Below, one piece after another: positions 1-41,063 of a stretch of 41,063 nt of DNA. The translations under genes and the position numbers were made by a program. The stretch spans positions 1-41,063 of the IMG/VR virus record IMGVR_UViG_3300042691_031303; one strand, 5' to 3'. Every line of letters starts with the position of its first letter. Within the stretch, counting starts at the first letter, position 1. The notes beneath the pieces were generated by a model. It worked only from the letters and a program-made list of their open reading frames with translations. It made no database searches and had not been told where the DNA came from. Origin of the DNA: a virus.

Positions 1-69
1 CGCAGTGGCCCCCTGAAGTGCGGGTGGAGTCCACCACGGTCGCAAGGCGTTCCGGGTGGCACCGCACAA
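1..69. repeat. Direct terminal repeat, left copy
   Basis: These 69 bases are identical to the last 69 of the window. This means either that the contig is circular and was cut with an assembly overlap, or that the molecule carries short terminal repeats. The initiator gene start at 40985 and its presumed promoter near 123-151 only come together if the ends are joined, which favours a circle. Confidence 0.95.
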
Positions 70-122
70 ACAGGGGGCCGGCTCACTGCAGCGTCGGCTC
101 CAGCTCCAACTGGGCCGCGGTC

Positions 123-151
123 ACACTACTACCGAATCGGTAGGAAAACAA
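123..151 (-). promoter_or_regulatory. Candidate promoter of the replication operon
   Basis: On the minus strand a sigma70-like arrangement is visible: TTGTTT (146-151) as -35, a 17-bp spacer (129-145) and TAGTGT (123-128) as -10. The -35 is a fair match and the -10 a weak one. The spacer is filled by the palindromic operator at 129-143, so a bound repressor would block RNA polymerase. Transcription would run leftwards through the junction into the initiator gene starting at 40985, giving a leader of roughly 125 bases. The promoter is an inference from sequence only. Confidence 0.5.
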
Positions 152-163
152 CCGAGGCGGTTA
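129..163. promoter_or_regulatory. Paired repressor operators upstream of replication operon
   Basis: There are two inverted repeats with centres exactly 20 bp apart: CTACCGAATCGGTAG at 129-143 (perfect 6-bp arms, 3-bp centre) and CAACCGAGGCGGTTA at 149-163 (ACCG/CGGT core, inner 5-bp arms perfect). The same motif recurs at 4620-4634 and at 35476-35570. Spacing of about two helical turns suggests cooperative dimers on one DNA face. The likely ligand is the XRE repressor encoded at 4765, by inference. Confidence 0.7.
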
Positions 164-298
164 CACCCCGGTGTGTACGTCTCCGTGTACGCGCGACCCC
201 GCAGCTGAGCGGATTGTGCTGCCTCGACGCAAGTCAGCGTGTGTCGGATCCGTGGGGAATCCCGTCAGAGCAACGGGCGTCAGGATGGGTGCACACGG

Positions 299-340
299 CT
301 GATAAGCGTGAGGTCGCAGGTTCAACTCCTGCCTGGCCCA
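299..340 (+). other. tRNA-Ile(GAU) 3'-half: attachment core
   Basis: The segment begins with the anticodon loop CTGATAA (anticodon GAT at 301-303). The 3' anticodon strand (306-310), variable loop, T-arm (stem 316-320/328-332, loop TTCAACT) and 3' acceptor strand CTGGCCC (333-339) follow, then discriminator A340. No CCA is encoded. The 5' half is missing: no GGGCCAG lies upstream at the right distance, and base 298 (G) does not pair with G306. It is therefore not a functional tRNA but the identity block that would restore a host tRNA-Ile gene on integration. Confidence 0.85.
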
Positions 341-353
341 CTTTCCGAAGTGG
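338..353. other. Short hairpin just after the tRNA fragment
   Basis: CCACTT, loop TCCG, AAGTGG forms a perfect 6-bp stem whose first bases overlap the tRNA acceptor end. It could be residual tRNA terminator sequence acquired from a host or an integrase or factor contact site. There is no T-run after it. Confidence 0.35.
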
Positions 354-535
354 AAGTAGCACCCGCAGTTCGCAGGACCTGCCGTACACGGCCCTATCAC
401 CCAGTGTACGCGCGGTGTACGCCCCAACGCTTGAGCTCGCCGTTCTTGCTTGCTCGCGTTGCTTGGACCCACGCATTCACAGGGTGCTGCACGATACACT
501 CGTGCGGCATCCTGTCAATGCTGGGTTTTTGGTGT

Positions 536-1813
536 TCAGGGGGTCGCCTCGGCCCGCAGGACGGCCCGCAGCCGGGCCGCCTCCGCCCTGGCGTACCGCT
601 GCTCCTGCTCGGCGTAGATGCGGTCCGGGATCTGGGTGTCCTGCCAGCCGCCGTGGGCCTGGAGCCCCTCCCGGGAGATCCCGAGGGCCTTCACTCCGTC
701 CACCGCGGCCCGGCGCAGCCCGTAAGCCGCCCGCCCCTCCACGTGCGGCACCCCCGCCAGCCGCTCGGCCGTGCGGAACTCGGCCAAGATCCAGCGCCGC
801 CCCACCGGCTTGGCCTGCCCGTGCCGCTCGGGGACGGCCTTGGGATGCCCTGAGCGCCCGCCAGGCATCTGCCCAGCCGGGAACAAGGGGTAATCCATGC
901 ACGCGGCCTCCAAGGGCTTGAGATAGCCCTCCAGCGCCGCCCGCGCGGCCGCGAGCTGCCCGTCGGTCAGCTGCACGGTGACGCCGCGCTTCTTGCCCCG
1001 CCCCCGGACCGTGAGCGTCCCCTCCTCGAGGTGCAGGTCGCCCCGCCGGCAGCGGACCACCTGCCCGAGCCGGAGCTCGGCCCCGAGCGTGAGGAGGAGG
1101 GCAAACCGGGGGTCCCCTGCCTGCGCCGCCTCGAGGATGCGCCGCATCTCGTCCACGGTGTGCCGGGGCCGGCTGGGCTCCGGCTGGTCGCCGGCCGCCA
1201 AGGCGAAGTCCTCCGCCAGGCGCTGCCGCCAGTCCCGTTCGGGACCTTGGATCCGGAGCACGTGCCCCTCCTCCACCAGCCACTCGGCCACGGTCGCGAG
1301 GCGCTGCACGACCAGCTCGGCCCCGCGGTAGCCGGCGTGCCCGGCCGCCCGCAGCTGCTCCAAGCGCCACCGCCACAGGCTCCGCCAGTCGGCCCGGGCC
1401 AGCGTATGCCACGCCCGGTCCGCGCCCCAGTGCTGGCTCGCCATCGTCACGGCCCGCCAGACCTCCTTGCCGTGGGCCGACGCCCGGGACCAGCGGCCCG
1501 TCGCGGGGTGAAACACGAGCGCCGCCGTGGCACCCACGGTGAGCACCGCCAGGGCCGGTCCCGCGGCCACCCGCCCGTCCACCAGCTCGGCCCGCTCGTG
1601 GGCCTTCGCGCGCGCCGCGGCCTTCGCCCGGTCGCACACCGTCTGGATGAGCCGCCCCTGCGCCGTGCGGCAGGACTCCTTGAGGCTCTGCTTCTTCCAG
1701 TTGCCGTGCTCCCGCCAGCGGAGGTACACCACGTGCCCCCGCTCCGGTAGCTCAATCGCCGTCACCTTGGCCGGCCCCTCGCCGACCGACCACGACCACA
1801 CGTCGTTGTCCAT
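536..1813 (-). CDS. int: Tyrosine recombinase integrase
   Basis: This 425-residue site-specific recombinase would insert and excise the phage at a host tRNA-Ile gene. The first arginine of the catalytic set is in the ELR segment (R248). A basic beta-hairpin GRGKKRG follows near 271-277. The second box is YGLR (Y364, R367), where the usual first histidine is replaced by tyrosine. H387 and W390 lie in the HGGW box and the nucleophile is Y400 in RIY. The N-terminal ~70 residues resemble an AP2/arm-binding-like beta domain, followed by a SAM-like core-binding domain (about 105-190). Start ATG 1813 is chosen because GGAGGG lies 6 bases upstream; a longer frame to 1885 has no such site. Its 3' end faces attP. 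Confidence 0.93.
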   Translation of the reverse strand: MDNDVWSWSVGEGPAKVTAIELPERGHVVYLRWREHGNWKKQSLKESCRTAQGRLIQTVCDRAKAAARAKAHERAELVDGRVAAGPALAVLTVGATAALVFHPATGRWSRASAHGKEVWRAVTMASQHWGADRAWHTLARADWRSLWRWRLEQLRAAGHAGYRGAELVVQRLATVAEWLVEEGHVLRIQGPERDWRQRLAEDFALAAGDQPEPSRPRHTVDEMRRILEAAQAGDPRFALLLTLGAELRLGQVVRCRRGDLHLEEGTLTVRGRGKKRGVTVQLTDGQLAAARAALEGYLKPLEAACMDYPLFPAGQMPGGRSGHPKAVPERHGQAKPVGRRWILAEFRTAERLAGVPHVEGRAAYGLRRAAVDGVKALGISREGLQAHGGWQDTQIPDRIYAEQEQRYARAEAARLRAVLRAEATP

Positions 1814-1828
1814 TCGTTCCCTCCGTGC

Positions 1829-1879
1829 TTGAACCCTTTCGCTTGCACATTGCGTCCCGCCACGTCGCGGGGGGTTCAA
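1829..1879 (-). promoter_or_regulatory. Structured 5' leader of integrase gene
   Basis: On the minus strand an 8-bp inverted repeat TTGAACCC (1872-1879) / GGGTTCAA (1829-1836) encloses a second stem CCCGC/GCGGG with a 6-base loop (1856-1871). The structure ends only a few bases before the integrase ribosome-binding site. It may be a folded leader that controls integrase translation or a protein-binding palindrome; both are inference. Confidence 0.4.
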
Positions 1880-1956
1880 ACGCAACGCGATCCCGGTTCC
1901 GGACAGCGTCAGTTCGATGTCATTCCGCTCGTCCCACCAGCGGTCCCTGCGGTCCT

Positions 1957-1976
1957 GTCTGACCGACCCGTCAGAC
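1957..1976 (-). terminator. Hairpin at the end of the early operon
   Basis: GTCTGAC, six-base loop, GTCAGAC gives a perfect 7-bp stem overlapping the stop codon (1971-1973) of the last early gene. No T-run follows on the minus strand, so classical intrinsic termination is not assured. It could instead protect the 3' end of the mRNA or separate the operon from integrase. Confidence 0.35.
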
Positions 1977-2153
1977 CACTCCGCCCTCGCGCAGGGCGTC
2001 CAGGTCGATGTAGCCCTTCCGGGCCTCCCGCAGCCGCTTCAGCTCGGCCCGGAGCCGCACGATCTCGTCCGCCAGCTTGTCCATGCTGTCGTCAGACTCC
2101 CGGTGCGCGAACTCCTCGAGTACGGCCTCCCGGGCGGCCTCCTCAGGGCTCAC
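1971..2153 (-). CDS. Small coiled-coil protein, unknown function
   Basis: This 60-residue acidic/basic helical protein has a leucine-rich stretch MDKLADEIVRLRAELKRLRE that looks like a short coiled coil. The start is GTG 2153, which overlaps the upstream TGA (GTGA), a coupling seen throughout this genome. A longer in-frame version reading back to 2387 would overlap two other genes and is low-complexity, so it was not used. It is the last gene of the recombination operon. No function recognised. Confidence 0.6.
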   Translation of the reverse strand: MSPEEAAREAVLEEFAHRESDDSMDKLADEIVRLRAELKRLREARKGYIDLDALREGGVV

Positions 2154-2362
2154 GCGGCCTCCTCCTCGCGCGCCAGCCGGGACTCGCGCGCCTCGTCGTA
2201 CTCCCGGGCCCATGTCCAGAGCTGCGCGGCGCAGTCCCGCAGCCACCGGGCGGCCAGCACCGTGCCGGGGATGAAGGCCCCCATGAGCAGCCAGACCAGC
2301 GGCCAGGGGAGGTTGGCGGTGACGCCCGCGGTCGTGATCACGCCCAACGTGTCGGTCGGCAT
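2150..2362 (-). CDS. Small single-pass membrane protein
   Basis: This 70-residue protein has one hydrophobic segment (about residues 8-37, with LPWPLVWLLMGAFIPGTVLA) and a charged C-terminal tail WAREYDEARESRLAREEEAA. Its start abuts the stop of the wHTH gene upstream and its stop overlaps the next start by four bases. The role is unknown. A membrane protein inside an early operon could act in host takeover or superinfection exclusion, but nothing in the sequence proves this. Confidence 0.6.
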   Translation of the reverse strand: MPTDTLGVITTAGVTANLPWPLVWLLMGAFIPGTVLAARWLRDCAAQLWTWAREYDEARESRLAREEEAA

Positions 2363-2677
2363 TCAGTGGCCCTCGGTGGGTGCCCATACGGTGAGGCCGT
2401 CCCGGGTGCCATTGGGACGGAGGTAGCCCATCTGGTACAGCTCGCTGCGCCGCTTCCGGACCGTGCTCGGGCCGTAGCTGGCGAACTCGGCCCGCCGCTC
2501 CAGCTCGCGGTCGGTGAGGCCGTCCGGGTGCGCCTGCAGCACCTGCAGCACCTGCGCGCGCAGGGGACCCGCCACCTTCCGGATCCCCGCGTCCGCCGCC
2601 TTGGAGGTCTCCGGGTCCCGCGCCCGGTGCCCAGGCGGCACCGGCGCCGTGAACAGCGGCAGCTCGTCCACGATCAC
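2363..2677 (-). CDS. Winged-helix DNA-binding protein
   Basis: This 104-residue protein carries RDPETSKAA near residues 20-28, a stretch often seen at the start of small phage helix-turn-helix proteins. A winged-helix core follows: LRAQVLQVLQAHPDGLTDRE and a recognition-like helix with GPSTVRKRRSELYQMGYL. It probably binds DNA as an early regulator, or possibly as a directionality factor for the integrase, since no other xis candidate is evident. It overlaps its upstream neighbour by four bases (ATGA). Confidence 0.65.
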   Translation of the reverse strand: MIVDELPLFTAPVPPGHRARDPETSKAADAGIRKVAGPLRAQVLQVLQAHPDGLTDRELERRAEFASYGPSTVRKRRSELYQMGYLRPNGTRDGLTVWAPTEGH

Positions 2678-2841
2678 GGGGCCACGATGAGGCTAGGGGT
2701 GGGCGGTGTGTCCCGCTCCCGCTCCACCAGGGCGGCCCGAAGCCGCATCACCTCGAGGATGATCGCGTCCAGGTCGAGCGAGACCTGCCCGTCGTCATGC
2801 GTGCGGAGAAACTCCCGCAGGGTCTGTTCAGCGTTGGTCAT
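2674..2841 (-). CDS. Small helical protein, unknown
   Basis: This 55-residue protein starts at ATG 2841 behind GAGGAG. It contains the acidic helical segment QVSLDLDAIILEVMRLRAAL, predicted to dimerise or bind a partner. It lies between the ERF gene and the winged-helix gene in the recombination operon. No known family recognised. Confidence 0.55.
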   Translation of the reverse strand: MTNAEQTLREFLRTHDDGQVSLDLDAIILEVMRLRAALVERERDTPPTPSLIVAP

Positions 2842-2851
2842 CGGTCGCTCC

Positions 2852-3613
2852 TCAGAAGGGAAGGCCCGCATCATCGGGCGCGTAGGCGTCCACATCGAAC
2901 TCGTCGGCCGGTACCGGCTGCGGCGGCGGGGCCGCCTTCCCGCCCTTCGGGGGCCAGATCACCCCGTCGCAGTTGGCCTTGTCGCGGCACTTGAAGTCGG
3001 GCGCCTTCGGGTTGGTCTTCTTCGCCCGGTTGTCCCACATGGCGCCGCCGCACTTCGGGCAGCTCGGGGCCGAGTCGTTGTGCCGCTCAAGGGCCGCGTC
3101 CACGAACTCGCTCACGTGCGAGGGCTCCCCGCCCCGTTCCCGCGGTGCGGCCGGCTTGGGGGCCGCCTGCTGCACCACCTGCTGGGCGCGCTGCTGCGGG
3201 GTCGGCATCGCGCTGTTGCCGTCGTCGTCGTCCTCGGTCGCGAGCGAGAGGATCGCCGAGACCCCGTAGCGCCGGCCGTAGGACATGGCCGCGCCGGCCC
3301 CCTGCGGATCCGCCTTCCCGAGCGGCATCACGACCGCGCTGCTGACGAACTCGCCGGAGGCGTGGAGGAGCAGCGTCTCCACCGTGAAGCCCACCAGCCG
3401 GCCGCTCTCGTCGCTGTGCGGCATCGAGGCGCCCTGCACGAGCGTGAGGCCATGCTTCGCGAGCACGGGCCGGACGGCCTCCATGATCGCGTCCAGCGAG
3501 GCGTAGGTGCTCTTGAAGTGCGGGTTGGTGCGGTCCTTGCCGACCGCCTTAAGCTCGGCGCTGGCCTTCACGAGGGCGGGCGCCAGCGACGCGAGGGAGT
3601 CAGAAGTTTTCAT
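2852..3613 (-). CDS. erf: ERF-family single-strand annealing protein
   Basis: This 253-residue protein has a classical ERF core in residues ~5-130. It carries NPHFKSTYASLDAIMEAVRP, then LAKHGL, a DPQGAGAAMSYGRRYGVSAIL segment in which Q-x-x-G and the Y-x-R-R-Y signature are conserved, and an acidic TEDDDDG end. ERF proteins anneal complementary single strands and help circularise phage DNA or rescue broken forks. The C-terminal part is a proline/glutamine linker and a zinc-ribbon-like CPKCGG...CRDKANC module. The start ATG 3613 lies inside the end of the exonuclease gene (14-base overlap), implying coupled translation. Confidence 0.9.
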   Translation of the reverse strand: MKTSDSLASLAPALVKASAELKAVGKDRTNPHFKSTYASLDAIMEAVRPVLAKHGLTLVQGASMPHSDESGRLVGFTVETLLLHASGEFVSSAVVMPLGKADPQGAGAAMSYGRRYGVSAILSLATEDDDDGNSAMPTPQQRAQQVVQQAAPKPAAPRERGGEPSHVSEFVDAALERHNDSAPSCPKCGGAMWDNRAKKTNPKAPDFKCRDKANCDGVIWPPKGGKAAPPPQPVPADEFDVDAYAPDDAGLPF

Positions 3614-4277
3614 CGGCGGAGAGGGAGAAGTAGGGGGCGATCCGTTCGTAAATGGCCTGCGTCGCGGCGACGTCCGCGAGGCAGTACTCGGCGATCTCGT
3701 CCAGCATTCCGCCCTGGTAGAGCGGCCAGACGTCGCGGCCGGAGATCCCGTCCGTCTTCCCCGGCAGGCCGAGGAAGGACGCCCACTCATTGAGGCCCTC
3801 ACCGGCCCGCGGGGCGTCCCAGTTGGTCAGCACACTTTTGCAATCGCAGTGCGGAAACGTGCTGTAGCGCCGGAACCAGCTCTGGATCACCGAGGGCGGC
3901 AGGCTCGGGGTGATCTCATGCGCGAGGCTCCGAATCAGAATGAAGCGGAGGTCCCACGTGCCGTTCCACGTCACGACCCGGCCGCGGTGCTGCTTGAGCC
4001 ACGCCCACGTGCGGCGCAGCAGCTCCGGCTCCTCGTCCGAGCTGTCCGCCATCACCAGCCCCTCGCTCGTGCCGACGCAGAAGATCCGGCCCAGCCGCGG
4101 GTTCAGGCTGCACTCCTTGGCGCGCTCCTCGGCCCACTTGGCCCGATCAGCCTCGCGCCACTTGGCAATCGCCTCCTCGCTCTTGTAGTTGGCCGGCGGG
4201 TTGCGCTGGCCTTCCGGGTACGGGGCCAGCAGCGCCGACTCCATCGGGATCGTCTCGATATCGAGAACCAAGGGCAT
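3600..4277 (-). CDS. DEDD-family (DnaQ-like) 3'-5' exonuclease
   Basis: This 225-residue protein shows the three exonuclease motifs of the DnaQ/PolB-like superfamily: LDIETIP at residues 5-11 (D6, E8), TWNGTWDLRF at 103-112 (D109) and EYCLADV at 197-203 (Y198, D202; DEDDy type). Mg-dependent digestion of DNA from 3' ends is the expected activity. It is directly coupled to ERF, suggesting an exonuclease/annealing pair in place of the usual lambda-Exo or RecE plus annealase. The start ATG 4277 overlaps the upstream TAA by one base (TAATG). Confidence 0.85.
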   Translation of the reverse strand: MPLVLDIETIPMESALLAPYPEGQRNPPANYKSEEAIAKWREADRAKWAEERAKECSLNPRLGRIFCVGTSEGLVMADSSDEEPELLRRTWAWLKQHRGRVVTWNGTWDLRFILIRSLAHEITPSLPPSVIQSWFRRYSTFPHCDCKSVLTNWDAPRAGEGLNEWASFLGLPGKTDGISGRDVWPLYQGGMLDEIAEYCLADVAATQAIYERIAPYFSLSADENF

Positions 4278-4555
4278 TAGGCAGCCCTCGGCGGGGGCGG
4301 GGTGGCCGGCAGCCCGTCCGGCAGGTGCTGCGCGATGAAGACCGCCACCGCCTCGTCCACCCGGCGCGACTCGCGCGAGCCGCGGAGCACCAGGTAGAGG
4401 TGATTCGGGTGCACGTCGAGCGCCTTCGCAAACGCGCGCACGGACATGCCCGCGACCGCACAAGCGACCCGGAAGGCCCGCTGACGGTCAAGGGTGGGCA
4501 ACGCCGGATCGCGTGTGGATACCTGTGGAGTGAAACTCTGGCCGGATGGGTGCAT
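4277..4555 (-). CDS. HTH transcription regulator (Cro-like position)
   Basis: This 92-residue protein has a helix-turn-helix in its middle: FRVACAVAGMSVRAFAKAL, then DVHPNHLYLVLRGSRESRR as turn and recognition helix. It is the first gene of the early leftward operon and is divergent from the XRE repressor at 4765, so its position is that of a Cro or early activator. Start ATG 4555 was chosen because an upstream extension to 4684 would run through the palindromic operator at 4620. No clear Shine-Dalgarno precedes it. Confidence 0.65.
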   Translation of the reverse strand: MHPSGQSFTPQVSTRDPALPTLDRQRAFRVACAVAGMSVRAFAKALDVHPNHLYLVLRGSRESRRVDEAVAVFIAQHLPDGLPATPPPPRAA

Positions 4556-4619
4556 GAGGTGTAGGTTGCTCGGGTACACTGTCGTTCGCGGTGGAGGTAT
4601 CACCCGCACAGACAGAATA

Positions 4620-4634
4620 TCACCGAAACGGTGA
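4620..4634. promoter_or_regulatory. Perfect 15-bp operator between divergent regulators
   Basis: TCACCGAAACGGTGA is a perfect inverted repeat (6-bp arms, AAA centre). It lies in the 209-bp space between the leftward HTH gene (start 4555) and the rightward repressor gene (start 4765). A weak partner may lie 20 bp to the left (4600-4614, TCACC half only). It is the best-conserved member of the motif family also found at 129-163 and 35476-35570. Confidence 0.75.
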
Positions 4635-4764
4635 GTCTGCAACCCCACGGCCGCACCCCGTGCCGTGTACAACTTTTGATGCATGGCTGGGTCAGCCCGG
4701 CCCTCTACTTTCTTCGCCCACGCGGAGGCGGGATCCTGTGACGAAGCGAAAGGAGCCAGAACAC

Positions 4765-5253
4765 ATGTCGGCCGGACTGGGGCGGCGCGTCTTCCAGGCG
4801 CGGTTGGCGCTGTCAGCGGAGGTGGGGTATCAGGTCACGCAGAGCGCGATCGCGAAGGCGCTGGGGACGACCGGCACGTCGGTGGGGCGGTACGAGGCGG
4901 GGCTCAAGGTGCCCGACTTGGAGATGATTGAGCGGCTCGCGGCGGTCCTCCGGACCACGCCCTGCTACCTCGCGTTCGGCTGTTCGCACCCCCACGTGGT
5001 GGGGGAGTTGCCGGCTATCGGCGCAGGAGCAGGACCAGACCGGCCCCTGCCGCCGCACCGGCCCACCAGGCGCGAGCTCGAGGACGAGGCGACGGGGCCA
5101 GCCGCGCCACCGCCGCCGATTCCGCCAGCACGCGGAGGCGCTGCTCCGCCGCGAGGCGCTGCTCGCACGTCGAAAGGGCAGCGACGCAACTACGCAGTCC
5201 CGCGTGTAGGACCCGAAGACTGGTATCGGCCCGTGCCGAGTCGGCGGCGATGA
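4765..5253 (+). CDS. XRE-family repressor (immunity repressor candidate)
   Basis: This 162-residue protein has a Cro/CI-type helix-turn-helix in residues ~6-70: RRVFQARLALSAEV, QSAIAKALGTTGTSVGRYE as the HTH, then a KVPDLEMIERLAAVL helix. Start ATG 4765 has AGGAG 9 bases upstream; GTG 4738 is an alternative. It is the only plus-strand gene of the regulatory hub and is divergent from the early operon, as a lysogeny repressor would be. No LexA-like serine/lysine peptidase domain is seen. The C-terminal ~80 residues are proline/arginine-rich and lie antisense to the spanin gene, so the true end could be doubted, but no earlier stop exists. Confidence 0.75.
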   Translation: MSAGLGRRVFQARLALSAEVGYQVTQSAIAKALGTTGTSVGRYEAGLKVPDLEMIERLAAVLRTTPCYLAFGCSHPHVVGELPAIGAGAGPDRPLPPHRPTRRELEDEATGPAAPPPPIPPARGGAAPPRGAARTSKGQRRNYAVPRVGPEDWYRPVPSRRR

Positions 5254-5482
5254 CCGGGATCGAGTCTACCTGTACCAGCGTGTCGATCTGCCGTACCAGC
5301 CGCCACAGCCGGAGGGTGTCGGTCCGATAGATGGTGTCGAGACGGGCGATCTCCACCCGGACCGTGTCCGTCCGGGCCTGCCAGCGGGCTACCGCGGTGC
5401 CGCGCGTGTAGCCGAGCCGCCACGCGCCAAGCCCAAGCGCACCCAGCAGGGCCACCCCGAGGGCCAGCTGCCGGCCGGTCAC
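5015..5482 (-). CDS. Spanin-like lysis protein
   Basis: This 155-residue protein has an N-terminal hydrophobic segment (about residues 5-22, rich in LALGVALLGALGLGAW) and a long helical middle with ARTDTVRVEIARLDTIYRTD and a CEQRLAAEQRLR stretch. A second hydrophobic segment near the C-terminus (about 138-153) ends in two arginines. Placement directly after the endolysin and the helical ectodomain fit an Rz-type inner-membrane spanin, which would imply a host with an outer membrane. The second hydrophobic end is not typical of i-spanins and no lipobox cysteine is present. Its start overlaps the endolysin stop (ATGA). Its 3' half overlaps the repressor gene on the other strand. Confidence 0.6.
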   Translation of the reverse strand: MTGRQLALGVALLGALGLGAWRLGYTRGTAVARWQARTDTVRVEIARLDTIYRTDTLRLWRLVRQIDTLVQVDSIPVIAADSARADTSLRVLHAGLRSCVAALSTCEQRLAAEQRLRVLAESAAVARLAPSPRPRARAWWAGAAAGAGLVLLLRR

Positions 5483-5928
5483 GGGGCGACCCGGATGAAG
5501 GCCAGCCCCGGCCGGCGCCGCTCGCGCGCGAACACGCCCCAGCCGTCCCGGCTGCCGCCCGAGTTGGTGTTCCCTTCAATGGTCCCCACCGCCTGCTCGG
5601 CGACACGTGAAACAAACCCCGTGTGGATCGCGTCATCCGGGGTCCGGAGCACGAGGAACACATCCCCCGGCTCCGGGTCCTTCACCAGCAGGTTGTGCTT
5701 CCGCGCGTGGGCCAGTAGGACGTCGCAGCTGGCCGTGGTAGGAAGCGGCGCGCGCCCCCGGAAGGCCACGTCCAGGACAAAGCTGACGAAGGAGGCGCAC
5801 CACGGGTCGCCGCGCTTGTTGCCGGTCACCCGCTGGATCGCCTCCACCCAGCGCCCGTCATTGGCCCCCGAGGCCTCGCGCACCCAGCCCACGAACTGCT
5901 CGGCCGTGGGCACCACCAGCGCCTTCAC
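5479..5928 (-). CDS. CHAP/NlpC-type endolysin
   Basis: This 149-residue single-domain peptidoglycan hydrolase has its catalytic cysteine in DPWCASFVSFVLD (C44), the histidine in AIHTGFVS (H102), and a third polar residue in GTIEGNTNS (E118/N120). This order is that of CHAP amidase/endopeptidases. No signal peptide or cell-wall-binding domain is visible, so export depends on a holin. Start GTG 5928 overlaps the upstream stop (GTGA). It sits between membrane-protein genes and the spanin-like gene, completing a lysis cassette. Confidence 0.88.
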   Translation of the reverse strand: MKALVVPTAEQFVGWVREASGANDGRWVEAIQRVTGNKRGDPWCASFVSFVLDVAFRGRAPLPTTASCDVLLAHARKHNLLVKDPEPGDVFLVLRTPDDAIHTGFVSRVAEQAVGTIEGNTNSGGSRDGWGVFARERRRPGLAFIRVAP

Positions 5929-6224
5929 CGGCTGACCTCGAGGCCCTGCTCGGGGTCGCGCCGCTTCTGGACCGCCTCCCGCAGCGACTGCCCGACGGCG
6001 GAGGCCGCGGCCCCGACCTGGGGAGCCAAGTACTGGGCGATCCGCGGCCCGCCGGCCCACGCCACCAGCGCGATCTCGACGCCCGAGAGGAGCGACAGGA
6101 CCCCGTTGGGGACCTCCCGCCAGGCAAGGGCCAGCAGGGCCAGCGTGAAAGCCGTCCACACCCAGAGCAGGGTGCGGGCGGTGGAGAGCTGGCCCCGCTC
6201 GTCCTGAAGCAGCTGCCGCCACAT
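5925..6224 (-). CDS. Two-helix membrane protein, holin candidate
   Basis: This 99-residue protein starts with MWRQLLQDERGQLSTARTLL. Two hydrophobic stretches follow: LLWVWTAFTLALLALAW (about 20-36) and VLSLLSGVEIALVAWAGG (about 43-60). The C-terminal tail is charged and amphipathic. Size, topology and position immediately before the endolysin fit a class II holin or antiholin. A GTG at 6227 would give a four-base overlap with the upstream gene and is an alternative start. Confidence 0.65.
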   Translation of the reverse strand: MWRQLLQDERGQLSTARTLLWVWTAFTLALLALAWREVPNGVLSLLSGVEIALVAWAGGPRIAQYLAPQVGAAASAVGQSLREAVQKRRDPEQGLEVSR

Positions 6225-6529
6225 CACGCGACCGCCGGCTTCCGGAGGCTGTGGACGGCCATCGCGACCAGCGCCGCGATCACACCCTGCACCGCGGTCG
6301 GGGTCAACGACTGAAGGCAGCCCTCCGCCGCGGCCACCGTGCAGGGCGAGGGGGCGCCGGCCCACTCGGCCAGCCACGTGACACTGAACGCGATCGCGAG
6401 CGCGAGAATGCGCTTGACGGCCGGGGACTGGGCGTCCACGAAGGCCGAGGCGTGCTTCACCAGCTGGACCGCGACAAAAGTGAGCGCCCCGACGGCCAGG
6501 GGCAGGGACACCGTCAGCAGCTCAGGCAT
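6224..6529 (-). CDS. Three-helix membrane protein, holin candidate
   Basis: This 101-residue protein has three hydrophobic segments: LPLAVGALTFVAVQLV (about 9-24), RILALAIAFSVTWLAEWAG (about 40-58) and AVQGVIAALVAMAVHSL (about 79-95). There is a short positively charged end. This is the best match to a class I holin in the cassette. It overlaps the next upstream gene by eight bases. Confidence 0.65.
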   Translation of the reverse strand: MPELLTVSLPLAVGALTFVAVQLVKHASAFVDAQSPAVKRILALAIAFSVTWLAEWAGAPSPCTVAAAEGCLQSLTPTAVQGVIAALVAMAVHSLRKPAVA

Positions 6530-6728
6530 TGCGGACTCCGGGGTGGGAGGGACAGGTGTCGGCGCTGCGGGGCAGGGGCACCTCGCGCTCGCCGGTCTTC
6601 TGCAGCAGCTCCTCGTGCCAGCTGGACACCGCCTGGCGGGACTCCCGCACGGTGCGGTACAGCCCATAGGCAGCCACCGTCACGGTGCCGGCCGCCAGCG
6701 TCTCAAGGGTGGGAAGGATCACGTCCAT
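6522..6728 (-). CDS. N-anchored small membrane protein
   Basis: This 68-residue protein has one weak hydrophobic segment at residues ~5-25 (ILPTLETLAAGTVTVAAYGL), then a soluble charged tail ESRQAVSSWHEELLQKTGE. It lies in the lysis cassette between the XhlA-like protein and the three-helix holin candidate. Role in holin timing is inferred from position only. Confidence 0.5.
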   Translation of the reverse strand: MDVILPTLETLAAGTVTVAAYGLYRTVRESRQAVSSWHEELLQKTGEREVPLPRSADTCPSHPGVRNA

Positions 6729-6734
6729 ATCAGG

Positions 6735-6956
6735 TCAAGGGTTGTGGCTCTCGAGGAGGCGGATCCGGGTCTCGTGGTCCTTCGCGGTGCCGTTCAGGCC
6801 GTTCCCGCCGTCCGGCCCGAAGAGGACCGTGTCGATCTTCGACTGCCACTGCTGGACCTCCCGTTTGAAGCTGTGGAACTCCTTCCAGGCGCCGGCGAGA
6901 AGGAACCCGGCGACTGCGACCGCAATGCCGGTCAGATCGGTGCTCGCGCTCGTCAT
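6735..6956 (-). CDS. XhlA-like membrane/coiled-coil lysis accessory
   Basis: This 73-residue protein has a hydrophobic N-terminal helix (DLTGIAVAVAGFLLAGAW, about 7-24), then FHSFKREVQQWQSKIDTVLF and a C-terminal ETRIRLLESH helix. The combination of a single membrane helix with a helical soluble tail beside holin genes resembles hemolysin XhlA-type and other holin-associated phage proteins. It is the first gene of the lysis cassette after the large internal virion proteins. Confidence 0.55.
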   Translation of the reverse strand: MTSASTDLTGIAVAVAGFLLAGAWKEFHSFKREVQQWQSKIDTVLFGPDGGNGLNGTAKDHETRIRLLESHNP

Positions 6957-6959
6957 CGG

Positions 6960-8300
6960 TCAAAGGGGTGGGGTGGTGGGACTGCCGTTGTTGGGACGCG
7001 AGGCGGCTGCAGTGCCCAGCCCGGCCGCCCCGAGCACCCCGAGCGTGCCGGTCCCGCGGAGGAGCCGCTGGTAGAGCACGTCAACCGGGATGCCCTGCCG
7101 CTTGGCCGACTCCCGCAGGACGTCGCTGAAGACGTCCATGAACGGGCGGGCGTCAGCCACCCCGGTCTCGTCGGCCCCGCCGATCCACGCCGAGCTCTGG
7201 ACCTGCGCTGGCCGGATCCCGAGCTTGGCCGCGATGTCCTGCTGCTCCTTCTCCAGCGCGTCATAGGCGGCCGGAATCCGGTCCTCCGACAGCCCCCATG
7301 AGCGGGCGTTGTGGGCGTCCACGGTCACCGGCTCGTAGTTGCCGCGCAGGTTCTCCCCGAAGCTGGTCGTCTTCGGCCGCGCGAGGGCCAGCTCATCGGT
7401 GGCCGCCATTGAGCCGTACTGCTCGATGTCGCGGGCGGCCGGGATGTGGGTCTTGTGCGCGATGTGGCCCAGGCTCGGCTGCAGCAGGTTCAGGAGGGCC
7501 TGCTCTTCCGGCACCTCCATCCCGTGCCGGTTGAGCAGGGAGAAGGCCGAGGCCCGGCGAATGTTCTGCGCCACCTTGGAGCGCGGCGAGGTGGCCGCGA
7601 GGTGCTGGGTGAGCCGGAGGAACTCGCGATTGCCGGCCGCGTCCCCGAGCTCGGAGACATAGTCCCGACGCAGCGGCTCCAGGTTGTACCACTCGAGCCC
7701 GCCCTCCTCCATCCCCCGCTTGACCTTGTCCTCGAAGGCCCCGCGGTTGCTCTTGACGGCCTCGGCCACATCGGCCGCAAGGCCCCGCTTCGGGACATTG
7801 CGGGCCGTGATCGGGACCTGCGGGACATTCGGGACATTCCGCAGCTCGGCGGGATCGTAGAAGAGCTTGCGGCCGGTTGCCCCGGCGTCTGTCAGGTTGG
7901 CGAGCCCCGCGATGGCCTCCGGTGTCGCCTTTGCGGTCACCTCAGCCGCTGCCTCGCCCCCCTCGGTCATCACCTCGGCCAGCTTCTTCAGCTTGCCGAT
8001 CTTCTTGAGCTTGTTGCCGATCCCGGCCGTCGTGAGCCCGATCGCCAGCTCGGACCCAAGCCGCTTCGAGCCGCCAGCGAAGTCGCCGGTCCCCATTTCG
8101 TAGAGGCTGTGCAGGCCGGTTCCGATCCCGACCGGGCCGGGTGTGACAATGTCGGCCCCCAGCTCCGCGAGCCCCGGGGCGGCGTCCATCAGCCGGCGCA
8201 GCCGGGACTGGTTCTCCTGTGCCCGCAGCAGATCATTGATCGCCCGGGCCGAGGTGGCATCGGCCGGGGCGGTCATGCGGCGGCGAAGTTGCGGATCCAT
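6960..8300 (-). CDS. Virion-associated protein, unknown function
   Basis: This 446-residue protein starts at ATG 8300 with GGAGGA upstream. Residues ~25-110 are alanine/glycine-rich with LKKIGKLKKLAEVM, a possibly membrane-active helix. Residues ~215-330 carry AATSPRSKVAQNIRRA and LLQPSLGHIAHKTHI. The section at ~350-400 (AYDALEKEQQDIAAKLGIRP, then AQVQSSAWIGG) resembles a domain seen in several phage proteins of unknown function. The C-terminus is glycine/proline-rich. Being last of a series of large proteins after the tail genes, it is probably packaged in the head and ejected, by analogy with P22 gp16/gp20/gp7. Confidence 0.6.
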   Translation of the reverse strand: MDPQLRRRMTAPADATSARAINDLLRAQENQSRLRRLMDAAPGLAELGADIVTPGPVGIGTGLHSLYEMGTGDFAGGSKRLGSELAIGLTTAGIGNKLKKIGKLKKLAEVMTEGGEAAAEVTAKATPEAIAGLANLTDAGATGRKLFYDPAELRNVPNVPQVPITARNVPKRGLAADVAEAVKSNRGAFEDKVKRGMEEGGLEWYNLEPLRRDYVSELGDAAGNREFLRLTQHLAATSPRSKVAQNIRRASAFSLLNRHGMEVPEEQALLNLLQPSLGHIAHKTHIPAARDIEQYGSMAATDELALARPKTTSFGENLRGNYEPVTVDAHNARSWGLSEDRIPAAYDALEKEQQDIAAKLGIRPAQVQSSAWIGGADETGVADARPFMDVFSDVLRESAKRQGIPVDVLYQRLLRGTGTLGVLGAAGLGTAAASRPNNGSPTTPPL

Positions 8301-8303
8301 GCG

Positions 8304-10457
8304 TCAGCGTCCTCCGAGTCGTCGTGCGGCGGTGGTGGCGGGGACAGCGCCAAAGCGCTGGCCGATCTGCTGCGCGGCCTGCTGGTCGGCTTGCTGCTGG
8401 AGCCAGTACTGCAGCAGGGACTGCAGGCGGGGGTCCGCGTTTGCGAGCCGGCGGGTGAGTAGGTCGCCGGCGTCTCCTGCGGCAGCGGTGTTGAGGCCAC
8501 CGCCAAAGCGCTCCCAAAGCGCCCGAGCTCCAAGGTTTACGCCGGTCCGGAGGGGGGCCTGCGCCATCTGCATGGCCCCCCCGATGGCCTGCGGCACGTC
8601 TCCGCCCACCGCGTCGGCCACCCCGGCCGCGAGCGGAGTGGTCTGGGAGCCGCGCGGCACGAGGGCGTTGTTGGCCTGCTCGCGCAGCTGCCGCTCGAGC
8701 TGGAGGGTCGGGCCCAGCTTCGGGTCAGGGATCGCCGTCTGCAGCTTGTTCCTGGCGGCCTCCGAGTCGAAGAGCTGGGAGGTGAAGTCCGCCCAGCCGG
8801 CCTGCGACTCGCGGGCCGTTCGGGCCCGGTCCCGCAGCCGGGTCGCATAGCCCTCGGAGAAGGCCTGCGGGGAGCTGGCCCGGTTGGGCGAGTTGAGCAC
8901 ATTGCCCTCGCTGCCGAAAGGCGACTGATAGCCCTCGCGGAAGGCCTCACGGGCCTGTAGCCCCGGCTGGGCCATCTGGCGGGCCGTGGCGTACTCGCCC
9001 TGCGAGAGCACGTCCACCGAGCTGACCAGATCCTCGCGGACCCGCTTGAGGCCCGGCAGCCGGCTCTTCATGCGGGAGAGCTGCTCGCCCTTCACCGCGC
9101 CGGAGGCGATCGCCTCCTCGATGTCCCCGATCTGGTCGTCAAGGATCCGCTTCATGTCGTCCATCTGCCCGAGCGTGACGGCGGGGCGGCTCCCGTCAGG
9201 GATCTGCACCCCCACCCCGGCCTGCGGGTCGATCTCCACCCGCCAGGCCTGCACTGCGGGATCGTCCAGCCCAGCGTTGAGGGCGTTGGTCCGCGCCTCC
9301 TCGTAGGCCGCCCGCCCGGCGGGCCGGCCGAGCACGTCGCGCAGCTTCTTGGTCGCGGCCTTGACCGCATCGTCCCCGATCTCGCCGAGGGGCTGGTTCA
9401 CGTCCAGCACCCGGGTCCGGATCGGTTGGTAGTACGGGTCCGCGGCCTCGGTGGCCGCTCGCGCCAGCTCGCCGTAGCGGGTCTGGTAGTCGCCCAGCGG
9501 GCTCCCGACGGCCTTCTCTAGGGCGGTCTCGACCCGGTCCAGCCCGCGCTGGTTCTGCGCGAGCAGGCGGCGCGGCACCTCGTCGGTGGCCGTGCTGGGG
9601 ATGGCCTGCGTGACCTTGGTCGCGAGCTGGGTGTTCTTCCCGCCCAGGTTGAACAGCATCCGGGGGTCGCTCGCGTCCGCGAGGCTGATGGCGTCCCCGA
9701 CCAGCTCCGGTGTCAGCTGGTCCTTGCCCATCATGCGGGCCACGTAGGCGTTCGCCCGCCCCTCGGGGGTGAGCCGGGCCTGCCGGCGGGCCGCGATCGC
9801 CTCCATCCGATCGGCGAAGCTCTGGCCTCGCTCGCCCAGGTTCTCGGCCACCTTCCCCACTGCGGTCCCAACCGGGGAGTCGGCTAGTCGCCGGCCGGCG
9901 GCGTTCACGAGCTGCGCGCCCTTCTCGACGCCCTTCGCGAACACCGGCCCCAGCACGGCCCCGCCCGTGGCCCCGATCGCGCCGGCCGTGGCCCGGTCGC
10001 CCAGATCGCCCTCAGAGGCGCCGGCCGCGCCCACCCCGCCCGTGATGGCCGACTGGCCCCGGAGGCTGCTGGTGACGGCCTGTGCGGCCTGCGGGAGCAC
10101 GCGCGCGCCGACCCGCTTGAGGCCGGAGGCCACCGCCCCGCCGGTCGCAAGCCCGCCCAGCATCTCGGTCCCGAAGGAGGCGACCGGGTTCGCGGAGCGG
10201 AACTCGGCCTCCTGCTGGTTCATGTAGTCCTGCGCCCGCGGGCTCACCATCCCGACCACGTCGTCGGCCAGCCCGAAGCTGGCCCCCTTCAGGGCTGAGA
10301 GCCCGCCCCCGATCACCTCGTCAGCCACCGTGCGCTGGCTGGCCGGCTTGGGGAGCTCGTAGCCGTCCGCCATGAGGTCGGTGTCGGTGTAGCCCTTCTT
10401 CCGCAGGTACTCGTAGTCATCCGGCCGAAGCCGGCGCTTGCCGAGGTCCGGGGTCAT
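8304..10457 (-). CDS. Large internal virion/ejection-type protein
   Basis: This 717-residue protein starts at ATG 10457 and overlaps the upstream stop by four bases. The N-terminal ~40 residues hold DDYEYLRKKGYTDTDLMADG. Residues ~75-190 are glycine/alanine-rich with GGLATGGAVASGL and GGVGAAGASEGDLGDRA stretches able to enter membranes. The remainder is long alpha-helical and glutamine-rich, with a Q-run near the end (LLQYWLQQQADQQAAQQ). Length, helicity and position suggest an ejected internal protein. No enzymatic motif seen. Confidence 0.6.
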   Translation of the reverse strand: MTPDLGKRRLRPDDYEYLRKKGYTDTDLMADGYELPKPASQRTVADEVIGGGLSALKGASFGLADDVVGMVSPRAQDYMNQQEAEFRSANPVASFGTEMLGGLATGGAVASGLKRVGARVLPQAAQAVTSSLRGQSAITGGVGAAGASEGDLGDRATAGAIGATGGAVLGPVFAKGVEKGAQLVNAAGRRLADSPVGTAVGKVAENLGERGQSFADRMEAIAARRQARLTPEGRANAYVARMMGKDQLTPELVGDAISLADASDPRMLFNLGGKNTQLATKVTQAIPSTATDEVPRRLLAQNQRGLDRVETALEKAVGSPLGDYQTRYGELARAATEAADPYYQPIRTRVLDVNQPLGEIGDDAVKAATKKLRDVLGRPAGRAAYEEARTNALNAGLDDPAVQAWRVEIDPQAGVGVQIPDGSRPAVTLGQMDDMKRILDDQIGDIEEAIASGAVKGEQLSRMKSRLPGLKRVREDLVSSVDVLSQGEYATARQMAQPGLQAREAFREGYQSPFGSEGNVLNSPNRASSPQAFSEGYATRLRDRARTARESQAGWADFTSQLFDSEAARNKLQTAIPDPKLGPTLQLERQLREQANNALVPRGSQTTPLAAGVADAVGGDVPQAIGGAMQMAQAPLRTGVNLGARALWERFGGGLNTAAAGDAGDLLTRRLANADPRLQSLLQYWLQQQADQQAAQQIGQRFGAVPATTAARRLGGR

Positions 10458-11785
10458 CGGCGGTTCCTCAGCGCGTCGGTGGGGGAGGGCAGGTTGCGCT
10501 GGCTCCACGGCATCAGCGCCGCGCTGGCCGCGTCAGACGACACGCGGTCAAGGTCAGGGCTCCATGCCTTGCCAGCCTGCTTGACCATGAGCTGCGTCAC
10601 GGCCGCCCGGTTGGCCCGCTTCTGGGCCTTGGCCTCCGGCGAGTCATCTGGCCGGTCAGTAAACATCGGGGCGTAGCGGGCCCACTCTTGCGCCGAGATC
10701 GCCGCGCCAGAGTCCCGCCGCAGGACGGCGTTGATGAAGTCGCTCACCGCGTTGTTGTAAACCTGCTGCTCCGGCGTGCGGAGTCGGTTGGCCGCCCCCT
10801 CAGCCCAGGTGTCAGGCACGAGGCCGCCGCCGGCTTGCAGGAACGCCTGCGCGCGGGAGGGCTCCCCTCCCACCTTCAGGTCGGCCATCCCCTCAATGGT
10901 CTGTTGGGCCGTCAACATCCGCTGGGCATAGGCGGCCGCCTTCATCTCCGACTCGGTCGGGGCGGCCGTGTTCTTCGGCGGGGCCTTGGCCTGCGTCCCG
11001 TCGGGCATCACGACCGGGGTCAGCTGGCCCGTGCGGCTGTTGCGGTTCCACACGTTGCCCTTGTCGTCCGTGAACTCGGTCATGGTGCCGACACTGCCCG
11101 CCCCCGCGGCCGCCCCGCGGTTCCGCAGGTTCTGCATCCGCTCGTCGCGGTACTGGGCCAGCAGGTCGGTCCAGCTTTCGTCCTGCGCGTCGTTGAAGGT
11201 GACCCCCTTCGGCACCTGCCCGAGCCGGTTCAGGGTGTTGAAGGCCTTCTCCTCGTCGAGCCGCTTCTTCTGCCGCTCGAGGTCAAGCGCGCGCTGCTGC
11301 GCGCCGAGCGCCTTTGTCTCCTCGCGCCGTGCCGTTGCCTCGGCCCTTCCTTCCGGCGAGTCCTCGTAGCGCTGGAACAGCTTGCGGCTGCTGCCGTCCG
11401 ACATCGTGACGTCCAGCGACCGGCCGCGGTTCATCTGCTGCTGCGCCTCGCTCGTGATCGCATCGCCGGCGGCCGCGCCGATCAGCCCCATTGCCCCAGG
11501 CATGGAGGCCCCGCGTAAGGCCGAGAGCGACTGCCCCGTCTTGAGGTCCACGCCCCGCTGGGCTTGCGCCTCCTCATAGGGGGTCAGGTTGTTCTGGAAG
11601 GCCCACTGCGACACGCGCTGGTCGTAGTCGCGGTTGGCGCGCGTCAGCGCGTCCTGCTCCTTCTGCTCAAGCCGCTTGCGCTCCTCCTCCCGCTCCTTGC
11701 GGGCCTGCATCTGCGCGAGGATCTGCATGGCGCTCCCGCCAAAGCTCTGCAGGCCCGCGCCGAGTCCTGCCATCCAGTCGCTCAT
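10454..11785 (-). CDS. Internal virion protein, coiled-coil rich
   Basis: This 443-residue protein has an N-terminal glycine segment WMAGLGAGLQSFGGSAMQIL, followed by the charged coiled coil QARKEREEERKRLEQKEQDA (about 27-46). A second coiled coil occurs at ~160-190 (EETKALGAQQRALDLERQKK). The C-terminal region contains FINAVLRRDSGAAISAQEWA and a YAPMFTDRPDDSPEAKAQKR segment, like phage proteins that line the ejection channel. Placement with three other large helical proteins supports an internal or ejection role. Confidence 0.55.
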   Translation of the reverse strand: MSDWMAGLGAGLQSFGGSAMQILAQMQARKEREEERKRLEQKEQDALTRANRDYDQRVSQWAFQNNLTPYEEAQAQRGVDLKTGQSLSALRGASMPGAMGLIGAAAGDAITSEAQQQMNRGRSLDVTMSDGSSRKLFQRYEDSPEGRAEATARREETKALGAQQRALDLERQKKRLDEEKAFNTLNRLGQVPKGVTFNDAQDESWTDLLAQYRDERMQNLRNRGAAAGAGSVGTMTEFTDDKGNVWNRNSRTGQLTPVVMPDGTQAKAPPKNTAAPTESEMKAAAYAQRMLTAQQTIEGMADLKVGGEPSRAQAFLQAGGGLVPDTWAEGAANRLRTPEQQVYNNAVSDFINAVLRRDSGAAISAQEWARYAPMFTDRPDDSPEAKAQKRANRAAVTQLMVKQAGKAWSPDLDRVSSDAASAALMPWSQRNLPSPTDALRNRR

Positions 11786-11788
11786 CCC

Positions 11789-14752
11789 TTAGCCCCCCAG
11801 CACGATCGAGTCGAGGTAGCGCCGCCAGGCGTCGTTCTGCTGATTGCGGTTGAACTCCGCCCGCCGCATGTCGTTGTCGAAGGCTCGCTGGCCGTAGTCG
11901 CTCAAGCGGTCGGTGACCCCCATCCGCTGCGAGAAAGCATCGTTGCCCAGCAGCCGGTTCAGCTCGGCGGTGGACATCCGGTTCTGGAAGCCCTGCTGGC
12001 CCACGCGGTTCTCAAAATCGAGCCCGCGCATGTTCTGATCGAAGGCCTGCCCTGAGCGGCGCAGCCCGAGGTCGGCCGCGGAGATCTGGTTCTGGAACCC
12101 GCGCTGGTTCTGGTTGGCCTCGAACTCGGCCCGACCCATCCCCTGCCGGAAGTTCTGATCCTGCAGGCGGGCCTGCAGCTCGGCCGTGGACATCTGGTTC
12201 GCGAAGTTCTGCTGCCCGACCCGGTTCTGGAAATCGAGCCCCCGCATCCCCTGGTCGAACTTCTGGCCGGATGCGTCCAGCGCGAGGCGGTCCCGGTTGA
12301 GGCCGATGTTGGCCGCGGCGGTGCTGGCGTCGAGCCCGAGCCGGCCCCGCCCGAGGTCGCTCTGCAGGTTGAGGTTGCCGGCGCCCAACGAGTAGTCCTG
12401 CGCGGCCCGCGTGCGCCCGAGGTCGAGGTTTCCGAGCCCGAGGCTGTAGTCTTGGTTGGCCCGGGTCCGGCTGAGGTCGAGGTTGCCCATCCCGAGCGTC
12501 CGCTCGAGCGAGAGCCGGTCCCGGTTGAGGGCGTTCTCGGCCGCCGCCTGTGACGCCTGCTGCGACAGCTGCTGCTGACGCACCCCGATGTCGGCCCGCC
12601 CCAGCTCGGCCTCGGTCGCGGCCCGCTGCCGCCCGAGGTCCAAGTTGCCCCGGCCCAGCTCGGAATCGAGCTCCAGCCGCCCCCGGCCCAGTTCGCCCTG
12701 CAGGGACAGGTTGCCACGGCCGAGCTCGGCCTGCAGGGTATTGCCTTGCGACTGCAACCCCAGACCGAGCGCCCGGTCGCGGGACTGCGCGAAATCCTGC
12801 GCCCGCTGCGTGAGCAGCTGGTTCGCCAGCTCGGTTTGGGCACTGCGACGGCCGACGTTCAGGTCGGCCAGCCGGCCGCCTTGGATACTCGAGTCGGACA
12901 GCCCGCGGGCGGCCATCTCCTCGCGGAGCTTGGTCTCCTCCTGTGCGAAGCGGTCGTCGATGCCTTCGCCCATCTGGTTGTACAGGCGCTGCACCTCGGC
13001 GTTGTCGAACGCGGAGGGGTTGCGGATGGCGTCCATGATCTGCTGCTGCAGAAAGTCGTCCATCGGGTTCTTTTGCGCGGCAGGCTGCGGCGCCCCGGAG
13101 GATGACGCGAGGGCTTGGTTGTACGTCGCCTTGTCTGCGACCTGCACCTGCCCGAAGCCGGGCACGTCGATGGATTGCCCGGGGCGAATACCGGCCGGGT
13201 TGTTCTCGTCCACGCTAACAACCGGCGTTCCGCCGGGCGGCACGACGAACTGCACGTTCGACTGCAGCCCCGCGTGCCACATGGCGCCCTGCCCCGGCTG
13301 CCCCGGCTTTGCCGTCTGCATGGCCTGCGTAAACGCATCGGCAATGATCTGCCGGTTGTCGTCAGACATTGCGACCGGCTGGGTCGCAGTGTTGGCGCCA
13401 CCTGAGAACCCGCGCTGGGCAAACGACCCACCGGGAACGACGGACCCGCTGAACTGCGCGTTGGGGTTCTCCTGCTGTCGGCGCTCCACCTCTACTGAGT
13501 CGATCTGCCTCCCCGTGCTGCTGTCCAACAGATGATACTGCCCTCGCTGGTTGAGCAGCTCGATCGTGCCATACGGGCCCGGGGTCGCGGTGTACCCTTG
13601 CGCCTGAAACCGTGATACCGATTCCTGTGCCGCAGGGGTCTGTGCAAGGGGCGCCGGGGCCTGCGCTTGCGCGGCCGCGAGCGGGTTGACGCCCTGCGCG
13701 GAGACGGCTGACGGCGCGCCACCCATTGCGGGCACCATCGGGCCGCCGACGAACTCGCTGCCGCTTCTGCCGCTCGTCGGCCACTGCGTCGGAAGTGCGG
13801 CCCCGCCCCGCGTGAACTGGCTCACGTCAAAGGTTGGCGTGGTGCCGGGGGTAAACTGCGAGCCCTTGAGCAGCTGCTCGAGCTGACTGTTGACGTTCGG
13901 GTCTGGCGTGTACTGCGGCGCGTTCACGTTGAGGCCGCCCAAGTTGTTCACCCGGTCGGTCAGCGCCCGGTCGGCGGCCGGATTGTACGCGATGTCGCCA
14001 CCCGGCAGGGTCCCCGCGTTCAGCTGGCGGATCCGCTCGAGGAACTCCGGCGACGATTGGAACGCCTCCGGGGCCTGTCCTGGCGTTATCCCGTTCAGCT
14101 GCCCCGCGAGGTAGCCGCCAATGTCCCCATCGAATCCGCCAATCGGCATGTCGCCCGGGGCCGGGACGCCCACGTTGCTCTTGCCGCTCCTCGGCTGGCC
14201 GGTCGGGCCATACTGCTGGCCGGTGTTCGGATTGTACGAGCCGCCACCCAACAGCGGATGCTGCGAGACCGACGTGCCGCCGCCCGCCTGCGCGTACACC
14301 ATCGGGCCGCCAATAAACTCGGCCTGCTGGCTCCCCATCGCGGCCGCCAGTGGATCAAGGCCGGGCTGCGGGGCCTGCGAGTACGCCATCGGCCCCATGA
14401 ATCGCTCAGAGGTCGTGGCCTGCGGCTGCATCTGCTGCTGCGGCGGTTGCTGTGGCGGGGGCGGGGCGGGGCGGGCCTGCCCGGCGGCCTGCAGCTGCGC
14501 GAAGGTCTGCTGCTGCTGTGTGTTCCGGGCCTGCGTGCTGGACTGGCCGCCCGCCTCCTCGCGGGACTGCGGGTTGACCTCTGACGGCTCGGCCCGCACC
14601 TCAACCATTGGCCGGTTGAGCAAGACGCTCTGCTGCTGCGCGGCCTGCCGCCGGCGGCGCTCCTCCTCGTCGGTCGCGGTCTGGCCGGCGTAGCTGGCCG
14701 ACATGTCGCCGCCATAGCCCGAGGAGTAGCCGGAGTTGTACATCGTCGCCAT
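11789..14752 (-). CDS. 987-residue repetitive internal virion protein
   Basis: The N-terminal ~160 residues are Q/P-rich and low complexity. The middle includes several FxGGPMVxA-type short repeats (FIGGPMVYAQ, FVGGPMVPAM). From about residue 640 onwards the protein is built of 11-residue units such as LGRGNLSLQGE, LGRGRLELDSE and LGRGNLDLGRQ. A ~33-residue unit (GQKFDQGMRGLDF...RVGQQNF) returns about 66 residues later with few changes. Eleven-residue repeats form long amphipathic or right-handed coiled helices. Start ATG 14752 follows GAGGG. It is likely a structural or ejected protein that extends as a rod or lines a channel; this is inference. Confidence 0.6.
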   Translation of the reverse strand: MATMYNSGYSSGYGGDMSASYAGQTATDEEERRRRQAAQQQSVLLNRPMVEVRAEPSEVNPQSREEAGGQSSTQARNTQQQQTFAQLQAAGQARPAPPPPQQPPQQQMQPQATTSERFMGPMAYSQAPQPGLDPLAAAMGSQQAEFIGGPMVYAQAGGGTSVSQHPLLGGGSYNPNTGQQYGPTGQPRSGKSNVGVPAPGDMPIGGFDGDIGGYLAGQLNGITPGQAPEAFQSSPEFLERIRQLNAGTLPGGDIAYNPAADRALTDRVNNLGGLNVNAPQYTPDPNVNSQLEQLLKGSQFTPGTTPTFDVSQFTRGGAALPTQWPTSGRSGSEFVGGPMVPAMGGAPSAVSAQGVNPLAAAQAQAPAPLAQTPAAQESVSRFQAQGYTATPGPYGTIELLNQRGQYHLLDSSTGRQIDSVEVERRQQENPNAQFSGSVVPGGSFAQRGFSGGANTATQPVAMSDDNRQIIADAFTQAMQTAKPGQPGQGAMWHAGLQSNVQFVVPPGGTPVVSVDENNPAGIRPGQSIDVPGFGQVQVADKATYNQALASSSGAPQPAAQKNPMDDFLQQQIMDAIRNPSAFDNAEVQRLYNQMGEGIDDRFAQEETKLREEMAARGLSDSSIQGGRLADLNVGRRSAQTELANQLLTQRAQDFAQSRDRALGLGLQSQGNTLQAELGRGNLSLQGELGRGRLELDSELGRGNLDLGRQRAATEAELGRADIGVRQQQLSQQASQAAAENALNRDRLSLERTLGMGNLDLSRTRANQDYSLGLGNLDLGRTRAAQDYSLGAGNLNLQSDLGRGRLGLDASTAAANIGLNRDRLALDASGQKFDQGMRGLDFQNRVGQQNFANQMSTAELQARLQDQNFRQGMGRAEFEANQNQRGFQNQISAADLGLRRSGQAFDQNMRGLDFENRVGQQGFQNRMSTAELNRLLGNDAFSQRMGVTDRLSDYGQRAFDNDMRRAEFNRNQQNDAWRRYLDSIVLGG

Positions 14753-14764
14753 GCGGTCAGCCCT

Positions 14765-15421
<657 letters not shown>

Positions 15422-15424
15422 ACG

Positions 15425-15727
15425 CTACTCCGAACGAAAGGTGATGAGGTCCACCGTGGCGTTGGCCGGGGCGGCCGTGCCGAAGTTGACGGTGCAGCCC
15501 GTCGTGGTCTTGTTCGTCACCCACACCGTGGTGCCCCAGTTCGGCGTCGCGTTGACCCCGTAGCTGGTGTCCACCTCGGTGCGGGGGAAGGTGATCGCGA
15601 CCGTGGTCGCGGCAGCCGTGACGGCCACGGCGACCCGGTTGCCGGCTGAGGTGAAGAACCGCCGCCGGATGCGAAGCCAGATGGCATCCTGCCGGGCATC
15701 CGGCAGCGCGTCTGTGGCGTTGATCAC
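15425..15727 (-). CDS. Small beta-rich tail-associated protein
   Basis: This 100-residue protein has alternating hydrophobic beta strands: NRVAVAVTAAATTVAITFPR, YGVNATPNWGTTVWVTNKTT and VNFGTAAPANATVDLITF. The pattern resembles the small C-terminal domain often seen in phage fibre or decoration proteins (a surface with thymine/threonine-rich loops). It lies between the tail fibre and the internal proteins and overlaps the neighbouring gene by four bases (ATGA). No specific function can be stated. Confidence 0.5.
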   Translation of the reverse strand: MINATDALPDARQDAIWLRIRRRFFTSAGNRVAVAVTAAATTVAITFPRTEVDTSYGVNATPNWGTTVWVTNKTTTGCTVNFGTAAPANATVDLITFRSE

Positions 15728-15921
15728 GGCTCAGGCGGGGGCGGGGGCGGGCTGAACGTCCCCGTGTCCGGGTCGTAGAGGTAGCCGATGTCGCACCACT
15801 GATCCCCAATCGCGATCACGTAGTGCCCCGCCGGCGGGGTCCACGGCGTGCTGCCGTCCCACTCGATGATGTTGTCTACCACGTCGTCCGCGTCGCGGAT
15901 CACTGCCCAACGTGCCACCAT
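15724..15921 (-). CDS. Short tryptophan-rich tail/fibre-associated protein
   Basis: This 65-residue protein carries IIEWDGSTPWTPPAGHYVI, then DIGYLYDPDTGTF and a proline-rich end. This W-D-G...P-P-G...D-x-G-x-x-Y-D pattern is common in short proteins or C-terminal domains encoded beside phage tail fibre genes. GGAGGA lies upstream of ATG 15921. It is probably a fibre chaperone or small virion component, by context. Confidence 0.5.
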   Translation of the reverse strand: MVARWAVIRDADDVVDNIIEWDGSTPWTPPAGHYVIAIGDQWCDIGYLYDPDTGTFSPPPPPPEP

Positions 15922-15937
15922 GTGTCCCTATCCTCCC

Positions 15938-18900
15938 TTACCAGACCGTGATACGCACGCGGCCACCGCCGCCCGTGCCACCGCCGACGCCGCTCGAGGT
16001 GCCGTTGCCGCGGCCGCCGCCGCCCCCGGGCGTCGTACCGTTCACGCCCGTGGCGCCGCCGTTGCCGCCGAACACGCTTGTCCCGTTCGTGGCGACGCCG
16101 CTGCCGCCACCGCCACCGCCGTAGATCGAGTTCATGCTGCTAGTGCTGGAGGCAACCGGCCGGGTCGTGGTCGCGCCGTTGCCGCCGGTAAAAAATCGGT
16201 CGTAGATCCCCTGCCGGACTTGTGCAAGCGTGGCTTCGATTGTGCCACCCACAATGACTGACAGATCCAATCCGAGAGATGCCCCCGATGCGCCGGCTTG
16301 GAAGGGCGTGCCCGGGGCGCCAACGTACTGCACGTTATTGATGGGCCCGCCGCCGCCGCCGTAGGACGTCAGCAATGTGCCGAACGACGAGTTGCCGCCG
16401 GTGCCGCCTGCTTGAGCTATCGCCGCCCCAGCGCCCGAGCCGCCGGCGCCCACCGTGACGCTGACGCTTGATGGTAGGTCCGCCAGCCGGGACACGTAAT
16501 ACATGTAGCCGCCGCCACCACCACCGGCGATGTTGCCGACTACGCTAGTGTTGCCGCCGCCACCACCGGCGCCCCATGCCTCGATAAGGGCCATTGAGCC
16601 GGTCGCCGGCTTGGTCCACGTGCCGGAGCTGTCAAACGTCTGCACGCTCGTGGGCACGAAGTTGATGTCCGTGATCGTCCACTCGGTCGTCGCGGTCTTT
16701 TCGCACTCGACAACAGCGTACTGCGGCAGCGAGCCGGTGTTGCCGAAGACCGTCTGCAGCGTGTCAGTCGCGGTCAGGCTCGTGCCGCCGGCGCTGGACA
16801 GGACCGCGAGGCGATTGAAGGTGACCGCGTTCAGCGTAGTGAATCCGCCGCCCAGCACGTGCGAGTTGGCCGAGGCCAGCAGAATCGCTCGCACTTCCCC
16901 GTCGGCGTTCGGGTTGTAGCCGGCGTCGAGGGTGCCCGTGCTGGTTACGCGAGCAATGCGATTGCGGCCCGTGGCATTGATCGTCGTGAACGTGCCACCG
17001 ACGAGAATTTTGCCGTCCGACTGCACGGCCAGTGCGTACACGGCCCCGCCGCTCACCGTCGTGGAAAACGTGCCATCGCTTGATCCGGTAGTGCTGTACC
17101 GAACCAGATAGTTTGAGCCGCCGAACAGCACCTTGCCGTCTGACTGCAGCGCTACGACTTGGCATGTCGTGCTCAGGAACGGGTTGGCGAATCCGGTGTC
17201 GAGCGTGCCATCGGTGTTGATACGGGCCCCATACGCGCGGGCGGTCCCGCCCACGGTTGTGAAGTTGCCGCCAACAACAGCCTTGCCATCGCCCTGCAAC
17301 GCGATGGAATAGACCGCTTGGTTCATATTCGGGTTGTAGCCCGTATCGAGTGCTCCAGCACTGGTCACCCGGGCCATGTAGTTGCGGCCCGTGCCGCCGA
17401 CGGTGGTGAACAGGCCACCCAGCAGCACGTCCCCGCTGGACTGCACGGCCACCGTGAACACGGTGCTGCCGGCGTTCGGATTGAATCCGGTGTCCAGCGT
17501 GCCGTCGGCGTTGACCCGGGCGATGCGGTTGCGGGTCGTGCCGACGACGGTGGTAAACGCCCCGCCCAGCACAATCTTGCCATCAGACTGCACCGCGATG
17601 GCGTGCACGATGCCGTTGGCATTGGGGTCGAACGAGGTGTCCAGCGAGCCGTCCCCGTTGAGCCGGGCCACGTTGTTTCGGGTGACACCGTTGACCGTGT
17701 CAAAGCTGCCGCCGATCAGCAGCTTGCCGTCGGCCTGCAGCGCGGTCGCGTAGACCACCCCGCCGCCCGTGGTGATGGTGGGCTGCGTGGTCGTCAGGGC
17801 GTAGCTCGTGCCGACTTGGATCTGGCACTCGGCCGTCTTGCAGAAGAGCGAGACCTTGGAGCCGACCGCGATGGCGGGCGTGCTGCTGAGGAGCACGCCG
17901 GCCTTCGTCGCAGAGTTGATGACGAGCCGCTTGCCGATGTCGGAGGCGCTGATCTGATAGGGCGCGAACTGACTTGAGACGATGGTCTGGTCGGCTGGGC
18001 TCACCGTCGCCCACGAGAGCACGCCCGAGCCGTTGTTGATGAGGGCCGTGCTGGCCCCGCCTTGCACCGTGGGGACGGTGTAGTTCACGCTGCCGAGCGT
18101 CAGCTGACTGCGGGTCAGGGCGATGGCCGTGCCGTTGTCGGTGATCGCGCTGTCCTGCAGCTGCGAGGCGACCCCGCCGCCCGTCCAGCGGGGCACCGCG
18201 TTGTTCGTGCCCGTGCCGCTCACGCCCGAGGCGGTGCCGGTCACGTTGAGAGTGATGCTGCCGGCCGCGTTCACGACCTGCATGTTGTTGCCGGCCGTCA
18301 GAGTCGCGAGCGTGTAGCCCGTCCCGTTGCCGATCGGCAGCTGGCCGTCGGTCGGCGTGCCCGTAAGACCCGTGCCGCCCTTCGCCACCGGCACGGTGGC
18401 CGTGTAGCTGGTGCTGACCGTCGCGCCGGCCGAGAGGTCCGTCGAGGTCGTGCCGGTCACGTCCCCGGTCAGCTGCACCGTGCGGGCGCTTGAGAGGGCG
18501 GTCGCCGTATCGGCGTTGCCGGTCACGTTGCCCGTCAGCGGACCCACCAGCGCCGCCGCCGTGACCGTCCCGGTGACGTTGACATTGGCCCCGGCCGTCA
18601 CGTTGCCTGTGACCGCGAGGTCGTCCAGCGTCCCGACGCTCGTGATGTTGTCGTAGGCCCCGACCACCCGGGCCGTCGGCACCGTGCCAGTGGTCAGGCT
18701 TGAGGCATCGAGCTTGAGGGTCACCCACGCTGTGCCCGTGTCGTAGAACAGCTGCTGGCTGTCCGTGACGAACCACAACCGGCCCACCAGGCTCGCCGGT
18801 GGGCGGGTCGCCAGGCTGGACGACTGAACGTGCAGCGTGCTGTCGTTGTCGTGGGCGTTGTAGTTGGTGATAATGGCGTTGTCGTTCAGCCGCACCTCGT

Positions 18901-18973
18901 CCGCGTCAACCGGCGAGGTGCCGTTGACCGGAATGGTGACCGGCGCCTGCTGATGTGAGCCGACTGTCGGCAT
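15938..18973 (-). CDS. Tail fibre with delta-60 beta-propeller and Gly-rich tip
   Basis: This 1011-residue receptor-binding fibre has three parts. The N-terminal ~330 residues contain fibre-type motifs (GNADTATAL, AKGGTGLT) expected to trimerise. Residues ~405-725 hold seven delta-60 type blades, each with a variant of A-[VL]-Q-x-D-G-K-[ILV]-x-x-G-G. Seven blades predict a closed beta-propeller. The C-terminal ~200 residues include many poly-glycine loops separated by short strands and end with GGGGRVRITVW, as in glycine-rich adhesin tips. The start overlaps the upstream stop by one base (TGATG). Confidence 0.85.
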   Translation of the reverse strand: MPTVGSHQQAPVTIPVNGTSPVDADEVRLNDNAIITNYNAHDNDSTLHVQSSSLATRPPASLVGRLWFVTDSQQLFYDTGTAWVTLKLDASSLTTGTVPTARVVGAYDNITSVGTLDDLAVTGNVTAGANVNVTGTVTAAALVGPLTGNVTGNADTATALSSARTVQLTGDVTGTTSTDLSAGATVSTSYTATVPVAKGGTGLTGTPTDGQLPIGNGTGYTLATLTAGNNMQVVNAAGSITLNVTGTASGVSGTGTNNAVPRWTGGGVASQLQDSAITDNGTAIALTRSQLTLGSVNYTVPTVQGGASTALINNGSGVLSWATVSPADQTIVSSQFAPYQISASDIGKRLVINSATKAGVLLSSTPAIAVGSKVSLFCKTAECQIQVGTSYALTTTQPTITTGGGVVYATALQADGKLLIGGSFDTVNGVTRNNVARLNGDGSLDTSFDPNANGIVHAIAVQSDGKIVLGGAFTTVVGTTRNRIARVNADGTLDTGFNPNAGSTVFTVAVQSSGDVLLGGLFTTVGGTGRNYMARVTSAGALDTGYNPNMNQAVYSIALQGDGKAVVGGNFTTVGGTARAYGARINTDGTLDTGFANPFLSTTCQVVALQSDGKVLFGGSNYLVRYSTTGSSDGTFSTTVSGGAVYALAVQSDGKILVGGTFTTINATGRNRIARVTSTGTLDAGYNPNADGEVRAILLASANSHVLGGGFTTLNAVTFNRLAVLSSAGGTSLTATDTLQTVFGNTGSLPQYAVVECEKTATTEWTITDINFVPTSVQTFDSSGTWTKPATGSMALIEAWGAGGGGGNTSVVGNIAGGGGGGYMYYVSRLADLPSSVSVTVGAGGSGAGAAIAQAGGTGGNSSFGTLLTSYGGGGGPINNVQYVGAPGTPFQAGASGASLGLDLSVIVGGTIEATLAQVRQGIYDRFFTGGNGATTTRPVASSTSSMNSIYGGGGGGSGVATNGTSVFGGNGGATGVNGTTPGGGGGRGNGTSSGVGGGTGGGGRVRITVW

Positions 18974-20502
18974 CAGTACCGTCTCCCGTAGTCAAAGCCT
19001 TGCACTTCCACGCGGCCCCACGCGCTCTGCGCCTCGCCGCCGTCGGTGAACGTCACGTCCAGATATTCCCCGTACCCGTTGATCGGCACCCGAATAGGCT
19101 TGGTCGCGCCGGCCCCCCAGATGCCCGTTCCCCACGTCCCCGTCCCCCACGTCCCAGTCCCGCCGCCCGTGGGGTTTGGCAGGGTGTACGCTCCGGACCC
19201 GTTCGCGCTCTGCCAGACGACCGAGGCGATCGTCGAGGCCCGCAGGCCGGCCGTGAGGTAGATCCACTTGTACGCCTTGAAGCTGGCCGGGTCACCGAAA
19301 TACAGCCGCCGGGGGCGCACGGCCATCGAAAACACGGTCCCCCCGATTCCGGCCGTGGGGGCGTTGTCACGGTAGATGAGGGGTGCGTCGCAGAGCTTGA
19401 CCCGGCCCGCCGCATCGCCGGCCAGCACGATCGGCTGGAAGTCGCCGTCCACGCCCTCCCAGAGGGCGTTCGTGACCGGATCCACGTAGCCGCCCTGGCA
19501 GGGGCCCGTCCACGCCTGCAAGGCGTAGTTGAAGCGCAGCACGCCCACGTCGGGGACATACCACCAGACCTCCCGCAGGGCCCGGCGGTGCACCCCGATT
19601 ACGCCAGAGGCTTGCGCGAGGTCCCAACTGCGGGTCTTGTCGTCGATCTTGAGGCTGATCGGGGCGACCTGCGTCTCGGTCGCGACGTAGAAGCCGCGGT
19701 CGGAGAGGAAGTAAATCCCCTGCGGGGTGTTCACGATGCTGCGCCCGCTCAGGGTCCCGACGTCGCTTGTCACGCCCTGCGCGCCGGCCGCGATGGCAAT
19801 GTCGTCCTGCGTCAGGCCGGTGAAGCGCGAGATGCCGCTCGTGTGGAAAATCAGCAGGCTCGAGCCGAAGGCGGCCAGGCCGGTCACGTTCTGGTCGCTG
19901 AAGGTCCGGATGATCGCCTCGCCGCCCCCGGACCCGGACTGCCCAAGGCTGTCGCCGTTGTTGATCCCGCTCCAGAAGACCTTCTGGTCGGCCCCCGTGC
20001 AGCCGAACAGGCGCTGGTTGTAGACCGCCAGCTGGGTGATCCCGGCCGGGGTGCTCGCGATGTTCGTGGTGAGGGTGGTCCCGTTCCACTTGTTGAGGCT
20101 GGTCGCGCTGTCCCCGTCCGCGATGTAGGCCACCTCGCCACCCGGGCCGTCGCGGAAGGACGCAAAGGCCGGCGTGCCGGTGGCCTTGAGCGCCCCGGAC
20201 TGGCTCGTGAAGGTCGTCCCGATCGCGTAGCTCGCGGTGTAGAGCGTCCCGTTCGCGACCGCGAGCAGCTGCTGCGTGTTGTTGTCGCGCAGCCAGCCGT
20301 AGCCGTTCTGGACCCCGTTGGCGTGCAGCACGGCGTCCTGCAGGTACTGCGTGCCCAGGCGCTTCAGGACCGCCCCGTACTCGGTCAGGACGGCCTCCTC
20401 GGCGCGGCGCATCTCGTTCGGCTGCAGCGCCTCCTCGTCGAAGGCGGTGTTGAGGCCGCCCCGGAAGTCGCCCTGCCCGTCACGCAGCACGGGGCGGGGC
20501 AC
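18973..20502 (-). CDS. Tail nozzle/stabilisation protein (beta-propeller type)
   Basis: This 509-residue protein opens with FRGGLNTAFDEEALQPNEMR, close to the N-terminus of P22 gp10-like packaged-DNA stabilisation proteins and other short-tail hub proteins. Strand-rich repeats follow (QQLLAVANGTLY, GEVAYIADGDS, QRLFGCTGADQ, SLLIFHTSGISRF, YFLSDRGFYV) that suggest propeller blades. Near residues 450-470 is a small GTGTWGTGTWGTGIWG repeat. Its position between the adaptor and the fibre agrees with the tail-tube end. Confidence 0.75.
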   Translation of the reverse strand: MPRPVLRDGQGDFRGGLNTAFDEEALQPNEMRRAEEAVLTEYGAVLKRLGTQYLQDAVLHANGVQNGYGWLRDNNTQQLLAVANGTLYTASYAIGTTFTSQSGALKATGTPAFASFRDGPGGEVAYIADGDSATSLNKWNGTTLTTNIASTPAGITQLAVYNQRLFGCTGADQKVFWSGINNGDSLGQSGSGGGEAIIRTFSDQNVTGLAAFGSSLLIFHTSGISRFTGLTQDDIAIAAGAQGVTSDVGTLSGRSIVNTPQGIYFLSDRGFYVATETQVAPISLKIDDKTRSWDLAQASGVIGVHRRALREVWWYVPDVGVLRFNYALQAWTGPCQGGYVDPVTNALWEGVDGDFQPIVLAGDAAGRVKLCDAPLIYRDNAPTAGIGGTVFSMAVRPRRLYFGDPASFKAYKWIYLTAGLRASTIASVVWQSANGSGAYTLPNPTGGGTGTWGTGTWGTGIWGAGATKPIRVPINGYGEYLDVTFTDGGEAQSAWGRVEVQGFDYGRRY

Positions 20503-21177
20503 CTAGACGCTCCCCCAGTCCCAGCGGTCGTCCATGTAGCCCATCCGCATCGGGCGGATCGCGATCCGGCCCACGTCCTGGTGCATTCGCTCGCGCAGCA
20601 CCTGCGCCGCCCCGCGGAGCTCGCCGGCCAGCTGGGTCTCAGCGGCCCCCTTCATAAACATCGAGGCCGCGGCCTCATACGCGAGGATGAGGTCGTAGCC
20701 GTCAGGGAAGACGACCGTCGAGTTGTTGTCCACAAGCAGGTCGGCCCGCTGCGGGAGGTGGTTCACCACCACCGTCACGGTGTTGCCCTGGGCGGCCGGG
20801 ATCAGCTGGATCTCGTCGCCGTACTCGTACCAGACCTGCGGCAGCGACACCTCGGTGGGCGACTGCGGGTAGTCCTCGTACTTGGCCGGCTGGTAGTAGA
20901 AGTTCCCCTGCCGGAGGGTGAGGATGCGGTAGAAGGTCTCGGTCGCGTCCCCGCTGCCGCTCGTCAGGTCGCTCTTGGCGACCCGGCCGTCCGCATCGGT
21001 CGTAGCCGTGCGCGTGCCGACCCGCAGCATCCGGTTGACGTTCAGGAGGTCCTTCCACTCCCGCCAGTGGGCCTCGCCGAGCAGCTGCAGCTTGAGGGTG
21101 GTCCCCCAGCGCGGCGAGCCGTTGGCGTCGGCCATCTCGTCCACCAGCGTCACCAACGCGCTGCGGGCCATGCTCAT
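20503..21177 (-). CDS. Head-to-tail adaptor-like protein
   Basis: This 224-residue protein begins helical, followed by WREWKDLLNVNRMLRVG and a beta section (FYRILTLRQGNFYYQP, VWYEYGDEIQLIPA), then a helical C-terminal half with ILAYEAAASMFMKGAAETQL and a LRERMHQDV segment. The organisation and gene order (capsid, small head proteins, this gene, beta-propeller tail protein) fit an adaptor or tail-tube-A type protein of podoviruses. No enzymatic motif seen. Confidence 0.6.
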   Translation of the reverse strand: MSMARSALVTLVDEMADANGSPRWGTTLKLQLLGEAHWREWKDLLNVNRMLRVGTRTATTDADGRVAKSDLTSGSGDATETFYRILTLRQGNFYYQPAKYEDYPQSPTEVSLPQVWYEYGDEIQLIPAAQGNTVTVVVNHLPQRADLLVDNNSTVVFPDGYDLILAYEAAASMFMKGAAETQLAGELRGAAQVLRERMHQDVGRIAIRPMRMGYMDDRWDWGSV

Positions 21178-21692
21178 GTGGCGTCTCCAGTCGGGCCTGC
21201 GGCTTTCCGGCGCTTCATCCGCGGACTCTCCCCGATCCCGTGCGAGATCGGGTGGGCCGTCGTAGCCCCGACCGACAGCTCGAGCTCGTGTTTGGTCGTG
21301 CGGATGTGCTTGTCTTCTTGATCCTGCATGAATCCCTCGACGTGCTTCGCCTTGGTGGCCGCGTTGTGCTTGGCGATCGTCGCGACCTTCTCGGCGGCCG
21401 CCTCGCGGGCGTCCCCCATCCGGGTGAACCGGCGTAGCACGAACCCCTCAGCCTCCTCAGCCGAGCAGTCGGGGGGCAGCATGGCCCGGAGGTCGAAGGC
21501 GTCCTGCTCGCGGACGACCCCGTTCCGGACATCCGGCCAGCGCGGGTCATCCGCCCGCCAGCGTTCGATGATGCCCCAGTAGGCGCCGGCGAGGGACGGC
21601 ACCCACTTGATCGAGAGCCGCTCGTCCACCGCAGCCAGCCGCTTGACGACTGACTGCGGGGGCACTGGCTCGCCCAGTGCGGTGACGAGCAT
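21174..21692 (-). CDS. Head-completion region protein, unknown
   Basis: This 172-residue protein starts LVTALGEPVPPQSVVKRLAA, has the tryptophan-rich segment WGIIERWRADDPRWPDV, a helical middle with REAAAEKVATIAKHNAATKA, and a basic end RMKRRKAAG. Start ATG 21692 shares one base with the upstream stop. It lies between the small head protein and the adaptor. It is probably structural or an assembly factor; no family recognised. Confidence 0.55.
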   Translation of the reverse strand: MLVTALGEPVPPQSVVKRLAAVDERLSIKWVPSLAGAYWGIIERWRADDPRWPDVRNGVVREQDAFDLRAMLPPDCSAEEAEGFVLRRFTRMGDAREAAAEKVATIAKHNAATKAKHVEGFMQDQEDKHIRTTKHELELSVGATTAHPISHGIGESPRMKRRKAAGPTGDAT

Positions 21693-22138
21693 CAGCGCAG
21701 CGGGGTCAGTTCGACCACCACCACCAGATCCTCGGGCTGCACCGAGACGGCGCCGGTGGTGACCAGCGACAGCTTCAGCGTATCGCCCGCATCGAGACGC
21801 GCGTCGGCGTCCGTCAGCGTGGCGAGGAGCGGGATCGCGATGGCCTGCTCGGCCGTCTTGGTGTTGATGTCGATCGCGTCGCTGAGGTTGACGTTGGCCG
21901 CGGCCGACACGTCCCGCTTGACTAGCCGGATCGTGCAGCTGGTGGCCGCGGTGGGGAACGTTTCGGCCGAGACCGTAGCGCGCAGCACGAGCGACCGAGC
22001 GGGCGCCGTACCGATGCTGTGCGTCTGCGTGCCGGCCGCGAGCGTGCCGGTATTGATCCGACCGCTCGTGAGCAGGGTCGGGACCACCCCGAACCGGCCC
22101 GGTCGCGGCAGGAAGATGTTCGGGAAGACTGCGGACAT
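21692..22138 (-). CDS. Small head/decoration-type protein
   Basis: This 148-residue beta-rich protein starts SAVFPNIFLPRPGRFGVVP and carries strands RSLVLRATVSAETF, SCTIRLVKRDV, TLKLSLVTTGAVSV and LVVVVELTPLR. A strong ribosome-binding site GAGGAG precedes ATG 22138. Being the first gene after the major capsid protein and beta-sandwich-like, it is likely to decorate or cement the capsid. Confidence 0.55.
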   Translation of the reverse strand: MSAVFPNIFLPRPGRFGVVPTLLTSGRINTGTLAAGTQTHSIGTAPARSLVLRATVSAETFPTAATSCTIRLVKRDVSAAANVNLSDAIDINTKTAEQAIAIPLLATLTDADARLDAGDTLKLSLVTTGAVSVQPEDLVVVVELTPLR

Positions 22139-22159
22139 GCGTGCGTTCTCCTCTCAGGT

Positions 22160-22185
22160 GGGGTGAGGGCTGACGCCCCCACCCC
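22160..22185 (-). terminator. Hairpin downstream of the major capsid gene
   Basis: An 11-bp stem with one mismatch and a TGAC loop (arms 22160-22170 and 22175-22185) starts 17 bases after the capsid stop. It is G+C-rich and lacks a following T-run on the minus strand. A partial terminator or mRNA-stabilising hairpin after the capsid gene would explain high capsid expression relative to later genes. Confidence 0.5.
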
Positions 22186-22201
22186 TGCCCGAAGCGTAGG
22201 G

Positions 22202-23527
22202 TTAGACGACCGGGGTGAACCGGCTGGTGTCGGTGTACCCCGTGATCGAGCCGTGCGCGTTGCGCTGGAACGTCATGAGGTTGAAGTAGACCTTGAAGCT
22301 GGTCTGGAACGCATCGCGCCCGTCGATGAACCGCACGGCGCCCGAGTTCTCGTACTGCACCGGGCTCCAGTCGGCCGCATCGACCCACGCCAGCGACGGC
22401 TTGTGGATCATGTAGAACGTCCCGGCCGGGCAGTACTCGTCGGCGATCACCGGCATGTTGTGCAGCTTGAGGGCCTTGTAGCCGCCGTTGAGCTCAAGCT
22501 CCTCCCCGCCCGCCACGTTGAAGCGGCGCTGCGCCAGGAAGCTCTGGATGAACTGCTGCTGCAGGCCGTAGGTCGTGATGTTCAGGAACTCATCCGGCGA
22601 GGAGAGCGGACGCTTGCCGGAGCGGGCCCCGATCGTGGCGGCCAGCTTCCAGATGTCCATCTCGTTCGGGAGCGCGGCGTCGTCCGTGTCCGTGCCGGCC
22701 GCGAACCGCACCGCGTTCCAGCGCTCCTGCCCGGCCGTGCCGGCGTTGATCCCGTGGAGGGTGTTGTAGCTCCCGCCGCGGTTCGTGATGTTCATCAGAC
22801 CGTTCGCGTACTGGTTGTACGCCGTGTCGCTGGCCGTGGCCGAGACGATGATGTCCGTGCCGGTCGTGCCCGCGATCGTGGTCGAGAGGGTGAGCGTGAC
22901 GTTGTCGCCGCTGTTCGAGACCGCGGAGACGGTCGCCTTGCCGCGCAGCGTGGCGCCGGTCGCATCCAGCACCGCGATGTACATGCCCGGGTACAGCCAG
23001 AGACCGCCCTGACCGGCGCCGGAGACGCCGTAGGGGCTGGTCGCCACGATCGTGGTCGGCGGGCCGGCCGTGTAGCTCGAGACGACCGCGCGGATGCCGA
23101 GCCCGTTGCCATGCACGTGCTCCTGCATACCCAGCTGCATCGCGCCGTCGATTTCCTCGGTGATCTTGGCCTTGAGGCTCATGAAGGCCGACTGCTTCGA
23201 CTGCGTGCCGACGATCGCGAGGTTGTCGAACTCGCGCGTCACGTAGAAGCGCTTGATCCCGACATTGCCCTGCACCTCGGTGACTTCCGAGCTGTTCGGG
23301 AGGTAGCCGAGGTCGGAGGCGCCCCAGTTCACGGGCGGGTTGACGACCACGTCGAAGTACAGGTTCTTGCCGCCCCACTTGAGGGAGCGGAGGCCGCCCG
23401 GGCCCGCCTTCTTGATCTGGGCGAACAGGACGGTGGAGATGGGGAAGAGCTGCTGGCGGATGTCGGTGTACACGTTCTTCAGGTTGCCCTGAAGCTCCGT
23501 GTCAGTAATCAGAATCGGGTTTGCCAT
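22202..23527 (-). CDS. Major capsid protein
   Basis: This 441-residue protein has a helical N-arm (DTELQGNLKNVYTDIRQQLF), then an E-loop-like strand region (LKWGGKNLYFDVVVNPPVNW) and a RFYVTREFDNLAIVGTQSKQ helix. A strand-rich insertion follows at about 150-240 (LWLYPGMYIAVLDATG, TVSAVSNSGDNVTLTLS). The C-terminal half includes YGLQQQFIQSFLAQRRF, GYKALKLHNMPVIADEYCP and FQTSFKVYFNLMTF. Topology and location after the scaffold support an HK97-fold coat protein with an inserted beta domain. AGAGGA precedes ATG 23527. Confidence 0.85.
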   Translation of the reverse strand: MANPILITDTELQGNLKNVYTDIRQQLFPISTVLFAQIKKAGPGGLRSLKWGGKNLYFDVVVNPPVNWGASDLGYLPNSSEVTEVQGNVGIKRFYVTREFDNLAIVGTQSKQSAFMSLKAKITEEIDGAMQLGMQEHVHGNGLGIRAVVSSYTAGPPTTIVATSPYGVSGAGQGGLWLYPGMYIAVLDATGATLRGKATVSAVSNSGDNVTLTLSTTIAGTTGTDIIVSATASDTAYNQYANGLMNITNRGGSYNTLHGINAGTAGQERWNAVRFAAGTDTDDAALPNEMDIWKLAATIGARSGKRPLSSPDEFLNITTYGLQQQFIQSFLAQRRFNVAGGEELELNGGYKALKLHNMPVIADEYCPAGTFYMIHKPSLAWVDAADWSPVQYENSGAVRFIDGRDAFQTSFKVYFNLMTFQRNAHGSITGYTDTSRFTPVV

Positions 23528-23544
23528 CGGTCAGTCCTCTGAGG

Positions 23545-24660
23545 TTATTCCTGCCACGTGCGCCCGATGATGAGGGCCTTCGCCTCTTCTCGGTTGCGTG
23601 GCCTGCGTGGGGGCGGGGGCGCATCGGGGGCGGCCTTGCCGTTCGGGGCGAGCTGGCGCCCCACCGACTGCACCACCTGTTGCGCCTTCTGGCGTTCCTG
23701 TTTGATGCTCGCCTGCAGTTCCGCGCGCTGCTGGGCCGTCATCTGGTCGATGCGGGCCGCTTCCGCCTTCACCCACTCGCGGAAGGGGCCGGCCAGATAG
23801 GCCTTGTACTCGGGCAGCCGCTCCGGCGGGATCACCCCGTTCACCACCAGGGGCATCGTGTCGATGCTGATCCGGCCCAGCTTGGCTTCCATCGAGACCT
23901 GCGCGTAGCCGTTCACGACGTCGTCTTGAACCGGCTGGATCTCCTGCAGGTAGTACTGCTGCACGATCTGGGTGCGCTGGGCGGCCTCTTGGGCGGCCCG
24001 ACGCTCGGCCAGCTCGGTGTATTGCTGCTCTTCCATCCGCCGCAGGCGTTCTTGGGGCGAGTTGAGGAGCTGCCATTCTTCCTGTCGGCGCAGGTAGGCC
24101 TGCTCGTCGTTCAGGATCTCAAGATTCAGCGCGCGCTGGGCCTCGAGCTCCTGCTGCAGCGCCTCGAAGCGCTGGACGATCTGCGGGACCTGCTCCCGAT
24201 ACTGCTGCACTTCCTGTCGAAACTGCTGGCCGGCGACCCCGTCCCGGGCCATCCGCACCAGCTCAGACGGCGACTTGAGATACACCTTGTCGCCGACCTG
24301 AAACTCCAGCTTCACGTCCGGGGCCGCGGCATACTTGCCGTCCGCCGTCCGCACCACGATCCGATTGCCACCCTCCCCGATGACCGCCTCCGGCGGGGGT
24401 TCGGCGCCCTCCCCACCAGACGCATCCGCCTCAGGGGTCGCGGGTTCACCCGACGCCGGCTCGGCGCCCTCCGCGTCGGTGGTCGCGCTCACTGACGGGT
24501 CTTGGCGTTCCGCCAGCAGGGTGGACTCGTCCTTCCACTCGGTGCTCGCGATCTGCTCGCGCACCTCCTCGCGGCGGGTAATCGCCGGCGCGGGGGCCTC
24601 GGTGGGCGACTCGAACGCAGCAGTGACAGCCGACTCGACGGCCGTCGCGGTCTCAGACAT
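23545..24660 (-). CDS. Capsid scaffolding protein
   Basis: This 371-residue acidic protein has an N-terminal disordered stretch rich in A, E, P and T (residues 1-100) and a short beta segment IVVRTADGKYAAAPDVKL. A long coiled coil follows (VQRFEALQQELEAQRALNLE, then EEQQYTELAERRAAQEAAQR), and the basic end PPRRPRNREEAKAL may bind the coat protein. This architecture and the portal-scaffold-coat order are standard for tailed phage scaffolds. GAGG precedes ATG 24660. Confidence 0.8.
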   Translation of the reverse strand: MSETATAVESAVTAAFESPTEAPAPAITRREEVREQIASTEWKDESTLLAERQDPSVSATTDAEGAEPASGEPATPEADASGGEGAEPPPEAVIGEGGNRIVVRTADGKYAAAPDVKLEFQVGDKVYLKSPSELVRMARDGVAGQQFRQEVQQYREQVPQIVQRFEALQQELEAQRALNLEILNDEQAYLRRQEEWQLLNSPQERLRRMEEQQYTELAERRAAQEAAQRTQIVQQYYLQEIQPVQDDVVNGYAQVSMEAKLGRISIDTMPLVVNGVIPPERLPEYKAYLAGPFREWVKAEAARIDQMTAQQRAELQASIKQERQKAQQVVQSVGRQLAPNGKAAPDAPPPPRRPRNREEAKALIIGRTWQE

Positions 24661-24688
24661 GCAGCCTCACGATCGTGGTTGCCACGGC

Positions 24689-26932
24689 TTACGGCACCGG
24701 CATGGCGTTCGGTGCGGCAGGCGCCCCAGCCTGTGGCGGCGGTGCCGCCGGCAGGCCCGAGTTGCTGCCGAACGTCGGCGCCTGGTCAGGCGGCAACGGG
24801 GTGGCCGCGGGGGCGCCTGGCGCCGGAGCGCTTGGGGCCTCGCCACCCATTCCGGGGGCCGGCGCGCCTTGCGGGGCGCCACCCATTTTCTGCGATGCTT
24901 GGTTCGCGAGTGCGACCCAGCGCTGCTGCGCCGCCTCGCGGATCTCGGGCGGGATGTCCCCCGCAAGGAGGATGTCGCGCTCCAGCACGTCCTGGTTGAT
25001 TGCCTCGTCGTCCTGCCACACGATCGGCTCAGGCTGGAGGCCCAGCCGGATCTGCTCGGCCACCCGCTTCGCCTTGGCCTCCTGCACGTCGTCCGGCAGC
25101 ATCTGGTCGGCCGCGTAGGCGAAGGGCCGCCGGCGCCGGTACTCCTTCGCGTCGATGATCCCCTTTTCGAGGTCTTGATCGAGCAGAAAGAGCCGGAGCG
25201 TGCGCGGCATCGGCATCAGCGTCTCAGCCTCGACGTGGACGTCCACCACCTCGTCGAAATCCACCGAGCTGAACTCGCGGGCGAGGTCGGGCCGGTTGCT
25301 GCCGATCACCCCGATCAGCCGGGGCATCCGGTAGCCCCAGCGCATCCACGCCACCTGACACTCGCCCCACTCGCCCATGCCCTCGGCCACCGCGTAGACG
25401 AACGGCGCGAACGTCCGCTCGAGCTGCTCGCGGATTGCGATGATGGCCCGGCCCGACTGATCGCTCGAGAACTGGCCGCGGGCGTTGTCGTTCCAGCCGC
25501 TCCGGTCCTCGAGCTTCTTCGTCTCGAGCTTGAGCAGCTCCTTCGCGTCGTTCCCGAGGCTGAAGCCCTGCATCGGCTGCAGCGTCTCCCCGATCGGGGC
25601 CGCCCCGCGCACCTCGATGACGCTCGTCTGGCCGCCGATCAGCGTCTCGTTGACGATCGCGCCGGTCTTTGAGATGAAGCGGCCGCCCGTGTTCACCCGG
25701 ACGTTCTCGAGCCACTTGGAGAGGATCATATTCACCCGCATCTGCGGGGCGATCCACTCGTTCATGCGCGGCTTCGGGTAGAAGTTCGGGTCCGCCGAGC
25801 CGTCGCTGACCCGAACGACCGGCACCCGGCCGCACACCAGCCCCGCGGGCTGAAACACGAGCTTCTGCCCGACCACCACCAGCTGCAGCCCCTCCGGCAG
25901 GGCCTCGCACTTGTCGCAGAAGACCGTGTAGCGGTCCACCGTGCGCTGGTCTTGGTAGAGCGGGTTCTGGTTGAAGCGGTAGTTGTCGCTCTGGAAGACT
26001 TGATCGCCGACAAAGCTCTGGTCGAGCTCCTCGGAGACGTCGGGCCCGTAGAGGGCCACGGCCTGCGCCAGCGGCATCACGTCCCGCAGCACCCAGTACA
26101 TCGGCTTCTTGGTCGCGGTCGCCTCAGCGGAGACCCGCACCTGCTCGATCGTGTAGACCTTGGTCGCGACGTCCCCGATCGGGCGCTGGCCGCCGCCGGC
26201 CACCAGCTCCTCCCACGGGCCCGCCTCGGGGTCCCAGTAGGTCAACAGGAAGGCCACCCCGTCCGTCTGGACGTAGTAGCCCAGCTCGCGCATGTGCGCG
26301 CGCATCTTCTGGCGGTGGTACTGATACTCGGTCGCCAGCTGCATCGACTGCGCCTTGCGCTGCCGGTCCGGGTCCGGGTTGGTCGGGGAAAACCGGAAGC
26401 CCGGCCGCTGCTCCGAGAGGACCTGTAGGGTCCAGTCGAGCGCGGGGCCCACCTGGTTGTCCACGGCCCGGATCGCGTCCTTCGGCATCGGGGGCTCGCG
26501 CCAGGCGCCGCGGTTGGCCGTGCTCGAGATCCACTGGATCCCCTCGCGGAAGAGCCGGTTGCGCTGGGCCGTGTAGATCGGCTCCTGCACGCCGGCCCGG
26601 TGCCGCTCCCAGAGATTCTTCGTCCAGCTGACCCAGTCGCTCTCCTCGGGCTCCGTGTCGGACGCGAGCGGGAAGTCGGAGCCGTAGGTGGCCCGCAGGG
26701 CGCTCTGGCGCTCCCGCTGGGCCTCTCGGGCCTCCTCGGCCTGTTCCGCTTCGTAGGAGGCCGCGTTGAGGGCGTCGTTGGCCTCCGCGAGCATATCCAC
26801 GGGGCTCTCTTCGGGCTCGGTCAGCACCCCGAGCTCGGAAGCCTCCTCCGGGCTCATGCCGGCCTGCGCCAGCATCTGGGCCTCGAGGAGGAGCTCCTCC
26901 GGGATGTCCGGGTTCGCGAGCAGGGGATCCAT
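24689..26932 (-). CDS. Portal protein
   Basis: This 747-residue protein is of P22-portal size (725 residues). The N-terminal part is acidic and helical. Recognisable portal elements include WERHRAGVQEPIYTAQRNRL and NRGAWREPPMPKDAIRAVDN near residues 85-150. An RPGFRFSPTNPD segment follows, and WIAPQMRVNMILSKWLENVR is the long stem-like helix. The C-terminal ~100 residues are alanine/proline/glycine-rich (PPPQAGAPAAPN). The stop-start junction with the next upstream gene is TAATG. It forms the DNA entry vertex and docks the terminase. Confidence 0.8.
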   Translation of the reverse strand: MDPLLANPDIPEELLLEAQMLAQAGMSPEEASELGVLTEPEESPVDMLAEANDALNAASYEAEQAEEAREAQRERQSALRATYGSDFPLASDTEPEESDWVSWTKNLWERHRAGVQEPIYTAQRNRLFREGIQWISSTANRGAWREPPMPKDAIRAVDNQVGPALDWTLQVLSEQRPGFRFSPTNPDPDRQRKAQSMQLATEYQYHRQKMRAHMRELGYYVQTDGVAFLLTYWDPEAGPWEELVAGGGQRPIGDVATKVYTIEQVRVSAEATATKKPMYWVLRDVMPLAQAVALYGPDVSEELDQSFVGDQVFQSDNYRFNQNPLYQDQRTVDRYTVFCDKCEALPEGLQLVVVGQKLVFQPAGLVCGRVPVVRVSDGSADPNFYPKPRMNEWIAPQMRVNMILSKWLENVRVNTGGRFISKTGAIVNETLIGGQTSVIEVRGAAPIGETLQPMQGFSLGNDAKELLKLETKKLEDRSGWNDNARGQFSSDQSGRAIIAIREQLERTFAPFVYAVAEGMGEWGECQVAWMRWGYRMPRLIGVIGSNRPDLAREFSSVDFDEVVDVHVEAETLMPMPRTLRLFLLDQDLEKGIIDAKEYRRRRPFAYAADQMLPDDVQEAKAKRVAEQIRLGLQPEPIVWQDDEAINQDVLERDILLAGDIPPEIREAAQQRWVALANQASQKMGGAPQGAPAPGMGGEAPSAPAPGAPAATPLPPDQAPTFGSNSGLPAAPPPQAGAPAAPNAMPVP

Positions 26933-27303
26933 TAGGACACCACCGCGGTCTGGGACCAGCCATGCTCGGCCATGATGGCCGCGGCATCCATCGCGCTCAC
27001 CTCAGCCCGGACCATATCCCAGTCCTTGTGCCGGGCGTACAGCTGCTGCACCAGCGAGCGGAGCTGCCCCTGCGCCCAGAGCTCGCTCTCGGCACGGATC
27101 CTGAGCTGCAGGTCGGCCGGCAGCTCCTCGAGCTCCTCCGATACGGTCTGCCGCTGCTCCACGAGGGCCAGCTCCCGCTCGCGCAGGGCCAGCTCCCGCT
27201 CCTGCAGGGCCACCCGGCCACGCCAGACGGCGCGCAGGGCCATTTCAGCCCGCCACGCCACCAGCGCCAGCACCACGGCCCAGACCACGCTCGCCAGGCT
27301 CAC
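26932..27303 (-). CDS. Membrane-anchored coiled-coil protein
   Basis: This 123-residue protein starts at GTG 27303, three bases after the upstream stop. Residues 3-22 (LASVVWAVVLALVAWRAEMA) form a membrane helix. The next ~40 residues repeat the unit LxxRELAL (ALQERELALRERELALVEQR), a clear coiled coil. The C-terminus ends with WDMVRAEVSAMDAAAIMAEH. A membrane protein just before the portal is unusual; it might help late assembly at the membrane or be a virion component. Confidence 0.6.
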   Translation of the reverse strand: MSLASVVWAVVLALVAWRAEMALRAVWRGRVALQERELALRERELALVEQRQTVSEELEELPADLQLRIRAESELWAQGQLRSLVQQLYARHKDWDMVRAEVSAMDAAAIMAEHGWSQTAVVS

Positions 27304-27305
27304 GG

Positions 27306-27665
27306 TCAGGGATCCATGAAGGTCTTGCCCTTCAGCACGACCGTGCCCACCACGCCCGTGCCCAGCGCGCCGACCGTGATCGAGGCGGCCGCCCCGGAGG
27401 TGATCGTGAGCGGGGGGTGATAGTTGTGGACCAGCGGGGCCTGCGCCGCGGCCGGGATCTGGAACTGATCCAGCACCGTCACGCCGTCGCGCACCTGCAC
27501 CGTGACCGCCGCGGCCGGGGCCGCGCTCATCGAGAACGAAATGCCGGTGATGAAATGCTGCTTGCCGGTCACCGCGTTCCGGGTCGCCGTCGCGGTGGCG
27601 TTGGTCTGGCTTGTGACCACCGTCCACTGCGTCGGCGCAAAGCTCTTGTCTTCAAACCGGGGCAT
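27306..27665 (-). CDS. Small beta-sandwich virion protein
   Basis: This 119-residue protein has alternating strands: QWTVVTSQTNATATATR, KQHFITGISFSMSAAP, AVTVQVRDGVTVLDQFQI, PLTITSGAAASITVGALG and GVVGTVVLKGK. The pattern is that of a small jelly-roll or Ig-like structural protein. It belongs to the cassette of beta-rich genes between terminase and portal. No enzymatic residues or family recognised. Confidence 0.55.
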   Translation of the reverse strand: MPRFEDKSFAPTQWTVVTSQTNATATATRNAVTGKQHFITGISFSMSAAPAAAVTVQVRDGVTVLDQFQIPAAAQAPLVHNYHPPLTITSGAAASITVGALGTGVVGTVVLKGKTFMDP

Positions 27666-27683
27666 CGCCTGACTCCGTGTGTG

Positions 27684-28322
27684 TTATTCCTCTGGTGGCA
27701 GCACGGCCATGCTGCCCACGCCCTCGCCGCTCCCGCGCGGCAGCACCACCACCAACGGCCCCCCGCCACCCGAGACGACCGGCTCGATCGCGACCAGCGT
27801 CAGCCGGGCCACCTGCACCGGGATGAAGCCGACGATCACCGGCGAGACCGCCACCAGCCGCACCGCGCTCGAGGGGACCGGCCGCGTCGAGACGCCTGGG
27901 GTGACCCCAGCCGGCACGGCCACAAACCGCACGGCCACTGCCGGCACGGCCAAGGCGCGAGTGGTAGAGCGGGCCGGGGCCAGCGCGGCCAGCGTCACCC
28001 GCGCAAACGGCACCGAGACGGTCGCACTGGCCGTCCGAGCGGGCGGCACGGCCAGCAGCCGGAGAGCGGTCGGCGAGACCGGCCGCGTTGCAACGCCGGG
28101 AGCCAGTCCCGGCGGCACGGCCACCTCCCGCACTACCACCGGGCTCACGACGATAGTCTGCGGCGGGATGCTTGGGTTGCGGCGCGGTCGGACAACCCGA
28201 GGCTGCCGCCCCAGACTGACGGGCGCGGGGCGCTTCGCTGGCCGCACCGGCCCGACAAGCCCCCGCGCGACCGGCGGTTCGGCCGTCGCGCCCTGCTGCT
28301 GCTGCAGCAGCGTAAGCAGCAT
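27684..28322 (-). CDS. Pro/Val-rich repeat protein
   Basis: This 212-residue low-complexity protein has a Q-rich start and a basic segment (LVGPVRPAKRPAPVSL). It then has two tandem ~60-residue copies, seen as VREVAVPPGLAPGVATRPV near residue 70 and VRFVAVPAGVTPGVSTRPV near residue 130, each followed by LRLLAVP or VRLVAV. The product could be an extended fibrous head or tail appendage. The opposite strand also has a long open frame, but this one joins its neighbours without gap (stop/start adjacency). Confidence 0.5.
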   Translation of the reverse strand: MLLTLLQQQQGATAEPPVARGLVGPVRPAKRPAPVSLGRQPRVVRPRRNPSIPPQTIVVSPVVVREVAVPPGLAPGVATRPVSPTALRLLAVPPARTASATVSVPFARVTLAALAPARSTTRALAVPAVAVRFVAVPAGVTPGVSTRPVPSSAVRLVAVSPVIVGFIPVQVARLTLVAIEPVVSGGGGPLVVVLPRGSGEGVGSMAVLPPEE

Positions 28323-28919
28323 TTAGCGCCTCGGCCATGCGATCCGATACCGCCCGAGCGCGGGCGTGGCTGATGTCAGCACGTCCGTCCCCACAAAACT
28401 GTCTACCGCCGTCCCGTTGGCGTTCTGCCACGTGTAGCCGATCCCAGGGTTGCCGGCGGTGAGGGTCGTGTCGGTAAACGTGTAGGCCGTCACGCCGTTC
28501 TTCTGCACCGTCAGCAGCGATCCCTGCGCGATGAGCGTCAGCGTATCCCCCACGACCAGCGTGTTGACTTGTGTCGTCAGCTGCGTGCGGGTCCCACCCG
28601 ACCAGCGCGAGAGAATCAGCTCATTGGTCCCGCTCGTGGGATAGTACAGCAGCCCGTAGTAGTCGCCCGCCGAGGACATCCGCACGCACGGGCCGGCCCA
28701 GTCGAAGTTGCTGATCGCCGTGAATGTGACGGTCGCCTTCTGATCAGCCGCAAACGTGCCGACCGACGAATCCACACGCGCCGCTCCCCATGTCGGAGTC
28801 GTCGCCGCTCCCTTCACCGCGTTCGAGACGATCGCAAGGGCCGAAGCGTTGCTTGGCGTCGCCCAGTTGGCGCCAAGCGACCCGTCGGCCCGATTGAAAT
28901 CGTCGGTGAACGTCGGCAC
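28323..28919 (-). CDS. LamG/concanavalin-like virion protein
   Basis: This 198-residue protein begins PTFTDDFNRADGSLGANWAT, the hallmark opening of concanavalin-like sandwich domains of the F-x-D-D-F-N-R-A-D-G type. It continues with strands ATVTFTAISNFDWAGPCVRM, YYGLLYYP, GDTLTLIAQGSLLTVQKNGV and GNPGIGYTWQ. Such domains bind sugars, so the protein may attach virions to polysaccharide. The start codon is GTG (28919), directly after the TAG of the upstream gene. Confidence 0.65.
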   Translation of the reverse strand: MPTFTDDFNRADGSLGANWATPSNASALAIVSNAVKGAATTPTWGAARVDSSVGTFAADQKATVTFTAISNFDWAGPCVRMSSAGDYYGLLYYPTSGTNELILSRWSGGTRTQLTTQVNTLVVGDTLTLIAQGSLLTVQKNGVTAYTFTDTTLTAGNPGIGYTWQNANGTAVDSFVGTDVLTSATPALGRYRIAWPRR

Positions 28920-29378
28920 CTACTCCTCGTAGGTCAGGGTGGCCCGCACGTTGCTCTGGGCCTGCGCGGCCGTGAGCCGCACCCCGAGCACGCGCGCGGA
29001 GGCGTTCGCTATCGGGCAGTCGCTGAACTCGAACGGGTAGATGACCGTGCCACCCACTGGCGTGATCCGCACCGTCTTCAGCACCGTGAGCGTCGTCGGC
29101 TCGGCCGTAAAGTTCGTAAAGCCCGAACACAGGGCGGCCGTCTCGGCCTGGTCAATCGCCACCGGGGTGGTGCTCGTCGCCGTGCCGGCGGCCGTGCCAT
29201 CCGAGCGGACGATCTCCACCAGCACCGTGTTGTCCGTCGCGGTGGTCGAGTCGAACCCGATCTCGAAGCCGACCAGCTTGGCCCGCCGCGTGGCCGAAGT
29301 GGAGACGGCAGCGATGGTCTTCGCGGTCGCGGCCGAGAGCGAGACGTTGCTGGTCGTGGTGATCGTGTAGCGTGGCAT
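28920..29378 (-). CDS. Beta-rich presumed virion protein
   Basis: This 152-residue protein starts PRYTITTTSNVSLSAATAKT, followed by RRAKLVGFEIGFDSTTATDN and TVLVEIVRSDGTAAGTATS. A final ARVLGVRLTAAQAQSNVRAT is followed by a TLTYEE end. The profile is a beta sandwich like head-surface or decoration proteins. It resembles its neighbours at 27306 and 29542 in its short MPR/MPT start and Thr/Ala-rich strands, suggesting divergence from a common module. Function unknown. Confidence 0.55.
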   Translation of the reverse strand: MPRYTITTTSNVSLSAATAKTIAAVSTSATRRAKLVGFEIGFDSTTATDNTVLVEIVRSDGTAAGTATSTTPVAIDQAETAALCSGFTNFTAEPTTLTVLKTVRITPVGGTVIYPFEFSDCPIANASARVLGVRLTAAQAQSNVRATLTYEE

Positions 29379-29390
29379 CGTGTGTGGTGG

Positions 29391-29549
29391 TTAGAGGTCA
29401 GGACGGTTCCACCAGATCCGCCACGGGTGCGCCCCGTCGTACCCGTCCTGCATCACCGATAGCTCGGCCTGCGGCTCGAGCCGGAGCGCCTTCGCGTCCA
29501 GCGCCTCCTGTTCGGTGGAATACGCCCCGAGACAGATGCGGTCAGCCAT
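29391..29549 (-). CDS. Short conserved-looking 52-residue protein
   Basis: Reading the minus strand gives a 52-residue product opening MADRICLGAYSTEQEALDAK and closing GAHPWRIWWNRPDL before TAA. Its ATG (29549) overlaps the stop of the upstream gene by eight bases, and the interval would otherwise be an unusually large gap in the operon. The A-Y-S-T-x-x-E-A-L-D pattern and the W/R-rich end are common in tiny phage structural-region proteins. Function unknown. Confidence 0.55.
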   Translation of the reverse strand: MADRICLGAYSTEQEALDAKALRLEPQAELSVMQDGYDGAHPWRIWWNRPDL

Positions 29550-30168
29550 TCAGATACCCGTTACAGCCCGTGTACACGTTCACGCCGGTCTCGAGCGGCT
29601 CGGCCGGCCGGAAGTCCTGCGAGAAGGTGATGAACGTGTCGCCAGCCGCTCCACTCGTCGGTCCGTTGTAGCTGTTCGTCACCCCGCTCGCGTTCGCGGC
29701 CATCGTGCCGACGTTGCGGACTTTGAGGGTCACCTTGATCCGGTCGCCCACCGCGAACGTGTTGCTAGTGACGGTAGGCGCGAAGGCCCCGTTGGCCGCG
29801 TCAGCGGTCGTGTACTCGGCAATCGTGGCCGGGACCGTGGTGTCCGCCACGATGTTGGCCTGCACCACCCCCGCCGAGTTGGTCCGCTCGATCAGAATGC
29901 CACGCCCCGCGTTGACCGTGTTGGCCGCCTCGAGCCCGCGGATGTTGACCGTGCACGTGCCGGTCAGCGTGAAGCCCTCCGGCATCTGCTCGCTGAACCA
30001 CGTCAGGGCCTGACCGCCGGCCGACGTGGTGACCGTGATGTTCGTCCCGCCAGCCGTCGTGCTGGTGATCGCGTTCGTGGACGCCCCGCCGCGCTTCATA
30101 CTGAGCGCGAGCTGGCCGGCGCCGCCGAGCGACGAGCTGATCGTGCGGAGGAAGAGCTGGGTCGGCAT
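29542..30168 (-). CDS. Beta-rich presumed virion protein
   Basis: This 208-residue protein starts PTQLFLRTISSSLGGAGQLA, then INxTVTTSAGGQALTWFSEQ and PEGFTLTGTCTVNIRGLEAA. RGILIERTNSAGVVQANIVA and DRIKVTLKVRNVGTMAANAS follow. The C-terminus holds TFITFSQDFRPA and VYTGCNGYLNG. The repeated strand pattern suggests a head fibre or decoration domain. TAATG junction with the upstream gene. Confidence 0.55.
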   Translation of the reverse strand: MPTQLFLRTISSSLGGAGQLALSMKRGGASTNAITSTTAGGTNITVTTSAGGQALTWFSEQMPEGFTLTGTCTVNIRGLEAANTVNAGRGILIERTNSAGVVQANIVADTTVPATIAEYTTADAANGAFAPTVTSNTFAVGDRIKVTLKVRNVGTMAANASGVTNSYNGPTSGAAGDTFITFSQDFRPAEPLETGVNVYTGCNGYLNG

Positions 30169-31010
30169 TAAATCTCGTAGCCCTGCACGTTGACCGTTAC
30201 GCTCTGCGCGTTCGTGGTCGTCACGCGCACGACATGATCGGCCGTCCCGCGAATCGGGAACGGGAAGGTCACGTAGACCCCCGGCTTGCTCGTCGCGCTC
30301 GGGGCAAACTCGCCGTCAAACACCGCGAGGTCGGTCCCTCGCGTGTACGTGGTGTCCGCCGTCGCGCCGAACCACACGATGCACGTGCCCGCCGTCGTGC
30401 CGTACGACTGGATCTGCATCCCGGTCACGCACACCGCGCGGCCAGAGCCCGGGGTCCATAGCGCGGTGCCCGTCTGGGCCGAGGTGTACTGCGCGACCTT
30501 GGTCGCGACCGCATGGCCCCGCGTCCGGTCCCACGTCGTGCCGTTGAAATCGAACTGCCGGGCCTGCGTGTGCAGCGTGTTGACGGCATTCGACTCGGCG
30601 TCCGTGCCGGTCGTGTCCACGCCCACCGCATTCGTCCCGTCGCCGATCGCGACCACCCCGCCGACCCGGGTGACGTCCACGTCCATCCCGTTCGAGACGT
30701 CGCCGCGGACCCGGTCCCACGTCGAGCCGTTGTACACGTACGTCCGCCCCTCAACGTGCAGGGCGTTGCCACTGTTCGGCTCTCCGTCCGCCGGGTCTAC
30801 GTCGATCGTGACGTTGTTCGTGCCATCCCCGACCGGGAACGAGGGGTTGGTCACCTTGACGTGCAGGCCGTCCGTGCCGTTCCCCGGCGCGTCGGTCGCG
30901 TTGCCGTCTGTCCCGAGCGAGAGCTTGACGCGCTGGTGCAGCACGCCAGCGATGTCGTCCGCCGCGATCGTGGCGCCTGTGCCCGGGGTGTAGCCGACGT
31001 TGTCTGCCAT
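30168..31010 (-). CDS. Virion protein with internal repeats
   Basis: This 280-residue protein contains two ~60-residue copies of a module that starts with GDGTNNVTIDVDPAD or GDGTNAVGVDTTGTD. Each continues through NALHVEGRTYVYNGSTWDR or NTLHTQARQFDFNGTTWDR, with a Y/F-x-[YF]-N-G-[ST]-T-W-D-R signature. The C-terminal part is a beta domain ending VRVTTTNAQSVTVNVQGYEI. The N-G-x-T-W-D-R motif is common in small phage virion proteins. It probably forms surface fibres or decoration. Confidence 0.6.
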   Translation of the reverse strand: MADNVGYTPGTGATIAADDIAGVLHQRVKLSLGTDGNATDAPGNGTDGLHVKVTNPSFPVGDGTNNVTIDVDPADGEPNSGNALHVEGRTYVYNGSTWDRVRGDVSNGMDVDVTRVGGVVAIGDGTNAVGVDTTGTDAESNAVNTLHTQARQFDFNGTTWDRTRGHAVATKVAQYTSAQTGTALWTPGSGRAVCVTGMQIQSYGTTAGTCIVWFGATADTTYTRGTDLAVFDGEFAPSATSKPGVYVTFPFPIRGTADHVVRVTTTNAQSVTVNVQGYEI

Positions 31011-31013
31011 GCC

Positions 31014-31478
31014 TTAGACCGTCGAGTACTGGATGATGCCTTCCGCGTCGAACGTGAAGGCAATGTCCCCGCCGTTTGTCGGCGTGTCCGTAACGTCGAG
31101 ATAGGCGATCAGCCGCGAGGTCGTGTCATTCGAGACGCCTTCCTTGATCACGACCATCGCCGCGATTGTCGCCCCGCTGCCCAGCGTGCTCCACGTCAGG
31201 TTGCCCGCACTGAACTCCGCGCGGTTGTTCGCTTGATCCACCACGACCGTCTTGCTCGCGAGGGCCTTGCGTCCCGCCCCACCCCAGCCGCGCGTGTAGC
31301 CGGTCACGTTGATCTCGGCATCCACCGGGTCGTTCGCCCCGCCCGCATCCATCACGAGATCCGTGCGGGCCGCCGTGTACTGCGACGTCACCAGCACGGT
31401 CTTGATCGTGTCCGTCAGCAGGTCAATCGTTCCATCTGCGAGCTCTTGTGCTGCCTTGTTGTAGACGAAAGAAGGCAC
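31014..31478 (-). CDS. Beta-rich presumed virion protein
   Basis: This 154-residue protein starts at GTG 31478. It carries FVYNKAAQELADGTIDLLTD, then TIKTVLVTSQYTAARTDLVM, VDAEINVTGYTRGWGGAGR and TRxLIAYLDVTDTPTNGGD. It resembles phage proteins described as head-proximal or tail-surface components. The long strands and lack of enzymatic residues support a structural role. Confidence 0.6.
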   Translation of the reverse strand: MPSFVYNKAAQELADGTIDLLTDTIKTVLVTSQYTAARTDLVMDAGGANDPVDAEINVTGYTRGWGGAGRKALASKTVVVDQANNRAEFSAGNLTWSTLGSGATIAAMVVIKEGVSNDTTSRLIAYLDVTDTPTNGGDIAFTFDAEGIIQYSTV

Positions 31479-31479
31479 G

Positions 31480-31809
31480 TCAGCGTCCGTTGAGGGTCCA
31501 CAGCCCGTCAGGCTGCACCGTCAGGTCGTCCCGGTGCAGCTGCACCTCATCCAGCACCGAGCGGCCATTCACTGCCGTCTCGCGCACAAACGTCAGGATC
31601 CCGAGCGGGCTCGCGTCACCCTCCTGCCGCCACACGACGCCGCGGAAGCGCAGCAGCCGCTCCGGCTCCGGCTCCGGCAAGGCCGGCACACGCACCCGGT
31701 CGTCGAGCGTCACGCCCAACACCATCGGCGGCGACCCAGCCGGCGCCTCCTGCTCGGGGCGCGCGCCTCTCGTCCACAACGAATGCCACCAGCGTCGAAG
31801 CGTCGTCAC
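31480..31809 (-). CDS. Small protein of unknown function
   Basis: This 109-residue protein starts at GTG 31809: TTLRRWWHSLWTRGARPEQE. It then has VTLDDRVRVPALPEPEPERL, RFRGVVWRQEG and LHRDDLTVQPDGLWTLNGR. It is the first gene after a 100-base gap that contains no recognisable gene. No family recognised. Confidence 0.5.
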   Translation of the reverse strand: MTTLRRWWHSLWTRGARPEQEAPAGSPPMVLGVTLDDRVRVPALPEPEPERLLRFRGVVWRQEGDASPLGILTFVRETAVNGRSVLDEVQLHRDDLTVQPDGLWTLNGR

Positions 31810-31909
31810 GTCCTCTCCGCGTTCATCCCTGACGGTCCACGGTGCAGCCTAGCATCACCGGCCCCGCCGCGAGAGGCGACGCTCCACCGCGGGGCACCCT
31901 CGCCCCGTG

Positions 31910-32212
31910 TCACCCAAACCGCTCCCGCATCCGGGCGCTCGCCATCGCATCGCAGACGGCCTCCACCAACTCCTCCGGCATCCCGTTGGAGAGCCCGGCA
32001 TCGTCCAGGGCCACATGCGTGAGCTCGTGGAACAGGACCCGCCAGCGGTGCCGCGGCTCGGCCCCCTTCTCGATCTCGATCACCCGCATCGCCTCGTTCC
32101 ACGTCCCCCAGGCGTCCCCGTTCGTGCCGGCCTTCTCCACCAGCTTGATCACGACCTCGCCGCCAGGGGCCATCACGGCCTTGGGCAGGGGCGGATAGCT
32201 TCGGGGCTTCAT
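31910..32212 (-). CDS. Small HExxH metalloprotease-like protein
   Basis: This 100-residue protein carries FHELTHVALDDAGL with a full HExxH zinc-protease motif (H62, E63, H66). A C-terminal helix MPEELVEAVCDAM follows, in which E80, E81 or E84 could be the third metal ligand, as in IrrE/ImmA-type or gluzincin peptidases. It is shorter than usual for such enzymes. It could process virion proteins or cleave a host regulator. ATG 32212 overlaps the metallophosphoesterase stop (ATGA). Confidence 0.7.
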   Translation of the reverse strand: MKPRSYPPLPKAVMAPGGEVVIKLVEKAGTNGDAWGTWNEAMRVIEIEKGAEPRHRWRVLFHELTHVALDDAGLSNGMPEELVEAVCDAMASARMRERFG

Positions 32213-33300
32213 GCCCGCACCGTCTTGCCGAGCGTGTTGACCACCGCCACCCCCTGCGAGACCGACACCAGCTCCACCCCGTAGCTGCTCCCGTCCTCCG
32301 ACTCGCCCACGATCGCAAAGCCGTTCGTCCAGTTGGGGGCCGAGACGTAGCTCGGGTTCAGGTTGCACATGCAGCCGATCTCGTAGGCCCGCCGCACCGA
32401 CTCCGGCCGGCCGCCGATCGCCGGGATCCGCTCAAGGGAGCTGCCCATCCGGTGCGTATGGGAATGCATCACCGAGCTGTGCCACTTCTCGGCGTGCCCT
32501 CGGGCCGAGTAGGCTGCGTGCTTTCGCACGAGGTCGCCGTGCAGCACCAGCAGGTCCTCCGCGATCACGACCGAGTCCACCAGCGCGATCGGGCACCAGA
32601 CGGGGTAGAACCAGCTCTGGTAGTCGAGCAGCTCCTTCGCCCGCGGGTGGGAGTAGAGCACCGGCACCCGGTCGGAGAGGTAGCGGTGCCAGCGCGAGGC
32701 GGTCCCGTTGCCGCTGTGGTTCGCCTCCGTCTCCAGGATCTCAAGGCCCCAGCCGCGGCCCACGCCCATCACGAGGTGCAGAAACTCGTGGAAGGCCGTC
32801 ACCTCGGCCCGGAGGTCGTAGGTGTGCCGCTGGTCCTTCGGGTACTTCGAGACCGCCAGCAGGTCCACCGTGTCCCCGTTGAGGATCAGCCGCTTCGGCC
32901 GGAGCTCCTCGAGCACCTGCAGCAAGACCGCGATCGAGCGGTCGCACTGCTGCGGGAAATGAAAATCCCCAGCGACCAGAGTGAACTGCGACGGCTCCAC
33001 CGTCCGCTTCGGCTTGGGTGGGGCCGGCAGCTGCACCGGCCGCAGCTTGTCCAGCCACTCGGGGATCTTCCCGTCCGGATCAAAGGCCGCCGCCGCGTCC
33101 CATGAGGCGCTCTGCGGCTTCAGATCCATGTCCCCGGCCCGGAGGTTCCGGATGCGCCCGATCCCGAGGTGGTGCTGCTTGTTGTGAATCGAGCCGACCG
33201 TCCGCCGCATGATCCGGGCGATGTCGGTGATCGAAAACTGCTGCTGCGTCAGGCTGCGGAGCTGCTCTTCCTCAGACTCCGTCCACTGGGTGGCTGGCAT
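32209..33300 (-). CDS. Metallophosphoesterase with N-terminal Myb/HTH domain
   Basis: This 363-residue protein has residues ~5-48 as a tryptophan-led HTH (WTESEEEQLRSL, then ITDIARIMRRTVGSIHNKQH). A calcineurin-like phosphoesterase domain follows with its metal ligands: GDFHFP (D112, H114), LNGDTVDL (D143), EANHSG (N194, H195), LVLHGDLV (H254) and MHSHTHR (H279/H281). The predicted activity is phosphodiester cleavage, possibly on nucleic acid because of the DNA-binding N-terminus. It lies between the terminase genes and the head cassette. Start ATG 33300 overlaps the preceding gene by 29 bases. Confidence 0.85.
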   Translation of the reverse strand: MPATQWTESEEEQLRSLTQQQFSITDIARIMRRTVGSIHNKQHHLGIGRIRNLRAGDMDLKPQSASWDAAAAFDPDGKIPEWLDKLRPVQLPAPPKPKRTVEPSQFTLVAGDFHFPQQCDRSIAVLLQVLEELRPKRLILNGDTVDLLAVSKYPKDQRHTYDLRAEVTAFHEFLHLVMGVGRGWGLEILETEANHSGNGTASRWHRYLSDRVPVLYSHPRAKELLDYQSWFYPVWCPIALVDSVVIAEDLLVLHGDLVRKHAAYSARGHAEKWHSSVMHSHTHRMGSSLERIPAIGGRPESVRRAYEIGCMCNLNPSYVSAPNWTNGFAIVGESEDGSSYGVELVSVSQGVAVVNTLGKTVRA

Positions 33301-33664
33301 GGGGAGGGGGTGGGGGAATCTCCAACTCGGGGAGGACAACCCGGAACACGTCTGGCAGGCCGTCCTCGCGCTGCAGGGCGTTGCAGGCCGCTGCGGCCCG
33401 CTGCCACGACACCGCCTGCGTCAGGCCACGCGCGACGCCCATCGCCTCGATCCGGCAGATGAGCGGCCGGTCCTCGTAGACCGTGCAGCGCCCGTGCAGG
33501 TCCAGCTTCGGGCAGCTGCCGTCCTTCCGCGGCGTGAACGGGAAGGCCGCCAGCGCGATCCGCTCGGCCAACGGGTAGCCCTCCGGGTCCGCCCGGAAGG
33601 CCATCAAGGTGTCCCCAACCCGCCGGCAGCAGGCCCCGCAGCCCGTGCATGGGAAGCCCGTCAC
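33272..33664 (-). CDS. YkgJ-family cysteine-cluster protein
   Basis: This 130-residue protein has the family pattern CTGCGACC near residues 6-13 (C6, C9, C12, C13), then CPKLD and GRCTVYEDRPLICR (C51, C60, C70). The conserved R-P-x-x-C-R end matches zinc- or iron-sulphur-binding YkgJ proteins, whose precise role is not known. The start GTG 33664 overlaps the TerL stop (GTGA). Being translationally coupled to the terminase suggests a role in packaging or DNA maturation, but that is inference. Confidence 0.8.
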   Translation of the reverse strand: MTGFPCTGCGACCRRVGDTLMAFRADPEGYPLAERIALAAFPFTPRKDGSCPKLDLHGRCTVYEDRPLICRIEAMGVARGLTQAVSWQRAAAACNALQREDGLPDVFRVVLPELEIPPPPPHASHPVDGV

Positions 33665-35145
33665 CACCCGAACTGCCCGTCCGCGCCCGGGGGGCGCTCC
33701 TCGTACTGGACCGTCCAGCCCCCGCGGTGCCGCTCCACCATCGGCGTAAACGGGTCGTGCAGCTCGTCTCGGCCGTCCGAGACATTGCTCCGCTCCGTCC
33801 GGCGGATTGGCTCGAGCACCTCGCTCCCGACGTTCACCAGCGCATAGCGCCACGCATCGGCCGCGTCGTCCCCGTTGAGGCCCCGCTCGTCGGCGTCGCG
33901 CTTCCCCGGCACGTTCAGGTTCAGGGGGTCCGGCACCAGCTTCTGCAGCTCGTCAATCGCCCGCCGGTTGCCCGGGGTGTCATTGACGCGCAGCGTGACG
34001 CCCTGTGACGCCAGCGACAGCAGCCGGCGCATGGCCTTGGCCCCCGCCTCCCGGTCCACGTTCGCCTTGCCCAGGCTGATCCCGTAGCGGTCGAACACGT
34101 CCGCCACCGTCTCCGCAGCCGCGCTGTGCGCCATCCGCTTCGCGAACGCATCGTGCCCCGCAAAGACCGTCTGCAGGCAGCGCGGGTCGGCCCAGCCCTT
34201 CACGTGGGCCGCCTGCTCCTCGTCCTGGTACTTGTGCATGTGGAGGGTGTCGAGCACGGTCACCGTGTTCCCCTGCCGGGCCAGCTGGACGAAGACCGCC
34301 GGGTGCCCATAGCCCCAGTCGTAGCCGCCCCAGAACTCGGCCCAGTCGGGCAGGCTCCAGCTCTTCCCCGCCCGGTCCACCGACGTCCACAGCTGGCCCG
34401 CCGTCTCAAGCAGCTCGGCGTAGAAGCGTCCCCCGCCGGCCACCAGCAGGGCATCGAGCTCCTGCTGGGCGGTCAATGAGCCTTCCGGGTACTCCGCCCG
34501 CAGGGCCGCAATCACCGACCGCGACAAGGTCCGGTTGTCCTCGGTCCGGTTGTGCCAGCTGGCCCAGCCCGATCGCGTGCCCGCTTCCACCTCCTCGCAC
34601 AGCAGGTTGAAGTAGGAGGGGACCCGCTTCATCTGGTTCCCGTCGTGCCCCCCGTTCGGGCTCCCGATCACCAGCAGCCAGCCGTCCCGGTCCACGAGGG
34701 TCGGCATGATGACGGCCCCTAGCGCCTGCTCGAGGTCAAGGAAGGCCGCCTCGTCCACGATCACCCCGTCGAAGCGCCGGCCTCGGACCCCGTCGATCGC
34801 CTCCGCGGAGCGCAGCTCCAGGCTCCCCAGCCCCGCAATCTCAAGCCGCCGCTCGCTCAGGGAGACCGTGACGCCCGGCAGGCCGCGAAAGCGGGGCAGG
34901 ATCTCCTCCCGCCAGATCGCCGCCGACTGCGGATAGTTGGGGGACAGCCACAGGATGTCCGCCCCCTGCAGCACCCCCGCCAGCCCCGGCTCCTCGCCCG
35001 TGCGGGGCCCGTGCCCGTCCACCGCCGCCAGCAGGGCCGCCCGGGTCTTGCCGGTGCGCCGGCCTGCCCGCCAGAGCTTCCGCCTGCTCGGGTGATCCAG
35101 CACCGGCCGCTGGTGGGCCAGGGGGGCCGGCAGGACCAGCTCCAC
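33661..35145 (-). CDS. terL: Terminase large subunit
   Basis: This 494-residue DNA-packaging motor has a Walker A variant AGRRTGKT at residues 27-34 and Walker B VIVDEA at 128-133 with the catalytic glutamate. A GSPN coupling motif lies at 161-164. The C-terminal nuclease begins at WGGYDWGYGHP (D276), and a later acidic site is NGDDAADAWRYAL near residue 445. It pumps genome into the procapsid through the portal (24689-26932) and cuts concatemers. It follows TerS by one base. Confidence 0.95.
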   Translation of the reverse strand: MELVLPAPLAHQRPVLDHPSRRKLWRAGRRTGKTRAALLAAVDGHGPRTGEEPGLAGVLQGADILWLSPNYPQSAAIWREEILPRFRGLPGVTVSLSERRLEIAGLGSLELRSAEAIDGVRGRRFDGVIVDEAAFLDLEQALGAVIMPTLVDRDGWLLVIGSPNGGHDGNQMKRVPSYFNLLCEEVEAGTRSGWASWHNRTEDNRTLSRSVIAALRAEYPEGSLTAQQELDALLVAGGGRFYAELLETAGQLWTSVDRAGKSWSLPDWAEFWGGYDWGYGHPAVFVQLARQGNTVTVLDTLHMHKYQDEEQAAHVKGWADPRCLQTVFAGHDAFAKRMAHSAAAETVADVFDRYGISLGKANVDREAGAKAMRRLLSLASQGVTLRVNDTPGNRRAIDELQKLVPDPLNLNVPGKRDADERGLNGDDAADAWRYALVNVGSEVLEPIRRTERSNVSDGRDELHDPFTPMVERHRGGWTVQYEERPPGADGQFGW

Positions 35146-35146
35146 C

Positions 35147-35476
35147 CTAGCCCTCGGCCCCGCTCTCGTCCCGCCGCACGACCGTCAGCGTCAAAGCCCC
35201 GTCAATCGCCTGCGCCTCCTTCCCCCAGCCCCGCTCATCCGCCCAGGTCAGGACGCGCGGGAAGGCGGGATGGGTCGGGTCCGACAAGATCGCGGCAATC
35301 GCATCCCGGGTGGTCGCGCTGTCCACCAGCGACCGCAGCCACGCCTTCCACTCATCGCGCGGCCGGCCGGCATTGATCGCCCCCGGCTTCGGGCCTCGCC
35401 CCTGTCCTCGCAGCGCCGGGTTCGCTGCCACACCAGCGAGTGGCCGGCGAGCCGGCGACTTGGGAGTGGAGTTCAT
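35147..35476 (-). CDS. terS: Terminase small subunit-like protein
   Basis: This 109-residue protein sits immediately before TerL. It has a basic, disordered N-terminus (STPKSPARRPLAG, GRGPKPGAINAG) and the helical core GRPRDEWKAWLRSLVDSATT, then DAIAAILSDPTHPAFPRVLTWADE and a short tail. This matches many TerS-type small proteins encoded upstream of TerL that recognise packaging sites. ATG 35476 touches the operator site at 35476-35490, so its expression is probably repressor-controlled. GTG 35521 would be a longer start. No Shine-Dalgarno is seen at either. Confidence 0.75.
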   Translation of the reverse strand: MNSTPKSPARRPLAGVAANPALRGQGRGPKPGAINAGRPRDEWKAWLRSLVDSATTRDAIAAILSDPTHPAFPRVLTWADERGWGKEAQAIDGALTLTVVRRDESGAEG

Positions 35477-35510
35477 ACCCGAAACGGTAGCAACCCCACC
35501 GGTCCTGTAG
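35476..35510. promoter_or_regulatory. Paired operators at the late-operon start
   Basis: TACCCGAAACGGTAG (35476-35490) and CCACCGGTCCTGTAG (35496-35510) are two imperfect members of the YYACCG-N3-CGGTRR family, 20 bp apart. The first overlaps the terS ATG. Binding here would shut off the terminase-led late block. Match is weaker than at 4620. Confidence 0.55.
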
Positions 35511-35535
35511 CAACGAGGCACATTTAGCCCGTAGG

Positions 35536-35570
35536 CTACTTGACGGGTAGCATACTCACCGTTACGGTAG
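35536..35570. promoter_or_regulatory. Paired operators before the plus-strand operon
   Basis: CTACTTGACGGGTAG (35536-35550) and TCACCGTTACGGTAG (35556-35570) are again 20 bp apart and in phase (60 bp) with the pair at 35476-35510. They overlap the candidate rightward promoter at 35540-35568. The second site is the stronger match. The first shares mainly outer CTAC/GTAG bases. Confidence 0.55.
35540..35568 (+). promoter_or_regulatory. Candidate rightward promoter
   Basis: TTGACG (35540-35545) is an excellent -35. After exactly 17 bp comes TACGGT (35563-35568), a weak -10. It drives the five-gene plus-strand operon starting at 35623. The -10 lies inside the operator at 35556-35570, so repressor binding would exclude polymerase. 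Confidence 0.55.
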
Positions 35571-35622
35571 AGGAAGCGCGCAACCGGTCATTCCTGCCCT
35601 GTCCTTTTCCCGGAGTTTTCCC

Positions 35623-35814
35623 ATGCCTGCGGCGATGAAGCACCTCCCCCATCCGACCGACGAACGCCGCACCATCGGGCGTCACTTCCGGACCGCCTGC
35701 GGCCGCTGGGCCGGTCTCGTGGCCTTCCTCAACATGCCGGGGCGCACCGACTGCCCCAAGTGCGCCATCGCGCAGCTGCTGCACGAGGTGGGTGGGCAAG
35801 GGGTTGAAGCGTGA
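35623..35814 (+). CDS. Small Cys-containing protein, unknown
   Basis: This 63-residue protein has basic and histidine residues near the start (MKHLPHPTDERRTIGRHF) and RTACGRW...DCPKCAI, a possible small zinc knuckle (CxxC plus upstream Cys/His). ATG 35623 follows GGAG. It is the first gene of the rightward operon behind the operator-promoter. An internal ATG at residue 5 is an alternative start. No homologue recognised. Confidence 0.6.
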   Translation: MPAAMKHLPHPTDERRTIGRHFRTACGRWAGLVAFLNMPGRTDCPKCAIAQLLHEVGGQGVEA

Positions 35815-36056
35815 AGCCGACCAAGACGCACGTGCGGCAGGTGTGCGCGGCGGCGCGGCAGCGTCCGGAGCCGGTCCGCCTGACCCGCTCGGGGTTCCGC
35901 GTGGCGGCGCCGCGGCGGCTGACCTCGGGGCGCGTGGTCCGGAGCGCGGTCTGCTACGTCCTGCTGGCGCCGGGCGGCTCGGAGGCGGTGGAAGGCTGGA
36001 ACGTGGAGACGTTTGCGGACGCCGTCGTCACCTACCTGCGGGGGGTAGCCGCATGA
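35811..36056 (+). CDS. Small protein, unknown
   Basis: This 81-residue protein starts at GTG 35811, which overlaps the previous TGA (GTGA). It has a basic N-terminal half (KTHVRQVCAAARQRPEPVRL, RVAAPRRLTSGRVVRSAVC) and an acidic helix EGWNVETFADAVVTYLRGV. It could bind nucleic acid; no family recognised. Confidence 0.55.
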   Translation: MKPTKTHVRQVCAAARQRPEPVRLTRSGFRVAAPRRLTSGRVVRSAVCYVLLAPGGSEAVEGWNVETFADAVVTYLRGVAA

Positions 36057-36337
36057 GCGCGCCCCGGTCCGTCCTGCAGTTCGTGGACCCGGCCACGGGG
36101 GTCACCGTGGAGGCGACCCGCACGGGCCCGCTCGCGTATGCCCGCTTCCAGCGCCTGTTCCGCCAGCTCCCGCCCCGCCCCTGCTACACCCTCGAGGTCC
36201 GGGGGCCCATCAGCCGGGCCGTCTTCCCGGTCAGCCGGGCCGCGGTCCTTCGGCTCTTCACCCTCCCCGGCGTGCAGGTCCGCCGCATCTGCCCGACCCT
36301 CCCCACCCCCACCCCCCGGAGCCTGTCCCATGTCTGA
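36053..36337 (+). CDS. Small protein, unknown
   Basis: This 94-residue protein starts at ATG 36053 in an ATGA overlap. Sequence features are SVLQFVDPATGVTVEATRTG, ARFQRLFRQLPPRPCYTLEV and RAAVLRLFTLPGVQVRRICP. It is a mixed alpha/beta protein with no clear motif. It is followed by an eight-base overlap with the next gene. Confidence 0.5.
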   Translation: MSAPRSVLQFVDPATGVTVEATRTGPLAYARFQRLFRQLPPRPCYTLEVRGPISRAVFPVSRAAVLRLFTLPGVQVRRICPTLPTPTPRSLSHV

Positions 36338-36536
36338 CGTCACCCTCGCGCTGCGTGCCGAGATCCGTGCCCTCCGCGACCTCCTGAGCGAGCTGCAGGA
36401 CGACAACGCCAACCTGCGGGAGGCCTTGGAGGGGGCCAGCCGGCAGCTGCAGGCCCCGGAGGAGTACCGATGGCCGGTGCAGTGGCAGGGCCCGACGCCC
36501 GTGGCGGACGTGGTTCACCTCCCGTGCCCCTTCTGA
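36330..36536 (+). CDS. Short leucine-zipper-like protein
   Basis: This 68-residue protein starts at ATG 36330. Residues ~5-40 (LALRAEIRALRDLLSELQDD, NANLREALEGASRQLQ) have leucines every seven residues, a likely parallel coiled coil. The C-terminus PVADVVHLPCPF ends in cysteine-proline. It could act as a dimeric adaptor in the rightward operon. Confidence 0.5.
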   Translation: MSDVTLALRAEIRALRDLLSELQDDNANLREALEGASRQLQAPEEYRWPVQWQGPTPVADVVHLPCPF

Positions 36537-36546
36537 GCGACGGGGA

Positions 36547-37188
36547 ATGCCCCACCTCATCACCACCGCCCAGCAGGCCGTCCTGCGGACCTTGGGGGAC
36601 CGGCCGGAGGCCGCCTTAAGCCTCCACGATGTCGAGCAGCTCCTCCCCCAGGTCAAGCGGGTCAGCGCCTGCCTGTTCCGCCTGACGGCCCGGGGCTGGC
36701 TCCAACGGGAGCGCCGGCTAGACGAGGATCGCCACCGCACCAGCCCCTTCGTCACCAACTTCTGGCGCTTCTACTACTGGCGCTCCGCCGCCGGCACCGA
36801 GATGCTGGCCCGCATCGACGCCGGGGGGAAGGTCTGGGTCCTGACCCCGGAGGAAGAGGCCCAGCGGAAGTATCGCCGGCCGGACGACGACGAGGCCCTG
36901 CTCCAGTCGTACAACAAGACCCGCGGCGCGGTCACCTTCCGCGAGACGATGGCCGCCTTTGGGTTCACCACGATCGCGGAGGTCCGGGCCATGCCCATCC
37001 CCACCTGGCGGACCTTTCACGAGCTGTGGACCGCCAAAATGAAGCAGCGCTGCGCCGAGGCCGGGGAGCCGATCGCGGAGCGCCACCCCAATGACCCGTG
37101 GCACGGCAACAGCAAAAAGGCCCCCCGCCCCCTCCCCGACGAGCAGCTGGAGGAGGCCGCCGCGGAGGAGGACGAGGCCGCGGCCTAG
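36547..37188 (+). CDS. Winged-helix-like protein with acidic tail
   Basis: This 213-residue protein begins ITTAQQAVLRTLGDRPEAAL and continues to VKRVSACLFRLTARGWLQRE, the form of a winged helix-turn-helix. The middle contains FYYWRSAAGTEMLARIDAGG and TMAAFGFTTIAEVRAMPIPT. The tail is strongly acidic (LEEAAAEEDEAAA). It may be a regulator or a DNA-mimic-like protein; no family recognised. Its TAG stop is shared in a CTAG with the convergent resolvase gene. Confidence 0.55.
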   Translation: MPHLITTAQQAVLRTLGDRPEAALSLHDVEQLLPQVKRVSACLFRLTARGWLQRERRLDEDRHRTSPFVTNFWRFYYWRSAAGTEMLARIDAGGKVWVLTPEEEAQRKYRRPDDDEALLQSYNKTRGAVTFRETMAAFGFTTIAEVRAMPIPTWRTFHELWTAKMKQRCAEAGEPIAERHPNDPWHGNSKKAPRPLPDEQLEEAAAEEDEAAA

Positions 37189-37622
37189 CCGGCCGGGATC
37201 AAGGTCAGGGTCAACATGGGGGGCAGCTTCCGGGTGATGTGCTGGACCGGGAACGCCCCCCACTGCAGCACCTTCCGCCGGTCGTCCTCGAGGTAGCCGG
37301 CCTTCACGATCCAGTCGAGGGCCCACTTGCACCGCGCGACGGCATTGTCGTCGTCCATCGCGTTCCCCAGCCGGAGCTCGGCGTAGACCGTGGCCGCCGT
37401 GAGCGGGAGGGCCGGCACCGGCGGCAGCTGCCGGGCGTAGAGGAGCCCCGAGAGGAACCGCTCGTACGCCTGGCGCTTGCTATGCTTCGCCCGCCAGTGC
37501 ATCCGGCTATTCGCCAGGTTCTCCGGCATCGGCAGGTGGAAGATCAGCGCGATGCACTGGGCAGTCTGCAGACACCCAGAACACCGTCCGCAGGCCGGTC
37601 TCGAGGCCGTGTCCGTAGGCAT
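37185..37622 (-). CDS. rusA-like: RusA-like Holliday junction resolvase
   Basis: This protein of up to 145 residues has LIFHLPMPENLANSRMHW as the first strand and loop, then LGNAMDDDNAVARCKWALDW with the RusA D-x-D-N core (D90-D92, N93, D103), followed by AGYLEDDRRKV (D113/D114). Such enzymes cut four-way DNA junctions, resolving branched DNA before packaging. ATG 37622 is the only in-frame start that retains the first strand, but it overlaps the preceding gene for over 100 bases. ATG 37529 (114 residues) is the shorter alternative. Confidence 0.78.
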   Translation of the reverse strand: MPTDTASRPACGRCSGCLQTAQCIALIFHLPMPENLANSRMHWRAKHSKRQAYERFLSGLLYARQLPPVPALPLTAATVYAELRLGNAMDDDNAVARCKWALDWIVKAGYLEDDRRKVLQWGAFPVQHITRKLPPMLTLTLIPAG

Positions 37623-37734
37623 TGTCCAGGACGGGGCAGCGGCAGCCGAAGCGGCGCGCGAGCTGGGAGCCCGGCGGGGGCGGCTCAAGCTCCTCCCGGG
37701 TCTTGGCGATTCGCGGGGCCGGCCCATTACGCAT
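37507..37734 (-). CDS. Small zinc-binding-type protein
   Basis: This 75-residue protein has FGCRCPVLDNAYGHGLETGL, then VSADCPVHRADLP, in which C-x-C-P-V-x-D-N...C-P-x-H is a pattern seen in tiny phage and bacterial proteins and would hold one metal. It ends within the RusA-like gene and overlaps the next upstream gene by eight bases. Function unknown. Confidence 0.6.
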   Translation of the reverse strand: MRNGPAPRIAKTREELEPPPPGSQLARRFGCRCPVLDNAYGHGLETGLRTVFWVSADCPVHRADLPPADAGEPGE

Positions 37735-37969
37735 GATCTCCCCACGCCATGTGCCGGACCAGCCAGCCGGCGAAGCGTCCCACCGACTCGTCGGTCACGG
37801 CCCGGCATTCGCACCAGCCCTCCCGGCTGAAGGCCCGCCAGAGCGGCCAGACCTCCTCCGGGTGGAGCGGCCGGATCCGCGCGTCGTCCGAGATCTCCGG
37901 GTCGTCAATCCGCGCGATCAGCTGCTGGACCGCCAGGTGCACCGCCGGGGAAGGCAGGGTCATGGTCAC
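37727..37969 (-). CDS. Small protein, unknown
   Basis: This 80-residue protein has LAVQQLIARIDDPEISDDAR, a WPLWRAFSREGWCECRAV middle and SVGRFAGWLVRHMAWGD end; tryptophan-rich and mainly helical. Overlaps both neighbours by four to eight bases in the replication operon. No family recognised. Confidence 0.5.
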   Translation of the reverse strand: MTMTLPSPAVHLAVQQLIARIDDPEISDDARIRPLHPEEVWPLWRAFSREGWCECRAVTDESVGRFAGWLVRHMAWGDHA

Positions 37970-38340
37970 GGGTGAGGGTCTCCGGAACCTACCGTTGCCG
38001 GCCCGTCAGGCTGAAACACAGCCTGCTCCGCCGCCGCGACGGCGGCACGGATGGCTTCGGTCATGGCCCATCGAGCTGGAGAGAGCGACAGCGGCAAGCT
38101 CACGTGGTCCAGCACTGCCTCACTCGGCTCCCGCAGCGCGGCGAGAATGGCCCGCAGCCGGTCGATCTCCTGCACCAGCACCAGCCCCTCCCCAGCCGCG
38201 AGGGTGTAGCCCTTGCGCGCCCAACCTTCTGCCCGCTGCAGCCGATCGCTGCCATACCCCGCGCGGTGATTGCCAAAGCCCCCGTCCGCCTTCGCGTCCG
38301 TCGGATCGGGGACCCGGCAATCGGTGGGGGCGCTCGTCAT
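37966..38340 (-). CDS. Helical protein, unknown
   Basis: This 124-residue protein opens TSAPTDCRVPDPTDAKADGG and carries LVLVQEIDRLRAILAALREP and ALARWAMTEAIRAAVAAAE type helices. It lies in the replication operon. It could be a small accessory protein, but nothing diagnostic is visible. Confidence 0.5.
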   Translation of the reverse strand: MTSAPTDCRVPDPTDAKADGGFGNHRAGYGSDRLQRAEGWARKGYTLAAGEGLVLVQEIDRLRAILAALREPSEAVLDHVSLPLSLSPARWAMTEAIRAAVAAAEQAVFQPDGPATVGSGDPHP

Positions 38341-38597
38341 GCGCTTGGCGCGCTGGCCCGAGACTCCCGCCAGACCTCAAAATCGTGCTGCATCTGCGCC
38401 TTCGCGTCCTCCTGCTCCTTACGCTCTCTCAGCGAGAACGGGACCGACTCCCGCAACATCCAATCGCCCTGCTCGCCATCCAACTGTACCACGGTCGGGT
38501 CCCACACCCAATGCTGGCCGTCGTTGCACACGACATGCAGCGTGCCCGTGCCATCCGTTGCCATTGCAACGGGGCTGGAAATGTAGTTCGGCTTCAT
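38337..38597 (-). CDS. Small protein, unknown
   Basis: This 86-residue protein starts MKPNYISSPVAMATDG at ATG 38597, with AGGAG upstream, followed by a strand-rich part (LHVVCNDGQHWVWDPTVVQL) and a charged coiled coil (SLRERKEQEDAKAQMQHDF). Replication-operon gene of unknown function. Confidence 0.55.
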   Translation of the reverse strand: MKPNYISSPVAMATDGTGTLHVVCNDGQHWVWDPTVVQLDGEQGDWMLRESVPFSLRERKEQEDAKAQMQHDFEVWRESRASAPSA

Positions 38598-39229
38598 AGC
38601 GGCATCTCCTGAGTGATCGCAGTGTCCTGCGGGTTGAGGGTTGGTGCGTGCGGTCGGTGCTCGGCGTGCCACGTCTCCGGGGCCATGACCCGGTAGTCGA
38701 GCGGGTGGCCGGGCTTCACCCAGCTCTTGTCGTCCCACAGGACCCGGTTGTTGGGCATCGCCGCCAGCTGCCCGCTCCCGTCGTCGCAGGTCAGCAGGTG
38801 GTAGCACTTGTGCTCCGGCGGGTAGTCGCTGAAGCCGTTGTCCAGGTGATCAAGGGTGCACCAATAGGTTGCCCGCACCCACGAGCCGTCCGTGAGCCGG
38901 AACCGGCAGCTCATCTCGCGCAGGTACTGGTACTGCGTCAGCCCAAACTCGTAGCCGTGGCTGTCCCAGTGCTGCAGCTCGTGCAGCGGGTGCACCGGCG
39001 CCCCCGCCTCCGGCCGCTCGTGCCGGAGCAGGTGGAGCGGGATCCGCGCCCACTGCGCCCCCGACTCGCACAGGATGCTGAAGTGCAGCGCCCGCGAGGG
39101 GATGCTCGTGATCCCGAAGATGACGCACGGCTCGAGCTCGCCGACCTTGGCCGGATCCAGCCCGTACAGGATCTCCGCCGCCACGTAGCCGTAGCGGTGG
39201 GGCAGGGAGGCGTTGAGGCAGTGCCTCAT
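38594..39229 (-). CDS. Conserved-looking phage protein, unknown
   Basis: This 211-residue protein begins MRHCLNASLPHRYGYVAAEI, then CVIFGITSIPSRALHFSILC, ARIPLHLLRHE, and a WVKPGHPLDYRVMAPETWHA segment. Several paired cysteines and histidines and the string LHELQHWDSHGYEFGLTQYQ suggest a compact alpha/beta enzyme-like fold or metal binding. It lies in the replication operon. No family recognised. Start ATG 39229 overlaps the next upstream gene by four bases. Confidence 0.55.
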   Translation of the reverse strand: MRHCLNASLPHRYGYVAAEILYGLDPAKVGELEPCVIFGITSIPSRALHFSILCESGAQWARIPLHLLRHERPEAGAPVHPLHELQHWDSHGYEFGLTQYQYLREMSCRFRLTDGSWVRATYWCTLDHLDNGFSDYPPEHKCYHLLTCDDGSGQLAAMPNNRVLWDDKSWVKPGHPLDYRVMAPETWHAEHRPHAPTLNPQDTAITQEMPL

Positions 39230-39414
39230 GCCGCCGGCCGCCCGAGGTAGGCCGCGACCAGCGGGTGCCGCGCCGCGACGGCATCCCACAGCGCGCGCCA
39301 CTCGTCTGCCGAGGTGCAGGCCGCCTGCGCCAGCCGCTCCCGGGCCAGCCGCCAGGTGAGGAGAACCACGGCCTTGCGTTGCCGTACGGCCCGTGCCTGT
39401 CGTGCGCTCATCAT
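39226..39414 (-). CDS. Small basic protein, unknown
   Basis: This 62-residue protein is arginine-rich (SARQARAVRQRKAVVLLTWR) followed by WRALWDAVAARHPLVAAYL. It could bind nucleic acid by charge alone. It overlaps both neighbours by four bases in the replication operon. Confidence 0.45.
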   Translation of the reverse strand: MMSARQARAVRQRKAVVLLTWRLARERLAQAACTSADEWRALWDAVAARHPLVAAYLGRPAA

Positions 39415-39872
39415 TCCGCCCAGTCGAGAAAGGTGGCAGGGTAGGGCACGCCGCCATCCGCGTGCCGAGAGAGATCACAGGGGGCGATGTAGCGCTTCAC
39501 GTGGAACGCCGTGCCCGTCTTCCAGTCCCGCCCCTCGAGGTAGGCCAGGCGGGGCATCGCGCCGCAGGTGCGGCACACCGGCTGCGGCCCGGTCGCCTCC
39601 GGCGCCACCGGCAGCCGAGGCAGCGTCGGCCGGGCGTGCTGGCTCCAGCGCTTCGCGTACTCCCGCAGCTTGACCGGGGGCGGAAAGCGCGGCTCCTCCT
39701 TGAGCGCGAGCGCCACCGCCTCCCCCACCTGCTCCATGTCAAAGTCGTTCAGGGCCTCGGCGTAGCCGCCTGAGAGCGCCCGCAGCTGCTCGATGGTGTA
39801 CTTCGTGAACACCAGGTTGAGCCGCTCGAGCTGGGGGAAGATCGCCACCTTCGTCACCGGGTCACGCGGCAT
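39411..39872 (-). CDS. Helicase-loader-like replication protein
   Basis: This 153-residue protein has FTKYTIEQLRALSGGYAEAL and ALNDFDMEQVGEAVALALKE, followed by EEPRFPPPVKLREYAKRW. That F-P-P-x-x-x-L-R segment is often found in phage replisome organisers and P/DnaI-like loaders. The C-terminal part has VCRTCGAMPRLAY and APCDL cysteines that could bind zinc. Being two genes after the initiator, the O-P-like order supports a helicase-loading role, but this is inferred. Confidence 0.5.
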   Translation of the reverse strand: MPRDPVTKVAIFPQLERLNLVFTKYTIEQLRALSGGYAEALNDFDMEQVGEAVALALKEEPRFPPPVKLREYAKRWSQHARPTLPRLPVAPEATGPQPVCRTCGAMPRLAYLEGRDWKTGTAFHVKRYIAPCDLSRHADGGVPYPATFLDWAE

Positions 39873-40200
39873 CGTCCACCTCCGGCGCGCGCCCCGAGCT
39901 CAGGGCCGTCTTCCGCGCGGCCACCAGCGCCGCCAGCATCGAGGCCTTCGCCAGCGCCTGCTCGGCCGGAGAGAGCCGCTCCCAGCGGAACAGCGAGGCC
40001 GTCTCGTAGTGGGCCTGCGCCGCGGCCTTGAGGGTGGGCATGGTGAGCAGCTGGGCCCAGCGCCGCTCCCAGCCCTGCACCTCCTCCCGGAGCGTTGCCA
40101 GCTCGTCAGCCATCTTCACGACGTTGTACGTGCCATGCGCGGTCGTGTGCTCCTCGAGCACCTCGCGCACCGCCTCCCGCAGCTCCGGCCGCGGCGTCAT
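39862..40200 (-). CDS. Helical protein of the replication operon
   Basis: This 112-residue alpha-helical protein reads RPELREAVREVLEEHTTAHG, DELATLREEVQGWERRWAQL and LSPAEQALAKASMLAALVAA. It overlaps the initiator by four bases (ATGA) and the loader candidate by 11. It could be a partner in replisome assembly. No family recognised. Confidence 0.5.
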   Translation of the reverse strand: MTPRPELREAVREVLEEHTTAHGTYNVVKMADELATLREEVQGWERRWAQLLTMPTLKAAAQAHYETASLFRWERLSPAEQALAKASMLAALVAARKTALSSGRAPEVDDAA

Positions 40201-40985
40201 GCGGCCCCCCGCGCCAGCTGGGCCTGCCGCTCCTCAGCCTCCAGTTCCGCGTAGACCTTCGCCCGCTCGTCGTCGCTCAACGTCCAGCGCTTCGAGGGGG
40301 GCGTGGTGCTCGCGCCCGGCCGCTCCATCGCCTGGGCCGCCTCATGCCTCCTGATGTAGCCCCGCACGCGCGAGGCGTTGAAGGCCTCCCCGTTCGCGGC
40401 CATGTCCATCAGCGCCAGCCCCAGCACCGTCTCGGGGACCGGCTTGCCGGTCGTCATCCCGCTGAGGATCGCCTGCAGGGCCGCATCAAGGGCTGCCGGA
40501 TTGCGAGAGGCATTGCGGTGCGCCAAATAGGCCAGCTGCATCTGCGTATTCGCAAAAACGACGAGCGCCGCTGTTGTCGTCGGTGTTGTAGGATCTTCTT
40601 TCTGGTCCTGTTCATATTGGTACTGTTTGGGTGCAATGGGTTGCACCGGGGTCGATGCACTGGGTTGCACGGGGGTGTATGCAGTGGATTGCACCGCGCC
40701 CTGCACCAGATCGTACCCAATGATGCGATACCCGTTGCTGGTGCATCGCCCGTTATCGTCGCTGCGACGCTCAACTTGGATAGCGCCGATCCCCTCCAAC
40801 GTGCGAAGGGCATACTGGACGGTGCGCTCGGAGAGCTGGAGGTCGTCCGCAAGGGCGCGCACTGACGGGAAGCTGTACCGCTCGGCGCTCGCGTACGTCG
40901 CGAGAGCAGTCAGCACGGCCTTGTCGGTCGTGGACAAGTCCGGATGCCGCAACCAGACCGTTGGAACTACCGCGAATCGGCTCAT
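40197..40985 (-). CDS. O-like replication initiator with internal origin
   Basis: This 262-residue protein has an N-terminal winged-helix DNA-binding domain (residues ~18-75: LSTTDKAVLTALATYAS, then YSFPSVRALADDLQLSERTV and a following recognition segment). This is typical of phage initiators such as lambda O-type proteins. The middle (residues ~98-120) has the duplicated TPVQPSASTPVQPIAP, encoded by the iteron DNA at 40632-40693. The C-terminal ~120 residues are helical and may recruit the helicase loader. ATG 40985 is near the window end; a longer frame extends into the terminal repeat but lacks support. Confidence 0.8.
   Translation of the reverse strand: MSRFAVVPTVWLRHPDLSTTDKAVLTALATYASAERYSFPSVRALADDLQLSERTVQYALRTLEGIGAIQVERRSDDNGRCTSNGYRIIGYDLVQGAVQSTAYTPVQPSASTPVQPIAPKQYQYEQDQKEDPTTPTTTAALVVFANTQMQLAYLAHRNASRNPAALDAALQAILSGMTTGKPVPETVLGLALMDMAANGEAFNASRVRGYIRRHEAAQAMERPGASTTPPSKRWTLSDDERAKVYAELEAEERQAQLARGAA
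40632..40693. other. ori: Iterons: candidate replication origin
   Basis: Three direct copies of TGCANTGGRTTGCA occur with 24-bp period: 40632-40645, 40656-40669 and 40680-40693. They lie inside the initiator coding region. Each copy is partly palindromic (TGCAA/TTGCA). An AT-richer stretch (about 40589-40625, containing GTTGTAGGATCTTCTTTC and TTCATATTGG) abuts the array and could be the melting region. The layout resembles lambda ori within gene O. Confidence 0.75.
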
Positions 40986-40994
40986 CAGCGAGAA

Positions 40995-41063
40995 CGCAGT
41001 GGCCCCCTGAAGTGCGGGTGGAGTCCACCACGGTCGCAAGGCGTTCCGGGTGGCACCGCACAA
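40995..41063. repeat. Direct terminal repeat, right copy
   Basis: Exact copy of bases 1-69. It lies just upstream (minus-strand sense) of the replication initiator start codon at 40985, in the presumed 5' leader of the replication operon. Confidence 0.95.

Follow-up and report, generated by a model that had tools for sequence, protein, structure and literature searches.

What is one half of a tRNA gene doing beside an integrase gene in a phage genome, and do the short repeats around it belong to the same device? This is the question raised by one end of the DNA analysed here, an IMG/VR virus record of 41,063 bp (hereafter the window, meaning the whole stretch) with a GC content of 69.7% and a 69-bp direct terminal repeat, from which we conclude that it is a phage genome with a circular map. 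The window matches families for head, portal, terminase, and internal virion protein and is thus a tailed phage. Two other phages are co-linear with it, namely G001 (39.4 kb, with a 103-bp terminal repeat) and G002 (39.7 kb), with identities to the window of 88-90% for the major head protein, 76-78% for the portal, and 73-78% for the terminase. One has to keep in mind that all the relatives compared for their integrase and attP are metagenomic contigs.

An earlier note, made from the letters alone, had read positions 299-340 of the plus strand as the 3' half of a tRNA-Ile(GAU) gene, from the anticodon loop to the discriminator, and this reading holds: the Rfam tRNA model matches 298-340 with 24.2 bits and its 5' end cut off, and blastn aligns this core with tRNA-Ile-like sequences at about 90% identity (E 2e-10). 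The core, CTGATAAGCGTGAGGTCGCAGGTTCAACTCCTGCCTGGCCCA, comprises the anticodon loop CTGATAA (299-305, with the anticodon GAT at 301-303), the 3' strand of the anticodon stem, read from the sequence as GCGTG (306-310), a perfect 5-bp T-stem (316-320 with 328-332), the 3' strand of the acceptor stem, CTGGCCC (333-339), and the discriminator A (340), all on the plus strand and without an encoded CCA; homologous cores are found in G001 and in a third contig, L080.

The earlier note took the 5' half to be absent and named a complete tRNA as the finding that would speak against it; ARAGORN finds no complete tRNA in the whole window. With the upstream bases included, the Rfam tRNA score over 277-340 is 29.8 bits against a cut-off of 29, and a partial 5' half at 277-298 was considered as a candidate. 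We dropped it and treat the 5' half as absent, since the D-arm is missing and the upstream pairing is equalled in 4.5% of shuffles of these bases, that is, at chance level. Around the loop, CACGG (294-298) and GCGTG (306-310) form an imperfect inverted repeat on the plus strand (294-310), read from the sequence, that may represent core-type half-sites; four of the five positions pair, a weak signal that 12% of shuffles equal. At the end of the tRNA half, we also read a perfect 6-bp hairpin, CCACTT-TCCG-AAGTGG (338-353, plus strand); once the phage has integrated, this hairpin would come right after the restored tRNA and could act in processing or termination.

The repeats are where the earlier note had placed them. 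Five exact copies of GTGTACG lie around the core, two upstream on the plus strand at 173-179 and 185-191 (-126 and -114 from the first base of the loop, a tandem pair spaced 12 bp apart) and two downstream on the same strand at 404-410 and 415-421 (+105 and +116, spaced 11 bp apart), these four being putative arm-type sites, while the fifth, at 383-389 (+84), is inverted, on the minus strand. Nothing equivalent to this copy was found in L080, so we are less sure of its role than of that of the tandem four. In bases 1-535, five copies compare with 0.14 expected and with a maximum of two in 3000 shuffles, and no 7-mer of any sequence reaches five copies with two tandem pairs in 4000 shuffles or in 400 other windows of the genome; the same repeat test found no copy of GTGTACG with one mismatch.

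The neighbouring gene, which the earlier note took to be the integrase, lies on the minus strand (536-1813), with an ATG at 1813 behind GGAGGG and a stop codon at 536-538, so that its 3' end faces the attP, 195 bp from stop codon to core. It encodes a protein of 425 aa that matches a PHROG integrase family (E 4e-9) and, below the curated cut-off, PF00589, and whose structure model aligns to XerD (Z 13.2) and to the catalytic core of lambda Int (Z 10.7). R248, K275, R367, W390, and Y400 do not vary among five relatives, all of which have a tyrosine (Y364) in place of the box II histidine. With its conserved catalytic residues and matching fold, this integrase belongs to the tyrosine recombinase family. 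Its core-binding and catalytic domains are preceded by an extra N-terminal domain (residues 1 to about 90), predicted with modest confidence to fold into three strands and a helix. This domain gave no Pfam match and no usable match in a fold search (best Z 2.7); it sits where an arm-binding domain is expected, which makes it a putative arm binder. No excisionase was identified in the window.

In our judgement, the region is with high probability an attP. The phage would be temperate, with a lambda-like tyrosine integrase that has a host tRNA-Ile(GAU) gene as its target and binds GTGTACG through its N-terminal domain. Inferred, in this model, are that the integrase binds the repeats, where exactly the strands cross over, that the phage integrates in the cell, and which host it uses. 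The N-terminal domain would bind the GTGTACG arm sites, two on the left and two or three on the right, while the core-binding and catalytic domains would work at short sequences on either side of the anticodon loop, so that the integrase bridges arm and core sites. The loop (299-305) is the probable overlap region, since identity between the window, G001, and L080 cores ends there on the left. Exchanging strands within it or right beside it would then join the 5' half of the host tRNA to the 3' half supplied by the phage; the lysogen would retain a functional tRNA-Ile, and the host 3' half, now displaced, would mark the other end of the prophage.

Such a reading calls for a look at related integrases. 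As a single query, the window integrase had no match in viral contigs, nor did it have one in phage records; searches of viral contigs with alignments returned G001, its copy G013 (L052), L053, L080, and L084. L080 is a 41.4-kb contig whose integrase is 50% identical to that of the window over its full length. Its tRNA-Ile half, CTGATAAGCGTGAGGTCGGTGGTTCAACTCCACCCAGGCCCA, lies 1.9 kb beyond the integrase gene, a distance that we counted against the attP reading, and is flanked by GGTTACG at -116, -105, +93, and +105 relative to the first loop base, in two tandem pairs with spacings of 11 and 12 bp, as in the window. In L084, the integrase is 42% identical, and the 3' half of a tRNA with a CAU anticodon follows just behind its gene; the repeats, TGTGACGATT, stand at -129, +137, and +147, the right pair inside the end of the integrase gene. 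The G001 integrase is 70% identical to that of the window, with a tRNA-Ile half directly against its gene, but it counts only 391 aa, has its own AGGAGG-ATG start, and lacks the N-terminal domain: a search with the window domain found nothing in G001 before residue 91. No repeat array flanks the G001 core.

We then scored flanking repeats by a unique rule, requiring one 7-mer on both sides of the centre in a single orientation with a tandem spacing of 10-12. The window and L080 each have four sites in two pairs, a pattern found at none of 2000 random centres in the window, and L084 has three sites in one pair, which arose at 40 of the 2000; thus, L084 alone is modest evidence, and the window and L080 are strong evidence. 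The attP reading is therefore supported by the comparison on two counts, as the three related integrases accompany tRNA 3' halves, with flanking same-orientation repeats of their own in L080 and L084, and as G001 lacks both the N-terminal domain and the repeats. The claim of the earlier note that this is an attP with a tRNA-Ile core and arm sites is supported by L080, L084, and G001.

Two observations on these loci are worth recording. Directly upstream of the L053 integrase, an HTH_17/MerR-like frame (L053:4420-4986) is a candidate excisionase; no such gene came to light next to the integrase of the window. L084 has, downstream of its integrase gene, a tandem repeat array with a 12-bp unit (L084:8069-8380).

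Could the tRNA half be the attP core and GTGTACG nevertheless be something other than an arm site, such as a repressor operator, an excisionase site, or a host-factor site? The inconclusive fold match of the N-terminal domain and the inverted copy at 383 leave some room for it, yet we hold this to be improbable, given that the window, L080, and L084 all have same-orientation repeats on either side of the core, comparably far from it and in the layout of known arm sites, that the layout stays constant while the motif varies from one relative to another, and that the repeats are absent in the very phage whose integrase has no N-terminal domain.

It is very unlikely, in turn, that we are looking at a phage tRNA gene, decayed or captured, without any role in integration and surrounded by unrelated regulatory sites. 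Phages frequently carry tRNA genes, and the Rfam score over 277-340 barely exceeds its cut-off, but the weak 5' pairing is within chance, and three related integrases lie near a tRNA 3' half that always starts at the anticodon loop. The cores themselves do not look decayed either: between any two of the three tRNA-Ile cores (window, G001, L080), 4-5 of the 42 bases differ, and none encodes CCA. All four differences between the window and G001 amount to two T-stem pairs changed on both sides; between the window and L080, compensated changes affect two T-stem pairs, and a single acceptor base differs, its pairing partner expected in the host half. Such compensated changes are not expected of decay; they make the tRNA halves resemble tRNA ends that still work, presumably suited to different hosts. 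Two contigs in which a PF00589 integrase was not found, G002 and G005 (the latter a fragment), had no such core, and the missing half in the integrase-less G002 likewise argues against a decayed gene. In the interval concerned, G002 (L049, 32.8-35.7 kb) and G005 (L050, 11.4-14.0 kb) carry a metallophosphoesterase gene and other genes instead of the integrase; these phages may be virulent sisters or users of another system.

A tRNA-dependent lysogeny of the Fionnbharth type, in which the host tRNA-Ile is disrupted on integration and a tRNA from the phage takes its place, shares with the window the tyrosine integrase, the arm sites (putative in the window), and a target overlapping a tRNA gene, but is hardly credible here, since the core there is short, at about 10 bp, the host tRNA is not rebuilt, and a phage tRNA of the same isotype is needed (PMC10865867), whereas the core of the window spans 42 bases up to the discriminator and the window has no complete tRNA.

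Returning to the attP reading, the site itself is of a known kind and is ordinary for that kind. The attP cores of the ordinary type, which include the 3' half of a tRNA, measure 30-45 bp (PMC10865867). In mycobacteriophages L5, CrimD, and Pixie (PMC3203893), the 3' part of a tRNA or tmRNA likewise forms the core, with pairs of arm sites on both sides; in Pixie, a left pair faces three right sites (PMC3203893), although in the window, one of the three right copies is inverted. These phages are unrelated to ours and have other arm sequences, and their attP sites are tied to known hosts, whereas that of the window comes without a host link. Phage lambda, too, has five arm sites for the N-terminal domain of its integrase and core-type sites for the C-terminal domains (PMC4880445), an assignment that is putative in the window, but, unlike the window, it does not target a tRNA gene (PMC10865867). 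No accessory-protein sites were identified in the window attP. In the unrelated Thermus virus IN93, an unannotated tRNA-Ile-like stretch also stands close behind the integrase stop codon, and its record has no attP annotation.

Beyond the site, the useful extras of this group are a pair of sister phages, one armed and one arm-less, and a set of related integrases with differing arm sequences. Arm-less phage integrases are known from the Brujita type, described as close to Xer (PMC8138268), and G001 resembles them in having neither an N-terminal domain nor arm repeats in its attP, unlike the window, where both are present. The G001 integrase is 70% identical to an armed one, which suggests a domain loss and not an Xer origin. 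The N-terminal domain is kept in the integrases of the window, L053, L080, and the bacterium Gemmatirosa; as the window and more distant relatives keep it, its loss in G001 appears to be the simpler reading, for one case only. The two sister phages belong to one group of close relatives and share one tRNA-Ile target, with an armed integrase and armed attP in the window and with both arm-less in G001. Whether a lambda-type system has here shed its arm-binding layer altogether by natural means, as opposed to G001 having a simple integrase derived from Xer, is, in our view, evenly balanced. The G001 integrase frame (L047:1939-3114) runs through its own attP core and ends RRWASEELNLGPHAYQTGDAKNSPH, so that integration would alter the C-terminus of the protein.

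For an otherwise unknown phage group, this attP points to a temperate way of life and predicts where the phage inserts. With related integrases that go with the arm sequences GTGTACGC, GGTTACGC, and TGTGACGATT, or with none, arm recognition and the loss of arm control become directly testable, and the compensated core changes suggest that the tRNA ends in these phages work and suit different hosts.

The host itself was sought in several ways. Neither the exact 42-mer of the core nor, in an alignment search, a relative of the integrase was found in genome contigs, a 27-mer was absent from viral contigs, and searches of both collections yielded no attL, attR, attB, or host tRNA gene; the absence of the 42-mer and of an integrase relative from genome contigs was not taken as disproof. 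With a relaxed core, viral contigs other than G001 and its copy did come up, six of them with one shared tRNA-Ile stretch and one of 618 kb with its own, which we rejected as complete genes. Among 72,556 plasmids, a relative of the L053 integrase exists in only one, Gemmatirosa kalamazoonensis plasmid 1 (33% identity, 2e-46), on which a matching core was not found; Gemmatimonadota are, thus, no more than a lead as hosts. The plasmid (NZ_CP007129.1; L067, L068-L070) carries three copies of the integrase relative, which may mark a multi-copy mobile element.

Finally, a structured element lies at positions 1-91 of the window on the minus strand, GGCCCCC..GGTGCC..GGACTCCACC..GGGGGCC, with an outer stem pairing 7-15 with 71-79, just upstream of a DnaD/HTH_36-like gene (40197-41063) and overlapping the 69-bp terminal repeat. 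It has no Rfam match and would seem to be a new element, either a leader RNA or a DNA hairpin. It is conserved in four related phages, where 11 of its 26 pairs are changed on both sides, and 93% of cells are paired versus 46-50% when the alignment is slid by one to three columns; this covarying element may be more novel than the attP.
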